From a bacterium (lineage in GTDB: Bacteria; SZUA-182; DTGQ01), in contig JBFLZW010000087.1 in assembly GCA_040755755.1 (NCBI GenBank), positions 41,638 through 105,637 of the forward strand: 64,000 nucleotides of DNA. The letters run 5' to 3'. Within the stretch, counting starts at the first letter, position 1; each line of letters begins with the position of its first letter. Shown here piece by piece: positions 1 to 64,000 of the stretch. Position numbers and translations under genes: made by a program. Under the pieces are notes generated by a model. That model did not search any database, had not been told where the DNA came from, and was given only the letters and a program-made list of their open reading frames with translations.

Positions 1-552
1 AACCGGGCACTGAAACTTATCGCTCACCTGAATCCGCACCTGGCCACCCAGGACCACTTTGACCGGAAAAGCCAGCTTGGCCTGGAATTGCTCAACCAGT
101 TTCAAAAGAGCATAGATACGACTCACCTGGTTGAGATCCTGCTGCGGAATCAGAATCACCCGGTCTGGTCCCAGACCGCCGACCAGCGATGCCTGAACTG
201 TACCAATTGCACCAAAGTCTGCCCGACGTGCTTTTGCTACAACGTGAAGGATACCATCAGCTTTGACCTGACGCGGTGTGAACGAAGCCGGTACAAGGAT
301 TCCTGCCAGGAGCTGCATTTTGCCGAAGTGCACGGGGCAAATTTCCGCTCTACCCGGACAGCGCGGCTGCGTCAGTTTGTGACTCACAAGCTGGCTACCT
401 GGGTGGAGCAGTTTGGCTGCTTTGGCTGCATCGGCTGCGGCCGGTGCATGACCTGGTGTCCGACCAAGATCGATCTGACGGATATGGCCAGGGAGATTAT
501 GGCTTCCGAGGGGCTTTATACAGCCGGGAGAGTGAAGAAGAGAGCGGATTGA
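1..552 (+). CDS. hydB: Sulfhydrogenase beta-type iron-sulfur subunit, 5'-truncated by window edge
   Basis: The reading frame is open from base 1, so the true start lies outside the window and 183 residues are visible. Two cysteine clusters are seen: CLNCTNCTKVCPTC at about 190-231 and GCFGCIGCGRCMTWCP at about 418-465. They fit ligands of two [4Fe-4S] clusters. This matches the C-terminal half of the beta subunit of group 3b (sulfhydrogenase-type) [NiFe] hydrogenases, which passes electrons between the diaphorase subunit and the small subunit. The three following genes are the gamma, delta and alpha subunits in the usual order, which supports the call. The first in-window candidate start (TTG at 88) is not a real start, because homologous-looking sequence continues upstream of it. 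Confidence 0.85.
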   Translation, partial: NRALKLIAHLNPHLATQDHFDRKSQLGLELLNQFQKSIDTTHLVEILLRNQNHPVWSQTADQRCLNCTNCTKVCPTCFCYNVKDTISFDLTRCERSRYKDSCQELHFAEVHGANFRSTRTARLRQFVTHKLATWVEQFGCFGCIGCGRCMTWCPTKIDLTDMAREIMASEGLYTAGRVKKRAD

Positions 553-582
553 CAAGGCGCGAGACGCCAAAAAACAAAGGAA

Positions 583-617
583 ACCACAGAGACACAGAGA
601 CACAGAGACACTGAGAT
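583..617 (+). repeat. Short tandem ACAGAGAC repeat between hydB and hydG
   Basis: The 126-bp gap between the first two hydrogenase genes holds about three tandem copies of an 8-base unit, acagagac. The tract resembles the 'cgcagagacgcagag' and 'cacgaaacacacgaaa' tracts found elsewhere in this window (12.9, 39.7 and 55.9 kb). It is non-coding as far as can be seen. Confidence 0.6.
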
Positions 618-678
618 ACTTAAGGCAGATACCGGGATTAAGGCACAGAGAAAAGCAACGGAGTGAGATAAACGGCTT

Positions 679-1506
679 ATGGATCATCCACATTATCGAA
701 CCGCCAGGCTGGTAGAGGTTCAACCGGAGACAGCGGATACCAGCTCCTATGAATTTATTCTGGAAGATGGGCAGGATTTGCGGTTTTCACCCGGACAGTT
801 TAATATGCTTGGTCTTCCGGGTGCAGGGGAGGCAGCTCTCTCATTCAGCTCCCTTTCGGCACCGGGCAGCAGCCGGTTCGTTCATACTATCCGCAGGGCA
901 GGAAACGTAACCGGCCTGATCGAGGAGCTTCAACCCGGCCAGAGACTGATGGTCAGGGGACCTTTCGGGAATGGCTGGCCCATTGAACAGGCCGTGGGGT
1001 GTGACATCCTGCTGGTTGCCGGCGGGATCGGGCTGGCACCCATCAGACCCTTGCTTCTCCATTGTCTGGAGAAGAGAAACCGGATCAGAAACCTGGTTTT
1101 GATCTTCGGGGCCAGAACACCTGGCGAGATGATCTTTCAGCAGGATCTGGCCACCTGGCAGGAGCAGGATGAGGTAACCACGATCTACTGCGTTGACCGG
1201 CTGAGCGGAGAATCCTCCCTGCCGCTGCGGCAGGGACTGGTGACCCACTTCATGGAAGGGCTGGGCCTCGATCTTCGAAACACGGTGGCCTGTATCTGCG
1301 GCCCGGAGATCATGATGCGCTTTGTGGCCCGCAACCTCATGCTGCAAGGATACCGGGAAGAGCGGATTTTCGTTTCGATGGAAAGAAGAATGCGCTGCGG
1401 CACTGCCCATTGCGGCCATTGCCAGATTGGTTCCAAATTTGTCTGCCAGGACGGGCCGGTCTTTTCTTATCCCGATATCCAGCGATTTGCGGATACGGTC
1501 TTATAG
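679..1506 (+). CDS. hydG: Sulfhydrogenase gamma subunit: FAD/NAD(P)-binding diaphorase
   Basis: This 275-residue protein resembles ferredoxin-NADP reductase-type flavoproteins. An N-terminal FAD-binding beta barrel covers about residues 1-95. A nucleotide-binding segment follows, with a glycine-rich stretch (VAGGIGLAPIRPLL, about 112-126). A C-terminal cysteine group MRCGTAHCGHC...VC at about 238-256 fits a [2Fe-2S] cluster, as in dihydroorotate dehydrogenase electron-transfer subunits and HydG. In group 3b hydrogenases this subunit exchanges electrons with NAD(P)H in the cytoplasm. The gene lies between hydB and hydD in one orientation and is probably co-transcribed with them. Confidence 0.88.
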   Translation: MDHPHYRTARLVEVQPETADTSSYEFILEDGQDLRFSPGQFNMLGLPGAGEAALSFSSLSAPGSSRFVHTIRRAGNVTGLIEELQPGQRLMVRGPFGNGWPIEQAVGCDILLVAGGIGLAPIRPLLLHCLEKRNRIRNLVLIFGARTPGEMIFQQDLATWQEQDEVTTIYCVDRLSGESSLPLRQGLVTHFMEGLGLDLRNTVACICGPEIMMRFVARNLMLQGYREERIFVSMERRMRCGTAHCGHCQIGSKFVCQDGPVFSYPDIQRFADTVL

Positions 1507-1557
1507 AAATATGTCAGGCAGGGCAGGGCGCAGAACAAAAGACAGGGAGTCAGGATC

Positions 1558-2355
1558 ATGCTGATGAAAAAAAAGAAACTCCGGCTGGGAGTCTTTAAAT
1601 ATAGCTGTTGTGCAGGGTGTGAATTTGAACTGATCTATTTTCAGAAACATATTCAGGAAACGTTCGACAATTCGGAAGTTGTCTATTTCCGGATGGGGGA
1701 GAGCGGCGGATCGGAGGATGGTCCCTTCGATCTTGTCCTGATCGATGGAGCCATTACCGAGGCCTGGCAGGCGGACCAGTTGAAAAGGGTGCGTCAGGCC
1801 ACCAGGTTCCTGCTTCCGATTGGCTCCTGCGCGGTCAATGGAGGAATTCCGGCTATCAAGAACCATACCTCGGAACTGGAGATGGAAAAAAGAGTCTATC
1901 AGGATATTACCCCTGTTCATTCCATGAAGACCCATCCGGTGGATGATTATGTCCAGGTAGATGGGTATATCAAGGGGTGCCCTATAGGCAGGAGGGACCT
2001 GTACGAGGCTTTCACTTCTCTGCTGCTGGGGAAAAAACCTGATTTTTTCAACTATTCAGTCTGTGTGGAGTGCAAGATCAGGGGAAATACCTGTGTGCTG
2101 GTATCCTACGGCTGGCCCTGCATGGGGCCGGTCACCAATGCAGGCTGCGGAGCCTTATGTCCATCCTATAACCGTGCCTGCTACGCCTGCTGGGGTCCGA
2201 TGGAAGATGCCAACGCACCGGCCCTGGCCCGGCAGTTTGAAGCGATGGGCCTGACCCCGGATGATATATTCCGCAGATTCACCCAGTATGGATCACCAAA
2301 ACCGGAATTCCGCAGGGGAGCAGAACTCTATGGATCGACAACAAAACCCTTCTAA
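1558..2355 (+). CDS. hydD: [NiFe]-hydrogenase small subunit (sulfhydrogenase delta)
   Basis: This 265-residue protein belongs to the NADH:quinone oxidoreductase 20-kDa / hydrogenase small-subunit family. The N-terminal CCAGCEFE (residues 17-24) supplies proximal [4Fe-4S] ligands. Further cysteines follow in GSCAVNGG, GCPIG and a C-terminal block (CVECKIRGNTC, then CGALCPSYNRACYACWGP) that resembles the extra cluster ligands of group 3 small subunits. No Tat signal is present, so the enzyme should be cytoplasmic. An alternative start is ATG 1564. The 3' end overlaps the large-subunit start by 26 bases, which suggests translational coupling. Confidence 0.9.
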   Translation: MLMKKKKLRLGVFKYSCCAGCEFELIYFQKHIQETFDNSEVVYFRMGESGGSEDGPFDLVLIDGAITEAWQADQLKRVRQATRFLLPIGSCAVNGGIPAIKNHTSELEMEKRVYQDITPVHSMKTHPVDDYVQVDGYIKGCPIGRRDLYEAFTSLLLGKKPDFFNYSVCVECKIRGNTCVLVSYGWPCMGPVTNAGCGALCPSYNRACYACWGPMEDANAPALARQFEAMGLTPDDIFRRFTQYGSPKPEFRRGAELYGSTTKPF

Positions 2356-3625
2356 ACCCAAGATCATAACTATCGATTATCTGGCCCGGACCGAAGGCGA
2401 AAGCGACCTGGTGGTAAAGCTCGAAGACAGCGATGTCAAGGAGGTCAGATTGAAAGTTTTCGAGCCACCCCGGTTTTTCGAGGGATTTTTGGTCGGTCGA
2501 AAATATAGTGAGGCAGGAGACATTGTCTCCCGCATTTGCGGCATCTGCCCCATTTCCCACATGACCACATCCCTCCAGGCGGTCGAGGATGCAATGGGTA
2601 TTGTACCAAGCGTTCAGACCAAGCGGCTTCGCAGGCTGATGTGCGTGTCTCAGGTAGTGGCCAGCCATATTATCCACCTCTATATGCTTGCCCTGCCCGA
2701 CTATTACGGGTATCCGGGATTTCCCGAGATGATGCATAAGTTCGAGAAGGAAACCAATTACTTTCTCAAAATGAAGGATGCACTCAACAACGTGGCCGAG
2801 CAGATCGGCGGACGGCCTCTCCATCCTGTCTCCATGGTGGTCAACGGCTTTACCAGGGTTCCGGCCAGGGAAACCCTGCTTTCCCTGGCTGACGGAATCA
2901 GGGCCGTATTGCCTATGGCTCATTATACCGCCCGGATGATAAGCGGCCTTTCATATCCTGACCTGGAAACGGAAGCCGAGTTTGTGTCTCTTCGAAAAGA
3001 GGATGAATACGGCTCAGAATATGCCATCAACGAAGGACGGCTGGTTTCCTCAAATGGGCTGAACCTGGAAATTCACAGCTACTCTTCCGCCTTTCATGAA
3101 GAGGAGCAGGAGTACGCTCATACCAAAAAATCTTTCCTGAGGGGAGGGAGCACGGTTATGTCGGGTGCCCTGGCCAGAGTAAATCTCAAGTTCGACCAGT
3201 TCCACGAGGAGACCAAAGACCTGGCCCGGGAAATAGGCTTCAGCGTGCCGGATAAAAATCCTTTCCATAACAATGTGGCTCAGGCTTTGGAAATCTACGA
3301 TGGAATGCTGGAGAGCATTAAACTCCTTTCGGAAATCAATCCCCACCGGGAAGAGCCTGCGGTGAAAATCAGGGCAGGGGAGGGCATGGCAATTACCGAG
3401 GCACCAAGAGGGCTTCTCATGCACAGCTATGTCATCAACCGGCAGGGGGTAATCGAGAAGGCCAATCTGGTTACTCCCACTTCTCATAACTTTGCCAATA
3501 TCGAAAAGGACATTCGCGCATTGGCCTTACGATACGCACACAGCGATGATGAGGATGCCCTTCGGTTGAAATGCGAGCAGCTCGTCCGGGCGTATGACCC
3601 GTGCTTTTCCTGCTCCGTGCATTGA
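2330..3625 (+). CDS. hydA: [NiFe]-hydrogenase large subunit (sulfhydrogenase alpha)
   Basis: This catalytic subunit has 431 residues. The N-terminal L1 motif RICGICPISH (residues 68-77) and the C-terminal L2 motif DPCFSCSVH (423-431) give the four cysteines that bind the Ni-Fe centre. The open frame extends upstream to 2261. ATG 2330 is preferred because AGGGGAG lies about 10 bases upstream, and because the extra 23 residues would overlap hydD by 95 bases. The protein ends exactly at the last histidine of L2, with no C-terminal peptide. Most [NiFe] large subunits carry a peptide that a maturation protease removes. Together with hydBGD this is a group 3b, NAD(P)-linked bidirectional hydrogenase. 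Confidence 0.93.
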   Translation: MDRQQNPSKPKIITIDYLARTEGESDLVVKLEDSDVKEVRLKVFEPPRFFEGFLVGRKYSEAGDIVSRICGICPISHMTTSLQAVEDAMGIVPSVQTKRLRRLMCVSQVVASHIIHLYMLALPDYYGYPGFPEMMHKFEKETNYFLKMKDALNNVAEQIGGRPLHPVSMVVNGFTRVPARETLLSLADGIRAVLPMAHYTARMISGLSYPDLETEAEFVSLRKEDEYGSEYAINEGRLVSSNGLNLEIHSYSSAFHEEEQEYAHTKKSFLRGGSTVMSGALARVNLKFDQFHEETKDLAREIGFSVPDKNPFHNNVAQALEIYDGMLESIKLLSEINPHREEPAVKIRAGEGMAITEAPRGLLMHSYVINRQGVIEKANLVTPTSHNFANIEKDIRALALRYAHSDDEDALRLKCEQLVRAYDPCFSCSVH

Positions 3626-3630
3626 GCCTG

Positions 3631-5145
3631 TCAGGGACGTTTCTCCAGGGCAAAGAGAAAGAAGCTGCACTTTTTAAACTGCCGGGTGCCTAACAGCTTA
3701 TAATTTTTCTCCAGGTGCTGGAGAAATTCCTGAGAGGGATATTTGTGGCCGATGAGATACCATAAAAACCTTTTCCCGGATCCTTGCGCCAGAGCTTCGA
3801 AGGCCGGAATATCTTCCGCATTCTCATAGATGTGGCTGACCCTGAAGGGACTGGCTGCCTGCTGAAAGTAGTAGTCGAAATAACCGGCATTCCAGGCGCT
3901 GGCAATAATCAGGGACTGATCGCTGATCTCTTTGTTTTCCAGGACCACGTCAGCCACTTCGCGAAACTGGTCCTTGGTTATCCGGTAATAATACTCGTTT
4001 GTAAGTAAAAGACTCGAACACCCGGCGATGACAACGGCTGCCAGCAGGGCAGCCGACAGGTCTTTATTCTTTATGCTGGTTATCCCTCTGGCCATCATCA
4101 GTATCAGGGGAGGGAGGATGATAATCGTATTCCTGTCTGTCAGAACCGGGGTTGACAGGATCGACCGGGCATAAGCTGTAACCAGGGGAACTATCACCCA
4201 GACCAGGACAAGTGCTGATCGGTTGAACCCGGGTTGGGTATCGTTTTCCCCTTCATTTTTCCGGAAATACCAGAAACAAAAAAGGCACAGCGAAGCAAGG
4301 AGGAAAAAAGTCTCGCTCCTGCCCCAATACTCGTGAAAATACTGGATGAAAAAATCGACACGCGGTCTGGGTATCCATGTTTCGGCAAGCTGCATCTTGG
4401 CTCTGATGACTGAAATCTGCGGCAGATAGAGGATACCGATACCAAGCTGACTGGCCAGTATCTTCAGATAACCTTTCTCTCCTCTGCGGCCTCCATAGGC
4501 AAGCGCCATCAGGATAAAGACAAATTGGGAAAAGAGAACCAGGATTCCAAAGTAATGCGTGTAGATCAGCATGGTGGTGGAGAGAATATACAGGATATAT
4601 GAAAGAACCAGACCGCTCTGACTGCGTGAGGCCGTGCTCTGGGGCTGAATTTTCAGGAAAAACAGATATGAGCAGATTGACAGCAGAAGCAGCAGGCTGT
4701 AGCTTCTCACCTCCTGGGAATAGTAAATGCCGAACTGGGAGATCGCGAGGATCAGGGCGCTGATCAGGGCCTCCCGCGCGGTGTACAGCGTGCGGCCAAG
4801 GAAAAAGATGGCCGCGATAGCGAGTACTCCGAAAAGGGCGGATAATGCCCTGACCGAAAATGGACTGCTTCCGATATTTTTTCGCCACAGATAGAGCAGG
4901 CAGTAGTAGAGCGGCGGATGAACATCCGATTTGCTCGATTCGATTACTTCACCCAGGCTGTTGAAATCAGTCCTGACCACGCTGCTCAGCTCGTCGTTCC
5001 ACAGCGATTGATAATCCAGTTTCGCAAACCGGAGTATTCCTCCGATCAGGATGATAACCAGGAGGAACATGATGGTTCTGTTACCTTTGTCTTTCCCGTT
5101 ACCTGTGTTTTGGGTATCCAATGACTTTCCGGTATGTTCTGCCAT
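3631..5145 (-). CDS. GT-C type glycosyltransferase, GT39/ArnT-like membrane protein
   Basis: This is a 504-residue polytopic membrane protein with a short polar N-terminus, a first membrane segment at about residues 24-43 and around ten more. The first periplasmic loop holds a WNDE motif and then HPPLYY, typical of GT-C glycosyltransferases (PMT/ArnT/RgtA-D type) that use polyprenyl-phosphate sugars and act on the outer face of the membrane. The acceptor cannot be told from sequence. The gene is convergent with hydA, with only 5 bases between the stops. Confidence in the fold is high and in the substrate nil. Confidence 0.8.
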   Translation of the reverse strand: MAEHTGKSLDTQNTGNGKDKGNRTIMFLLVIILIGGILRFAKLDYQSLWNDELSSVVRTDFNSLGEVIESSKSDVHPPLYYCLLYLWRKNIGSSPFSVRALSALFGVLAIAAIFFLGRTLYTAREALISALILAISQFGIYYSQEVRSYSLLLLLSICSYLFFLKIQPQSTASRSQSGLVLSYILYILSTTMLIYTHYFGILVLFSQFVFILMALAYGGRRGEKGYLKILASQLGIGILYLPQISVIRAKMQLAETWIPRPRVDFFIQYFHEYWGRSETFFLLASLCLFCFWYFRKNEGENDTQPGFNRSALVLVWVIVPLVTAYARSILSTPVLTDRNTIIILPPLILMMARGITSIKNKDLSAALLAAVVIAGCSSLLLTNEYYYRITKDQFREVADVVLENKEISDQSLIIASAWNAGYFDYYFQQAASPFRVSHIYENAEDIPAFEALAQGSGKRFLWYLIGHKYPSQEFLQHLEKNYKLLGTRQFKKCSFFLFALEKRP

Positions 5146-5285
5146 ATAATTCCAGCAATCCTTTCTATTTTTTTACCCTACTATACTACACAATGAGTTT
5201 CCAAGGCAAGGCAGCATCAGCAGCAGTAGAGATAAATGTTTCGCATCCGAGTCATTATCAGAATTCGAGGTATAATAATGAAAAG

Positions 5286-5633
5286 TTATGTTTTGAATTG
5301 CAGGTCTGTTGAAGTGTCTTTTTTTGCTTTTACCTGGATAAAAACCTGGTAGAGAGAGTAGAGAGATTCGATTGAAATCCAGATTAAGACAAAAGCGCCT
5401 ACAAGCATAAATACATGGCGCTCCTGATATTTATCTGGAGTGAGAAGAACTCCGGGGGATATTAATATCTCATATAACATGTTGCAGGCAGCAGTGATGC
5501 CTGTACATGATAAAATTATTTTTATCGCACTATTGAGGTCTGGTCTTATGTTATCACGTGAACAACAATAAAGATAATACCCAATTAAAGCAAATCCAAT
5601 ACATACACCCAAAAACCAATGACAGGGGGTCAT
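5286..5633 (-). CDS. Small membrane protein of unknown function
   Basis: This protein of about 115 residues has three hydrophobic segments (roughly 6-24, 36-55 and 72-95) and a polar, lysine-rich C-terminus. I do not recognise a family. ATG 5633 is used; a TTG directly upstream (5636) is also in frame. Only 16 bases separate it from the stop of another small membrane gene upstream, so the two are probably one transcript. The region is markedly AT-rich compared with its neighbours, which suggests acquired DNA. The frame could be spurious, but hydropathy and the paired arrangement favour a gene. Confidence 0.5.
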   Translation of the reverse strand: MTPCHWFLGVCIGFALIGYYLYCCSRDNIRPDLNSAIKIILSCTGITAACNMLYEILISPGVLLTPDKYQERHVFMLVGAFVLIWISIESLYSLYQVFIQVKAKKDTSTDLQFKT

Positions 5634-5649
5634 CAAAAAACCATACTAG

Positions 5650-5826
5650 TTAATTATTCTCATTTTTTAAATTTTTTTTCCATAAATTCGCTATATGATA
5701 ATCTGATCCGACCAGAAATCCTAATATCCCCCCAATCAGTACTCCCCAAGGGTAAAATATTTTCCCGCCGAGGAAAGCCCCACCACTAATACAAGCTAAA
5801 ATTATGGTTGACCTATGTTCTTTCAT
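5650..5826 (-). CDS. Very small glycine-rich membrane protein
   Basis: This 58-residue frame starts at ATG 5826, with AAGGAT about 9 bases upstream, and ends in TAA at 5650. The product has two hydrophobic stretches rich in glycine (ACISGGAFLGG and GVLIGGILGFLVG), as in glycine-zipper membrane peptides, and a basic tail. No family is recognised. It lies directly upstream of the 115-residue membrane protein in the same orientation and the same AT-rich island. Confidence 0.45.
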   Translation of the reverse strand: MKEHRSTIILACISGGAFLGGKIFYPWGVLIGGILGFLVGSDYHIANLWKKNLKNENN

Positions 5827-6051
5827 AAATTATTATCCTTAGTTTTAATAAATTAATATTTAAATACATTGCGGTTTCCTATTTAAGAAGACGGAAAACA
5901 TATTTTTCTCTTATCGTAGTTTTTAGCTTGTATATAGTATACACAGATAAAAAATCTGATGTCAAATTAAAATACAAAAAATTTGATACTAAAAATATTA
6001 AATAATGACAGATGGACGGACTTTTCTCCCTGCAAAACCTGCGGGGACAAG

Positions 6052-6175
6052 CTTAATATTACAACGAGACTTTTTCCTTTCCCCTCACATAAGAGGAGTG
6101 GTTAGAGGACTCCAGGGGGTGATGTATTATGACCATTCCTCTTTCATTAAGTGAAAGTCTCGTTGTAATATTAAG
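6052..6175. mobile_element. MITE-like element with 22-bp perfect terminal inverted repeats
   Basis: The 22-base sequence at 6052-6073 (starting cttaatattacaacgagac) is repeated exactly in reverse complement at 6154-6175. The 124-bp unit has no coding capacity. Size, perfect ends and location in an AT-rich accessory patch fit a miniature inverted-repeat element, but no obvious target duplication is seen. A large regulatory hairpin is the alternative. Confidence 0.6.
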
Positions 6176-6180
6176 AGTGT

Positions 6181-6490
6181 ATGCTACAAGGACAGAAACA
6201 ACTTTTTATCAACCGGGAATTGGTGAAACAATGCTTCGGCAACACCTGCACGTATCGAGGTGATTCTTATCCTGACGGATTTGAATACTCCATCAAGTAC
6301 AAGAGTTCAAAAGGTGAATCCCTGGCAACGCCCCCTTTACCACGTGTTATTCTCCAACCAGTGATCAGGATGGAGACGGGATTGTTGATGCCGGGGATAA
6401 CTGTCCTTTCTCACCGAACCCTGATCAGCAGGACATTGATAATTTCATTTGCGGCACTAGTTGGCATCGGCGCTCTCACTGAGTTGAAAT
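6181..6490 (+). pseudogene. Remnant of a thrombospondin type-3 repeat protein
   Basis: Two frames carry fragments of one protein type. In frame 6181 the segment GDSYPDGFEY (about 6259-6288) is like the linker of calcium-binding TSP3 proteins. About 80 bases later, in another frame, come SDQDGDGIVDAGDNCP and FSPNPDQQDID (about 6362-6442), a textbook TSP3 repeat. A frameshift and stops separate the pieces, and the frame runs into the 3' end of the convergent chemoreceptor. I read it as the decayed end of a large secreted protein. The 107-residue frame at 6181-6504 is not a real gene. Confidence 0.6.
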
Positions 6491-8499
6491 TTATCGACAA
6501 TTGACACCATATTCTGAGCATTGCCGGCGTTTTGCTGGGTGACTCTGCTGATATTGAATAATGCCTGGTTAATCTGCTCGATCCCTTTGACCTGTTCTTC
6601 GGAGGCCAGGGATATCTCCTGAACCATATCGCTGGCTTTGCAGATACGATTGGAGACCTCGGAAAAAATTGTGCTTGTTGTACTGAGCAGGGTATGGCCA
6701 TTTTCGATTTCCCTGACTGTTTTCTCGATTATTTCCGCCGTGTTTTTTGCAGCTTCCGAAGCCCTCATGGCCAGGTTCCTCACCTCATCCGCTACCACGG
6801 CAAAACCGGCTCCGGACTCTCCCGCTCTGGCTGCTTCAACTGCGGCATTCAGGGCCAGCAGATTGGTTTGAAAAGCAATCTCGTCAATTGTTTTAATAAT
6901 GTTTTTCGTCTTTTGGCTGGCATCGGAAACATGCTTCATGGACTCGGTCAATTCGATCATAGCTGTATTGGCCTGCCCGATGGTTTCTTTCGTTTCCGAC
7001 ATCAATATATTGCCCTGGCTGGCATTTTCAGCATTTTGCTTTGTCATGGCCGTTATTTCTTCCAGAGAAGCGGAAGTCTGCTCCAGCGATGCAGCCTGCT
7101 CGGATGATCCATCTGACAGGCTCCTGGAGGCGGCGACGATTTCACCGATGGTCTTTTTGAGATATATGCCCATCTGCCGGAGTGATAAGGCCAATTGACC
7201 GACTTCATCCCTGCTTTCAACTTCAATATCGGTACCATCGAGGTTCCCGGAGCTGATCCGTTCGGCAAATTCGGAACAGGCCCGTAAGGGAGTGGTAATT
7301 TTTTTGGCCATAATCCAGAACGCGAAGAACGCAATAATGGAAACAATTAAGCTAACAGCCATTATTTTCAAGAAGATACCTTTGATCTGGCCTCTCAGGG
7401 CGGATGCTTTTTCAGCTACCGCTACATCTATGGAATCGATATAAACACCAGTGCCGATTATCCAGCCAAGGGGCTTATATAGCCTGACATACGACAATTT
7501 AGGCTGTTCTTGTGTCAGCCCGTCTTTAGTAGGCTTGGGCCAGAGGTAATCCACAAATCCTTCGCCATCTTTGGCGCACACATCGACAAAGGCTGCGAAA
7601 AGGTTTTTCTTCTCCCCCAGGGCACAGTTGTATTTTGCATCATCCAGAACCTTCCCATCAAGCTCCGGCACCGTAGGATGCATTATCATCCTGGGATATG
7701 GCCGTCCCATATCGTTTATCCAGAAGTAGCCGATCTTGTTGTCATATCTCATTTTACCGATATCTATCTTTACTTTCTCGATAGCATCCCGGACAGCGTC
7801 ATCCACATATATGCCGGTGCCGATTATCCACCCCCAGTCGGGAATCAGTCTGACATAGGACAATTTGGGCTGCTCCTGGGTCAGCCCGCCTTTAGTAGGC
7901 TTGGGCCAGAGGTAATCCACAAACCCTTCGCCATCTTTGGCGCACACATCGACAAAGGCTGCGAAAAGGTTTTTCTTCTCCCCCAGGGCACAGTTGTATT
8001 TTGCATCATCCAGAACCTTCCCATCAAGGTCCGGCACCGTAGGATGCATTATCATCCTGGGATATGGCCGTCCCATATCGTTTATCCAGACATAACCCGT
8101 TCCCTGCGCATAGCGGATCCTTCTGACATTTTCAATCGCCCGCTGCTGTGCCTGTTCAAGTGTCAGATCACCCTTTGCAACTAAGGATTTTGCATCCTCG
8201 ATAAAATCATTGGCAACGTCGATAATATTTTTTAACTCCTGGCCATATCTCTTTTGGAGATATTCTCTGTCCTGAGCATGCTGGTAATTCGAGTTGACGG
8301 TTTCAAAGGCGATATCAATATAGTTTTTCAGGGTCTCTTTTACTTTATTCAGTTCTTCCGCTCTAAATTCTTCGATTTCCGTTTCAACATTTTTTTTCAC
8401 GGTGTGAACTAAAGATAAGGAAATGAGCAGGGAGGACATCGCCATCACTGAACATAAAATAATCAGGAATTTCCAATGCATTTTGATATTTTTCAGCAT
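6457..8499 (-). CDS. Methyl-accepting chemotaxis protein with duplicated Cache domains
   Basis: This transmembrane chemoreceptor has 680 residues. ATG 8499 is preferred over 8589 because AAGGAG lies 6 bases upstream and the next residues form the first membrane helix (about 8-28). The periplasmic part holds two copies of a Cache-type module, each with [20 protein letters not shown] second membrane helix, a HAMP linker and a C-terminal signalling domain with the conserved hairpin [20 protein letters not shown] follow. It should sense a small ligand outside the cell and control CheA. The two Cache copies are almost identical at DNA level (see findings). No che genes are nearby. Confidence 0.92.
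7525..8090. repeat. 200-bp direct repeat inside the chemoreceptor gene
   Basis: Bases 7525-7724 and 7891-8090 match at all but two of 200 positions (differences near 7558 and 7662 in the first copy), offset by 366. They encode the cores of the two Cache modules. The flanking parts of each module have diverged more, so the similarity looks like recent duplication or gene conversion. Confidence 0.9.
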
Positions 8500-8723
8500 A
8501 TCCAGCTCCTTATGCCTCTTGTGAAATGTAGCGTTCATCCACGTGCCCAAATGGTGACTCTCATCTGGCGTAAATCTTGATATTCCCAATAACCATACTT
8601 TTCTTATCGAGTAAACCTTTATCCTGCTTGGGTAGACTCACATACCTGCAAAATTCGATCTACCTGAATCCAGAGCGAACGACTTATACATGGTAAGCTC
8701 CAGCGTTTTTCCCCTGAATTTTT

Positions 8724-9951
8724 GTAACTACTCAGGCATAGGCAGGAGATGGTTATAGTTTTCATGATTTTTGTAGATTATCCGATAAGGTATAAAGGAG
8801 AGATGAAAAAGTAATTGAATATGAAAAGCGTCAAGTATTTGATATTGCCCCTATTCGGGTGGAAGTGACGGAGCATCGGGCAGAAATCAAGGATTGCCCT
8901 CATTGTGGTAAACGCAACAGGGCAGAGTTTCCATCCGAGGTGAGCCAGCCAGTACAGTATGGGAGTGGCATCAAGGCATGGGCTGTGTATTTCAACCAGT
9001 ATCATTTTATCCCACTGGAGCGTACGTGTGAGATCTTTGAGGATCTGGTTGATCATCGGCTTTGCGAGGCATCTGTGTTGCAGGCGAATACAGAGTTGGC
9101 AGAGTGTGTAAAACCAGCTTGTGAGGCGATCAAGCAGCGGTTGATAGCATCTGAGGTGGTCAACTTTGATGAATCCGGCTTACGAGTAGAAGGCAAGCTT
9201 AACTGGCTGCATGTGGCCAGTACTGCAAAACTTACTTATTACCAGGTCCATCGCAAGAGGGGTAAAGAGGCAATGGATCAGATAGGTATCTTGCCTGAAT
9301 TTAAAGGAGTTGCCGTTCATGACCACTGGGCACCGTATTCTAACTACGACCAATGCCGTCATAGTCTGTGTAATGCTCATCATTTACGAGAGCTTATCTT
9401 CATTCATGAGTGCTACCACCAGGAATGGGCAGAGCAGATGAAGGAGCTGCTGGTGGAGATTAAAGGGCAAGTGGATCATAGCCGTCTACAAAGCAATCAG
9501 CTCAATCCCAAAGAGGTTGAAAAGTTTGAAACCATTTATAGTAAGCTTATTGAGAAAGGATTAGAGGTCAATCACCCTCCTCCCCAGGAGCAGGTGCCAA
9601 AAAAGAAAAGAGGCAAGGTCAAGCAATCTCCCCCTAAAAACCTCCTTGACCGATTAAAGGAGCACAAACAGCAGGTGCTGACCTTTATGTATGACTTCCG
9701 TGTACCTTTTGATAACAATCAGGGAGAAAGGGATGTCCGGATGGTGAAAGTCAAGCAGAAAGTGTCAGGTTCTTTCCGAACACGAGAAAGAGCAGATAAT
9801 TTCTGTTGTAGTCGTAGTTATATCTCTACAGTAAGGAAAAATAGTCTCAGGGTCATCGATGCTATCAAAGATGCTTTCAAGGGAGTTCTCTTTATCCCCT
9901 CCCTCGTCGAATAAATCTCAATGAATCTCTATATCCAGGCTGAGTAGTTAC
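8724..9951 (+). mobile_element. Complete minimal IS66-family insertion element with 8-bp target duplication
   Basis: The element runs from GTAACTACTCAG (8724-8735) to its inverted copy CTGAGTAGTTAC (9940-9951). The 5'-GTAA end is typical of IS66 elements. The 8 bases just outside each end are identical (gaattttt at 8716-8723 and 9952-9959), the expected IS66 target duplication. Only the tnpC-type transposase frame is inside, and its N-terminal part is missing. At 1228 bp it is much shorter than usual, so an internal deletion is likely. Confidence 0.88.
8859..9914 (+). CDS. tnpC: IS66-family transposase (TnpC), N-terminally truncated
   Basis: The 351 residues from GTG 8859 cover the catalytic part of an IS66 transposase. 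The likely DDE residues are in NFDESGLRVEG (about 100-110), VHDHWAPY (about 153-160) and NNQGERDVRM (about 286-295). A short zinc-binding CPHCGK remains near the N-terminus. The frame is open back to 8796 and still looks homologous there, but has no convincing start and runs into TAA at 8793. Family members are usually about 450-520 residues, so roughly the first 100 (DNA-binding region) are lost. No tnpA or tnpB accompanies it. It is probably non-autonomous now. Confidence 0.85.
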   Translation: MEVTEHRAEIKDCPHCGKRNRAEFPSEVSQPVQYGSGIKAWAVYFNQYHFIPLERTCEIFEDLVDHRLCEASVLQANTELAECVKPACEAIKQRLIASEVVNFDESGLRVEGKLNWLHVASTAKLTYYQVHRKRGKEAMDQIGILPEFKGVAVHDHWAPYSNYDQCRHSLCNAHHLRELIFIHECYHQEWAEQMKELLVEIKGQVDHSRLQSNQLNPKEVEKFETIYSKLIEKGLEVNHPPPQEQVPKKKRGKVKQSPPKNLLDRLKEHKQQVLTFMYDFRVPFDNNQGERDVRMVKVKQKVSGSFRTRERADNFCCSRSYISTVRKNSLRVIDAIKDAFKGVLFIPSLVE

Positions 9952-10133
9952 GAATTTTTAAAAAAACGCACCGCGTTCCTCAAAATAAGATAAAAAATTG
10001 CAGGATTATGTCATTGTCTTCACCTTGACGATGAAAAGTTACATTCTCCAGGCATACCTATCTCCTCACACCTGGCGATTAGCGGTGTATCAGGGAGCCA
10101 GGGATAGCCAATATGCCTATACCGGCAATGGAT

Positions 10134-10730
10134 TCAGTACCCGATACAGCCGTAGCAGATGAAGTGATCATAGTCTAAGTCCTTGATGTTGAGCTCGATC
10201 TTGGCCCGCTTATTGTAGTCTTCCCACACCTCTTCGGGGGCTCATATCCAGTTGGTTATGGCAAATGATCTGATAGCGCCATCTGGGAAAGAGAATCCCC
10301 TGGCCGTTATCCTCATGACCTGCTAACTTTTTTACTGCTACAAAATCACGGGGATGTTCCCAGTTATGCAGGCAGAAGGAGAAGGATGCTCCATAGATAG
10401 TAAGGTCAGGGTCTCAGGATCAGGATAGGCACAGATACCAAGCTTTTTCTTCAGTACATCGTCCAGGTTTAATGCCCGGCTGCTCTCGATGCGATCATAA
10501 CCCAGGATATTCTGCACAATCAAAATATGTACCTGCTCTTTCGAAATCCCCGGCAGACCAATCACATGCACAAAATCCACCAAAAACTGTGGACCCAGTG
10601 CAGAAAGGGTCGCATTTTTGTCATCTGCTCTATAGGTGAAGTCTGATAATTGGAGTTGCTTGGTGAGCTTTGCCTTATCTTTTTTTTCCTGCCGCTCTTG
10701 TGCTCTTCTTACTTGTCGTGATATACTCAT
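10134..10730 (-). pseudogene. Decayed IS1380-like transposase
   Basis: A 130-residue frame (10730-10338) begins MSISRQVRRAQERQEKK. Fragments then continue in other frames: EHPRDFVAVKK and GQGILFPRWRYQI (about 10265-10365), and PEEVWEDYNKRAKIELNIKDL (about 10170-10235) after an in-frame TGA at 10242. The last block is like the C-terminal DDE segment (Y..RA..E..IK) of IS1380-type transposases. At least two frame changes and one stop are present and the remainder is missing, so it is a dead copy. Family assignment is tentative; IS element origin is more secure. Confidence 0.6.
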
Positions 10731-10935
10731 TGTCGGGCTCCTTTCAAGGTTTACTTAACGATTTCAATATCATACCTGATCGGAGCCCTCTCTGCAACAA
10801 ATTATTTTAGATTTGTTCTATTATTTCAAATAATTATCCTGCTGCCTCTGGTTTCAGGTTTAAATGATCATAATTGTCAAAAATAAAGATTTGACCCCAA
10901 TATTCCAGGAGGCTCTGGAGAAGCTGATTTGCCTC

Positions 10936-12003
10936 ATGTGCCCGGCAATTGAAACCTTTCAGATAACCAAAAAGTTCTATCAGACAAGGCGCTTGCGGGA
11001 TTTGCTCTCTGCTCCCTTCTCCTGGAAGGAGATTTGTGCCCTTCAGGGCGTGTCCCTGAAGGTTAACCAGGGGGAAGTATTCTGCCTGCTGGGGCCAAAC
11101 GGGGCCGGAAAGACAACCCTTATCAAGATTCTCTGCACCCTGATGCTGCCGACCGAAGGCCGTGCCCTGGTCAATGGGCTCGATGTAACTGCCAGCCCCG
11201 GTGAGGTGAGGCGGGCCATCGGCTATGTCATCAGCGAGGAGCGCAGTTTTTACTGGCGGCTCACTGCCTGGCAGAACCTGAAATTTTTCGGCATCCTGAA
11301 TAATATTCCGGCCACGGAACTGGATCGGCGGATTACCAGTGTGCTGAAGCTCGTTGACCTTGAGGGGAAGGCACAGACCCTGTTCAAGGATTTCTCCCTG
11401 GGGATGAAGCAGAGACTGGCTATTGCCCGCGCCCTTTTGACCGATCCGCTCATCCTGTTTATGGATGAGCCCACCCGCTCCCTGGACCCTGCCAGTGCCG
11501 ACTCCCTGAGACGCTTCATCCGGAGGCAGATCGTTGACCGGGAGGGCAAAACCGTTTTTCTGGCTACCCACAATCTGAAGGAAGTCGAAGAGATCGGCCA
11601 CCGCATGGCCATCATTCACGGGGGGAAGGTCAAAGCCTGCGGCACTCCGGCGGAGATGCATCCCGTGCTTGAGCGGCTGGACCGATATGTGATCCGCTTA
11701 CAGGCACTTCCCTCTGACTTTATCGGGAGATTGAACCGGCAGCTTGGAGGAAGGATCGGCATCCGGGTGATTACCGGAACAGGGCAGGACTCAAATGGGG
11801 CAGGGCAGGGGACGGCAGGGCAGGGAGCAGCAGGGCAGGGGGCCGAACTGGAGGTCAGCCTTGGTGAGGCAGACGGACACGACCGGCTGGAAATCCCGGA
11901 TGTGATCTCCTGTATGGTCGCTCTGGGTGCCCGCATAGAAGGCTGCCTGAAAAAGGAAATCCCGCTTTATGAAATCTACTCAGTCTATACCAGGGGTGAA
12001 TAG
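10936..12003 (+). CDS. ABC-2 type exporter, ATP-binding subunit
   Basis: This ATPase has about 355 residues: Walker A LGPNGAGKTTL, signature FSLGMKQRLAIARAL and Walker B LILFMDEPTRSLDP, as in the NodI/DrrA group. The frame is open to 10864. ATG 10936 is chosen because family similarity begins there (ETFQITKKFYQ), although its Shine-Dalgarno is weak. A glycine-glutamine stretch made of GAGQG/AGQGA repeats (about 11798-11850) is a low-complexity insertion in the C-terminal regulatory part. The permease gene follows after 26 bases. Cargo is unknown; lipid, polysaccharide or drug export are all possible. Confidence 0.88.
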   Translation: MCPAIETFQITKKFYQTRRLRDLLSAPFSWKEICALQGVSLKVNQGEVFCLLGPNGAGKTTLIKILCTLMLPTEGRALVNGLDVTASPGEVRRAIGYVISEERSFYWRLTAWQNLKFFGILNNIPATELDRRITSVLKLVDLEGKAQTLFKDFSLGMKQRLAIARALLTDPLILFMDEPTRSLDPASADSLRRFIRRQIVDREGKTVFLATHNLKEVEEIGHRMAIIHGGKVKACGTPAEMHPVLERLDRYVIRLQALPSDFIGRLNRQLGGRIGIRVITGTGQDSNGAGQGTAGQGAAGQGAELEVSLGEADGHDRLEIPDVISCMVALGARIEGCLKKEIPLYEIYSVYTRGE

Positions 12004-12029
12004 AGCAGGGGAGGGGGGCAGACAAACGT

Positions 12030-12887
12030 GTGTATGGTGAAGATTATCAGACAATTGAGCGGAGCAGCGGCGGCATGAGTTTTCCCAGAAAGGCCCTGGC
12101 CTTTATCCGGCGAGATTTCATTGAGGAGACGAGCTATAAGTTTTCCTTCTTTCTCCAGTTCTTTAGCATCTTCATCTCGGTCATGGTTTACTATTTTATT
12201 GCCAGACTCTTTGGAGCAGCGGCCGTTCCCTACCTGAAGCCCTATGGCGGAGACTATTTCTCCTTTGTCCTGATCGGCGTGGCTTTCACCAACTATCTGG
12301 AGATCGCCCTGCACAGTTTTTCCTCCAGCATCAGAAACGCCCAGATGACCGGCACCCTGGAAGCTGTTCTGGTTACCCAGACCGAGATACCGACCATCAT
12401 TGTTTCTTCCGCGCTCTACAGCTTTATCTGGACCTCGTTCCGGGTTATCGTTTACCTGATGATCGGCATCTTCCTGTTCAAGGTCAATATCAGTCAGGCA
12501 AATTTTGCCGGTGCAGCCGTGATTCTGCTCCTGACCATTACCACCTTCAGCAGTATCGGCATCATCTCGGCCAGTTTCATTATGGTTCTGAAGAAAGGGG
12601 ACCCGGTGGCCAGCATATTTTCAGGCCTGTCCTGGTTTCTGGGCGGGGTGTATTACCCGATTGCGGTCCTGCCGTCCTGGCTCAGGAGATTTTCGTATAT
12701 CATCCCGCTGACCTATTCTCTTGAGGGGATGCGGTTTGCCCTGCTCAAGGGCTACTCCCTGAAAGAGCTGAGCCCGAATATCATGGGCCTGGGACTTTTC
12801 TCGATGATCATGCTGCCCTTCAGCATCCTTGGCTTTCGCCTGGCCGTAAACAAGGCCAAGCGGGACGGCAGCCTTACGCATTATTAA
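12030..12887 (+). CDS. ABC-2 type exporter, membrane permease
   Basis: This 285-residue permease has about six hydrophobic helices and the NodJ/DrrB-like ABC-2 layout, including SWFLGGVYYPIAVLPSW near residues 208-224, a hallmark of the family. GTG 12030 follows a purine-rich GGGAGGGGGG. An alternative start is ATG 12075, which would give 270 residues. It pairs with the ATPase directly upstream and should form the membrane channel as a homodimer. Confidence 0.85.
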   Translation: MYGEDYQTIERSSGGMSFPRKALAFIRRDFIEETSYKFSFFLQFFSIFISVMVYYFIARLFGAAAVPYLKPYGGDYFSFVLIGVAFTNYLEIALHSFSSSIRNAQMTGTLEAVLVTQTEIPTIIVSSALYSFIWTSFRVIVYLMIGIFLFKVNISQANFAGAAVILLLTITTFSSIGIISASFIMVLKKGDPVASIFSGLSWFLGGVYYPIAVLPSWLRRFSYIIPLTYSLEGMRFALLKGYSLKELSPNIMGLGLFSMIMLPFSILGFRLAVNKAKRDGSLTHY

Positions 12888-12895
12888 AAAATTTT

Positions 12896-13141
12896 AACCA
12901 CGAAACACACGAAACACACGAAAGTATTTTATAAAACAATTCTTTCTATTTGTACCTTGGGGTAGTGCCCAAAGTTTACCAGCAGGCCAAGGCGCAGACC
13001 TGTTGCTTTCAGGTAATTAAAAACCTGTGCTTTGTGCTCATCTGCAAGTTCTTTTACCGCCTTTAATTCGATTCCTTGAATAGCGTAACATTCCTCCCTG
13101 TAAAGAATCTTTTTTTCGTGTATTTCGTGTGTTTCGTGGTT
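12896..13141. repeat. 28-bp inverted repeats flanking a GxxExxY gene fragment
   Basis: AACCACGAAACACACGAAA followed by CACACGAAA (12896-12923) recurs in reverse complement at 13114-13141 with one mismatch in 28. The arms enclose a 190-bp core with the GxxExxY frame. The right arm supplies the first dozen codons of that frame (MNHETHEIHEKK). Confidence 0.8.
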
Positions 13142-13144
13142 CAT
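12929..13144 (-). CDS. Shortened GxxExxY-type protein
   Basis: The 71-residue frame carries the C-terminal half of the GxxExxY family: IELKAVKELADEHKAQ, then YLKATGLRLGLLVNFG and a final IERIVL. Family members are usually about 120-130 residues. The N-terminal GxxExxY helix region is absent and is replaced by sequence read from the flanking repeat. The family has a PD-(D/E)XK-like core of uncertain function. This copy is probably a deletion derivative, although the frame is intact. Confidence 0.6.
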   Translation of the reverse strand: MNHETHEIHEKKILYREECYAIQGIELKAVKELADEHKAQVFNYLKATGLRLGLLVNFGHYPKVQIERIVL

Positions 13145-13164
13145 ACAAGCTTTTTGCCTGTCGT

Positions 13165-13620
13165 CTAGACGGTCATCTTCATGATTATCCAGTTCTTGCC
13201 CTGGGTGTGGATCAGGGCATACCTGCCCGTAAGTCGCTGGCCGCTCAGTTCGAAGACGATCTTTTTTCCGCTCCGCTCTTCCAGCCGGTATTCTCCCCGG
13301 TCCCAGATTTCGACTGTGCCTGCGCCGTAATTGCCTTCAGGAATGATGCCTTCAAAGGAGATGTAGTCCAGGGGGTGATCCTCGGTCTCGACTGCCAGCC
13401 GTTTGATTTTGGGTTCATCAGGCACGCCTTTGGGCACGGCCCAGCTTTTCAGGACTCCATCCATCTCCAGCCGGAAATCGTAGTGAAGATGGGTGGCCTG
13501 ATGCCTGTGCACCACGAATCGCAGCCGTGCAGGGTCGCTGATCTGCTGATCGCCCGCGGGTTCCGGCGTGGCCGGGAAATTCCTTTTCTTTCGGTATTCA
13601 TCCAGGGAGATAAGCCTCAC
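13165..13620 (-). CDS. Stand-alone 3'-phosphoesterase domain protein (LigD PE-like)
   Basis: This 151-residue protein matches the phosphoesterase domain of DNA ligase D. The core motif HRHQATHLHYDFRLEMDG (about residues 39-56) gives the conserved His, Asp and Arg, and HPLDY at about 82-86 is also typical. PE domains trim 3'-phosphates or ribonucleotides at DNA ends during repair. Here neither polymerase nor ligase domain is attached and no Ku gene is in the window, so it belongs to the independent PE group known from archaea and some bacteria. Confidence 0.85.
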   Translation of the reverse strand: MRLISLDEYRKKRNFPATPEPAGDQQISDPARLRFVVHRHQATHLHYDFRLEMDGVLKSWAVPKGVPDEPKIKRLAVETEDHPLDYISFEGIIPEGNYGAGTVEIWDRGEYRLEERSGKKIVFELSGQRLTGRYALIHTQGKNWIIMKMTV

Positions 13621-13660
13621 CTCCTGCTTTTCTCAAGTGCCTCCGGGCTTCTCCGGCTGC

Positions 13661-14527
13661 TTATTTCCGTTCCTTAAGGGCTTGCACAAACTCGATGATT
13701 TCATTGGTGCCGTCGATATTTCCCAGGGCCATGATGTGAATCCCGTTGACATACGGGTATATCTGCTGGATAAGCTCACAGGCGATCCTGACACCGGCCT
13801 TACCATCCTGCCGCAGCCTGTCCATGACCTGTTCCGGGATATCGACCCCGGCCACGTTTTTTTGCATGTACTCGGCCATCTTCAAGCCCTTGAGAGGCAT
13901 AATACCCAGAATTACCGGCACCTGCAGGGGGCTCATCTCCTGCATGAAAGCAATGGCCTTCTCGGCATCATAGACCGGCTGGGTCTGGAAAAAATGCGCA
14001 CCGGCCTGTATTTTATCCTGAACTCTTCTGAATTCGATCTCCCTGTTTCTGGCCGAAGGTGCTGCGGTGGCGGAAATGGTAAAATCCGTGCAGCCGCCAA
14101 ATTCCTTTTCATTATAATCGACCCCGCGGTTCATGTTTCTGATGAGGGAGATCAGCCCCAGGGTGTCGAGGTCATAGACAGGTTTCGATGGATACGGCCC
14201 ATGCTGAGGGCCATCTCCCGTAGTCGGCAGAATGAAGCGAATCCCCAGGGCATGAGCGCCGAGAAGGTCTGCCTGAGTACCCAGGAGGCTCCGGTCCCGG
14301 CAGGTAAAATGGGGGATAGTCTCAATCCCCAGCTCGGTCTGAACGATATGCGACAGGGCAATCGAGTTGATCCGCAGATTGGCCATAGGACAATCATGAA
14401 TGTTGACTGCATCAAGGGGCAGATATCTGCGTGCCTTCTCTAACGTTTCCTCGACATTCACCCCATTGGTAGGGCCCAGCTCGGTGGTGATTACAAATTG
14501 CTTTCCCAGTTTCTCTTTAAAGCTCAT
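13661..14527 (-). CDS. metF: Methylenetetrahydrofolate reductase
   Basis: This 288-residue protein has the MTHFR TIM-barrel fold. It reduces 5,10-methylene-THF to 5-methyl-THF using FAD. Family-like stretches include FVITTELGPTNG at the start, FILPTTGDGPQ (about 98-108) and GAHFFQTQPVYD (about 182-193). Its start lies 16 bases after the stop of the B12-binding radical SAM gene, so the two are probably co-transcribed. It could serve methionine synthesis, a Wood-Ljungdahl methyl branch, or methyl supply to a corrinoid protein. The adjacent corrinoid gene makes the last worth noting. Confidence 0.88.
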   Translation of the reverse strand: MSFKEKLGKQFVITTELGPTNGVNVEETLEKARRYLPLDAVNIHDCPMANLRINSIALSHIVQTELGIETIPHFTCRDRSLLGTQADLLGAHALGIRFILPTTGDGPQHGPYPSKPVYDLDTLGLISLIRNMNRGVDYNEKEFGGCTDFTISATAAPSARNREIEFRRVQDKIQAGAHFFQTQPVYDAEKAIAFMQEMSPLQVPVILGIMPLKGLKMAEYMQKNVAGVDIPEQVMDRLRQDGKAGVRIACELIQQIYPYVNGIHIMALGNIDGTNEIIEFVQALKERK

Positions 14528-14542
14528 TCCCGCTGACTCCTT

Positions 14543-16336
14543 CTAAGCGTGGGTTATGCCTTCGACCCACTGGCCGTAACAGGCATTGAGAGAACTTTCC
14601 AGGGTACGGAGCGACTCTTCCACCAGATGACGAAAGTCCTTGTCGATCTTGAGATATTCTTTGTGTAGATCCTTCAGGAGATTGTCTTTGGCAATTCGGA
14701 GGTCCTTCATGGCCTTCTCCAGTTCAAGAGAATAGGCATCGACAACCTTTTGCCGGTATGAATCTATCATCAGCCTGACCTGGCTCTTGAAATCATCCAC
14801 AGCGAGAATCTCCCGGGTGATTTTAAAGAAATGATACCCCATAATCGCCTGCCGCACCGCTTCCGAAAACATCCGTGGATTAATGAACACAGACTTCACG
14901 AGGTAGTTCAGGTAATGGTGCCCATAGGAAGAAAAGGTCTGCCTGGTGAGCGACAGAAAGAAAGCATACATCTCTCTGGTCCTTACCCGGCGGGAGGAAT
15001 TCTGATGGGGGTGAATGTTGCGCAGGAAATTCAGGCAGCGGTCAAAGTATGATTTGGGTTGGTAAATTTGAGCAATAACCCGCTTATATCCGTCGAGAAG
15101 GGTTGAAATATCCATTCTGGGCGTAAAGTTCAACTGGAGGTCATGGGTATTGTTCCCTGTGGAATCCTGCAGGAGCCTGCCTTCATTTTGCAGACGGCGA
15201 TAGAGCTGGGTGCCGGGCAGAGCGGTCAGCAGCCCCACCATGGCCAGGACAATTCCCGACTCCTGAATGAATTGGACCTGACGTTCGAAAATGTCCGGCG
15301 GATCGGTATCAAAGCCAACGATAAAGCCGCCAGCCACCTCGATCCCCTTATTCTGGATTTTGATCACGCTGTCAAACAGATCCTGTCTCACATTCTGAGA
15401 TTTGCCCGCCTCGATGAGCGTTTCCCTGACCGGCGTTTCGATTCCCAAAAATACCATGTTGAACCCGGCAGCACCCATCATATCCATAAGCTCTTCATCA
15501 CCAGCCATATCCACCGAAGCTTCCGTAAATAAGTCGAATGGATAGCCGTGCTGTTTCTGCCAGGCGGCAATCAGGGGCAAAAGCTGTTTAACCTGCTGCT
15601 TATTGCCGATGAAGTTATCATCCACGATAAATACAGACCCCCGCCAGCCAAGAGAATACAGGAGGTTAATCTCACTCATAAACTGCTGATTGGTTTTCGT
15701 GCGCAGCTTGCGGCCAAACATCTCGATGATATCACAGAATTCACAGTTAAACGGGCATCCGCGAGAGTATTGCAGGGCCATACTGCCGTAATCATGGATG
15801 GAGGAAAGCAGGTCGAATCGCGGCAAGGGTGTAGTCGTAATATCCGCTCTGTCCTGGGCAGTATAAATATGCCTGGCCTGTCCTCTTTCAAAATCGGATA
15901 AAAATAGCGGCAGAGTCACTTCAGCTTCATTCAGGATAAAGTAGTCGACATTTTCTATTTTTTCATAGGAAGAGGTGGGATAGGGGCCTCCTGCCGCCAG
16001 CGGAACAGCCAATCGCCGGCACCGTGCCGCCAGCCTGGCAAAAGATTCCTTTTGCACGATCATGGCTGAGGTAAGTACCAGATCTGCCTGGGCAATCATT
16101 TCATCATCCAGCGGCATCACATTCATATCAACAAACTTGAGCTCATAGGAGGGGGGAAGCATGGCTGCTACGGTCAAAAGACCAAGTGGCGGAATCGCTG
16201 CCTTCTTGCCGACAAACGGCAGAGCATACCGGAAGCTCCAGTAAGTAGGCGGAATCTCCGGGTAAACAAGTAAAACCTGTTTGGAGGGCTGTGCCCCTCT
16301 GGCATTTCTTTTATCTTTTTTCAGGACATTTGTCAT
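14543..16336 (-). CDS. B12-binding domain radical SAM protein (HpnP/DUF4070-like)
   Basis: This 597-residue protein has an N-terminal cobalamin-binding-type domain (about 20-160, starting VYPEIPPTYWSF and including PPLGLLTVAAMLP). A radical SAM core follows, with CPFNCEFCD (about 194-202) as the [4Fe-4S]-SAM site. The C-terminal 170 residues are helical, like DUF4070. The N-terminus resembles hopanoid C2-methylase HpnP-type proteins, which move a methyl group from methylcobalamin. No hopanoid genes are nearby, so the substrate is unknown. The downstream neighbour is metF, which makes methyl-THF. The family is secure, the reaction is not. Confidence 0.82.
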   Translation of the reverse strand: MTNVLKKDKRNARGAQPSKQVLLVYPEIPPTYWSFRYALPFVGKKAAIPPLGLLTVAAMLPPSYELKFVDMNVMPLDDEMIAQADLVLTSAMIVQKESFARLAARCRRLAVPLAAGGPYPTSSYEKIENVDYFILNEAEVTLPLFLSDFERGQARHIYTAQDRADITTTPLPRFDLLSSIHDYGSMALQYSRGCPFNCEFCDIIEMFGRKLRTKTNQQFMSEINLLYSLGWRGSVFIVDDNFIGNKQQVKQLLPLIAAWQKQHGYPFDLFTEASVDMAGDEELMDMMGAAGFNMVFLGIETPVRETLIEAGKSQNVRQDLFDSVIKIQNKGIEVAGGFIVGFDTDPPDIFERQVQFIQESGIVLAMVGLLTALPGTQLYRRLQNEGRLLQDSTGNNTHDLQLNFTPRMDISTLLDGYKRVIAQIYQPKSYFDRCLNFLRNIHPHQNSSRRVRTREMYAFFLSLTRQTFSSYGHHYLNYLVKSVFINPRMFSEAVRQAIMGYHFFKITREILAVDDFKSQVRLMIDSYRQKVVDAYSLELEKAMKDLRIAKDNLLKDLHKEYLKIDKDFRHLVEESLRTLESSLNACYGQWVEGITHA

Positions 16337-16501
16337 CGCTTTTCCTCTTCATACAAAATCATACATCATACAAAATCATACATCGAGAGAAGGGCAGAAG
16401 GTTTCCAATATTGAATATATCGTCAGGAGCTGCCTTATCCTTCTGCCTGTTTCAGGTACTTGAGTATAACGCAGGGATGAGCATGTGGTCACTTTTTGAG
16501 A

Positions 16502-16554
16502 ATTCAGGAGTCAGGAGCCAGAATAAAGGCTGTCTTTTCTCCTGACTTCTGAAT
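16502..16554 (-). terminator. Hairpin downstream of the histidine kinase gene
   Basis: attcaggagtcaggag (16502-16517) pairs with ctcctgacttctgaat (16539-16554) with one mismatch. The hairpin lies just past the kinase stop. It belongs to the dispersed 'aggagtcag' repeat type (also at 21333-21363), so the terminator role is a guess. Confidence 0.4.
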
Positions 16555-16568
16555 TCTGACTCCTGGAG

Positions 16569-17699
16569 TTATGAATGCGGCAGCACCATGGTACATCTTG
16601 TTCCCTGTCCCGGCATACTGTCAAAGAGAATATGGCCATTATGGGCTTCAATTATCCGTTGGGCAATTGTAAGACCCAATCCAATATTTCGGGTTTTGGT
16701 AGTAAAAAAAGCCTCAGTGATATGGGGTAGATACTTCGGGTCAATCCCTGTTCCCTGATCGATGATCCTGACCTCCAGGGTTTTTTTGGCATACGCGGTC
16801 TGGATGGTGAGCTCTCCCCCTTCAGGCATGGCCTGAATTGAGTTTCGGATGACCTGGGAAAAGGCAATCTGCATCTGTTCAGGATCGATCATGCTGACCG
16901 GGATAAGCGGATCCAATTGAAAATTGACTTTAATCTTTTGAGAGATTGGGATATGATGAACGGTTTCCGTTAAAATTTCATTCACCTGCGAGGGCACCGG
17001 ATTGGTCTGTATCTTCCTGGTAACAGACAGGAGAGTTGAGAGAAACCTGTTCGAGCTGGCGATTTCATTTTCGACGATGTGAATATACTTGGGGAAAACA
17101 GGATCAGCCTGATCAGGTATCTTTTTCTGGAGGAAATACAGCGCATTGTTGATCGTGGTAAAAGGGTTTTTCAACTCATGGGCGATAAAAGAAGTAAGCC
17201 GATCCAGAATCTTAAGTTTCTCCTCGTAAACGAGGGGAGGTTGCTCTTTTTCAGCGGGGAGGGGCGCCTCCGCCGCTCTTGTCTCACCTCGTCTGGCCTG
17301 CCTGGCTCTTCTCTCCTGAGATGAGAGGAATTGAATCATCCGGCTGACAAGCTGAAGAACGACTGCCGGGGATTCCAGGTCGTCAACATAATAGGAGAAT
17401 GCTCCTTCCATGATGGCCTGGTTAAGAACCTTCTCGTTGCCCGGAGGGGCGATGACCAGCATCTCAGCAGGGAAGTTTTTTGAAACCACAGCCCGAACCA
17501 GGCGAAGGATGTCAATAGCCGGAGGATGATGATAGATAATAACAATATCACAGAGGTGAGACTCCAATTTACTGAGACAGATATCTTCCGATTCAGCTAT
17601 GTCAATTGTCATTTGAATCTTCTGAAAGTCCAGAGGAGTAATGATCCTTTGAATAAACTGGCTAGAATCGGCAACGAAAATTCCCTGAAAATTTATCAT
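16569..17699 (-). CDS. Soluble sensor histidine kinase with N-terminal receiver-like domain
   Basis: This 376-residue protein has no membrane segment. Residues 1-125 look like a response-regulator fold without a clear phosphoacceptor motif. A basic linker follows. The kinase core has H-box FIAHELKNPFTTINNAL (about 168-184), N-box VIRNSIQAMPEGG (about 285-297) and G-box IDQGTGIDPKYL and GLGLTIAQRI near the C-terminus. It should autophosphorylate the histidine in the H-box. The partner regulator is not adjacent. Confidence 0.85.
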   Translation of the reverse strand: MINFQGIFVADSSQFIQRIITPLDFQKIQMTIDIAESEDICLSKLESHLCDIVIIYHHPPAIDILRLVRAVVSKNFPAEMLVIAPPGNEKVLNQAIMEGAFSYYVDDLESPAVVLQLVSRMIQFLSSQERRARQARRGETRAAEAPLPAEKEQPPLVYEEKLKILDRLTSFIAHELKNPFTTINNALYFLQKKIPDQADPVFPKYIHIVENEIASSNRFLSTLLSVTRKIQTNPVPSQVNEILTETVHHIPISQKIKVNFQLDPLIPVSMIDPEQMQIAFSQVIRNSIQAMPEGGELTIQTAYAKKTLEVRIIDQGTGIDPKYLPHITEAFFTTKTRNIGLGLTIAQRIIEAHNGHILFDSMPGQGTRCTMVLPHS

Positions 17700-17902
17700 C
17701 TTCTATCTTTATTTACACTGACAATTTTGGTATAAAAGCCTTAAACTGCTGGATGCCGGAGGCGACAGCCAGGAACTTGAGCTCGTCTATCTAATTAGCA
17801 TACATCATTAGAATAAAATTTGCACTACAAAACTTGCGATGTTGATTAAATACCTGAAATTCTCATTCAGAAAGCAAGAATTTCCCATGCCTGTTTTCAT
17901 CT

Positions 17903-18029
17903 GTTTCGGAATATATTTTTTTATTGACTACCTTTTCATACCTATTTTAATTGGATTGATCCTGCATAAGGAGTTGGCATCAAAACAAGCCTATATTTAA
18001 TGATGAATCCTGGGGTATTATTCCGAAAC
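17903..18029. repeat. 11-bp inverted repeat in the kinase/UPF0158 intergenic region
   Basis: gtttcggaata (17903-17913) and its exact reverse complement tattccgaaac (18019-18029) lie 105 bases apart in the 440-bp gap between two divergent genes. They could be operator half-sites for a looping regulator or chance. Otherwise the gap is AT-rich and shows only a weak TTGACT-like box near 17923. Confidence 0.35.
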
Positions 18030-18138
18030 TTATTAAGAGGAATGTCGCAAGGATATTTTTTCCTCAATAAGCATATTTTTTGTCTCTCTCTCATTGATCT
18101 CATGGCATATCGGGGAAGGGATAAAGGGGGCTGTGTTT

Positions 18139-18564
18139 ATGAGAAAGGTATGCATTGAGCTTGCTGATTTGATCGAAGCCTTTGAAAATGAGGCTGAAGG
18201 CATTTTTTATTATCTGGATTTATTGAGTGGCGAGATTGTTAAAGTCTCCGAAGACTATTGTGCTGACGAGACGATCTCACAGATTGATTATAATGATCCT
18301 GACCGTTTTTTAAAAATTGATCCTCTGTCATCGGATGAGCTGCACAAGGTACGGGAAGATTTTCTGGAATCAGTTGAAGATGAACGTATTCGGGACAAAC
18401 TGGAGGTCGCCCTCATGCACAGGGGACCAATCAGGAAGTTTTCCGAGGTTATCGAGAATTATCCGGAGTACCACCAAAAGTGGAATCAGTTTCAAAAACA
18501 GCAGATGAAAGCTTACGCTCAGAAATGGGCAAGCACTCTCGATTTAGCTGTTGAGTTTATCTGA
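18139..18564 (+). CDS. UPF0158 family protein
   Basis: This 141-residue acidic protein is typical of the uncharacterised UPF0158 family: an N-terminal segment with FYYLDLLSGEIVKVSED, a middle stretch rich in Asp and Glu, and a C-terminal helix ending WASTLDLAVEFI. ATG 18139 is chosen over 18094 because AAAGGGGG lies about 9 bases upstream and the family starts near this point. No function is known. Confidence 0.75.
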   Translation: MRKVCIELADLIEAFENEAEGIFYYLDLLSGEIVKVSEDYCADETISQIDYNDPDRFLKIDPLSSDELHKVREDFLESVEDERIRDKLEVALMHRGPIRKFSEVIENYPEYHQKWNQFQKQQMKAYAQKWASTLDLAVEFI

Positions 18565-18712
18565 TCAGAAGCACAAAAATGGCTTCCCCGAAAATTACTG
18601 GCTTGTTTAAACTGCCGGCCAATGGCTGCTCATCCGGGTATTGCCATTTAGTTTGAATTCGAGTACCATAGTATGGTTTGAGAGAACCGGGCGACCTGCA
18701 AAGTCGCCGAAT

Positions 18713-18760
18713 ACTGATCACTGACCACTGATCACTGAATGCTGATCACTGGCCACTTGA
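18713..18760. repeat. GATCACTGACCACTGATCACTG-type repeat
   Basis: A 48-base tract of overlapping actgatcactg and tggccact units lies just upstream of the FmdB-like gene. Similar tracts occur at 21390-21448, 30904-30935 and 56085-56106, always between genes. Confidence 0.65.
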
Positions 18761-18780
18761 AGACAAGAGAGGAAAGACCA

Positions 18781-19017
18781 ATGCCGATCTATGAATACCA
18801 GTGTCTGGATTGTCACCAGGACTTTGAAAAGCTCGTCACGTTCGGCCACAAGGAGGCGGTTGCCTGTCCCCATTGTCATGGGTATCATGTGGACAAACAA
18901 CTGTCAACCTTTGGCGCGAAAATTTCCAGGGGAAAGAATTCCCTTGCCGAGGGGAAATTTTCTTCCTCGGCTGGTTGCGGCTCCTGCACCAGCAAAAATT
19001 GCAGTACCTGCAGATAG
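18781..19017 (+). CDS. FmdB-type putative regulatory zinc-ribbon protein
   Basis: This 78-residue protein starts MPIYEYQCLDCHQDFEKLV and continues with CPHCHG, the single zinc ribbon of the FmdB family. The C-terminal tail is Ser/Gly/Cys-rich (GCGSCTSKNCSTCR). ATG 18781 follows AGAGGA and is the conserved family start; the frame opens earlier, at 18739. The role is unknown, possibly in regulation or metal handling. It converges on the DksA-like gene. Confidence 0.85.
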   Translation: MPIYEYQCLDCHQDFEKLVTFGHKEAVACPHCHGYHVDKQLSTFGAKISRGKNSLAEGKFSSSAGCGSCTSKNCSTCR

Positions 19018-19074
19018 AGCTTTTCCCGTAAAAACAGGCAGCGATTCTTCAGTGGACAAAATTAGGAGGGATGG

Positions 19075-19437
19075 TCAGAGAAATTTTTCCTGCTTTTCCT
19101 GGAGCTCCTTACAGTGTACACACAAGGTGACGAACGGCCGGGCTACGAGACGTTTTAATCCTATCTCTTCTCCGCAGTTGTCACAGATTCCGAATGTTCC
19201 ATCTTCAATGCGCTCCAGAGCATGGTCGATTTTAACCAGGAGCTTTCTCTCCCTGTCTCTCATCCTCAGCATAAAATTCCTGTCCGATTCAAATGAAGAT
19301 TGATCGGCAAAATCCGGCAAATCTTCAGGATTCTGCTGTAAACCATTTTCAATGGTTTTATCTCCGGCGGTAAGGATTCGAGTCCGTTCCTTCAGTAACT
19401 CTTTTTTGATAGTCGCCAGATCCTCTGCACTGATCAT
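19075..19437 (-). CDS. DksA/TraR family C4 zinc-finger protein
   Basis: This 120-residue protein has a coiled-coil N-terminus and a C-terminal C4 zinc finger CDNCGEEI...CVHCKELQE (about 85-110), preceded by ALERIEDGTFGIC, as in DksA/TraR proteins. They bind the RNA polymerase secondary channel and tune stable-RNA promoters with ppGpp. A strong AGGAGG lies about 10 bases before ATG 19437. The gene follows accC by 27 bases in the same orientation, so it may be read from the acc transcript. Confidence 0.88.
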   Translation of the reverse strand: MISAEDLATIKKELLKERTRILTAGDKTIENGLQQNPEDLPDFADQSSFESDRNFMLRMRDRERKLLVKIDHALERIEDGTFGICDNCGEEIGLKRLVARPFVTLCVHCKELQEKQEKFL

Positions 19438-19464
19438 CTCTCTAATTCCTCCTGCTTATTGACA

Positions 19465-20805
19465 TTAACCAACATCCAATCGATGCAAAATTTCGGTATT
19501 GATATTTCCATCAATAAAATCCTTATTCTTCAACATCTCGATATGAAAAGGGATAGTAGTATCAATCCCCTCGATAATAAATTCCTCCAGAGCACGATGC
19601 ATTCTGCTGATAGCCTCCTGCCGGTTACTGCCGTGAGCGATGAGCTTGGCGATAAGAGAATCATAGTAGGGAGTAATCCTGCAATTGAGATACGCTGCCG
19701 TATCCACTCTCACCCCAGGCCCTCCCGGTAAATGAAAACTGCTGATCGTACCGGGGCAGGGGGTAAATGATTTGGGATTTTCAGCATTGATCCGGCATTC
19801 GATAGCATGACCCCGTATCAGGATATCGTCCTGGGAAAAGGATAACCGCTCACCGGCAGCCACCTTGATCTGCTCCTTGATAAGGTCGATTCCGGTAACC
19901 AGCTCAGTGACCGGGTGTTCGACCTGTATCCTGGTATTCATCTCCATAAAATAGAAGTTGCCATTTTTATCGAGAAGAAATTCGATCGTGCCGGTACTGT
20001 AATAGTTAACCGCCCTGGCAGCTTTGATGGCAGCTTCACCCATTTTCTCCCGCAGTTTGGGAGTCAGGCCGGTCGAAGGGGATTCTTCGATCAATTTTTG
20101 GTACCGCCGCTGAGTGGAGCAGTCTCTTTCTCCGAGGTGAATAATGTTACCGTAGTGATCACCGAGAATCTGAAATTCGATATGCCTGGGCTGTTCGACG
20201 AGCTTTTCTATATAGAGTCTGGGATTGTCGAAGGAGCTGATGGCCTCAGCCTGGGCAGTCATAAAGGCGTTCAGGAAACTGGCATCGGTATGGACTACCC
20301 GCATCCCTTTTCCTCCTCCTCCTCCAGCCGCTTTGATGATAACCGGAAACCCGATTCCATGTGCGATTTCAGAGGCCTCTCGATCATTATCCACCGCATT
20401 CCCGCTGCCGGGAATGACGGGAATTCCGGCAGATTCCATAATCTCCCTGGCCCGTGCCTTGTCTCCCATCTGCTTGATACTCTCAAGGCTGGGACCGATA
20501 AACTTGATTTTGCAGGTTTCACAGATTTCCACAAAACGATGATTTTCGGATAAGAAACCATATCCCGGATGAATGGCTTCAGCATCAGTAATTTCGGCGG
20601 CACTGATAATAGACGGAATATTCAAGTAACTCTTATATGCTTCCGGAGGGCCGATGCAGATAGCTTCGTCAGCGAATCGAACATGCAGAGAGTTAATGTC
20701 ACTTTCGGAATAGACAGCTACGGTTTTAATACCGAGCTCTTTGCATGCCCGGATAACCCTCAGTGCAATCTCTCCCCGGTTAGCAATTAATATTTTTGAA
20801 AACAT
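19465..20805 (-). CDS. accC: Acetyl-CoA carboxylase, biotin carboxylase subunit
   Basis: This 446-residue enzyme has the usual length and layout: biotin carboxylase N-domain ([20 protein letters not shown]), ATP-grasp core with the glycine-rich loop [12 protein letters not shown] (about 158-169), catalytic [14 protein letters not shown] (about 287-300) and a C-terminal domain. It carboxylates the biotin on AccB with bicarbonate and ATP, the first step of fatty acid synthesis. accB is directly upstream in the same operon. Confidence 0.95.
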
Positions 20806-20830
20806 AGATGCTCAGTCCTCATCAGGGGAA

Positions 20831-21265
20831 TCAGCTCTTTTCAATCAGAAAGAGCGGCTCTCCGTATTCAACCGGTTGGGCATTTTCAACAAATATGGAA
20901 ACAACCTTCCCTTCTGCCTCGGCTTCAACCTCATTCATCAGCTTCATGGCCTCAACGATACATAAGACCTGCCCTTTTTTAACCACATCTCCCACCTCGA
21001 TAAAAGGGGGAGCGTTAGGCGACGGGGCCCGGTAAAAGGTTCCAACCAGCGGAGATCGGGTAATGAAACAATTATCATTTTCCGTGACGATGCTTTTGCA
21101 GGCCATCTTGGTTTGAACTTCCGGTTTCATTTCCGTCTTCGGAACCAAAGGTGATGAAATTCCTTTTCTGGCTTTAATCCGAAGACCGGCCTCCTCTACT
21201 TCGACCTCTATAAAACCGGTTTTTTCAATGAGACTTAATACTTTTTCAATTTTTTGAATGTCCAT
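20831..21265 (-). CDS. accB: Acetyl-CoA carboxylase biotin carboxyl carrier protein
   Basis: This protein has about 144 residues. The N-terminus [14 protein letters not shown] is typical of AccB, a variable linker follows, and the C-terminal biotinyl domain carries EAMKLMNEV with the biotinylated lysine near residue 110. ATG 21265 has AAGAGAG just upstream; a TTG at 21283 is less likely. accC starts 25 bases downstream. Confidence 0.93.
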
Positions 21266-21332
21266 TGTCTCTCTTTTGCTCAAGAGTTTTAAATTAACTT
21301 CCGTTGCTCTCTCTTACTTCACTACTGATAAG

Positions 21333-21448
21333 AATTCAGGAGTCAGGAGTCAGGAGTCAGAATACCTGCTTCGCGCTCCTGGTTTCTTTTCACTGGCCAC
21401 TGATCCTGACCACCGACCACTGGCCACTGGCCACTAACTGCCGACTAC
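21333..21448. repeat. Two adjacent intergenic repeat tracts (aggagtcag and tggccactg types)
   Basis: attcaggagtcaggagtcag at 21333 onward is a three-unit 7-8 base tandem. It is followed at 21390-21448 by overlapping ccactgatc, ccaccgacc and ctggccact units. The second tract runs into the 3' end of the M24 peptidase gene and supplies its last codons. Confidence 0.65.
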
Positions 21449-22525
21449 TACCATTTCTCTTGCAATGGCCGAGCTGAGAATCTGACAGCCCTGCGGAGTC
21501 ACCAGGACCATGTCTTCCAGCCGCAGTCCCAGCCGTCCGGGCAAGTATATTCCCGGCTCTACGGTAAAAACCATGCCCTCCTCCAGCACGGTCTCACTGG
21601 GAGGAGCGATCCGGGGAAGTTCATGAACTTCGATTCCGACGCCGTGGCCAGTGCCGTGTCCGAAGAACTGACCATACCCTGCCTGGTCAATGACCTGGCG
21701 GGCTGCGGCATCGACGTCCCTGGCCGATACTCCGGGCCGGACATGATCAATGGCCGCCTGTTGAGCTGACTTCAAAATGTGGAACAGCTCTTTTGCCTCT
21801 TTTGATTCCTCTCCCAGCCAGAAGGTGCGGGTTACATCGGAATGGTAGCCTTCAAAGGCGGCTCCCAGGTCGATGAGCACCACCTCCTGAGGCCGCAGCT
21901 TCCGGTCAACAGGTGCGGCATGCGGCATGGCTGCCCGCTCTCCTGAAGCGACGATAATGTCAAAAGCGGTCCGCTCCGCTCCACCTCGTTTCATTAAATA
22001 CTCGATTTCCAGACTAACATCTCTTTCGGTAATTTGCAAAAAGTTGCTGAACAGGTCCGGTATCTTTTCGATAACTTTGGCCACAATATCGATCGCCTGC
22101 AGAATGAGCTGAACTTCAGCCTCGTCCTTGCGTATCCTGGCATTTTCAACCATGCCCCGGCAGGGGATGAGCTGACCGGAAATCTTCTCCTGCCAGGTAA
22201 AAAAATTATGGTAAGAAACGAAATCAGATTCGATACCGATCCGGTGCAGGTTGTGGCTGCTGAGCCAGTCGGCAATGGTTTGATATTTATCTTTGAACTG
22301 GATTACCTCGACCGGAAAGGGAAGTTCCCTCTCCTGAGCCTCCAGGAGATAGCGGGAATCGACAAACAAAGCGCTTTGTCCGGGAGTCAGAACAAATTCC
22401 GCATCACTCATGAGGAGACCGCTCAGGTATCTCAGGTTACTGGGATTGCTGAGCAGAAGAGCATCAATGTTCTTTTCTGCAAACTGAGCTATGACTTTCC
22501 GATATTTCGATACATAGTCAATCAT
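21434..22525 (-). CDS. M24 family aminopeptidase (Xaa-Pro aminopeptidase type)
   Basis: This 363-residue protein has a creatinase-like N-domain (about 1-125) and a pita-bread catalytic domain. Metal ligands are visible in [19 protein letters not shown] (two Asp), [16 protein letters not shown] (His), and [10 protein letters not shown] with a later Glu near the C-terminus. It removes N-terminal residues before proline. It lies 22 bases after the TPR gene and upstream of accB in the same orientation. Confidence 0.9.
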
Positions 22526-22547
22526 GGGATAGTGCTTTCCTGAGAAA

Positions 22548-23339
22548 TCAGTTGGTAGTGAATTCTTCGATATTTTTCAGCCAGGTTTCAAGCTGCTGTA
22601 CGATCCTCCCGTTCCTTTCCTGGGGATTTTCAGCTTTCTGCAATGGGGCTTGTGTTCCGGTTTCTCCCTGAATGGAACGGATACGCTCTCTCCATTCCTC
22701 GCGGTCCGGCTGCCCGGTCAGCAACTTTTGGTAAATTTCAATGGCTTTTTCCCGAAATCCCTGAGACAGATACAGCTCCGCAATCGCCGGGGTAATGATT
22801 TCCTTCTCCTCCAGGGAAGGAATGAGGTTTTTCCCCTCGCTCGATAGGGGCTTCTCCTTCGCCCCCCTGCTCTGAAATCTTGATATTTCCTCCATGATGC
22901 TCAAGCATTCCTGATCATGAGGAATGACAAACAACACCAGCCGACAGTATCGGGCAGCCTTCTCAAACTCTCTCCGGCTAAAATAAATTAAGGCCATTAA
23001 CCTGTGGAGGAGGAGGTTTTCCGGGACATGGTCAACCGCCATTTCCAGTTCCGCAAGGGCCTGATCAAAGTCTCCCTTCTCAAGAAGAGCCCGCCCCAGA
23101 GCTACACGGGCAGCCCAGTATTGCGGATAGAGCGATAGACCCTGACGCAGCACTTCTATGCACTTATCGAGATTATTATTATTCCTGTAGGCATTCGCCA
23201 ATGGCAAAAAATATCTCACATAAGGATAATGGTGAATTTTTCGCTTCAGTGATTTCAAGTCGTTACTTTTCACTGTATTAAACCCTATAGCCCCCACAGT
23301 AGTCCGCCCGGCCAAAGTTGCGCGGTCTTTGACCAGCAT
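22548..23339 (-). CDS. TPR-repeat protein
   Basis: This 263-residue protein contains several tetratricopeptide units, for example YFLPLANAYRNNNNLDKCIE, then AARVALGRALLEKGDFDQAL and LHRLMALIYFSRREFEKAAR, plus a last one near residue 190 (AELYLSQGFREKAIEIYQ). No signal peptide is evident. TPRs mediate protein contacts; the partner is unknown. It is the first gene of the TPR-M24-accB-accC-dksA string. Confidence 0.8.
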   Translation of the reverse strand: MLVKDRATLAGRTTVGAIGFNTVKSNDLKSLKRKIHHYPYVRYFLPLANAYRNNNNLDKCIEVLRQGLSLYPQYWAARVALGRALLEKGDFDQALAELEMAVDHVPENLLLHRLMALIYFSRREFEKAARYCRLVLFVIPHDQECLSIMEEISRFQSRGAKEKPLSSEGKNLIPSLEEKEIITPAIAELYLSQGFREKAIEIYQKLLTGQPDREEWRERIRSIQGETGTQAPLQKAENPQERNGRIVQQLETWLKNIEEFTTN

Positions 23340-23783
23340 CGGTTTGATGTTATTGATCTTCTATGGCTTTAGAAATATAACATTACCTTCCATCTCTGTC
23401 AAGGATATATGATGTCTGTCCACGCAAGAATAGGGATTGTTATGATAACACGCTCTGAACGGTTGGTTATTTATGAACGGCAAGGATGGTTACGAAAGGG
23501 CAGGATTCAGGTATTTTCTATTGATTTTTCCAAAAGAGGATGGAGCCACATGCCCGATAGAGGGGAACAGGTGAGACGGAGTGTTAAAAAAACCGCCTAT
23601 TGGTACCTATACATCGTGTCGCATCTTGAAAATTTTTGGATTGGTAAGACCGTCCGAGTCCCAATAGACAAGTCTATCATAGCCAGGAAAAGTAATACCT
23701 ATGAAGGCGTGTTTATTCTTCAATTATTCAATAGAAAAATAAACCCGCCAAAGAAGATTGGTTAGGGAAAGGGAGGGCAGCCC

Positions 23784-23838
23784 TTGACTTTTTGGTAAGA
23801 TCCTTTAAAATGAGTAATACAAGGATAACAAGTAATAC
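23784..23838 (+). promoter_or_regulatory. Promoter and direct-repeat operator of the AbrB/PIN pair
   Basis: TTGACT (23784-23789), a 16-base spacer and TAAAAT (23806-23811) form a good sigma-70 promoter. Directly after it AGTAATAC occurs twice (23813-23820 and 23831-23838), 18 bases apart. This is a plausible site for autorepression by the AbrB-type antitoxin, as is usual for toxin-antitoxin operons. The role is inferred from position. Confidence 0.55.
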
Positions 23839-23861
23839 TAAATATCAAAGGTATGTTTAAA

Positions 23862-24113
23862 ATGTTGACCAAAACTTCAATAACCAAAAAAGGACAGGTA
23901 ACCATCCCTAAAAATATAAGGGAATTTTTGGGAGTAAAGGCTAAGAGCCAAGTAGAATTTAAGATCGAGAAAGGGAAAGTGACTATTCAGCCCGCTACTT
24001 CCTTAGAGGCAAATTTTGGCAAAGTAAGACCCCAAAAAAAACCTGAAGATTTTTCCAAGATAAGGAAATCTTTTGAAAAAACAGTGGCTGAGGAAGCAGC
24101 GAGAGAAGATTAA
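23862..24113 (+). CDS. AbrB/MazE-type antitoxin
   Basis: This 83-residue protein starts with a swapped-hairpin DNA-binding domain, TSITKKGQVTIPKNIREFLG (about 4-23), the hallmark of SpoVT/AbrB antitoxins. A charged C-terminal tail (about 50-83) should bind and block the PIN toxin. ATG 23862 fits the AAAGG Shine-Dalgarno better than ATG 23853. The toxin gene starts 5 bases after its stop. Confidence 0.88.
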   Translation: MLTKTSITKKGQVTIPKNIREFLGVKAKSQVEFKIEKGKVTIQPATSLEANFGKVRPQKKPEDFSKIRKSFEKTVAEEAARED

Positions 24114-24118
24114 CTTAT

Positions 24119-24523
24119 ATGCGGTTTATAGACACAAATCTGTTTTTACGGTACTTTACCCGGGACGATGAGGACAAAGCCCAAAAGGTCTTAAACCTTT
24201 TAAAAAGGGTAGAGAAAAACGGAGAGAAGATAATCACCTCTTCTTTGGTTATATTTGAGGTGATTTTTACCCTGGAGAGTTTTTACAAGATTCCAAGGGA
24301 AGAAATAAAAGAGCTTATGACTCCTATTCTTGGCTTGAGAGGACTTAAGCTTTCAGATAAGGAAATATACCGCCAGGCTCTCGATATTTACACCCAAAAG
24401 AAAGTCTCTTTTGCTGATGCCTTCAATGCCGCATTTGCCATGAGGAAGGGGATCAAAGAAATTTATAGCTATGACAAAGACTTTGACAAACTGGAAGGCA
24501 TAGCAAGAACAATCCCCTCCTGA
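24119..24523 (+). CDS. vapC: PIN-domain toxin (VapC-like RNase)
   Basis: This 134-residue PIN protein shows acidic active-site residues in order: Asp in MRFIDTNLFLR (residue 5), Glu in VIFEVIFTLE (about 44), Asp in VSFADAFNAA (about 101) and Asp in YSYDKDFD near the end. VapC toxins cleave tRNA or rRNA when freed from the antitoxin. It is paired with the AbrB-type gene upstream and stops 6 bases before the neighbouring transposase stop. Confidence 0.88.
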   Translation: MRFIDTNLFLRYFTRDDEDKAQKVLNLLKRVEKNGEKIITSSLVIFEVIFTLESFYKIPREEIKELMTPILGLRGLKLSDKEIYRQALDIYTQKKVSFADAFNAAFAMRKGIKEIYSYDKDFDKLEGIARTIPS

Positions 24524-24528
24524 TGTTC

Positions 24529-25413
24529 TTACTTATTTACTGCCTCCTGTCTTTTACTCCTCATCTCTTCCATTCTCTTGGTCATCCACTCTAAAGGCGA
24601 AAGCAAACTCATTGAATAAGGGAAATCGGGGTCTTGTGCTGCCTCTGTCACTAAAAGAGCCTTTTCTGCCAAGGAATTACGATTTTGGCTTTTATCAGCA
24701 AAAGCAAACCCGGCAAAGAATGAGCAGCTTACAAAAGCATAAGTCAAAGCAAGGACTAACATCAATTTAAATGGCTTTCTCATTCTTATCACCATTTCGT
24801 CGATGTAGGCTTTGTCTGCATAGACTTCTCCCTCTCTTACCAGGTGTGAAATGAGACCGAAAACAATCAGGTCATGCTCACTCGCTGAAGTGAGGCCGAT
24901 ATATTCAGGCAGAGGAAGGGTTCCTTGTCGCTTGAGGCCCAAGATATGGACTTTGACGCCGTAATAGTAGATACCCTTAGAAGCACAATATCCTTTATTG
25001 GCCAGTTGGTTAGCAACCTTAGCCTTGGCACTTCTTTTGGCATTAGCTAAGATTATGGGCATAGAGTCGATGAGTCGAATCTGTTGGATGAGGTCAGATC
25101 CGGAAAAGTCATTGAGAATGAGTTCAATGAGCATGGGAAATAAGCTGTCAAACCGATTAAGACGTTGGACAAAGGCCACATAGGAAGGCAAATGGGGAAA
25201 CCATTCCCGCAAATGGCTGCTGGCATAGTTGTAGATGTCTTTAAGCTCAAAACGCTTTTTCATAACACCATAGAGAAAAATGGTGAGCAGTTCTTCATCG
25301 CTAAATTTAGGATCATGGTTGTTACTCATCCTTTGGCAAAAAGGCCAAAGCCGGGTTTTATACTGTTCACCGATATATACAAAAACAGTGACTAATAGGG
25401 TTTGCCAGTCCAT
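24529..25413 (-). CDS. IS982-like transposase fused to an exported-protein tail
   Basis: The frame has 294 residues. Residues 1-210 look like an IS982-type DDE transposase: LIDSMPIILANAKRS (first Asp) and VYADKAYIDEMV (second Asp). From about residue 211 the sequence changes character. MRKPFKLMLVLALTYAF is a perfect signal-peptide start, followed by a polar tail ending MRSKRQEAVNK. The third catalytic residue expected in IS982 is not visible. I read it as a transposase whose 3' part was replaced by, or inserted into, a small secreted-protein gene (ATG 24783). The transposase is probably inactive. Confidence 0.6.
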   Translation of the reverse strand: MDWQTLLVTVFVYIGEQYKTRLWPFCQRMSNNHDPKFSDEELLTIFLYGVMKKRFELKDIYNYASSHLREWFPHLPSYVAFVQRLNRFDSLFPMLIELILNDFSGSDLIQQIRLIDSMPIILANAKRSAKAKVANQLANKGYCASKGIYYYGVKVHILGLKRQGTLPLPEYIGLTSASEHDLIVFGLISHLVREGEVYADKAYIDEMVIRMRKPFKLMLVLALTYAFVSCSFFAGFAFADKSQNRNSLAEKALLVTEAAQDPDFPYSMSLLSPLEWMTKRMEEMRSKRQEAVNK

Positions 25414-25479
25414 TGTTTCTCCTTTCGATAAGGATGGTAAGTTTAAGAACCTTTCCCCTTATCGGGGGAGAACAATGGA
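25409..25479 (-). promoter_or_regulatory. Hairpin covering the transposase start codon and RBS
   Basis: tccattgtttctcctttcg and following bases (25409-25433) pair with ccttatcgggggagaacaa and following bases (25457-25479). On the transposase mRNA the SD GGAGAAAC and the ATG at 25413 lie inside one arm. Transcripts entering from outside would thus hide the start, a known way for insertion elements to limit transposition. Confidence 0.5.
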
Positions 25480-25553
25480 TTTATTTAACCCTTAATTCGC
25501 ATTATAAGCGGTTTTATAAGCCTAATATATTGATTTTGGGTATACTTTTATTA

Positions 25554-25593
25554 TGGGCCAAAATCTTGTCCTTTTGGCCAAGATTTTGGCCCA
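25554..25593. repeat. 15-bp perfect inverted repeat (hairpin)
   Basis: tgggccaaaatcttg (25554-25568) and caagattttggccca (25579-25593) form a perfect stem with a 10-base loop, in the gap between the transposase and the unknown gene. No T-run follows, so it is not an obvious terminator. The rest of the gap (25480-25768) shows no credible gene. Confidence 0.6.
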
Positions 25594-25768
25594 TCTTAAC
25601 CGGCGTGTCAGCGGGGCAGACTACGGTGAACGGAGCCCGGAAAAAGACAGGCTCGTCAAAAGCATTTATAACAGGACTACAGCAATCTGGAGGGAAAGAA
25701 AGGCTCCCGGGATGCCCTGCTCAACGGGTTTAAAATGAAGGCGCGGACAATGCTCAATGCTCCCCGGC

Positions 25769-26740
25769 TTATCGGCGAGGGGTATCACAAATGCCTCCTT
25801 CCCCTGTCTTATTAAAAAACAGATCAGAGGGAAGGGTCTCGGAGACGGATTGGGTTGAATCTTCCAGCAGGGAGATGACCTTTTTAATGATGACTTCAAG
25901 GCGGGTTCTCAGGGGTTTGTTCCATTCGGACAGGGCAATTTCCGTTAATATCTGCTCCAATTGCTCTTTGTCCTGCTCAAGACGCAGCAGGCCGATAAAG
26001 GAGGCAACCACAGGAAGTATCTCTTCGAGATGATTGTGTGGTTCGAAGGAGAGTATCTTGCCCAGGCTTCCTATGTGCCGTCCAAACCTTCCGAGTTCCT
26101 GGTCAAAGAGCATCCTTACTTCGGGCCGGGTTTCGATCAGGTAGTAAGCCCGAATAGCAGGCATCAGGTCTTCTTTCAGCAGGAGAAACTCCGATAGAGA
26201 CGAGATCGCCCGCAGATCAGGGATATTCTCCTGAAGGTCTTCATGAATAGCTTGAAATATCTGCCTGAAAAGCTCATGCACCTGGTCAAGATGAACGATC
26301 GACCCGGTTCCGGTCTGCCAGAAATGGTGGAAAAATTTATAGCCCCTGGCTTTGATTTCGGGGGACTGGCGAAGGAGCGGGAAAAGGTAGGCAAGACCTG
26401 CCGAAGGCTGCCGGCAGCCAGCCAGACAGGAACCCGCCTTGGCCGGATAGCCTGCTTTGGTCACTTTCGTCAGGCTGTAGAGCAGGATGGCCATAATCAG
26501 CGCCTGGTCAGGATAATCCTGGATCACACTGACGGCGATGTGGGAGACATCCTTGTCGTCTGAGCTCAGGAATTGAACAACCGTGGCTGCGGAGGAGCCT
26601 TGCAGTCTTTTTCTGGTCCACTCAAGATTACCCTCCCGTGAACGCAGCAGGCTGAAGAACCCCTCCATATAAGGAAAGAGATCGAGGTTTCTTTGACTCC
26701 ATTCCTTTTCCAGATAGTCGGTATCGTAAGTTTTTTTCAT
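25769..26740 (-). CDS. Unknown protein, all-helical
   Basis: This 323-residue soluble protein has no signal peptide. I do not recognise a family. The sequence is leucine-rich and looks like a string of amphipathic helices, as in HEAT/ARM-type or other alpha-solenoid folds (for example VVQFLSSDDKDVSHIAVSVI and LDQVHELFRQIFQAIHEDLQ). A stretch TKAGYPAKAGSCLAGCRQPS at about residues 92-111 is unlike the rest and may be a small insertion. Neighbours (a transposase on one side, the antiporter genes divergent on the other) give no hint. Confidence 0.55.
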   Translation of the reverse strand: MKKTYDTDYLEKEWSQRNLDLFPYMEGFFSLLRSREGNLEWTRKRLQGSSAATVVQFLSSDDKDVSHIAVSVIQDYPDQALIMAILLYSLTKVTKAGYPAKAGSCLAGCRQPSAGLAYLFPLLRQSPEIKARGYKFFHHFWQTGTGSIVHLDQVHELFRQIFQAIHEDLQENIPDLRAISSLSEFLLLKEDLMPAIRAYYLIETRPEVRMLFDQELGRFGRHIGSLGKILSFEPHNHLEEILPVVASFIGLLRLEQDKEQLEQILTEIALSEWNKPLRTRLEVIIKKVISLLEDSTQSVSETLPSDLFFNKTGEGGICDTPRR

Positions 26741-26919
26741 TTACTCCGCCGAGATTAGAAATTGATATTATCAGATTTCGATCACAATTTATCCTAATGC
26801 TGAATGGATGTCAAGATGCAATCCCGAAATCTGCCGATAGAGAATACGAGGGTTTTAGAACGCTTTTTTAGAGAGATAAAAGTGTATTGTAACTTTATCA
26901 AATGTTGTTAAATTAGTAC

Positions 26920-26949
26920 TTGACAGTTGAGAATAAACTATGCCATAAT
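26920..26949 (+). promoter_or_regulatory. Sigma-70 promoter of the antiporter-subunit operon
   Basis: TTGACA (26920-26925), an 18-base spacer and CATAAT (26944-26949) lie about 100 bases before the first gene. The spacer and edges closely match the promoter at 31098-31127 of the ATP synthase operon. Confidence 0.7.
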
Positions 26950-27045
26950 CTAAAAAAATTCTAAAACATCGTTCTAATAATCCTCTCATTAAAATAATTA
27001 AGCATGCTAACCCTCGATGAGGGTAATTTCAAGGAGGACACACCA

Positions 27046-27270
27046 ATGGAAGGGAAGATACCGGCAACATTAAAAGATGCAGCTACAGCAACCTATCAGT
27101 TTGAAGAAATATTAAACCGTACTATCCTGGGTATAGGCTCTGTCTTTGGCTTGCTCAGCAGCAAAGCCGCCAGATCCCTTCACACCGGATATTGGCGGTC
27201 GTATGTATTCATTATTTTTTCTGCTATCATTCTCTTTATTCTGATGAACCTGTGGATTGCCAAGCCTTGA
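27046..27270 (+). CDS. Small membrane protein with NuoL-like C-terminal segment
   Basis: This 74-residue protein has one clear membrane helix (about 48-68) after an amphipathic N-terminus. The stretch SLHTGYWRSYVFIIF is like the extreme C-terminus of NuoL/Mrp-type antiporter subunits, where an LxTGYxRxY motif precedes the last helix. It may be a detached C-terminal piece acting with the two large subunits downstream. ATG 27046 has GGAGG 8 bases upstream; the frame is open from 27004. Confidence 0.6.
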   Translation: MEGKIPATLKDAATATYQFEEILNRTILGIGSVFGLLSSKAARSLHTGYWRSYVFIIFSAIILFILMNLWIAKP

Positions 27271-27395
27271 AGGAGTGTAATAGCTAACCGAAGACTCAGA
27301 AAGAATAATTTTAAGTTTACCTATCTGTCACTTTTTCCCTCCGTCACTTTCCCCAGCATGACGAGGCAACAAAGAGATGTGAGCTTGGAGGAAAA

Positions 27396-28910
27396 ATGAT
27401 TGTATACCACCTTATTTCCATTCTTGTAATACCCCTTGTAGGCATAGGTGCCTTAAGTATCCTCGGCAAATGGCATTCAGACCGCTACGGAGGCATTATT
27501 ACCACCGCTACCTGCGGTTTGGTGCTGGTTCTTGCCTCACTGATCTACCCGTATATCAATACGGCCCAGACCTTTAAATACCAGATGGATATCGGCTTGC
27601 CAATCCCCTTTTCCCTGTATCTCGATGCCATGGGTTACCTCATGGTTATCGTCGTTTCATTCCTGTGGCTTATGGCCTCGTGGTACTCGATTGAATACAT
27701 GAAGAAAGAGCACGATCAGCGTCGCTTTCATATCTTTTCACTTTTTTCCCTGTTCGGCATGCTGGGGATGGTGACGACCGGAAATCTCCTCAGCCTGTAT
27801 ATTTTCTTTGAAGTCATGAGCATTCTGTCATATTTCCTGGTCATTCATGAGGAAAGTCCACGGGCCATGCGGGCTGGTGCTCAGTATCTTTTTATGGGAA
27901 TAATCGGCGGCCTGATTCTCCTGGCGGCAATTATCATGACCTATCTTGAGGCAGGCAGCCTGGATATGTCGGGAACTGGGCTTTTCCTGCTTCACGAAAG
28001 CCCGCATTTTGTCTGGATATTCTGGGCTTATATCTTTGGATTTGCGGTCAAGGCGGGCATGTTTCCCGTTCATGTCTGGCTGCCCGAAGCCCACCCGATA
28101 GCCCCGACCCCGGCCAGCGTTCTGCTGTCGGCAGTGATGATCAAGGCCGGAGCTTACGGAATTATCAGGACTATCTATGCTGTGTACGGTTCATTCCTGG
28201 TTATGGACCACTACTTTAACCAGATCATCCTGTTCGCGGCAGTCGTGACCATGATTCTGGGATCAGTTGCAGCCCTGGCCCAGACTGAATTAAAAAGGCT
28301 GCTGGCCTATTCTTCCATCGCCCAGATCGGCTACGTGATTCTGGGGGCCACGCTCCTGTCAAAGGAGGGCCTGATGGGCAGCGTTCTCCATATCTTCAAC
28401 CATGCTCTGATGAAAGGTGTACTCTTTATGGGTGCCGGAGCCATCGCCTATCAGACCGGTCTGAAAAATATCAAGGACCTGAAAGGAATCAGCCGGAAGA
28501 TGCCCCTGACCATGCTGACTTTTACCATCGCTGTCTGCTCGATCATCGGTTTTCCACCCTTTGTCGGCTTTATCAGCAAGTGGTTTCTCGCTCTCGGTGC
28601 TCTCAGCTCAGCGCAGGGGAAGGTTATCAGCTCCACAAGCTCACTCATCATTATCGGCAGCCTTATCTTGAGCAGCATCCTCAATGCGATCTACTTCGGC
28701 CCCCTGGTCATCAATGGCTGGTTCGGGCATGATGGAGACAATCCCCACGGCCATGCGCTGCCGGTATCTTCAAAAATCAGCGATCCCGGATGGAACATGC
28801 TGCTGCCCATGATGATCTTGACCAGCGGAATCGTCCTTTTTGCCATATTTCCTGGATTCCCCCTGAGCCTGGCAAGGCGGGTGGCGGGATCTTACCTGAA
28901 AATCTGGTGA
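27396..28910 (+). CDS. Proton-translocating antiporter-type subunit (NuoM/MrpD-like)
   Basis: This 504-residue protein has about 14 membrane helices and belongs to the complex I/Mrp antiporter family. Functionally key sites are kept: the helix-5 glutamate in IFFEVMSILSYFLVIHEE, the lysine in FAVKAGMFPVHVWLPEAHP (about 209-227), a second lysine in MIKAGAYGIIR, and HALMKGVLFMGAG. It should carry H+ or Na+ across the membrane when coupled to a redox partner. No NuoB/C/D-type or ferredoxin subunit is nearby. GGAGG precedes the ATG. Confidence 0.85.
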   Translation: MIVYHLISILVIPLVGIGALSILGKWHSDRYGGIITTATCGLVLVLASLIYPYINTAQTFKYQMDIGLPIPFSLYLDAMGYLMVIVVSFLWLMASWYSIEYMKKEHDQRRFHIFSLFSLFGMLGMVTTGNLLSLYIFFEVMSILSYFLVIHEESPRAMRAGAQYLFMGIIGGLILLAAIIMTYLEAGSLDMSGTGLFLLHESPHFVWIFWAYIFGFAVKAGMFPVHVWLPEAHPIAPTPASVLLSAVMIKAGAYGIIRTIYAVYGSFLVMDHYFNQIILFAAVVTMILGSVAALAQTELKRLLAYSSIAQIGYVILGATLLSKEGLMGSVLHIFNHALMKGVLFMGAGAIAYQTGLKNIKDLKGISRKMPLTMLTFTIAVCSIIGFPPFVGFISKWFLALGALSSAQGKVISSTSSLIIIGSLILSSILNAIYFGPLVINGWFGHDGDNPHGHALPVSSKISDPGWNMLLPMMILTSGIVLFAIFPGFPLSLARRVAGSYLKIW

Positions 28911-28925
28911 AGGGAGGAAAACACT

Positions 28926-30899
28926 ATGGATCATTCTCAAACCATACAGGTTTTAACCTCGGCCATCAGTCAAAAAGCAGCACTTCCGGCAATCATCATT
29001 CTTTTACCCCTGTTGGGTGCTCTTCTTACCCTGCTCTGCCACAAAAATCACAAGCTCAGGAATGTCCTGGTCATCCTGACCTCTCTGACCACTCTGGCCC
29101 TGGTACTATCACTGTATCAGGCGGCAGTCCCGGGGATTCATATCGGCGGACGCTGCTATCAGGGAATCGCCTATAACCTGCCATCCATCCTGGGCGTCAA
29201 CCTTTCTCTCGGTCTCGATGGCATCGGGTTTTTATTCGTCCTCATCACCGCCTTTGTCTGGGCTGTCGCTTTTCTCTTTGCCACCAGCTATATGGCCCAT
29301 GAGCATGCTCAGGGGAGGTTCTTTCTCTTCATGCTCCTTACCTTTGGAGCCAACCTGGCTGTCTTTTTGACCAAAGATCTTTTCTCCCTGTTCATCTTTT
29401 TCGAGCTGATGACTCTTTTTTCCTATGTCCTGGTCATCCATGAAGAAACACCTGAAGCCATGGCCGCAGGCAACTTCTATATTTTCATGAGTGTTATAGG
29501 CGGTCTCCTGATCCTTGGATCGATCGTCATTCTCTCCTTTTATACCGGAACAACCGCTATCCAGCCGCTTTCAGAGCTGGTGAACAGCCGGCTTTCGACT
29601 CCACTCAAATATCTCATCACCTTCGGTTTCATTGCCGGCTTCGGCATCAAGGCAGGCATGTTCTTCCTCCATGTCTGGCTGCCCAAGGCTCATCCGGTAG
29701 CTCCGACACCGGCCAGCGCCATACTGTCAGGCCTGATCGTCAAGGTCGGAATTTACGGGATTATCAGAAGCCTGTATACCCTGTTTACTCCGATTACGGT
29801 TGAGACAGAGTACCTTATGGCTGTTCTGGGTTATATCCTGATCTTTGCCGGCGTGATAACCATGTTCGGCGGAATGGTCAATGCCCTGCTGGATAAAAAT
29901 TGCAAAAGAGTCCTGGCCTACTCTACGGTCAGTCAGATGGGATATATTATTCTGGGGATCGGATGCGCTCTGTATTTAGGCGCTGAAGGGGCCATGGGAC
30001 TGGCCGGGAGCCTGTATCATGTCATCAATCATGCCCTGTTTAAATCCGCCCTGTTCCTGGCTATCGGAGTAGTCTATTTTTCTACCCGCGAGCTTCAGAT
30101 GAATAAACTTGGCGGGTTGTGGAAGCACCTGCCGATGACTGCCGCTGTTTACGTAATAGCGGCTTTCAGCATCGCAGGCTTTCCCGGGTTTGGCGGTTTT
30201 GCCAGTAAAACCATGCTGCACCATGCTATCGTGGAAGCCTACGAGCATTCCGCTCACTTTTCTCCTTTCCACCAGCCCGATCCATGGTTGAGGTTTGCCG
30301 AATTCATCTTTCTGATTACTGCCTCAGGAACCCTCTGCTATATCATCAAGATGTTTATCGCTGTCTTCCTGCCTTCGTCCCTGACCGACCTCCAGCCCAA
30401 GGCCCCGCCGGTATACCGGGAAACATGGGCCATGAGGGCTGCTCTTGCCTGCCTTGGCGGAGCGATCATCGTAATCGGCATATGGCCGAACCTGCTGCTC
30501 GAATATATCATCGGCCCGCTGCTGGCTCTTTTCGGTTTTAATCCGGCTTCGCACGCCTATCACCTCATATACAACAGCCATGCCCTGGCAGGAAGCGTGA
30601 AGTCCACCCTGCCACTCCTCTATGATCCCAAAACCTGGTCACTGCTGGGCCCGGAAACTCTTCATAATATCCAGAACGTCGGAGTCGTGATTATTGGAAC
30701 TTCGATCTACTTCATGTTCGACTATGGCATCCATTTGTTTGATCTGGCGATACCTCAAAAGCTTACGGTGGCTTACTGGTATCAGCGGGGCTATGATTTC
30801 TTTCTCTCCCTGTTGGGACCGGTGCGAAAAATTCTTGCTGTCTGGGACAGAATTGTTTCCTTTATCATGGTTGAATTGTGGCTGATCAGCGAGGATTGA
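28926..30899 (+). CDS. Proton-translocating antiporter-type subunit (NuoL/HyfB-like)
   Basis: This 657-residue polytopic protein is a paralogue of the upstream gene: IFFELMTLFSYVLVIHEE, GIKAGMFFLHVWLPKAHP, LIVKVGIYGIIR and HALFKSALFLAIG match in order. An extra 150 residues at the C-terminus include a hydrophobic helix and a long amphipathic region, as in NuoL/HyfB. The 15-base gap and GGGAGG before ATG 28926 indicate an operon. The pair plus the 74-residue protein form an ion-pumping module whose electron-transfer partner must be encoded elsewhere. Confidence 0.85.
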   Translation: MDHSQTIQVLTSAISQKAALPAIIILLPLLGALLTLLCHKNHKLRNVLVILTSLTTLALVLSLYQAAVPGIHIGGRCYQGIAYNLPSILGVNLSLGLDGIGFLFVLITAFVWAVAFLFATSYMAHEHAQGRFFLFMLLTFGANLAVFLTKDLFSLFIFFELMTLFSYVLVIHEETPEAMAAGNFYIFMSVIGGLLILGSIVILSFYTGTTAIQPLSELVNSRLSTPLKYLITFGFIAGFGIKAGMFFLHVWLPKAHPVAPTPASAILSGLIVKVGIYGIIRSLYTLFTPITVETEYLMAVLGYILIFAGVITMFGGMVNALLDKNCKRVLAYSTVSQMGYIILGIGCALYLGAEGAMGLAGSLYHVINHALFKSALFLAIGVVYFSTRELQMNKLGGLWKHLPMTAAVYVIAAFSIAGFPGFGGFASKTMLHHAIVEAYEHSAHFSPFHQPDPWLRFAEFIFLITASGTLCYIIKMFIAVFLPSSLTDLQPKAPPVYRETWAMRAALACLGGAIIVIGIWPNLLLEYIIGPLLALFGFNPASHAYHLIYNSHALAGSVKSTLPLLYDPKTWSLLGPETLHNIQNVGVVIIGTSIYFMFDYGIHLFDLAIPQKLTVAYWYQRGYDFFLSLLGPVRKILAVWDRIVSFIMVELWLISED

Positions 30900-30903
30900 T
30901 ATG

Positions 30904-30935
30904 AGTGGTCAGTGGCCACTGGCCACTGACCACCC
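30904..30935. repeat. Palindromic tggtcagtggccactggcc repeat
   Basis: A near-perfect palindrome built on gtggtcagtggcc and its reverse complement follows the stop of the NuoL-like gene. It belongs to the dispersed ggccactg repeats. It may also act as a terminator, but no T-run follows. Confidence 0.6.
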
Positions 30936-31097
30936 TCATCTGCTGGCTCCTCGCTCCTGCGATGTAACGATGAATCTTCAAATCTGCCGATATTTACTCA
31001 CTCGTTGTAGAATGAAATATGGGCTGACGTATACTGCTGTCTTGAGTGAGAGATGATTTCTGCTGGAGTTTTTATGACAGCAGGTCGAAAATCGTAC

Positions 31098-31127
31098 TTG
31101 ACAGCTTGAAATTCACAATGCTATAAT
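31098..31127 (+). promoter_or_regulatory. Sigma-70 promoter of the F-type ATP synthase operon
   Basis: TTGACA (31098-31103), an 18-base spacer ending ATGC, and a perfect TATAAT (31122-31127). The promoter lies 190 bases before atpB, leaving a long leader. The 417-bp gap 30900-31317 holds nothing else that is clear. Confidence 0.75.
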
Positions 31128-31317
31128 CCCAAAAATCAAATTCCATGAAACTATTTTCGGCCTCAATTCCCCAGCAAGTGATGTATTTTTTATGTCAAAT
31201 TACCCGAATTCCGTTTGAAATTTGTCTGAGTATCTGTTATTCTTTTATTGGTAACTGTCATAAAATTTACGACAGTATGGTACATTAAGCAGCGTTATTG
31301 TGTGGTTAGGAGGGTGC

Positions 31318-32085
31318 ATGGGACAGGGTATTCATTTCCTCAGTATTGGTGAGTCTTTTTTCTGGACCCTGGTTGTAACCGGGGGATTGTTTGTATTTTC
31401 AAAACTGGCCCTGAGCAAGAAAAACCTGGGGGTGCCGCAAGGTCTCCAGAATATTGCCGAGGGTCTTGTCGAGTTTATGCTCAACATGTTTGAGCCCGAG
31501 TTAGGCAAGAAGCTTATGCCGCTCGTCCTCCCCTTTCTCGGAACATTCTTCCTTTTTATCCTTGTTTCGAATATCTTCCTCCTCATACCTTTCACCCAAT
31601 GTCCTACCGGGGATCTGAGCACGACCGTCGCACTGGCGGTTATCTCGATTGTCGGTATCCACATTCTCAGTATTAAACTGAAAGGTCCCAAAAAGTATAT
31701 AACCGATTGGATCAATCCTTATCCGGAGCTGACTCAGAAGGCGGAGGGGGAAGAGGAAAAAACCGGCATTATGAAAAAGTTCAGCGGCTTCCTGTTTTCC
31801 TCGATGATGAGAATTATTGTCGGGTTACTGATAATCCTCCATGTAATGGATAACGGTGCCCGGCTCCTGTCGCTTTCTTTTCGACTTTTCGGGAATATCT
31901 TTGGCGAGCATACGGTATATGCCATGGTATCTCAGGTAGCCATGGGAACCTATAAAATGATTGTACCGTTATTCATTCCCTTATTAGTTCTCCTGATCGA
32001 CGTCCTGGCGGCTACAATTCAGACAATTGTTTTTTGCATGTTAAGCACTTTTTATCTGAAAGAAGAAGCTGCAATTCACCATTAA
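31318..32085 (+). CDS. atpB: F-type ATP synthase subunit a
   Basis: This 255-residue membrane protein has five to six helices. The essential arginine sits in DNGARLLSLSFRLFGNIFGEH (about 178-198), followed by the C-terminal helix pair LLVLLIDVLAATIQTIVF. It forms the ion half-channels next to the c-ring. ATG 31318 is chosen over 31300 because AGGAGG lies 4-5 bases upstream. It is the first gene of the operon. No atpI precedes it. Confidence 0.93.
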   Translation: MGQGIHFLSIGESFFWTLVVTGGLFVFSKLALSKKNLGVPQGLQNIAEGLVEFMLNMFEPELGKKLMPLVLPFLGTFFLFILVSNIFLLIPFTQCPTGDLSTTVALAVISIVGIHILSIKLKGPKKYITDWINPYPELTQKAEGEEEKTGIMKKFSGFLFSSMMRIIVGLLIILHVMDNGARLLSLSFRLFGNIFGEHTVYAMVSQVAMGTYKMIVPLFIPLLVLLIDVLAATIQTIVFCMLSTFYLKEEAAIHH

Positions 32086-32148
32086 TATAACGAAAGCAGC
32101 ATTACCCATCAACTTAACTTTTAATTTTTGAATGGAGGTATAATTATC

Positions 32149-32409
32149 ATGGATAGTATGAGCTTGCTGAAAATGGTTGCAACCTTTAGTGCGGTTATTC
32201 CTATTGCTATCGGGTCCATGGGTGCGGCTTTGGGTATGTCGAAAATTGGTATGGCTGCACTGGAAGGTATTGCCAGGCAACCTGAAATGGCCGGGAGAAC
32301 CTTCACCACCATGCTGATCGCTATGGCTCTTATTGAAGCTCTGGCCATTTACTGCTTGCTGATTTCCTTGATTCTTCTTTTCGGAAATCCGTATATTCCT
32401 CACGTTTAA
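32149..32409 (+). CDS. atpE: F-type ATP synthase subunit c (proteolipid)
   Basis: This 86-residue hairpin of two helices has the loop ARQPE (42-46). The ion-binding carboxylate is Glu63 in MALIEALAIYCLL. The Na+-type partners of Ilyobacter/Propionigenium c subunits (Gln in helix 1, Ser/Thr right after the Glu) are replaced by Met and Ala-Leu, so H+ coupling is predicted. ATG 32149 follows GGAGGT; the frame is open from 32128. Confidence 0.92.
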   Translation: MDSMSLLKMVATFSAVIPIAIGSMGAALGMSKIGMAALEGIARQPEMAGRTFTTMLIAMALIEALAIYCLLISLILLFGNPYIPHV

Positions 32410-32467
32410 GCAGAAAAGAGAGGGTAAGCCTTTTTCATTTTCCATACTCAGTAAAGGTGGATAAACC

Positions 32468-32968
32468 ATGCTAGGGTTTAACTTTGTAAAGTTTTTGTTT
32501 AGTATACTTAACTTTGTAGTGCTCATGATTCTTCTGAAGAAATTTTTCTTTCAGAAAATCCTCGATATTCTCGAAGAGCGGAAGGCCAAGGTTGCCGCAG
32601 AGCTGGCTACAGCGGATGCAGCGAGGGCGGAAGTAGCGAAATTGAGGGAGAGTGGAGAAAAGATCGTACTCACAGCCAGGCAGGAGGGAGAAGTAATTCT
32701 CAAAAAGGCCCGGGAAACTGCGGATCAGATCATCGCTCAAGCCAAGGCTGAAGCGGCTGTAGTTGTTCAGGAGGCCAAAGCAGGCATTGAGCGCGAAAAG
32801 GAAGAGATCCGGCGGGAGATGTATTCCATGTTAGTCGATCTGGTATCCTTGGCTTCCCGGAAAGTCATGTATGGATCAATTAATGAGGATCATCAGAAAG
32901 CATTAATTGAAAGTGCCGTTGGGCACAGCCTTAGGCAGTCATACCTGCGAGGAGGAATGACTAATTAA
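32468..32968 (+). CDS. atpF: F-type ATP synthase subunit b
   Basis: This 166-residue protein has one N-terminal membrane helix (about 5-27) and then a long charged coiled coil rich in Ala, Glu and Lys, as in the peripheral stalk b subunit. ILEERKAKVAAELATAD marks the typical start of the stalk. AAAGGTGG precedes ATG 32468. There is a single b gene and no b'. No separate delta gene follows; the next gene carries a delta-like N-terminus. Confidence 0.9.
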   Translation: MLGFNFVKFLFSILNFVVLMILLKKFFFQKILDILEERKAKVAAELATADAARAEVAKLRESGEKIVLTARQEGEVILKKARETADQIIAQAKAEAAVVVQEAKAGIEREKEEIRREMYSMLVDLVSLASRKVMYGSINEDHQKALIESAVGHSLRQSYLRGGMTN

Positions 32969-33025
32969 CTTTTAATCCCAGAGTAACTGACTTCTGAATA
33001 AGGGTCGTCAGGGAAGGTTAAGGTT

Positions 33026-34849
33026 ATGAAAGATATTTTACAGCAGGATTTGAAAGAGGTTCTCTCCGAATGTAAGCTACCGCTGATCCTCCTCACCTCT
33101 GTTCCTCTCAATAACAATTTTGTGAACAGCCTGGAACAAAAGCTGTCAGAAATGGCTGACCGCAAGATCCAAATCCGGGTTTTTGAGGATTCAAAGCAGG
33201 AAGGGAGTGTTCTTTTCCTGACTGAAGAATTAAAAATCAACCTGGATATCCGGCATTCCTTTGCCGATGCGCTTGAGGAAAAGCTGCGAATGCTGCGGGA
33301 AGGAATCGATGTTGCCAAGGTTGGTGATGTAACGAGCCAGATCAGGCAGCTTATTGAGTCCACTGAGCCAGCTTTTAAAGTGGATGATATCGGCCACGAG
33401 GGAATAGTTCTGGAAGTCGGAGATGGAACCGCCCGCGTATCCGGCCTGGGGAAGGTCGGCTACAACGAAGTTGTCCAGTTTGAAAACGGCGGCTACGGCA
33501 TGGCCTTCAACCTGGAGCGCAACAGTGTGGGATGCATTTTGCTCACTCCCGAGGAAGAGGTGCCGGAGGGAAGCCGGGTAATCAGTACAGGTAAGCTGAT
33601 GCAGGTTCCGGTCGGAGACGGGATGATCGGCAGAATCGTCAATGCCATGGCCATGCCGATCGATGGCAAGGGAAGGATCGAGTCCAACAAATTCCGGTTG
33701 ATCGAGCGCAAAGCCCCCGGAGTTATGCTCAGGAAATCGGTCTGTGAGCCGGTGCAGACCGGCATCAAAGCCATCGATGCTCTGGTTCCGATTGGACGGG
33801 GACAGCGGGAGCTGATTATCGGTGACCGGAAGATCGGCAAGACCGCTCTGGCCGTGGATACCATCATTAACCAGAAAAACTCCGATTTGATCTGCATCTA
33901 TTGCGCTATCGGACAAAAAGCAGCAGCCGTAGCCAAGGTAGTTCACGTCCTCCAGAAAGAAGGCGCTCTGAAGCACACGATTATCGTTGCCGCCCTGTCG
34001 AATGAACAGACCGCTTTCCGGTTCCTTGCTCCCTATACTGCCTGCGCCATTGGCGAGGAATTCATGGAGCAGGGGCGGCATGCCCTGGTCATCTACGATG
34101 ATCTTTCAAAGCATGCCATGTCATACCGGGAAATGTCCGCCCTGCTCAAGCGACCGATCGGCCGGGAAGCCTATCCGGGTGATATTTTCTATATCCATTC
34201 GCGGCTTCTTGAGAGGGCGGCCAAACTGCGAGATGATCTGGGAGGAGGCTCATTAACGGCCCTGCCCATTATCGAAACCCTGGGTGGAGATGTTACTTCC
34301 TATATATCAACCAATGTTATTTCGATTACCGATGGACAGATATACCTCCAGGGCGAGTTGTTCAACACCGGTTTCCGGCCTGCTATCAATGTCGGTCTTT
34401 CGGTATCCCGCGTTGGTGGTGCCGCTCAACTGAAGGGTATGAAACGAGTAGCCGGTCGTATGAGGGTGGACTTGTCACAGTACCATGAAATGGCTGCCTT
34501 CGTAAAATTCGGGGCTGAGCTGGATGAGGCCACCAAAGCCCAATTGGCCCGTGGTGAACGCGGACGGGAGCTTCTCAAGCAGATTCAATATGCCCCAATG
34601 CCGGTCGAGGAGCAGATCGCTGTCATTTATGCAGTAGTCAACGGTTTTGTAGATGACATTCCGGTCAAGAGGATGAGTGAATTTGAAAAGGAGTTTGTCA
34701 CCTATATTCGTCAGAATGTTCCTGCAATATTCGCCAAAATTCTCGAACTGAAAGATGTCAACCAGGAAACCGAAGGGTTGTTGAAAAAGGCAATTACCGA
34801 ATTCAAGAGCGTTTTTACTGCGGGCGACAAGGTAATGCAGGGGAAATGA
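33026..34849 (+). CDS. atpA: F-type ATP synthase alpha subunit with delta-like N-terminal extension
   Basis: This protein has 607 residues against about 500-510 for a normal alpha. Residues from about 95 on are alpha: beta-barrel domain, P-loop GDRKIGKTA (the usual Gln-Thr is Lys-Ile here) and the arginine-finger segment [11 protein letters not shown]. The first 92 residues look like the C-terminal domain of delta ([16 protein letters not shown], and [20 protein letters not shown], which recalls the 'iDxSvxxkLxxl' end of delta). Since no atpH lies in the operon, a delta-alpha fusion that ties the stalk to the head is the simplest reading. Confidence 0.88.
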
Positions 34850-34869
34850 CGGGCTAAAGGGATAAATCG

Positions 34870-35802
34870 ATGTCACAAAAACTGATTGAATTACGGCATC
34901 ACATCCAGAGTGTGGATAATATCAAGGCAACTACTCAAACCATGTCCACCGTTGCTGCCGCCAAGTTAGCCCGTTCGAGAAACAAGGCGATCTCCCTGCG
35001 GACCTATGCAGAAAAGATGCGGGAAATTGTTCACGTTCAATCCTACTATATTGCAGAAATGGGCGATAGAGTTGCGGATATTTCGCCGCTGTTCCGGTCA
35101 AAGCGCATTGAAGGGGGAAAAATCGTCTTTGTGGTCATTGGCTCTGATATCGGCATGTGCGGGAGCTATAACGGACAGATTGGCCGACTGGCCCAGAGCA
35201 GGATCCAGGAATTGCAGGGGGAGGGCCAGACATGTGCCGTCTATTGCAAGGGCATTAAAAGCGAGGAATTTTTTCGACGAAAGACGAAAATCCCTATCCT
35301 TGGTATGGAAAAATGGTCTGAGGAAGGAGTGTCGATCAATGATGCCATCAACCTGCTGGTGACTATGGTCAAGCTCTTTAATCAGGATGATGTCAATGAG
35401 GTTCACTGTGCCTATACGAAATTCTACAGCCCGGTCAAACGGGAGCCGGCAATTTTAAAGATGCTCCCGTTGAGTTTCGATGTCCTGGCTGCAGGCAAAT
35501 ATCAGGTCTTCGAGGACTGGATCTATGAGCCGGATCCCATTTCCATCTTGAGAGACCTTATTCCGACGTATTTCCGGATCCATGTTTTCGATATGCTGCT
35601 TGAGTCCTACGCCAGTGAACAGGGTGCACGGATGATGGCTATGGAAGAGGCCTCTGACAGAGCAGAGGAAACCCTGCGGGAATTGCGGATCAGCTATAAC
35701 AAGATGCGAAGGGACTTGATAACCCTGGACCTGTTGGGAATCTTAAGCGCAGCAAACGTAATTGAGCTGGAAGCAGCCAAGAAAGCAGGCGGCTTATTAT
35801 AA
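34870..35802 (+). CDS. atpG: F-type ATP synthase gamma subunit
   Basis: This 310-residue protein has the two long terminal helices of the rotor shaft: an N-terminal IKATTQTMSTVAAAKLARSR (about 18-37) and a C-terminal segment with ASDRAEETLRELRISYNKMR. The central Rossmann-like part includes IGSDIGMCGSYN. It is slightly longer than the usual 285-290 residues. Its place between alpha and beta is standard. Confidence 0.92.
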   Translation: MSQKLIELRHHIQSVDNIKATTQTMSTVAAAKLARSRNKAISLRTYAEKMREIVHVQSYYIAEMGDRVADISPLFRSKRIEGGKIVFVVIGSDIGMCGSYNGQIGRLAQSRIQELQGEGQTCAVYCKGIKSEEFFRRKTKIPILGMEKWSEEGVSINDAINLLVTMVKLFNQDDVNEVHCAYTKFYSPVKREPAILKMLPLSFDVLAAGKYQVFEDWIYEPDPISILRDLIPTYFRIHVFDMLLESYASEQGARMMAMEEASDRAEETLRELRISYNKMRRDLITLDLLGILSAANVIELEAAKKAGGLL

Positions 35803-35817
35803 CTTTTTTATCGATGA

Positions 35818-37835
<2,018 letters not shown>

Positions 37836-37881
37836 CATAAGCGGAATCACTTTCACTACGCTATGCCTGATGAGGAAAGAC

Positions 37882-37948
37882 AAAACAGGCACAGAGAGAG
37901 AGACAGCGGTTTTGGCCGCTGTGTTTTTCTCTGTGCCTTTTGTGTTTT
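37882..37948 (+). terminator. Long hairpin at the end of the ATP synthase operon
   Basis: aaaacaggcacagagag pairs with ctctgtgccttttgtgtttt, with a nested agcggttttggccgct hairpin at the tip. It lies about 45 bases after atpC and ends in T-rich sequence, so a terminator is likely. It also resembles the dispersed 'cacagaga' repeats. Confidence 0.6.
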
Positions 37949-37989
37949 CCTGAAATTATTTTTGTATTTAGGGGAGGGAACCCGAAAAG

Positions 37990-39567
37990 ATGCGTTTTTT
38001 CAATACGGCTGGGCCGGTAAGGTGTGAGGAACACTACTGTTTACCCCCCCTTGGACGGCTTGACCTTGAAGAAATACTGTCCCTCATTGCCCAGAAAAAA
38101 TACTTTGTCCTCCATGCACCACGGCAAACCGGAAAAACCACCTGTCTTCTGGCGCTGATGGATTATCTCAACGCTACAGGCAGCTATCGGTGTTTGTACT
38201 TCAATGTGGAAGCGGCTCAGGCTGCCAGAGAGGAAGTGCGGCAGGGCATGAGGGCTATACTGAGCGAGATGGCCTCCAGTGCTGTAGATTTCCTGAAAGA
38301 TGACTTCTTGAAAACCCGATGGTTGAAGGTTCTGGAAGAAAGTGGGGAATATGCGGCTTTGGGTGAGTTGCTTTCCCTTTGGGCCAAAGAAAGCCAACTC
38401 CCCCTGGTTATTTTTATCGATGAGATCGATTCACTCATCGGAGACACCCTGATTTCCGTATTACGTCAATTACGGGCAGGATATTCCAAACGTCCGGCCA
38501 TGTTCCCTCAGAGCATCGTGCTGTGCGGTGTGCGGGATGTGAGAGACTACCGGATACATTCTGCCACAGACAAAGCGATTATTACCGGGGGAAGCGCTTT
38601 TAATGTAAAAGCAGAATCTCTTCGCCTTGGAAGCTTCTCCAGGGATGAAGTATTGGCTCTTTATGGAGAGCACACGGAAGAGACAGGCCAGGAATTTGCT
38701 GATGGAGCCCTGGACCTGGTTTGGAACTTAACCCAGGGCCAGCCCTGGCTGGTAAATGCTTTGGGCTATGAGGTTTGTTTTAAAATGAAGGAGGGGCGTG
38801 ACCGAAATAAGCAAATTTCAGCCACGATGATTCAACAGGCCAAAGAAAATATCATTCTGAGAAGGGACACCCACCTCGACCAGTTGGCTGATAAACTCCA
38901 GGAAGCCAGGGTCCGTCGGGTGATTGAGCCAATACTCGAGGGACTTAAAGAGCCGGAGCAGATTCCTACGGAAGACCTGTCATATGTAATAGACCTGGGA
39001 TTAGTGAGAGTTGATGGGCAATTGCGCATAGCAAACCGGATCTATCAGGAGGTGATTCCCAGAGAGCTGACCTACAGCACCCAGGTCACTATCTCGGAGC
39101 AGCCTTCATGGTATACTGGTCCGAATGGCCAGCTCGACATGAATAAGCTTCTTGGCTCGTTTCAGGAATTTTTCCGTGAACATTCGGAGCACTGGGTGGA
39201 GCGGTTTCAGTACAAAGAGGCAGGCCCTCAACTGCTGCTGCAAGCCTTCCTTCAGAGGATCATCAATGGCGGAGGCCGCATCGAGAGGGAATATGGTCTT
39301 GGCAGGATGCGGACCGACCTTCTCATTATCTGGCCTTATAAAGGTGGTATTCAAAAGGTGGTGATTGAGCTTAAGGTACTCTATAAATCGCTTGATGATA
39401 CTATTGAGCAGGGGCTGAAACAGATAGTTGAATATATGGACCGATGCAATACGGATCAGGGCTATCTGGTGATCTTTGACCGGAGTGAAGGGAAAAAGTG
39501 GGAGGAAAAAATATTCGAACGGGAAGAGGAATATCAAAACAAAAGGATTACCATCTGGGGAATGTGA
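37990..39567 (+). CDS. AAA-ATPase with C-terminal PD-(D/E)XK nuclease-like domain
   Basis: This 525-residue protein has P-loop HAPRQTGKTTCLLALMDYL (about 43-61) and Walker B LPLVIFIDEIDSL (about 136-148), an STAND/ORC-like AAA ATPase, then a winged-helix-like middle. The C-terminal 110 residues carry GRMRTDLLIIWP and VVIELKVLYK, the D...ExK pattern of PD-(D/E)XK nucleases. Such two-part proteins are common in bacterial genomes and mostly uncharacterised. A defence or DNA-repair role is possible but not shown. GGGAGGG precedes ATG 37990. The gene is flanked by repeat elements on both sides. Confidence 0.75.
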   Translation: MRFFNTAGPVRCEEHYCLPPLGRLDLEEILSLIAQKKYFVLHAPRQTGKTTCLLALMDYLNATGSYRCLYFNVEAAQAAREEVRQGMRAILSEMASSAVDFLKDDFLKTRWLKVLEESGEYAALGELLSLWAKESQLPLVIFIDEIDSLIGDTLISVLRQLRAGYSKRPAMFPQSIVLCGVRDVRDYRIHSATDKAIITGGSAFNVKAESLRLGSFSRDEVLALYGEHTEETGQEFADGALDLVWNLTQGQPWLVNALGYEVCFKMKEGRDRNKQISATMIQQAKENIILRRDTHLDQLADKLQEARVRRVIEPILEGLKEPEQIPTEDLSYVIDLGLVRVDGQLRIANRIYQEVIPRELTYSTQVTISEQPSWYTGPNGQLDMNKLLGSFQEFFREHSEHWVERFQYKEAGPQLLLQAFLQRIINGGGRIEREYGLGRMRTDLLIIWPYKGGIQKVVIELKVLYKSLDDTIEQGLKQIVEYMDRCNTDQGYLVIFDRSEGKKWEEKIFEREEEYQNKRITIWGM

Positions 39568-39575
39568 GGGAATTG

Positions 39576-39887
39576 GTCTTAGACAGAATGGCACTTACAT
39601 AAGCTAAGCTTATAATATAGAGAGAACACAAAGCGCACAGGGGAAAACGATCTCCCGCAGAGACGCAGAGGCGCAGAGAGCAACCAATCCGGCAAGGGCC
39701 TGATGAAAGTCGGGATATCCCGATGTGTCAACGGCCTGGAAGCAAGCAAAAAGTAAAAAGGCACAAGGAGGAACTTATTTTACTTTTACTTTTCAATGAC
39801 ATCCTCTGCGTCTCAGCGTCTCTGCGGGAAAATTACTAATTCTTATGTAAGTGCCATTCGTCTTAGACAGAATGGCACTTACATAAG
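39576..39887. mobile_element. MITE-like repeat, copy 1, with GAATGGCACTTACATAAG ends
   Basis: GAATGGCACTTACATAAG (39586-39603) recurs inverted at 39842-39859, giving a 274-bp unit with a nested inverted pair (cccgcagagacgcagag near 39653 and ctctgcg...gtctctgcggg near 39803-39832). The ten bases gtcttagaca precede the left end and follow the right end, like a target duplication. A further GAATGGCACTTACATAAG starts at 39870, so 28 bases (39576-39603 and 39860-39887) are exactly repeated. No coding frame is seen inside. Confidence 0.7.
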
Positions 39888-41294
39888 CCAGTGCCGCTTT
39901 TTCCCTCCCGTTGCCGCTGCCGGGGCCGCCGCCGGAGCGGGCGGAGGGCTCAGAATTCCCAGTTTCAGCTCGATATTATCCTTTATCCAATGCTCATCCC
40001 ACCATTCAATCGGATTGACAAACGTTCCGCCAATCATCATGGAAAGATGGAGGTGGTCTCCACCAGCCCAGCCGGTATCGCCGGTAATGCCGATTGTCTG
40101 GCCGATGGTTACTTTTTGACCGGCGGTGACGGAGAAATTACTGAGGTGACTGTACATACTGAAGACGTTCTGGCCATGATCAAGGATGATTGTTTTGCCA
40201 TAGATCCCCAAGTCACCCTGGTAGATTACCAGGCCGCTGTTGGCAGCGGGCACGGGGGAGTGAGCCAGCGAGGCCAGATCCAATCCCAGATGGGTCTGCT
40301 CATCGATTTTACTGCCATTATAAATATAGATACGATGATCGGCGTATAAGGCCGATGGCTCGGCATTCGGCAGCCGTAAAAATTTTCCTTTCCACAAGCA
40401 TTCAGGCTGAGATTTCTGGCAAATTTCCCTGAGTTGCCGGTGGCTTTGATCCCGCCAGTAGTTATTGATTCTTAAAAAGGCATCGGTCAGCGACATTCCC
40501 GGCAAAGTATTATCCATGGCATAAAATTGCGGGATCTTTTTTTTCAGGAAATCGTCGGAGATGGTCAGGGAATCCTGCCGGAAAGCCTTTTTCTTTAAGA
40601 GATAATAAAAGCTGACTCTGGCTTCATTGCCCGCTTCATCCGCTGAGATCAACTCGATTCTGGGGTCCGGCTGATCATAGGGCAGCGCAAAATAAACCAC
40701 ATGCGCCAGGGGATTGCTTTCTGTTTTGACTGCAAACCCGGGATAAAAGGCATCGCCTACCTGGACGCCATCTTTTATTGAATCTTCGGATGTCTGGTAA
40801 ACAGCAAAGCCGGTGCCGCCCTGATTCAGATAATGCTGAGTGCTCAGGCATACGAGGTTTGGCGGTATCCGGTCGAGGGTAAAGGATTGCTCCTCGATCG
40901 TGGTATTTCCGGTCAGTTTGTTCCGCCAGGAATAATCGCGGGCTGTTACCACGAACGTAAGCGGTCCTTCCTTGACCTTCATCGCTGCCGGATCAAAAGG
41001 TATCTGGATGGTTTTGCGGATGGTGTTCTTTCTGTTCCAGAGCAGGCTGCCAGGCAGTTCTTCGCTATAGATTTCATTTTGTGAATCACGTTGTACTATG
41101 GCAATGTGTATGCTGCGAAGGCCGCTTCCCAGGTCCTCTATGTGAAAATTCAGGGTTTGAGGTTTATTGAGATATTTTACCTTGATATCATGGCTGATCT
41201 TCGGCCCCTGTGATTCCAGCTTCCTGATCCAGGACCAGATCAAAGCGATGGTAAGGATAAGGATAACAATAAGGAGAAGGATTCTTTTATTCAT
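39879..41294 (-). CDS. M23-family metallopeptidase (LytM-like)
   Basis: This 471-residue protein has one N-terminal membrane anchor (about 4-20), Ig-like beta segments, and a C-terminal M23 domain with HLGLDLAS (His and Asp zinc ligands, about 337-344) and GGDHLHLSM (HxH, about 421-429). It should cleave peptide cross-links of peptidoglycan in the periplasm or act as an EnvC-like activator. The tail APAPAAAPAAATGG is low-complexity, and the last residues with the stop come from the adjoining repeat element. It is the last gene downstream of the V-type ATPase. Confidence 0.85.
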   Translation of the reverse strand: MNKRILLLIVILILTIALIWSWIRKLESQGPKISHDIKVKYLNKPQTLNFHIEDLGSGLRSIHIAIVQRDSQNEIYSEELPGSLLWNRKNTIRKTIQIPFDPAAMKVKEGPLTFVVTARDYSWRNKLTGNTTIEEQSFTLDRIPPNLVCLSTQHYLNQGGTGFAVYQTSEDSIKDGVQVGDAFYPGFAVKTESNPLAHVVYFALPYDQPDPRIELISADEAGNEARVSFYYLLKKKAFRQDSLTISDDFLKKKIPQFYAMDNTLPGMSLTDAFLRINNYWRDQSHRQLREICQKSQPECLWKGKFLRLPNAEPSALYADHRIYIYNGSKIDEQTHLGLDLASLAHSPVPAANSGLVIYQGDLGIYGKTIILDHGQNVFSMYSHLSNFSVTAGQKVTIGQTIGITGDTGWAGGDHLHLSMMIGGTFVNPIEWWDEHWIKDNIELKLGILSPPPAPAAAPAAATGGKKRHWLM

Positions 41295-41350
41295 GAAATC
41301 GACCTCTTAGTCAGGTTTTGGGATGTTGACTCAAACCTGACAGGCATTGG

Positions 41351-41974
41351 TTAATGTGCGCGGATAATATCTTTTATTTTCATGAGGCGGGAATTATTTG
41401 AACGCTCGATCTCATCCAGTTTAAACCTGATAAATCGTACCGTCTCTTCCAGCTGTGGTATGAGAAAATATTCAAGAGCATTAACTCGTCTGCGGATCTT
41501 CCCGATTTCCTGAGCCATAAGCCTTACCGTCGCTTCCAGTTCGGCCATTTTCAAAATCTCAGGGAAAATTTCCTGCAGGGAAGTGAGAGCAGAATCCAGT
41601 TCCAGCGGCGTATTCATAAGCCCGTATGAAAATGAATCGACCTTGCCCTCCATCGTTAATTGAGGAATCATGACATTCATGATACTCTTTTCCGACATTC
41701 GAATCAGCAATTTCCCTTTGGGATAATTTAAGGCATCCTCAATGATTTCCTCTGAAGAGGAGGTGGCTTTGGCCAGGAGGAATGTCTTCAATATTTCAGG
41801 AAGAGCAGTGTCAACCAGGATTCTCTGCTTTCTATAGGCATCGACCAGGGATGAAAATTCCTTGATCAATCCTTCCAGTTTATCCTTTAAAAGATGATGT
41901 CCGCGCCTGGCAAAATCCAGCCTTTTGCGAAGGCGCTGCAAGATCATCCTGTTCGGATTTACATTGAGTCTCAT
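41351..41974 (-). CDS. ntpD: V/A-type ATPase subunit D
   Basis: This 207-residue central-rotor subunit has two long helices. It begins MRLNVNPNRMILQRLRKRL, then GHHLLKDKLEGLI, as in V/A-type D subunits, and ends with a coiled coil (RRVNALEYFLIPQLEETVRF). It has the same role as gamma in F-type enzymes. It is the last core gene of the ntp operon. Confidence 0.9.
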   Translation of the reverse strand: MRLNVNPNRMILQRLRKRLDFARRGHHLLKDKLEGLIKEFSSLVDAYRKQRILVDTALPEILKTFLLAKATSSSEEIIEDALNYPKGKLLIRMSEKSIMNVMIPQLTMEGKVDSFSYGLMNTPLELDSALTSLQEIFPEILKMAELEATVRLMAQEIGKIRRRVNALEYFLIPQLEETVRFIRFKLDEIERSNNSRLMKIKDIIRAH

Positions 41975-41996
41975 GGTTATCGGGTACCCCTAACTT

Positions 41997-43376
41997 TTAT
42001 TGAATGAGAGGTTTCAGGAATTCTTCTTTATAAGCGTCACGGACCCTTTTTAATTCTTCCATCGGCAGCCTGCTCAGCAGTCGCCATCCCATATCCAGTG
42101 TAGTCTCGATATTCCTGTTTTCATCCTCACGTTGCCGTACGAATTTATCCTCAAATGCATCGGCAAATTCCACGAATTTTAAATCCACCGGAGTCAGCGC
42201 TGATTCACCAAGAACAACAGCCAGTTCCTGGGCCTCCTTGCCGCGTGCATAAGCGGCAAACAACTGATTCAATAAATCCGAATGATCCTTTCTGGTCTTA
42301 TCCCTGCCAATACCCTTGTCTTTCAGCCTGGACAGTGAAGGTCGCACATCCACGGGCGGATATATTCCCTTGCGGTGCAGCTCACGCGAGAGGAATATCT
42401 GCCCCTCGGTAATGTAGCCGGTGAGGTCAGGGATGGGATGGGTCTTGTCATCTTCCGGCATGGTAAGGATAGGAATCTGGGTTATAGACCCATTTTTCCC
42501 TTTAATCCTTCCCGCCCGTTCATAGAGAGTGGCCAGGTCCGTATATAAATAGCCAGGATACCCGCGCCGTCCGGGAATCTCTTTGCGGGCTGCCGAGATC
42601 TCCCGCAAGGCCTCACAGTAATTGGTCATATCACTCAGGATTACCAGAACGTGCATATCCAGATCAAAGGCCAGGTATTCAGCACAGGTCAGGGCACTCC
42701 GGGGAAGGGCGATTCTTTCGATGGCCGGATCGTTGGCCAGATTGATGAAGAGTACCGTCTTGTTTATGGCTCCGGTCCGCTTAAAATCATTGACAAAAAA
42801 TTCCGCCTCTTCAAAGGTGATGCCCATGGCTGCAAAGACAACGGCAAACTTCTCTCCTTCCTTGAGTACCCGTGCCTGCCGTGCTATCTGGGCGGCAAAT
42901 TGCGGATGGGGCAATCCTGATCCGGAGAAAACCGGCAGCTTCTGCCCCCTGACCAGGGTGTTCATGCCATCGATGGTTGAAAATCCAGTCTGGATAAACT
43001 CATTGGGATAATTCCGGGCATAGGGATTAATAGGGTTGCCGTTAATGTCGAGTTTCTTTTCCGGAATTATTTCCGGCTTTCCGTCCTTCGGATTGCCAAA
43101 AGCATTAAAAACCCGGCCCAGAATGTCAGGTGAGACAGGAAACTCAATGCCATGTCCGACAAATTTGACCCTGCATTCATCCGGGTTCATGCTTTCCGCC
43201 CCTTCAAAGACCTGAACCAGAACCTTTTGCTGATTGGCTTCCAGCACCCGTCCCCGCCGGGTTTCCTGACTTGGCAGTCGTATCTGGACCAGTTCACCAA
43301 ACTTGACATCCTCGACTTCTTCAACCAACATCAGCGGCCCAAAGATCTGGGAGATAGTTTTATACTCTCTGCTCAA
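41997..43376 (-). CDS. ntpB: V/A-type ATPase subunit B
   Basis: This non-catalytic subunit has about 459 residues, with [31 protein letters not shown] and the arginine-finger region [13 protein letters not shown]. The open frame starts at ATG 43403. TTG 43376 is preferred because AAGGAG lies 6 bases upstream and family members start with xxxEYKTIS at this point. The upstream overlap with ntpA is 17 bases. Confidence 0.9.
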
Positions 43377-45144
43377 GTATAACTCCTTCCTTGTTTTCTT
43401 CAAGATCCTTAAACTGCTCCTTTATTTCGTTTTCCAAATCCTCGAACTTGAACAATGATTTCTCGTCGATATATTTAGCCCGGGCAATCTGTTCCCTGAC
43501 GGGCAAACGGGCGATCTTTTCAAAGGGAACATTACTTTTTATTGCCTTTGCGGCATACTTTCCGAACATCAAAATGATATTCAGCATCTTGAATTGCTTC
43601 GGGTAAGAAGTATAGGTATCCTCCTCCATGAAGGCATTTTGATGGAGGAAATCCTCCCTGATGGATTTGGCTATTTCCATAGTCAACTTATCTTCAGAGG
43701 ATAAGGCATCAAAGCCCACGAGCCTGACAATTTCGATGAGCTCCGATTCCTTCTGCAATATCTTCATGGCTTCAACCCGATTCGATTTCCAGTTTTTGTC
43801 TATCTTCTCACCCGCAGCCCTATCGACCTCGTCATTATAGAGCGAATAACTCTTCAGCCAGTCAATGGCCGGAAAATGCCGTCGTGAAGCAATGGCATCA
43901 TCAAGTCCCCAGAATACTTTCACCACCCGTAAAGTAGCCTGCACAACAGGCTCCGAGAGGTCTCCACCCGGCGGTGATACTGCACCGATAAGGCTTAAGG
44001 TGGCAGGTCTGTCATCCTGTCCCAGACACTTTACTCTTCCTGCCCGCTCATAGAAGCCCGCGATTCTGGAGCTTAAGTAAGCAGGGTATCCTTCCTCGCC
44101 CGGCATCTCCTCCAGACGGCCTGACATCTCCCGCATGGCCTCGGCCCAGCGGGAAGTGGAGTCAGCCATGAGGGCTACGTTATATCCCATATCCCGGAAG
44201 TATTCGGCAATGGTAATTCCGGTAAATACCGAAGCTTCCCGTGCAGCCACCGGCATGTTCGAGGTATTGGCTATCAAAACCGTTCTGTTCATTAAAGAAT
44301 CGCTGGTCCTCGGATCTTTGAGCTCCGGAAATTCAATGAGAACATCGGTCATCTCATTGCCGCGTTCACCACAGCCTACAAAAATGATGATATCGGCATC
44401 GCACCATTTGGCCAACTGGTGCTGGACAACGGTTTTCCCACTCCCGAATGGCCCCGGCACGCAGGCGGTGCCCCCCTTGCAGAGGGGAAAAAGCATATCG
44501 ATGATTCTCTGCCCGGTTACCAAAGGCTCTACGGGAGGCAGTTTTTGTTTCACCGGCCTTGGTTTTCTCACCGGCCAGCGCTGGAGCAGGTTTAATTTTT
44601 TGTCACCCTCTTTGGTAGTGAGGATGCAGACCGTCTCTTCAACGGTGAATTCTCCTTTCCTGATTTCTTTTACGACCCCTTCCAGGGGAAAGGGGACCAT
44701 GATTTTATGCTTGACTATTTTGGTCTCCTGAACGAATCCGACCATGTCTCCGGCAGAAACCTTATCCCCTTTTTTGACGGCTGGTTCAAACAGCCATTTT
44801 TTATCGCGAGGTATGGCAGGGCTTTCGATTCCCCTCACGATGTAATCGCCATACAAAGATTGCAGGGCATCCAGGGGTCTTTGAACCCCATCAAAAATAG
44901 ATCCAATGAGCCCTGGTCCCAGTTCGACGCTTAAGGGTTCGTTAACGAGGTAAACAGGGTCTCCTGGTCCGATACCGTCAGTTTCCTCATAAACTTGAAT
45001 AGAACACAATTTTTCCCTAATCTCGATAATCTCTCCCAGCAGCTTTTGATCGCTCACCCTGGCGATCTCGAACATTCTGGCACCCTCCAGGCCTTCGGCT
45101 ACAACGAGCGGGCCAGCAACCTTAATTATTCTTCCTACTCCCAT
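43360..45144 (-). CDS. ntpA: V/A-type ATPase catalytic subunit A
   Basis: This 594-residue protein has P-loop [17 protein letters not shown] (about 232-248), [13 protein letters not shown] with the catalytic Glu, and the non-homologous region (about 115-190) that marks V/A-type A subunits. [24 protein letters not shown] matches the conserved core. It hydrolyses or makes ATP at the interface with subunit B. It starts within the 3' end of ntpG. Confidence 0.94.
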
Positions 45145-45473
45145 GAATGATTATCTCCTTTTGAGATTAAGTCAATCCCTACAGCCCGTTCAATGATCTT
45201 CTTCATTTCAATAAGGCTGGTATTCTGGCTTCCCTTATGGCCTGGTATGATGACAATGATGTTTTCAGCCCTTTGCCGTAATTGGCTTATCTCGGCTCCT
45301 ATGGGCAAGGCAATGGATTCGGTGATCAAAATAATGCCATACGAGCTATCAAAAGCAAGCTCATTCAGTTTTCTCAGGCCTTCTTCAGGTCTGGTAACCG
45401 GAAAAACCTCCACTCCCATGCCCTTAAAACAGAGCAGGACATCTTTTTCCCCGATAGAAGCGACTTTAGACAT
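45135..45473 (-). CDS. ntpG: V/A-type ATPase subunit F
   Basis: This 112-residue protein has a CheY-like small fold beginning [20 protein letters not shown], with [10 protein letters not shown] in the middle, as in V/A-type F (NtpG in Enterococcus). It sits on the central rotor with D. It overlaps the ends of both neighbours (ntpC by 8 bases, ntpA by 10), which shows tight coupling. Confidence 0.88.
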
Positions 45474-46488
45474 ATCCCTGCCTCACCTTGACCCTTATCA
45501 AGTCCTCCGTCACGTGGTTAATCTTGGCTATGATAATGATCTTGATGTTTAATACTTCCATGAAAAGTGCCGCTGTGTAGGCGAACGCGACCTCGATGCC
45601 AAACGGTATGTATTTTGCTCTCTTGAGAATATCCATGAGAAAGTCATCACACCGTTTCTCAAGACCTAATGCTGTTGAAGACATCTCACGGGATGCTCCC
45701 TGCCCGGTGAAGACATCCCGATAACCATGACCGGACAGCATCAAAGGCCATCTATCGTACGATGCCTCATATAACTCCAGCATGATATTCATGGTCAATC
45801 CGGACTGGGGAGGAATGAATACAATATCTGAAATCATAGCGGCAGGCGCTCCCAGGGCTTTCAGCCGCCAGAGCGCACAGAGGTTCTTCAATTCTATGAA
45901 GCTCTGGGTATATTTTCGCATCATCTCATTCGATGATGCATCGGCCATCTGATGAAGAATGGCAAGCATCTGACGGTCAGCCTCAAAATCAACAGCCTGT
46001 AATGACTTCTTTTCCCGGTATTTGCGAATTACCTCCCGGTATGCCGTCAGGTATTCCTGAGGGATTTCATCCCCCTTAAAGGCAGAACCATAGAACTGCG
46101 TATCTTCCAGCCTCTGCTCGCTCAACTCTTCATTCCGCGGAAGCTGACTGAGGTAAGACTTTATTCCGGCCTTGAAACTCTGGATATTCCCTCGTACGGT
46201 AAAATAATCATAGACAAGAGTCTGGGGAGAGTATTTCCTGATCCACTGGAGCTTGGCTGCCAGATGATCGTTGAGAATCTTTTCATAGTCGAAAAGGTCC
46301 TCCTCTTGGCGCACAATGGATTTATACGGAGAATCAGACAGGGACCGGAGCAGCTCATACTGGTCTTTGGCCGAGATAAGAGACTGATATTGATTCGGAG
46401 AAATCAGTTCCTTCTCCAGGGCCTTTATTCGTCCGGATAGATAATTCCACCTTGTTTCCTCTTGAGCCTTTTGAGCTAGAGATCTCAT
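45466..46488 (-). CDS. ntpC: V/A-type ATPase subunit C (AC39/V0d type)
   Basis: This 340-residue helical protein links the rotor shaft to the membrane ring. WNYLSGRIKALEKELIS near the start and FIELKNLCALWRLKALGA (about 216-233) fit the V-type AC39/C family. It lies between ntpE and ntpG, as in the Enterococcus operon. Confidence 0.87.
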   Translation of the reverse strand: MRSLAQKAQEETRWNYLSGRIKALEKELISPNQYQSLISAKDQYELLRSLSDSPYKSIVRQEEDLFDYEKILNDHLAAKLQWIRKYSPQTLVYDYFTVRGNIQSFKAGIKSYLSQLPRNEELSEQRLEDTQFYGSAFKGDEIPQEYLTAYREVIRKYREKKSLQAVDFEADRQMLAILHQMADASSNEMMRKYTQSFIELKNLCALWRLKALGAPAAMISDIVFIPPQSGLTMNIMLELYEASYDRWPLMLSGHGYRDVFTGQGASREMSSTALGLEKRCDDFLMDILKRAKYIPFGIEVAFAYTAALFMEVLNIKIIIIAKINHVTEDLIRVKVRQGYV

Positions 46489-46530
46489 AGTTTGGACCTG
46501 TTTTTTGCCATGAATTCATGAGCTAAATGG

Positions 46531-47115
46531 TTAAAAAAGCACCCGGGAGATTTCGGGCTTCAACTCTTCTTTCTTATCAGCTATTATCTGCTGTAAAGAG
46601 CAATCTATTTCCGCCTTTTCGCCCCGGAGGATAAAACCTCCCTGAATATCGTGAGAGGTAACAATTTTTAACCGCAGACCTTCTTTCCGGGTCTTTTTTA
46701 AGAGAGCATTAACCCAGTCCTGGGTGATTCTGCCATGATCCTTTTGGCTGATAATCAGAGTATCCACCCCGAAGGTAAGGTTTTCAGCGAGGTAGCGGGC
46801 AATAATATCAAGATATTTCCTGTCCTCAAGCTGTAATATTCTTTCAATGGCCTTATCGAATACCTCATCAATGAGCTGGTTCTTTAACCGTAACACCTCG
46901 GCACTCGTATTTGCCCTGTATTCAGTAAGAAGCCGCTCTTCCTCAAGGGCCAGAGCTGTTTTTTCATTCTCTATTTCTGCTTTATACCGTGCCTCAGCAT
47001 TTCTTCCGGCCTCCTCGCGCGCCATTCTGACCTTTTCTTCAGCTTCCCTGATGATCCGGCTTGCTTGTGCTTCAGCCTCTTCCAGGATTTTTTGTCGTAT
47101 TTTCTCAAGGCTCAC
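46531..47115 (-). CDS. ntpE: V/A-type ATPase peripheral stalk subunit E
   Basis: This 194-residue protein starts at GTG 47115, with AAGGGA 7 bases upstream. The long open frame that runs to 47700 is an overlap with ntpK in another phase. The N-terminal 90 residues are a charged coiled coil (EEAEAQASRIIREAEEKVRM). The C-terminal part forms the globular head (LKIVTSHDIQGGFILRGEKA) that holds the catalytic hexamer. Confidence 0.88.
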   Translation of the reverse strand: MSLEKIRQKILEEAEAQASRIIREAEEKVRMAREEAGRNAEARYKAEIENEKTALALEEERLLTEYRANTSAEVLRLKNQLIDEVFDKAIERILQLEDRKYLDIIARYLAENLTFGVDTLIISQKDHGRITQDWVNALLKKTRKEGLRLKIVTSHDIQGGFILRGEKAEIDCSLQQIIADKKEELKPEISRVLF

Positions 47116-47159
47116 GATTGATTCCCTTGTATGGTATAAGTAAGGTTGTGGTTGATGAG

Positions 47160-47675
47160 CTAAAATTTTGTTCCGGTAACCCAGATCAATAACAGGATGT
47201 TGGCCAAAAGCGCAATAACAGCATAGGTCTCGACCAGAGCTGGAATAAGAATAGCCTTTCCAGCCTCTGAAGGCTGTTTGGCGACCATGTTTGCCGCTAC
47301 GGCAGAGGCCTTTCCCTGATAGATGGCGCTCATTAATTCTACCAGGCCGGTGCCAAGGCCTAAAAAGAAGACAACCAGTCCCTGGGAAGGCGATATGGTT
47401 ATCGTCCCCGCTATCAATCCACAGCGCAAGGCCGCCATAATAGCGCAGATAAATCCATAAAAACCCTGGGTACCGGGAAGTGCCATAATCACCAGAAGCT
47501 GCCCGAACAGGTCTGGTTTCTCGGACAATATCCCACCTGCCTGACTGCCCGCAATCAAGATACCTTTTGCTGAACCTAACCCGCCCAAAGTAAATACCAA
47601 AATAGCCCCCAGAGCTGCCAAACCTGCGCCTGTCTGCACAAAAAAGAGATTGAGCATCTGTTGCCAAGAACTCAT
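47160..47675 (-). CDS. ntpK: V/A-type ATPase proteolipid K, Na+-type
   Basis: This protein has 171 residues with four helices, a double-hairpin c subunit. The ligands known for Na+ in Enterococcus hirae NtpK are all kept: Leu66, Thr69 and Gln70 in ALPGTQGFYGF, Gln120 in SAIYQGKASA and Glu149 in PALVETYAVI. Na+ transport is therefore predicted. ATG 47675 has GGGAGG 9 bases upstream; ATG 47684 touches it and is less likely. A 322-bp gap separates it from ntpI, so a second promoter may exist there. Confidence 0.9.
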   Translation of the reverse strand: MSSWQQMLNLFFVQTGAGLAALGAILVFTLGGLGSAKGILIAGSQAGGILSEKPDLFGQLLVIMALPGTQGFYGFICAIMAALRCGLIAGTITISPSQGLVVFFLGLGTGLVELMSAIYQGKASAVAANMVAKQPSEAGKAILIPALVETYAVIALLANILLLIWVTGTKF

Positions 47676-47684
47676 TCTTTTCAT

Positions 47685-47997
47685 CCTCCCTGTAACCCAA
47701 GTTACAAATTTTGCCTATTGCCCTGATTTAAGTATTTAATTCCTGGTTACTCAGTTCCTGATATACTTTTTACCAACATTCGAATAACTAACGCTGCCTG
47801 CCATAAAACTTTCCTGCCATAACGTAAATGCAGGTAAACCGCAGAGACCTCAGAGGTACAAAGGGATAACCACACGTTGAACAGCTATGAAGAACCATGA
47901 TGATTAATTTTTATTGACAATCTGTAATTATTGAGAGACATTTGTTATGCTGAGATCGCTTGAAGGAAGAGGTAAATTCTATTTTACCTTAATCAAT
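47685..47997. other. Gap between ntpI and ntpK
   Basis: This 313-bp gap inside the V-type operon has no frame worth calling. It contains a short cgcagagacctcagaggtac tract (about 47840-47859) of the dispersed repeat type. No clear minus-strand promoter was found by eye. Confidence 0.4.
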
Positions 47998-50070
47998 TCA
48001 AGATCCTCCGGAGCATAATTCCTCTCTATAACACCTTTCATCAACAGCCTGAGCAGTTTCGACAATTTCCAGAGCGGCATATTCATTGGAGAAGGCCCGA
48101 AAAGGCGTCCCGCCACTATCATAGAATCTTCCGAAAAACTCCAGAAGGGTCAACCTGGCTGGATGGATAAATGCTCCAAGAATATTCATGATAAAATTAA
48201 ACATATGACCTAAAATGAGAACAGACGCAATCATACATGGCCATATAACCGGAATTTTAAATAGAAAGGCTATAATATTAAAGGCCATACCGACTATGGT
48301 GGTGGTCAATCCAAGGGCCAGGAGACGGGAATAGGAGAGGCAGTCTCCAATAAACCCTGCCAGGCCGTAACTGCCGACAATACCATATAAACTCGCTATT
48401 CCTGTCAAGAACTTGGCGAGCAAAAGCTCCTCATTCCGTCCTTGAGTCAAGACCAGACCGACTGCACCCCCGATAAAAAGAATGAATCCCACTTTGTACA
48501 ACAAAGGATTTACCGTGGTAAAAAGGGAAGAAATAAGGATTATGGCACCTGAAAGATATGGATACCAAAGAATACCATCAAATAGGGCATTTTTTATATT
48601 TCCCTGCCGTATTTCTTTTACAACCTTCAAAAAAATACCATAAAACTGGTTCAGAACACCGATGAAAATGGCAATAACCAGGGCAACTAACGGCTTCCCC
48701 ATTGGATCAAGAATAACTAAGCTATCCCTTAAGATAAGAAGAGGATTGGATGCGGAGAGATATTTGGCCGAAACCAGATCTCCACCCCAGGAGCCGGTTA
48801 TGAGCCCGAAAAAGGTAGTCGAGAAACCTGCATACCAGAAAAGCCGTAAAAATCTGACCAGTCTTTTTTCTTGGTTATATTTCCTGATCAGGAAGGTACA
48901 AAGGCCAACCAGCATAATTCCGTAGAGAACATCTCCGAGGCAGATGCCAAAGAAGGATAAAAAGGTCCAAAAAATGAAAGGAGTTGGATCCAGAGCAAAA
49001 TAGTTGGGGTAGCCAAACATCTCGACAAGAAGCTCAACTGGCCTGAAGATTCTGTTATTTTTTAATGAGACCGGGACATTATCTGACGATTCCGGAGAAG
49101 AAAATGTGTAGCTGATATCTTGAAAAAGAGAGCCAAGCCCTTCATCCAATGCCTTTACATCCTGAGTACGAACAAAGCCTTCCAAAATTACCGTATGCGG
49201 AGTCTGTAAAAAATTCTTCTGAACTTCGTGGAAGGACTTTTTATTCTGGTAATCTTCCAGCAAAATCCTGACATGCACTCTGTGCCTGAGATATTCTCCG
49301 ATCCTGCCGACAATCTTTTCCTGTTCCAGCTTCAGCTTTTCTGACTCTTTTCTCAATTCCTGACATCGCTCACTCACGGTTACGGTTAAGGGCGGCAGGG
49401 ACACGGGTATGAAATGAGTGCCGATGAGAATATCATTGATCTGCTCTTGTATACCCTTTAACCCGATAACAAGGATTAATCGCGAAGATTTGTCTTCCGA
49501 CAGAGTTTCAAGGTGCAAGCTATCAAGGTATTCTTCCGCCTTGCTTAAGAAGGTTTCATAATCATTGCGATTCATTTTCCCCAGTAAGGCGAAAGTTTTT
49601 TTACTCTCTCGAACGAGAGCAGGCGGGAAAGAGATAGCGGTGTAAGGCTCGATTTCCTTCAGCTCATGAGCTATCTCCTCTTCTCTCTTTTTACTATCCT
49701 CAAAACTCTTGTCGAGTGCTCTTACTTTCTTAAGTAATCCTTCGACATCGAGGCTGTGTGCTTCCTCCACATCTGATTGGGTGGCAAAGGTTGTAGGTGT
49801 AGTAGTAAAAAGGGATATGAGACCTTTGTTTTCAGGATGGAATTTATGGAAAAAGTCAAGAATGGAGTTTAGTTGAACGATCCTCTGATCATATTCCGTA
49901 GTATCGACTGATATCAAATTACTTTCATGGTTGCCGTTTTCTTCGAGCTTTAAAGATGGTCTGAGATCGACGACATGTAAAACACCTTTTTTCATTAAGA
50001 AGGAGCGAAGTTCCTCCTCCCTGCTTTTTAAGCATACAATGGATACCTTCGTCATCTTCTCAATAGCCAT
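47998..50070 (-). CDS. ntpI: V/A-type ATPase subunit I (a-type stator)
   Basis: This 690-residue protein has an N-terminal cytoplasmic half (about 1-350) rich in coiled coil and a C-terminal half with seven or eight membrane helices. EMFGYPNYFALDPTPFIFWTF and FGICLGDVLYGI mark the junction, and GLAGFIGDCLSYSRLLALGL (about 570-589) holds the essential arginine. It forms the ion path against the K ring. Confidence 0.92.
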   Translation of the reverse strand: MAIEKMTKVSIVCLKSREEELRSFLMKKGVLHVVDLRPSLKLEENGNHESNLISVDTTEYDQRIVQLNSILDFFHKFHPENKGLISLFTTTPTTFATQSDVEEAHSLDVEGLLKKVRALDKSFEDSKKREEEIAHELKEIEPYTAISFPPALVRESKKTFALLGKMNRNDYETFLSKAEEYLDSLHLETLSEDKSSRLILVIGLKGIQEQINDILIGTHFIPVSLPPLTVTVSERCQELRKESEKLKLEQEKIVGRIGEYLRHRVHVRILLEDYQNKKSFHEVQKNFLQTPHTVILEGFVRTQDVKALDEGLGSLFQDISYTFSSPESSDNVPVSLKNNRIFRPVELLVEMFGYPNYFALDPTPFIFWTFLSFFGICLGDVLYGIMLVGLCTFLIRKYNQEKRLVRFLRLFWYAGFSTTFFGLITGSWGGDLVSAKYLSASNPLLILRDSLVILDPMGKPLVALVIAIFIGVLNQFYGIFLKVVKEIRQGNIKNALFDGILWYPYLSGAIILISSLFTTVNPLLYKVGFILFIGGAVGLVLTQGRNEELLLAKFLTGIASLYGIVGSYGLAGFIGDCLSYSRLLALGLTTTIVGMAFNIIAFLFKIPVIWPCMIASVLILGHMFNFIMNILGAFIHPARLTLLEFFGRFYDSGGTPFRAFSNEYAALEIVETAQAVDERCYREELCSGGS

Positions 50071-50111
50071 AGCTGTCTATCCTTAGTTTGCTGTTATTTA
50101 TTGTTGAATTA

Positions 50112-50411
50112 TTATATATGACTGAGGACCATTTCTATTGCTTTATCGATATGATGAGAGGAGTTTGCCTTCATATTTTTTAAAACAGCCTCTTTTTTTT
50201 GGGCCTCCTCTGTGCTCAGAGATGAAAGCCTCCGATTCCACTGGGCCTGTAAAGCTTTTTTTTCCTGAGCAAGCTTGTTTTCCCAATCTTTCTCGATCTT
50301 TTTTCTTTCTTCTTCCTGGCTTATTAAAAGCTCCTGACCTCTTTTTTGGGCTTTTTGAATAATATCATCAGCTTCTTTTTCGAAATCCAGTACTTTTTCT
50401 AAGGTATTCAT
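50112..50411 (-). CDS. ntpF: V/A-type ATPase peripheral stalk subunit G/H
   Basis: This 99-residue protein is almost all charged coiled coil (EKEADDIIQKAQKRGQELL, then EERKKIEKDWENKL), with a short C-terminal SSHHIDKAIEMVLSHI. It fits the H/G stalk partner of subunit E (NtpF in Enterococcus). It is the first gene of the operon, 41 bases before ntpI. Confidence 0.8.
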   Translation of the reverse strand: MNTLEKVLDFEKEADDIIQKAQKRGQELLISQEEERKKIEKDWENKLAQEKKALQAQWNRRLSSLSTEEAQKKEAVLKNMKANSSHHIDKAIEMVLSHI

Positions 50412-50786
50412 TTTGATAATCAGACCATCCTTAATGAGAATTAACCAACTTTAGTGAAACCAAGAAATTATTCAATTCTGAGATTTATTCGCCAAATCAG
50501 AAATCAATCTGACTCCACTTATTATCGTGCTTCTATCGGTACAGTCTGTTCATCAAAGGCAAGAAAAAAAGAAGGGAAGAGCCCACTATCCCCCCCATAC
50601 CGGCTTTTTAAATTGTATTTAGTATATTTCAGAACTTGAATATTGTCAAGATGATTGACAACAATTTCAGAAGATAGACACCACGAGGAAGATTATACTG
50701 TATTACAGCAGCCTTTCACTACCGGCCACTTTTTTAAAAATAGATTGAGAGTGCCTCAGCAGTCACTCATGATATACTCTAACTAA

Positions 50787-50966
50787 CTGAAACAAATTAA
50801 ACTTACGATCGGTAAAAATGATGGATTAAAAGAAAACATGAAGCTCATTATCTATGGTGCTCTCGATAATGACCAAAATCAAACAGGCGATTATGCTATT
50901 CTTGGAGAGGCTGAAGTAAGCGAAGTCAGGGAAACGTACTCATTTTGGAAGGCGATTGCACGGTGA
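50787..50966 (+). pseudogene. Possible fragment of a larger protein gene
   Basis: A frame of about 59 codons without a good start reads IKLTIGKNDGLKENMKLIIY, then ALDNDQNQTGDYAILGEAEV, and ends at TGA 50964. The composition is protein-like and the only such stretch in the 1.7-kb gap 50412-52108, so it may be the tail of a lost gene. No family is recognised. The rest of the gap holds the repeat at 51120 and AT-rich sequence (51360-51700). Confidence 0.25.
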
Positions 50967-51119
50967 AGTGTCCCGGCGGCAAGTAGGGTGATGAGAGGGG
51001 AGAAAGGGGCATCTCCTTGGAGCTCCCTGAAGTTTACATAATCATTATTTATGTAAACTTAGTGGTTCTCTCGCTCAGTAAATACCGCAGGAAGAGTCCG
51101 GCCAGTTAGGTGTTAACCT

Positions 51120-51299
51120 GAATGGCACTTACCTAAGACAAGAAGGGGGATACGAAGAGCACGAAGAGAGAGAAAGAGCGGCGGGTCCCTGCCCTGGACC
51201 CTGACCCTTTAAAAAGTTTAATCTCTGCGTGGTCTTCGTGTCCTTGGTGCGCCCTTTCTGTTCTCATAAGGAGAGGCTTGGCCTGTGTAAGTGCCATTC
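51120..51299. mobile_element. MITE-like repeat, copy 2, with GAATGGCACTTAC ends
   Basis: GAATGGCACTTAC (51120-51132) is inverted at 51287-51299, enclosing 180 bp with a nested inverted pair (gaagagcacgaagag near 51157 and gtcttcgtgtccttggtg near 51231). Ends and nested layout match the copy at 39576-39887, while the inner sequence differs. Confidence 0.65.
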
Positions 51300-52108
51300 G
51301 GCTTGGCTTAACACCTGCGGGGAGAGGGTTGGGGGGGAGGGACGTTCATGGTTTCCTCTGTTTTATTTTTAACAAAACGATGTTTTACCATTACTTATCA
51401 TCTAATAACTTATTGAAATAAGTATAATTTATTGAATATACATTACCTGTTACATTAAGCTACTACCGATAAGAAGCTGTTTAATTTAAGATATGGACTT
51501 CATATGAATAATAAATCAACTATAAGCCTGTAAAATCAATATATTAAACATGCTAATATCAGGTATAAGTTGAATACTTATCTTTGATAAATAAATAAAT
51601 TATGATGTTATCCTTATTAACACCCGAAGATATTCCAGGCAAGACCATAAAAACGTAACGGATGTAAAAATATACCGTCTGAATTTTAAACTGGAGGATC
51701 AGGCCTTAATATTGGCGTGAGTCTTTTTTCTGACCAGGTGAAACAAATGATTTCCTGGCTTAAAAGGGGGTGACTTTGCAGTACATAACTTTTTACCCAA
51801 TATCATAGGGGTCTTCGTAGATGTGACCTATTGTCGCGAGAATAGAGGAGGTAAAATCAAGGTAGAATTATGAAGGTAATTGGTTTTGGCAAAGCTTGTT
51901 CGTAAGGCTTAAGCAGGGAAAATCAATCCGGTTGGAGGGGGGATTCATTGATTTCATCAGACACGCTCATGCCGGGAACAGGGTAAGAAGGTATGGCATT
52001 GATATTGCAAACTCAGACTTCGCAAGGCGGCGTCTTGAGCTTACAGTAATTACAGGTCAGATAATTTTTATGGTTAGGATGGTTAGTAATGGTTAGAGAG
52101 GAGTAGTC

Positions 52109-52990
52109 ATGAAAAAGAGTATTGTTTCGGCTGTTCTGTTTATATTTTTTTTCTCAATGAGTTCTTTTTTACCGTTTGGAACTGCCAAAGCTCAAACAAC
52201 AACCACCGGTCTTGGGTATAATCCCTTCCTCTTTTCGGGAGGACTGGGGCACTTGAATCCTTATTTACTCTATGGTCTTCTCGGCAATTCCGGGACAACA
52301 GGAACCACCACTACAGGAAATCTGGGCTTCCCCTTCTCCTTCCCCTTCATGGGCATGGGCGGCATGGGAGGTTTCGGCCGCTTTAATCCCTATCTGTACA
52401 GCGGTCTGCTGGGCAATCTTGGCACTACGGGAACGACAAGCACGACGCCGACCACGGGCAGTTTTGGTTTTCCCTATTCCCTCATGGGCGGCATGGGAGG
52501 TTTCGGCCGCTTTAATCCCTATCTGTACAGCGGTCTGCTGGGCAATCTTGGCACTACGGGAACGACAAGCACGACGCCGACCACGGGCAGTTTTGGTTTT
52601 CCCTATTCCCTCATGGGCGGCATGGGAGGCTTTGGCCATCTGAATCCCTATCTGTATTCAGGGCTGCTTGGTAATACGGGGCTGTTTGGCAGCACCACCA
52701 GCAGTTTGTCGAGTAATCCCTATCTCCCCTTTGGATTCATGGGTGGTATGATGGGGATGGGCGGTATGATGGGAATGGGATATCCCGGCCTTTATAGCAG
52801 CCTGTTAAGCTCTCTTCTGCCTCCTGCAACCACACCGGTGGTAACCCCAACGGTCCCTGTTCCGGCGGCTACTGCACCGGCAGCAACCGTTATTCCGGCA
52901 GCAACCGTTATTCCGGCAGCAACGGTCACTCCGGCAGCAACCGTTGTCCCAGTGAGTACAATACCGGTAGCTACGGCTGTTGCACTGTAA
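52109..52990 (+). CDS. Secreted low-complexity repeat protein (NPYLYSGLLGN type)
   Basis: This 293-residue protein has a signal peptide (about 1-29, ending in TAKAQ). The mature part is built of Gly, Thr, Phe and Met-rich units of 43 residues containing FGRFNPYLYSGLLGNLG, a Thr-rich TTGTTSTTPTTG linker and FGFPYSLMGGMGG. Two units are identical at DNA level. A Met/Gly patch follows, then a Pro-Ala-Thr tail (AATVIPAATVIPAATVTP). I know no matching family. Composition suggests an extracellular structural or surface protein. GAGAGGAG precedes the ATG. Confidence 0.7.
   Translation: MKKSIVSAVLFIFFFSMSSFLPFGTAKAQTTTTGLGYNPFLFSGGLGHLNPYLLYGLLGNSGTTGTTTTGNLGFPFSFPFMGMGGMGGFGRFNPYLYSGLLGNLGTTGTTSTTPTTGSFGFPYSLMGGMGGFGRFNPYLYSGLLGNLGTTGTTSTTPTTGSFGFPYSLMGGMGGFGHLNPYLYSGLLGNTGLFGSTTSSLSSNPYLPFGFMGGMMGMGGMMGMGYPGLYSSLLSSLLPPATTPVVTPTVPVPAATAPAATVIPAATVIPAATVTPAATVVPVSTIPVATAVAL
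52358..52615. repeat. Two exact 129-bp tandem repeats
   Basis: The unit starting ggcggcatgggag at 52358 repeats at 52487, and a third, diverged unit starts at 52616. The first two appear identical over their length, in frame (43 codons). Copy number could change by slippage or recombination. Confidence 0.85.
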
Positions 52991-53070
52991 TTTATGACAT
53001 ATTGTGTGTATATCCGAATAAGCTATTGATATAATTGCAGTAAAGTTATTATATCGGTTTTAAACTCTTC

Positions 53071-53112
53071 CCTCTCGCTTCTTTTTCAATCAAAAAGAAG
53101 CGAGAGGTTATT
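53071..53112 (+). terminator. Rho-independent terminator after the repeat protein gene
   Basis: cctctcgcttcttttt (53071-53086) pairs perfectly with aaaaagaagcgagagg (53092-53107) around a 5-base loop and is followed by ttattttt. Confidence 0.85.
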
Positions 53113-53325
53113 TTTCCAGTTTCCACAAAATTATTTTTTCCCACCCGAGTTTTATCAGACAAAGCACAGGCCAAAAACAGAAATGGTATTACCCTCATGA
53201 AAGGGTTTATACCCTGTATCGTTCATTCTTTTTATGGTTCTTACAGCATAATATATATACTCATGCTGCTTGCTCTCCTCGAGGGGTATTGCCAGCAGGG
53301 AGTCAGGATGATGAAAGGAGAGATA

Positions 53326-55773
53326 ATGGAGAATAAAAAAGTAATGATTACACAGATCCTTACTGTATTTTTATTTTTTTCCCTCTGCTTTTGGGGGGCA
53401 GGAAAGCCATCGGCTTCTCAGGCTGCATCTGGCGAGGTATCGGCCGCTCTATCACCAGCGGTTATCGTTGAAGCGGACCCCGCCATCTATCCGCCTCAGG
53501 AGGAGGTGCCGGTATCTCAGGCTGTTCGCGTTACGTTCAATAAAAACATGGATCAGGCAACGACCCGGTCAGCCTTTGCCCTGTACCGGATTTCTGGAGC
53601 CGGTGAGCATCTTTTGGTTGACGGAATTTGTCAGGTTACGGGCAATGTTCTTACCTTTACCCCATTCCACCCCCTGGCCGCAGACTCCATCTACCAGGTG
53701 GCCCTGAGCTTGAAAGCCACTGATGCGAGCGGCCAAAATTTGCAGGGCATCCAGAATACCCCTCCAGCGCAAGGAGATATCCTCTGGTATTTTGTCACTG
53801 TAGCCGATGCTATTCCTCCGGAGATTACCGATTGCTCACCTGCTTCGGAAGATAGGGATATTTCTCCTCCGACTGAGATCAGGTTTCATGTCCGGGATAA
53901 TAACGCGGGCGTGGATCCTGGTTCTCTGGCAGTGAAAATCAATGGCCAACAGGTGGCCCCTGTTCTCAGCCCAATGTCAAAGAAGGACTTACAGGTAGTA
54001 TATTCTCCGGATACTCCTTTCCCGTATGGCGAGAGAATCACGGTTTCCATTTATGCCAGGGATTATGTGGGTAATCCCGTTGAACAGTCCTATTCATTCA
54101 CCACCATGAGCAGGCCGGATCGATCCTGGTCCCTGGAGCATAAGGCCCTGACGGATGTTGCCGCTCTGGCTATCGACAGCCAGGACCAGCTCTGGGTGGC
54201 TTTGCGGCAAGGCCCCGATGGCAGCACCGGCGGGGTCAGAATGTTTGATGGCAGCCGCTGGCACCTGTACGCCTCGGCAGGGGAGGTATTCATTGATAAT
54301 GCAACAGCCATAGCCGTTGACAGCCGGGATCAGGTATGGGTTGGCCTTGGGACGGATGAGGCTGCGGGGGATGATCCGAATGCTGTCCCCAAGCTGGCAA
54401 AATATAATGGACAGAATTGGACACTCTACACCGCCAAAGCCCTTGGTGTTTCCTCTGAAGAAGAAATCAATGAAATAGCCGTCGATTTTCAGAATCACCT
54501 CTGGATCGCCACATCCTCAAGCGGAGTGATTGAGTTTGACGGGAATTTCAGCCTGCCGCGGGGACTGGAAGATACCGGCCAGGAGGATATCCAGGTCAGG
54601 GCAATTGCCCCTGGACCGGACAACGATATTTGGGTTGGAACCGACCTTTACGGGGTCCTGCGGTTAGGCGCGGTCGGGGGATGGGTGCAGTATGCTTTTT
54701 CGGTCCGCGGCCGGGATCCGGTTGATTTTATCGTCAACGACCTGGCTGTCGGTACTGATGGAAAAGTGTGGGCAGCCACCAGCTCAGGTCTATTGCAGCT
54801 TTCTCCGGATGATGAGGCAGGTGGAGGATGGAAGTGCCTGATCCCCAATAATTTCGTTCATGCCGTGGCTGTAGACAGGCGATCGGGAAATATCTGGATT
54901 GGAACGGAGCGGGGGCTTCTCAGGCTCGACAGCCAATCGAACCAGGTAAATTTTTTGCCAGATGAGCCATACTATCCTCTTGCAGCCGAGGCTGTTACCC
55001 ATATAGCCATAAATCCCAACCCCGGTCATCCAGAAATCTGGGTTGCCGGCACTGACTCACTGGCCAGGAGAGATGAAAATGCACCTCGGATTATTTCCAG
55101 TCTACCGAAAGGCGGAGCTCAAAATGTAGCTGAAAATACTTCTATTACCATATACTTTTCCGAGGCCATGGATCCAAATTCCAGGGCATTTTTCAACCTG
55201 TATGACTCTCGCCATAAGCCCGTTTCAGGCAGTGCCATAATTGACGGAGATACCTTGACATTTGCTCTTCCTCCAGGCGCATCTTTGCTGGAGGGTGAGA
55301 CCTACACACTCATCGCCGCCTCTCAGATGCAGGATCTGGCCGGTAACAGGCTCGATGGAGATCGGGATGGACTGGGAGGAGAGCCGGAGGATACCTGCTC
55401 GCTTGTTTTTACGGTCGAGAAGAAGGCCGTACCACTTCCTTCCAGTGAAGGATGGCTATCCGCTTACAGCGGAGGATGGAGCGGTGCGGGTTTTGGTTTT
55501 CCAGGTTCTCCTGCCGGACTTTTCGGCACTCAGATCATCCCCCTGAATCCGTGGTCCGGCCTGAGCCCGATGTCCGGTTTTAGTTCATGGTCTGTTTTCA
55601 ATCCTCTGTCCGGCTTTGATTCGCAATTTCAAAACAACTGGGGGGCCTCTTTCGGTCAGGGAATCTCTTTTAATCAGTTTGGCTTTCAGGGATGGAGCAG
55701 CAATAGCTGGTCTACCCAGCCTCTGGGGAATACACTGCGCAATTTTCTCCCGGGAGGTCTTGGTTCTAACTGA
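53326..55773 (+). CDS. Secreted Ig-like (Big_5) and propeller-repeat protein
   Basis: This protein has about 815 residues. ATG 53326 is chosen for the AAAGGAG 5 bases upstream and the signal peptide that follows (MENKKVMITQILTVFLFF, cleavage after SASQA). A first Big_5-like domain (VRVTFNKNMDQATT), a second Ig-like domain, a beta-propeller with repeated IWVGTDLYGVLRL / LWIATSSSGVIEF units (about 265-590) and a third Big_5 (ITIYFSEAMDPNSRAFF) come in order. The last 90 residues are Gly, Ser, Trp and Phe-rich with no charged residues to speak of. The propeller type is the one found in two-component sensors, here exported. Confidence 0.75.
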   Translation: MENKKVMITQILTVFLFFSLCFWGAGKPSASQAASGEVSAALSPAVIVEADPAIYPPQEEVPVSQAVRVTFNKNMDQATTRSAFALYRISGAGEHLLVDGICQVTGNVLTFTPFHPLAADSIYQVALSLKATDASGQNLQGIQNTPPAQGDILWYFVTVADAIPPEITDCSPASEDRDISPPTEIRFHVRDNNAGVDPGSLAVKINGQQVAPVLSPMSKKDLQVVYSPDTPFPYGERITVSIYARDYVGNPVEQSYSFTTMSRPDRSWSLEHKALTDVAALAIDSQDQLWVALRQGPDGSTGGVRMFDGSRWHLYASAGEVFIDNATAIAVDSRDQVWVGLGTDEAAGDDPNAVPKLAKYNGQNWTLYTAKALGVSSEEEINEIAVDFQNHLWIATSSSGVIEFDGNFSLPRGLEDTGQEDIQVRAIAPGPDNDIWVGTDLYGVLRLGAVGGWVQYAFSVRGRDPVDFIVNDLAVGTDGKVWAATSSGLLQLSPDDEAGGGWKCLIPNNFVHAVAVDRRSGNIWIGTERGLLRLDSQSNQVNFLPDEPYYPLAAEAVTHIAINPNPGHPEIWVAGTDSLARRDENAPRIISSLPKGGAQNVAENTSITIYFSEAMDPNSRAFFNLYDSRHKPVSGSAIIDGDTLTFALPPGASLLEGETYTLIAASQMQDLAGNRLDGDRDGLGGEPEDTCSLVFTVEKKAVPLPSSEGWLSAYSGGWSGAGFGFPGSPAGLFGTQIIPLNPWSGLSPMSGFSSWSVFNPLSGFDSQFQNNWGASFGQGISFNQFGFQGWSSNSWSTQPLGNTLRNFLPGGLGSN

Positions 55774-55809
55774 TTGTCCGCCATTGACGGGCAGGACGAA
55801 TGAAGTGAG

Positions 55810-55860
55810 AGCCCCCTGAAGCACTCTGAGATTGAGACTGCTTCAGGGGGCTTGAAATTT
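55810..55860 (+). terminator. Rho-independent terminator after the propeller protein gene
   Basis: agccccctgaagca (55810-55823) and tgcttcagggggct (55839-55852) form a perfect 14-bp stem, followed by tgaaatttt. Confidence 0.85.
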
Positions 55861-55929
55861 TATCGCTCATATATGGTAGCCATCACACTGTTTGGATCTG
55901 ATGCCTTTAGCGAAGTGAAAGTCCTATAG

Positions 55930-56010
55930 ATGGGATTTCCCGCAGAGGCGCAGAGAAAATAATTTGTCTTTTTTACCTCTGCGTCTCTGCGTCTCTGCGG
56001 GAGAAATATT
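55930..56010. repeat. Inverted cccgcagaggcgcagag repeat
   Basis: atttcccgcagaggcgcagag (about 55930) pairs with ctctgcgtctctgcgggagaaat (about 55985-56008). It is the same type as the nested inverted pair at 39650-39832. The rest of the 640-bp gap up to 56412 shows only a short ccactgaccactgat tract at 56085-56106. Confidence 0.6.
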
Positions 56011-56412
56011 ACTGTGTTGTCTTACCAATATGAGCGAATTTTATTTATGCGGTGTTTCCGCCACGGCACAGGATAACGCCGTGCGCCACTGACCACTGAT
56101 AACTCACCTTGTTCCCGGTTTGATCAAGGAGTTCATTTTTCCCGGTAATTCCTCTGATGGGAAAGCACACTTATTCCGATATCTGTAAAGAGAGGGGATA
56201 TTCTGGCTATTTAAGGTGTACTTCATGGTATTAACCCTGGTTTATTTCTTCCCTGATTTTTCTGACAGGAGTGTATGATGTGACCTCATCCGGGGCTGCA
56301 CACTCCAGGCTGAAAAAGCCTTGTGGCTCCCGGCTGAAGTATAGCTGACAAATCAACAACAGGCAGATAATGGTTCCAATTGTCTGTGTGACTACCCTGA
56401 TGGAGCATATTC

Positions 56413-57858
56413 ATGTGGAAAGTTTTACTGGTCGATCAGAATAACTGGTTTGCTGATGAGGTAGCCCAGCGAATCGAGGGGAGTGATAAAAAACTGGTAA
56501 TCGCCCGCGATGCGGACACTGCGATTAAAATGCTCCAGGGTGAGCAATTTCATCTGATCGTCATCAGCGACGAGCTTCCTGACAGGGGCTGTTTTCGAAT
56601 CCTTGAACTGGCCATGATGATCGATGAAGCCATGCCGGTAAACCTGATTCTTCTTCAATATCAATTGGAGGATTTCAAGGACATTATTAAACCCTACACC
56701 TGGAGTGTGCTGGAGGGTGTGGTTACGGTTGACACTCTTCTCAATACTATTCACAATACGATCAAAGAAATAAAGCTTAACCATAAGATCCGTTATTTAA
56801 CCCATACTCAGAAATATATTTGTAAATTCGATAACATCGTCGGGGTCAGCCCAAAAATTCAGGAAGTATTCTCTTTTATCAAAAAGGTGGCCAAAAGTGA
56901 TTCTACGGTGCTTATTCAGGGAGAGACAGGAACAGGGAAGGAATTGATCGCCGCGGCTTTGCATTACAACAGCCTGCGGTGCCAGGAGAATTTTGTAGCG
57001 GTAAATTGTGCCACTCTGAATGAGAATCTTCTGGAGAGCGAGCTTTTTGGTCATGAGAAGGGTTCTTTCACCGGCGCTCACAATCTGAGGATTGGTCGAT
57101 TTGAACAGGCAAATTGCGGAACGCTGTTCCTCGATGAGGTTGGGGAAATGAGCCTGTCGGTTCAGGCCAAGGTTTTACGGGTATTACAGAAACAGGAATT
57201 TGAACGGGTTGGAGGCAGCAAGACAATCAAGGTGAATGTCAGAGTGATTGCGGCCACGAACCGTGATTTGCTGAAAGAGGTCAGCGAGGGCAGATTCCGG
57301 CAGGATCTTTATTACCGCTTAAGTGTCATTCCCATTACTATTCCTCCCCTGCGGGAGAGAAAAGAGGATATTGCCCCCCTGGCTGCCTACTTTTTCAACA
57401 AGTATAAAAAAAGGGGAGGGAAAGAATTAATTGGTTTCCATCCGGCCTGTTATACCATACTTGAAAAGTACCATTGGCCGGGCAATGTCCGGGAGCTGGA
57501 AAATGTTATCGAACGGGCCGTCCTGGTCACCAGTAATGAATCTATTTTACCGGAAGATCTCCTGATACCGAATACGCTCCGGCCAGATTCGAATACTCTG
57601 CAATCCAATCCATTGCCTGGCAGGCCAGCGGCACAGAGCCATGACAGCGGCCATGATGATGGTTTTCATCTCGTCCTGCCTCCTGGAGGAGTAAGTTTAA
57701 AGGCCGTCGAACAGGAACTTATCATTCAGGCTCTGCGGATGAGTAAGGGAGTTCAGAAAGATGCAGCCAGGTTACTTGGAATCAGTTGCCGGGTGATTAA
57801 CTATAAAATCAAAAAGTATCGATTGCAGGAATCAGGAAAGCCTTTCAGAAAAGAATGA
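56413..57858 (+). CDS. Sigma-54 dependent activator with degenerate receiver domain
   Basis: This 481-residue protein has an N-terminal receiver fold (1-120), an AAA+ domain and a Fis-type helix-turn-helix ([19 protein letters not shown] near the C-terminus). Walker A is GETGTGKE, and the sigma-54 loop reads GSFTGA rather than GAFTGA. At the phosphorylation site (LIVISDELP) the usual Asp position four before the Pro is Ser, with an Asp one step later, and the conserved Lys is not evident. Control by phosphorylation is therefore doubtful. It overlaps the HDOD gene by 4 bases. Confidence 0.88.
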
Positions 57859-58772
57859 CAGGTAAAAGAGCTGGAGTGAGGTCAATGACAGTTGATGAGG
57901 CTATTGCCAAAATCGAAGATATCCCCACGATCCCGACAATTTTAGGAGAAATTCTGCGGATAACTTCTTCCGAGAGAAGTTCGGTGAATGATTTGACCAG
58001 GATTATCTATTCTGATCAGGCACTGGCTACCAAGATTCTGAAAATGGCCAATTCATCTTTTTACCGGCTGGCTCAGCAGGTAAAAAGCATTGACCGGGCT
58101 ATCGTGGTTCTCGGATTCGAGGAGGTCCGCGCCATAGCTACGGCCATGACAGTTTTTGATTCCGTGTACCTGCGAAAAGACGGGGTCTACTATAACCGGC
58201 TGAGATCATGGAACCATTCTCTGCTCTGCGGCATGGGCACCAGGATATTGGTCAACCAGGTGAAGAATGGCAGGGGGCTTGAATCGGAAGTCTTTGTAGG
58301 AGGATTGATTCATGATATCGGCAAGGTTTTGATGGATCGGAATTTCCCGGAATATTTTGCCAGGGTTTTGGAATTGGTCGAAGAAACATCCATGACTATG
58401 GAATCCGCCGAGCAGAAAATTTTCGGTTTCGATCATGCCCTGCTGGCTGGCAGGTTATTGAAAAAATGGAAATTCCCTGACCAGTTGATCGACATGGTTT
58501 TGCATCACCATCATCCCGTTTCCGGAGAGGATAATCGGTGCTGGATCAGTATACTTTTTGTGGCCGACATGATGTGTCATCAGCTCGGATGTTCAACCTT
58601 TGCCTGTGAGCCCAAACCCAATATCAGGAAGTTTCTCCGTTCCGATTTGATGAAGTCACTCAGGAATAAAGGGTTGCCTCTGACGCCTCCAAATTTTATT
58701 GCTTCTCTCCGAAAATTAAAGGGACATCTGGCAGAGATAGACCGTCTGGCGAACATTTTTCTCCCTTCTTAA
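57855..58772 (+). CDS. HDOD-domain protein
   Basis: This 305-residue protein has an HDOD domain. [17 protein letters not shown] starts the domain, then [38 protein letters not shown] and HHHHP. HDOD proteins usually act in signalling rather than as nucleases or phosphodiesterases. A possible later start is ATG 57888. Coupled translation with the sigma-54 activator suggests a joint regulatory role, perhaps over the neighbouring exported proteins. Confidence 0.85.
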
Positions 58773-58857
58773 GAAGCGGAAAGAGGAAGACCGGGCATCT
58801 TTCAACGGAATAGTATAAGTCAAGAGGCCCGGCCTGATGAATCGTGGTATCTCCCTT

Positions 58858-61785
58858 TTATTTGCACCCAAACCATGAACCAATGGTTCCAATAAAGCAC
58901 ATCTTCGACTTGTCATCGGAAGACCCGGAAGAAACTGGTGTAGGCACATAGATATAATTGGTCTTGCTGGTATTATTGGGGTCTACCGGTGTTGCGTAAA
59001 TGTCCTGTGATGGTGAGCTTTCAACGTCATATTCATTATATGCGGTCAGCAGTATCCGGTAAGTAGTATTGTTCTGCAGGTTCGTGAGGTTATAGGAAGT
59101 CACATTCCCGACATCGACCTTGTTCCTGAGGTTTCTGATAGAGCCGTTAGTCCCTGAATTGTTCCCGCTGTTTCCCCCCGGGGTTCCCCCATTCATGTCT
59201 CCGCCGTTTCCTCCCGTTCCGCCGGTACCACTATCCATACTCCCTCCATCGCCGCTCGATCCGCCGGGAGTATATCGGCTTGCCGATTGCACAGCCCTGA
59301 TAGCGGAAACATCGTAATAGAGGTTATATCCCTGAGCTTCGGCGACCCTTTCCCAACTGAGCTTGACCGTGGAGCGGTCAACCGAGACCACAATCGAGGA
59401 TGGTTCTGCCGGAGGCTCGGCTATGCCCTTGAGTCCGAAGCTGTCTTTGATGATGTCCCTGTAGGCCCGGTCATATTTAGCTTCATCGACAGCCAGAATA
59501 TCGAGGAGAAAATCCAGGTATGAGACCGGTTCCGCATAGGCGGCAAACAAAAAGAGCGTATTGGCTGTTTTGATTCCATTCTCTCCGTATCTGCGGCGAA
59601 GCTCCTTCCGAAGGTTCCACATGGCCCCGGACAGAATAAGGCTGCTTTCGTAAAGCTCATCTCCATAATTCAGCCGGTAATGCAGGTCATTTTCCAGATC
59701 CCGTAAGGCTCCCTGATTCCAGAAGCCACCCTCGGCGATCAGAGAATCATTATTGATAGTGCAGGCCCAGTAATCGGAAAATGCCTCATGCATGGCATCG
59801 AACTGATTAAACCGGCTGGGATTGGATACAGGATTGCTTTCATAGATAGTATCGGTGACGGCATGACTTACTTCATGGTAGATAATATCTGAATAGAGAG
59901 AAAAATCCTGATATTCAGCCTTATCACCTTCTCCAAGGTAAATCCCGTCACCTTCAAGCCAGTAAGAGTTGTTGATCTCCTCAGTATTGTGAACCGTAAT
60001 GGAGATGGGAAAGAAAGAATCCCTTCTTCCCGGAAAATTAGGGTCTATTGCCTTAAGATATTCAATGAGATAGTTGGCATGATAGTAGGCGTTCAACTCG
60101 TCGATATCCCCGGAGGCACTGATAGTTCCGGTATCCGTTTGGGGATTGTAATCGCTGGCGGCTTTGAGCGTGACCGTGATTTCGTCGGGCCTGTTTCGCA
60201 CGATGTTGCCATTGGTATAGACCAGACCCTCTCCCTCATGGTTCCTGACCTGGAAATAGGTTCCCTTAAGGCTGATATCAAGGATATTATTTGCCGCCTC
60301 ATTGGTGAAAGTAAAACTCCCGTTCTCATCAGTCACTCCCTGGACAGCGTGGTAAACGCCGATATCGTCGATGTTCCATCCGCAGTAATTATAAAAGCTG
60401 TTGGTGGGTCCCATGCCCCAGCGGATAGAAAAGGTCCCCGGATTCCCGCTCAGAAAGGAGGAAAGATCATAAGACACCAGTTTCCATTCTCCATCATAGA
60501 TCGGCTCGAGGGGATTTGACCAGACCACATGCCAGTTGCCCGGCAAGCTGCTGATTTCGATATTGGCTTTATCCGAATTCGATCCTTCAACTCCAAGCCA
60601 GCGCCAGAATCTGAGGACTGTTTTTTTGCTCCCGCTCTGCCTGGTGATTGGCTTTGTAGTCAGGTACTCCCGGTTGGTCAGGTTCTCGTAATAACTGCCG
60701 CGCAGATTGTATCCATAGACAGCGGAGCCGGTATGGCCTGCATCCGGGTCCGTTTCCTCTGATCCCGAAGAGCCTGCCACCGGAATGCCGTATTCCCACC
60801 GAAATAGTGAGGTCCCGGCCCATCCTGGATCCTGGTTGAGATTTTCAAACATCAGAGGAGATGTTTTATCAAGGAGCGTAGCGGTCAGATTGGAAAACGG
60901 GACCGTAAGTATCGTGCCGGGATATTCGGGCAGGATTTGCCCCTCCACTTTTCCGAAAACCGAATAGCGTGCCCGGTCATAGTATTCGATAATACTTCCG
61001 TCCTGGGCATCGATAAAGTACCTCCACCCTTTGGCCAGCCGGGGGCAGGTTGCTTCGATCTCCCAGCATAAGCGGTATGCAACAGGTTGTGTGTCCTGCA
61101 GGGGATAGATAACCAGCCGGGGCTGGTTGCAGGTCAGGGAATCCGGGGAGAGTCCGCGGCTCTGGGCAACCATGCCAATGGCTGTCCGGCTGTCCAGGGA
61201 GGATTGCGGATCGATGGTTATCCCTGGATAGACAGTTCCCCCAAAGGTTAAAAGCTTTCCTGATTGCTGATAGCGCAAGGTCAGATATCCCCCGTAGACG
61301 GGAATTGACTGAGCGTATTGGCTGAACCTGACATACCATATTTCTCCCCGCTGATAAACCCTCTCCAGATGAAAGTCCTGGTAGCTTACCTGGAAAATCG
61401 ATTCGTTTTCCCGGATGAATTTTTTTGATTCCTCAATCAGGTCCGCCTGGCTGCTCAGCTTTCGTTGAGCTTTGCCTGAAGACGAAGTACCGGTAGCCTC
61501 CACCCGCAGATAATTTGCCGTTTGGCTTCGCAGGACCTTCCAATCTCCTCCATTCCTTGCGAGAAAATATCTCCATGATTCATCCTTCTGGAGCCTCTGC
61601 GGAGAGATTATTTGAGCATCCTCTCCGCGGCTCGAATAATTCCCGGTTAAACTTCGTTCCCTTTTTCCCTTGCCGGACTGCAAAAGAGCATAGGCAGGGT
61701 TGTCCCATAAGGCTATTCCTCCAATAAAAATAATCAGAGGCAGCAAGGTGGAAATGGAAGCAAGCAGGCGAACACATTGAACCAT
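58858..61785 (-). CDS. Secreted thermolysin/fungalysin-like metalloprotease with CFI-box-like C-terminus
   Basis: This 975-residue protein has an N-terminal signal segment (about 8-33), an FTP/PepSY-type propeptide (about 90-270), a MAM-like jelly roll ending WNIDDIGVY (about 370-480) and a gluzincin catalytic domain with YHEVSHAVTD (about 635) and EAFSDYWACTIN (about 660), which give the zinc ligands. A fibronectin-III-like domain interrupted by a Gly/Ser/Asn-rich loop (about 840-890) follows. The C-terminus ...MCFIGTIGSWFGCK is like the CFI-box tail seen on exported proteins. It may process the neighbouring repeat proteins. Confidence 0.8.
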   Translation of the reverse strand: MVQCVRLLASISTLLPLIIFIGGIALWDNPAYALLQSGKGKRERSLTGNYSSRGEDAQIISPQRLQKDESWRYFLARNGGDWKVLRSQTANYLRVEATGTSSSGKAQRKLSSQADLIEESKKFIRENESIFQVSYQDFHLERVYQRGEIWYVRFSQYAQSIPVYGGYLTLRYQQSGKLLTFGGTVYPGITIDPQSSLDSRTAIGMVAQSRGLSPDSLTCNQPRLVIYPLQDTQPVAYRLCWEIEATCPRLAKGWRYFIDAQDGSIIEYYDRARYSVFGKVEGQILPEYPGTILTVPFSNLTATLLDKTSPLMFENLNQDPGWAGTSLFRWEYGIPVAGSSGSEETDPDAGHTGSAVYGYNLRGSYYENLTNREYLTTKPITRQSGSKKTVLRFWRWLGVEGSNSDKANIEISSLPGNWHVVWSNPLEPIYDGEWKLVSYDLSSFLSGNPGTFSIRWGMGPTNSFYNYCGWNIDDIGVYHAVQGVTDENGSFTFTNEAANNILDISLKGTYFQVRNHEGEGLVYTNGNIVRNRPDEITVTLKAASDYNPQTDTGTISASGDIDELNAYYHANYLIEYLKAIDPNFPGRRDSFFPISITVHNTEEINNSYWLEGDGIYLGEGDKAEYQDFSLYSDIIYHEVSHAVTDTIYESNPVSNPSRFNQFDAMHEAFSDYWACTINNDSLIAEGGFWNQGALRDLENDLHYRLNYGDELYESSLILSGAMWNLRKELRRRYGENGIKTANTLFLFAAYAEPVSYLDFLLDILAVDEAKYDRAYRDIIKDSFGLKGIAEPPAEPSSIVVSVDRSTVKLSWERVAEAQGYNLYYDVSAIRAVQSASRYTPGGSSGDGGSMDSGTGGTGGNGGDMNGGTPGGNSGNNSGTNGSIRNLRNKVDVGNVTSYNLTNLQNNTTYRILLTAYNEYDVESSPSQDIYATPVDPNNTSKTNYIYVPTPVSSGSSDDKSKMCFIGTIGSWFGCK

Positions 61786-62044
61786 GACGTACTACTCCCC
61801 CCTTCAAATGATGAAATAGAATAACCACGTTAGACTTTATTTACCTTTTCAGCATATTCTGTACCAGGACTGATCTTTTTAAGGAATTAAAAATTGGCTT
61901 GACAAAGCAGGCATCTCTGAGGAAAAAGAGGGATGCTCGTTCTTTGAGGAGGAGAGTGGTGTGTTCTTTTCCGCGAGAGCAAGTGACAGGTTTTTGAACA
62001 GTTCCGGGGATGACTGATTGAATACTGGTTGAGACCGGGAAAAA

Positions 62045-62081
62045 CCGGGAGGGCAGCCCTGAATGAAGGCTGCCCTCCCGG
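62045..62081 (-). terminator. Terminator after the first YGGLYG gene
   Basis: ccgggagggcagcc (62045-62058) and ggctgccctcccgg (62068-62081) form a perfect 14-bp stem. Read on the minus strand it is followed by TTTTT. Confidence 0.8.
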
Positions 62082-62148
62082 TTCGAGCAAGCAATTATCA
62101 TTATGAGTGAATGAGATTAAACATACCTTAGCAGGAGATTCACCTCAG

Positions 62149-63234
62149 CTACCAGATAAAAGGAATGAGAGGGAATAAAGCAGAGATAACAGCCGGTGCC
62201 GCTGTAGCTGTGGGAACCAGAACCGTAGGAGCAACAATCGTAGGAGCAACAATCGTAGGAGCAACAACTGTCGGAGCTGCAACGGCTGGAGCTACAACAG
62301 GGGCGGAAACCGTGGGAAATACGGTCAGATCAAGATTGAAGGTTCCTGTCTGGTCAACTCCCAGAGCCTTGACAACGATACCGGTAGCTACACTGACAAT
62401 ACTCCAGGTTCCGGTCATGGTGGTAGGACTGGTCAGGGTCCCGCTGATCTGGAGAGCATAGGTTCCCAGAGCATTAATTCCACTCAAGGTGACAGAATAT
62501 GGAGTAGAGGTTCCATAGACCGTAACCGGCGTCGGGATAGAGGCATTTCCAAAGAGTGTGGCTGTTCCGGTGAGGAATCCGGTCAGAGGATCTTCAACCA
62601 GAGTCAACGTCATATCAGCATACAGGAAACCCAGATACCAGGTTCCGGTCCATGATCCGTCAAACTGCTCGGCAGTAATAGCCGCAGTGGCAGCAGGTGC
62701 CGCAGTAGTGGTTGTAGTAGTAGGCGGAGTGAGCCCGGCCAGAGCTGTCAATATAGCATTCGACGTACTGCTCAGACCTGAAAGACCGCCAAGACCGCCA
62801 TACAGACCGCCTAACCCGCCGTACAGTCCACCCAGACCACCATAGAGGCCGCCCAGACCGAGCATGCCGCCATACAGGCCATACAGACCGCCCAGGCCAT
62901 ACATACCATACAGGCCGCCGTACAAACCGCCATAGAGACCGCCGAGCCCGAACATTCCGCCATACAGGCCATATAAGCCACCATACAGGCCATACAATCC
63001 ACCGTACAGTCCGCCTAATCCATACATACCACCATACAGACCGCCGTACAATCCGCCATACAAACCGCCATAGAGACCACCCAAGCCGTACATACCATAT
63101 AAGCCACCACCATACAAACCGCCATAGGAGCTGTAATACCCTTCGCTTGGCTTGGAAAGAGTGATAATCAGGCAGAGTATCAAGAGGAACGAGAGGCAGG
63201 TTTTCAACCATGATTTTCCAGGGTCTTTCATCAT
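62149..63234 (-). CDS. Secreted YGGLYG-repeat protein with C-terminal beta domain
   Basis: This protein has about 361 residues. ATG 63234 is chosen for the AAGGAAA upstream and the signal peptide that follows (WLKTCLSFLLILCLIITL). Residues about 35-155 are near-perfect short repeats of GGLYG, GMYGLGG and GLYGGMFG, containing only Gly, Leu, Tyr and a few Met/Phe. A compact beta-rich domain (about 195-310, GSWTGTWYLGFLYADMTLTL to TGTFNLDL) and a VVAPTIVAPT tail follow. The beta domain recurs in the next gene. I recognise no family. A fibre, matrix or amyloid role is inferred from composition. Confidence 0.7.
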   Translation of the reverse strand: MMKDPGKSWLKTCLSFLLILCLIITLSKPSEGYYSSYGGLYGGGLYGMYGLGGLYGGLYGGLYGGLYGGMYGLGGLYGGLYGLYGGLYGLYGGMFGLGGLYGGLYGGLYGMYGLGGLYGLYGGMLGLGGLYGGLGGLYGGLGGLYGGLGGLSGLSSTSNAILTALAGLTPPTTTTTTAAPAATAAITAEQFDGSWTGTWYLGFLYADMTLTLVEDPLTGFLTGTATLFGNASIPTPVTVYGTSTPYSVTLSGINALGTYALQISGTLTSPTTMTGTWSIVSVATGIVVKALGVDQTGTFNLDLTVFPTVSAPVVAPAVAAPTVVAPTIVAPTIVAPTVLVPTATAAPAVISALFPLIPFIW

Positions 63235-63323
63235 ACGACTTTCCTTCCCTACAATGAGTGTTTTCATGCATCCTTGAGAATTGCTCTCAAGAGCCTAATG
63301 AAAAATCAGGCTTACACTGGGAA

Positions 63324-63358
63324 GGCAGCCTTCTTCGGAAAAGCTGAAGAAGGCTGCC
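63324..63358 (-). terminator. Hairpin between the two YGGLYG genes
   Basis: ggcagccttcttc (63324-63336) and gaagaaggctgcc (63346-63358) form a perfect 13-bp stem with a 9-base loop, just past the stop of the upstream paralogue. No T-run follows, so partial termination or mRNA stabilisation is possible. Confidence 0.6.
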
Positions 63359-63404
63359 CTCGTCTCCTATTACGATATACACCTTCAGACTGAGCCTGTT
63401 AAAC

Positions 63405-64000
63405 CTAGATTACCGGAGCAAGCAGGCTGAGCTTAAAGCTGCCGGTTTCCACCAGTGAAGTACTGTTGGTCAGGGTATAGGTTCCGTCCATAGTGGTAGC
63501 GGTAGTCAGGGTACCAACAATATCAATCGTAAAGGTCATAGTACCAAGGCCAATGCCGGAGCCGCTGAGGATAATCTGACTGTTCAGTGCAGTTCCGGTA
63601 ACATCCACCAGACTGCCCAGCGTGGGATTACCCAGCAGTTGAACATAACCGGACAGGGTTCCCAGCAGAGGATCTACAACCAGGTTGAGAGTCATTGGGC
63701 CGGAAACAAGCCCTGAAGACCAGATACCTTCCCAGGTTCCAGCCTGCTCGGCAGCCGTTAGCGAACCACTTAAGGCGGAGATGAGAGCCAGGGTGCTCAA
63801 ATCACCCATGCCATAGAGCCCGCCCAGACCATAGAGCCCACCCAGGCCGTACATACCATAAAGCCCGCCATAGAGGCCGCCCAGGCCATACAAGCCGTAG
63901 AGCCCGCCATAGAGGCCACCCAGGCCGTACATGCCATAGAGTCCGCCGTAGAGTCCCATGCCGTAAAGTCCGCCGTAGAGACCGCCATACAAGCTTCCTA
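63405..64000 (-). CDS. Second YGGLYG-repeat protein, 5'-truncated by window edge
   Basis: The frame is open to the window end, so the signal peptide and part of the repeat are missing. The visible part has about 70 residues of GGLYGLYGLGG-type repeats and then a beta-rich domain (EQAGTWEGIWSSG to TGSFKLSLLAPVI) paralogous to that of the neighbouring gene. It has no Val-Ala-Pro tail and ends directly after the beta domain. Tandem duplication of one ancestral gene is likely. Confidence 0.7.
   Translation of the reverse strand, partial: GSLYGGLYGGLYGMGLYGGLYGMYGLGGLYGGLYGLYGLGGLYGGLYGMYGLGGLYGLGGLYGMGDLSTLALISALSGSLTAAEQAGTWEGIWSSGLVSGPMTLNLVVDPLLGTLSGYVQLLGNPTLGSLVDVTGTALNSQIILSGSGIGLGTMTFTIDIVGTLTTATTMDGTYTLTNSTSLVETGSFKLSLLAPVI

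Follow-up and report, generated by a model that had tools for sequence, protein, structure and literature searches.

The window analyzed here is a 64,000-nucleotide stretch of contig C87 (positions 41638 to 105637, the latter being the end of the contig), and the two genes at its end belong to a family of exported bacterial proteins in which a tract built almost entirely from glycine, leucine, and tyrosine (the GLYG tract) is joined to an eight-strand barrel of avidin-like fold. On balance, we consider it probable that these are lineage-specific secreted structural proteins, with cohesive disordered tracts, barrels that oligomerize, and a coat, sheath, or adhesive matrix as the product. Once the protein has been exported and its signal peptide cleaved off, both steps being predicted from the sequence, the Gly-Leu-Tyr tract would stay disordered and sticky, its Tyr and Leu side chains making many weak contacts, and would behave like the soft segment of squid ring teeth. 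The C-terminal barrel, which is not expected to bind biotin, would most likely self-associate, and tracts radiating from one folded node would then give a network. Avidins form dimers or tetramers. This structural reading has two main rivals: in one, the barrel binds a ligand and the tract is a flexible tether; in the other, the tract forms an ordered amyloid or silk-like fiber.

Gene 1, which encodes a GLYG-repeat/barrel protein precursor, lies on the minus strand at positions 62149 to 63234; the features described below are on this strand unless marked otherwise. Its reading frame is open to 63267 (62149 to 63267, 372 aa). Translation more likely begins at the ATG ATG pair at 63234/63231, which follows GGAAGGAAAG, and the N terminus of the ortholog (L083:6979-8430; barrel 89% identical) agrees with this start. 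The encoded parts are arranged in the order signal peptide, GLYG tract, linker, beta domain, and Pro/Val/Ala tail. The signal peptide (63139 to 63234; an AF2 helix at precursor residues 4 to 25) is probably cut before YYSS, judging by the sequence, and the paralogs have the same N-terminal layout. The GLYG tract covers 119 residues (aa 44 to 162; 62782 to 63138) and is composed of 57 Gly, 29 Leu, 25 Tyr, 5 Met, 2 Ser, and 1 Phe, bearing out an earlier description of runs made of only a few residue types. It is followed by a linker with the Thr/Ala-rich stretch PPTTTTTTAAPAATAA (62683 to 62781), by the barrel as delimited by the domain profile and AF2 (62317 to 62670), and by a Pro/Val/Ala-rich C-terminal tail of PTVVAPTIVAP repeats (62152 to 62316). 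A tail of the same type is also found in the paralog L010:373-1788 and in its ortholog from the sister species (G001).

Gene 2 is open at the end of C87. Its 3' part (63405 to 64000) contains an avidin-like barrel with eight strands and the conserved C terminus PVI (63408 to 63749), preceded by the portion of the GLYG tract that lies within the window (63804 to 63998). Contig C5 opens with exactly the 127 bases that close C87, which is the signature of adjacent nodes in an assembly graph. When the two contigs are joined, the frame becomes complete and encodes about 229 aa; the 5' part of the gene, including the signal peptide MRSLKIKTLIALSVLLFALVSMPAQKADA, is located at C5:1-254. Both genes thus have signal peptides, supporting the view, taken beforehand with a signal peptide seen on the complete copy, that the proteins are exported.

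Beyond gene 2, contig C5 continues with a further pair of family genes and a subtilase in the same orientation. The joined contigs hold four same-strand GLYG genes between the subtilase and an M4 (thermolysin-like) metallopeptidase, which lies downstream of gene 1 on the same strand (58858 to 61785), contains HEVSH and an fn3-like domain, is predicted to be exported, and occupies the same place in the sister species. The sequence-only reading had recognized two tandem genes; both open reading frames are where it had placed them, on the minus strand, and the array itself comprises four genes. In G001, a subtilase, a barrel gene, a gene-1-type gene, and an M4 peptidase follow one another on one strand of one contig. 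Identities to the window's genome are 75% for the subtilase, 89% for the barrel gene, 90% for the gene-1-type gene, and 70% for the M4 peptidase, the values for the two GLYG genes referring to the aligned barrel part only. The genes that flank the array on both sides are also kept in G001, and this agreement in synteny confirms the join of C87 and C5. G001 has one pair of GLYG genes, and the middle pair is duplicated in the window's genome, giving four.

Each of the two genes is followed by a strong hairpin, which suggests that they are transcribed separately. The hairpin downstream of gene 1 (62042 to 62084) is long, terminator-like, and accompanied by a U run (minimum free energy of -40.9 kcal/mol, z of -5.9), and the one downstream of gene 2 (63321 to 63362) has a z of -3.9. 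The two have the stem core GGCAGCC/GGCTGCC in common. Another long GC-rich hairpin follows a family gene at L009, possibly representing a recurring type of terminator. A consensus promoter scan gave no score above those of shuffled sequences.

To describe the tracts as a group, 1,982 residues were pooled. They consisted of 44% G, 23% L, 22% Y, 5% S, and 3% M, with A (0.8%), V (0.5%), T (0.5%), and D (0.1%) as minor constituents and no K, E, Q, H, or C. GGLYG occurred 198 times, at an irregular spacing in which GGLYG, GLYGLYG, and GSSLYG units are mixed. A degenerate DNA pattern for GLYGGLYG, allowing any codons, matched 98 times in the window's genome and the reversed-pattern control did not match at all; the repeat is therefore not due to chance. 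Among 386 genomes, the pattern recurred in five that belong to a single order, with counts of 98, 115, 12, 2, and 20. The one match outside this order came from a genome in which the control also matched once.

The tracts use all four Gly codons, both Tyr codons, and up to six Leu codons. Mixed codons combined with uniform residues indicate that selection keeps the protein sequence and not a DNA repeat. This bears on the explanation that the proteins are exported but nonstructural, for example, a protease substrate or a storage protein, and that slippage during replication produced the repeat incidentally. Such an origin would fit the variable number of repeats in orthologs (e.g., 24 versus 13). 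It is at odds not only with the codon usage but also with the conservation of the family, since many paralogs are kept across several genera and the barrels of 19 reciprocal-best ortholog pairs from the two sister species are under purifying selection, with dN/dS ratios of 0.04 to 0.19 (about 0.1). We regard this explanation as very unlikely. The same ratios imply that the paralogs are old and that each has been kept as itself, unlike in a phase-variable array.

In the AF2 model of full-length gene 1, the GLYG tract appears as low-confidence coil (pLDDT of about 35 to 45), whereas the barrel reaches about 93. An ordered amyloid, one of the products considered in the sequence-only reading, consequently gains no support from AF2, which is a weak test of amyloid. 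In such a functional amyloid or silk-like fiber, cross-beta fibrils of the tract would form outside the cell, with the barrel capping them or nucleating their growth. In favor of this are the length of the tract and its lack of charge, and the suckerin peptide GLYGGYGV (GV8) gels in water via antiparallel beta-sheet fibrils; the Leu-ended variant GL8, however, did not gel in the same study (PMC6839752). These two results also bear, for and against, on the cohesion proposed for the tracts in the structural reading. The coil prediction and the irregular spacing of units likewise speak against fibrils, and neither Pfam nor NCBIfam returned a match to curlin-type repeats or another amyloid family. 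Taken together, we find an ordered fiber improbable. With curli, RTX, and PE_PGRS proteins, the tracts share being exported, repetitive, and Gly rich; Pfam and NCBIfam profiles gave no match to any of these groups, and the tracts differ from RTX proteins in having no Asp-rich nonapeptides (D, 0.1%) and from bacterial functional amyloids in having no Gln/Asn ladder.

A closer likeness is to the suckerins, a protein family that makes up a load-bearing external material (PMC6839752). In sequence type, the bacterial tracts correspond to the soft segment of squid ring teeth, whose repeated amorphous motif is YGYGGLYGGLYGGLGY (PMC4555047). In modeling work, hydrogen bonding and chain entanglement of this segment give rise to self-healing and adhesion (PMC4555047). 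In the animal proteins, the Gly-rich modules alternate with Ala/His/Ser/Thr-rich beta-sheet modules, whereas each of the window's proteins has a single block of Gly, Tyr, and Leu together with a single folded barrel. The strength of suckerins comes from Ala/His-rich beta blocks, and such blocks are absent from the bacterial tracts, which weighs against the structural reading; a search of the tracts for alternating Ala/Val/Ser/Thr/His-rich beta modules found none (A, 0.8%; H, 0). The resemblance is one of convergence, not kinship. Among the matches listed by searches of the open literature, there was no bacterial GGLYG or GLYGG protein.

The beta domain that had been noticed at the C terminus of both genes is indeed present in both, and its description can be refined to a calycin/avidin-type barrel. 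From an input of 13 natural sequences, AF2 predicted the domain of gene 2 as eight antiparallel strands over 114 residues, with a mean pLDDT of 90.7. Its best solved relatives by fold were avidins and streptavidins (Z of 11.6 to 13.2; about 2.2 to 3.1 Å over approximately 100 residues; for the avidin family, Z of 12 to 13 at 2.2 to 2.6 Å), sharing 11 to 19% identity with the barrel, and the best Foldseek match was wilavidin (E of 0.004). Designed lipocalin-like barrels and nitrobindins were also among the fold matches. As other calycins and designed barrels share it, the eight-strand barrel is not specific to avidins. Reading the barrel as an outer-membrane porin is not favored, since its matches by fold are to soluble proteins.

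Like avidins, the bacterial barrel is an antiparallel eight-strand structure with GTW in strand 1; unlike them, it lacks the pocket tryptophans and is fused to a long repeat. In an alignment of 61 barrels, only two Trp columns were conserved, both in strand 1 (GTWxGxW), and every other column had Trp in at most 5 of the 61 sequences, so the biotin-pocket Trp residues of the middle and C-terminal strands were not found. Replacing Trp70 and Trp110 of avidin, the change seen in fibropellin, suffices to abolish biotin binding (PMC8033661). A profile of 23 members retrieved no avidin from the PDB chain sequences at E values up to 10, and there was no Pfam avidin match. The missing sequence link and the missing pocket tryptophans identify the barrel as avidin-like in fold but not an avidin. 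Six PDB sequence matches of the profile (E of 0.5 to 10, none of them an avidin) and a single match of gene 1 to PDB sequences were attributed to chance. Matches to Pfam TamB (E of 0.001, 2 of 23 members) were rejected as beta-rich noise, as were single-member matches in PHROGs and NCBIfam (E of 0.0008 at best) as chance. No relatives were found among viral contigs and plasmids. For neither the domain nor the whole protein was there a matching family in Pfam, NCBIfam, or PDB sequences, and the layout is kept in five genomes of one order, which supports the proposal of the sequence-only reading that the family is undescribed.

That reading had named a match of the beta domain to a known family with a nonstructural role as evidence against a structural protein. 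The fold does resemble a ligand-binding family, but the ligand residues are missing. This leads to the rival in which the barrel of a surface protein binds a small hydrophobic ligand, different in each paralog, and the GLYG tract serves as a flexible tether or anchor in the matrix. Ligand binding is known for the avidins, lipocalins, and nitrobindins that turned up in the fold comparison, lipocalin-like barrels frequently bind their ligands as monomers, and the barrel fold alone is no proof of oligomerization. Divergence of the paralogs (most are 28 to 70% identical to the first sequence) alongside conserved orthologs is also what different specificities would produce. On the other hand, of the aromatic residues of the avidin pocket only the strand-1 Trp columns are kept, a tether needs no such uniform G/L/Y composition, and there are GLYG genes without a barrel. 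We therefore consider ligand binding unlikely. A structural role, with the beta domain as a cap or assembly module, is still a well-motivated proposal, given the match of the repeat to a squid material segment and the use of the avidin-like fold for oligomerization in fibropellin.

Two eukaryotic systems offer precedents for parts of this arrangement. Passages in two papers describe the avidin fold of fibropellin, a matrix protein, as serving oligomerization without biotin (PMC8033661, PMC10336842). The sea urchin protein resembles the bacterial one, by fold, in carrying its barrel on the C-terminal side; it differs in that its repeats are EGF domains, for which the bacterial proteins gave no Pfam match, and the bacterial barrel has no detectable sequence similarity to avidins. 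In turtle corneous beta-proteins (beta-keratins), GGLYG tails, for example, YGGLYGLGGLGGYGG, extend from a beta core (PMC8074788); a compact beta region is joined to a G-G-L-Y-G segment, with the same division of labor as that proposed here for the bacterial family. These proteins are vertebrate and epidermal, have another beta core and no barrel, and place the beta region before the Gly-rich region; the order is reversed in the bacterial proteins, which showed no Pfam match to a keratin-type core. The bacterial family unites the GLYG soft-segment idea and the biotin-free avidin-fold idea in one protein.

Using the beta-domain profile (A1), we counted 24 copies in the window's genome (G000), 23 of them strong, 20 in the sister species, and 8, 2, and 7 in three more members of the order. 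The domain was present in 5 of the 386 sampled genomes, the same five that carry the GLYG repeat, and absent from the sampled rest of the class and from the broad bacterial sample; the limit to one order holds for the genomes sampled. Paralog counts were taken from searches and from individual sequence stretches of a draft genome, and they may shift by a few because contigs break inside tracts (ends of C66, C79, C84, and C87; N runs in C54 and C83). GLYG genes that lack a barrel number at least about seven in the window's genome, and GLYG is missing from some of the barrel genes; as each occurs without the other, neither is obligatory, which counts against the structural reading. The fear that repeats would be absent from homologs did not materialize: they are present, and in divergent barrel members GLYG is replaced by other low-complexity, mostly Tyr-rich tracts, e.g., YPTTPAYSTYPTYP. 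The architecture is thus best described as signal peptide, low-complexity and usually Tyr-rich tract, and barrel, with GLYG as the commonest form. GLYG tracts are also joined to unrelated N-terminal parts, as read from the sequences of L141:138-704 and L137:778-1461, where they stand at the extreme C terminus after DPTLVDPTLV repeats or a Pro-rich region.

A second conserved segment of about 46 residues, module B (SPFGLQNMYFPIETGTGLTYQVPFLQIAPLLGIAGLYNSLFPNLF; 86% mean column identity), follows GLYG tracts with or without a barrel (e.g., L013:6906-7403, L019:5916-6800, and L009:6985-7833). Four of the five genomes contain it, and it had no Pfam match. One protein with GLYG and module B runs approximately 90 residues further to a single conserved CXXCH heme motif, namely, SCTQCHSN in G000 (L011:8162-8911, C6), SCTQCHAN in G001 (a 249-aa ORF at L146, C157), and SCVQCHTN in G002 (L134:2801-3604, C11). 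Going by these motifs, it is a possible extracellular monoheme GLYG protein. Its conservation in three genomes would suit a redox or conductive matrix, in which electrons would pass through a protein layer outside the cell by way of dense Tyr and interspersed heme members. With only one heme paralog seen per genome, no redox neighbors noted, and neither a tract Cys nor a heme site in the window's genes, we judge this reading highly improbable. Adjoining the heme-type gene on C6 of G000, L011:6342-7436 encodes a chain in which a long SYSPYSTYGTYG repeat turns into GLYG repeats.

The soft-segment sequence of squid sucker teeth and turtle scutes recurs, by convergence, in a large family of one bacterial order, and neither the barrel nor module B corresponds to a family in the databases searched. 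Should the proteins be a structural material, GLYG chemistry would have been invented at least three times, genetically simple bacterial versions would be available for materials work, and the surface of an uncultured lineage may be characterized by this trait. A further question becomes testable, namely, whether a GLYG tract plus an oligomeric node is enough for a cohesive solid.

Similarly to the array in the window, other family genes lie beside proteases. The window's genome has eight subtilases above the Pfam cutoff and two M4 peptidases, and five of the former and both of the latter (7 of 10 together) are located within 1.5 kb of a family gene, a condition that about 2.9% of the genome would satisfy. 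The resulting binomial P values, approximately 1e-6 for subtilases and 2e-9 for both protease types, are guides only, because the pattern was noticed first and uniform gene placement was assumed. Exported genes may cluster for other reasons. Related pairs of protease and family gene persist in G001, G002, and G003, at loci chosen around family genes. The HEXXH motif is present in M4, and the catalytic-Ser motif is present in the subtilases checked. These adjacent secreted subtilases and M4 peptidases would probably trim or mature the GLYG proteins outside the cell. A more far-reaching version of the structural reading, which we put forward tentatively, is a bacterial counterpart of sucker teeth, an external material built from about 30 secreted proteins of the GLYG kind, with nodes of avidin fold, module B and heme variants, and maturation by subtilase and M4 peptidases, convergent with the materials of cephalopods and reptiles.

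TPR, sulfatase, and mannosyltransferase neighbors were dropped as dedicated partners, being too generic. PMT-like membrane proteins with TPR repeats adjoin GLYG genes at L013:8520-10565 and L117:5655-7778. The Thr-rich linkers (TTTTTT) could be targets of O-glycosylation. Near the array, on the plus strand of the window (53197 to 55773), is a gene for a further putative low-complexity surface protein; predicted to be exported, it combines Big_5 domains with regulator-propeller repeats and ends in the Trp/Ser/Phe-rich low-complexity tail WSGLSPMSGFSSWSVFNPLSGF.
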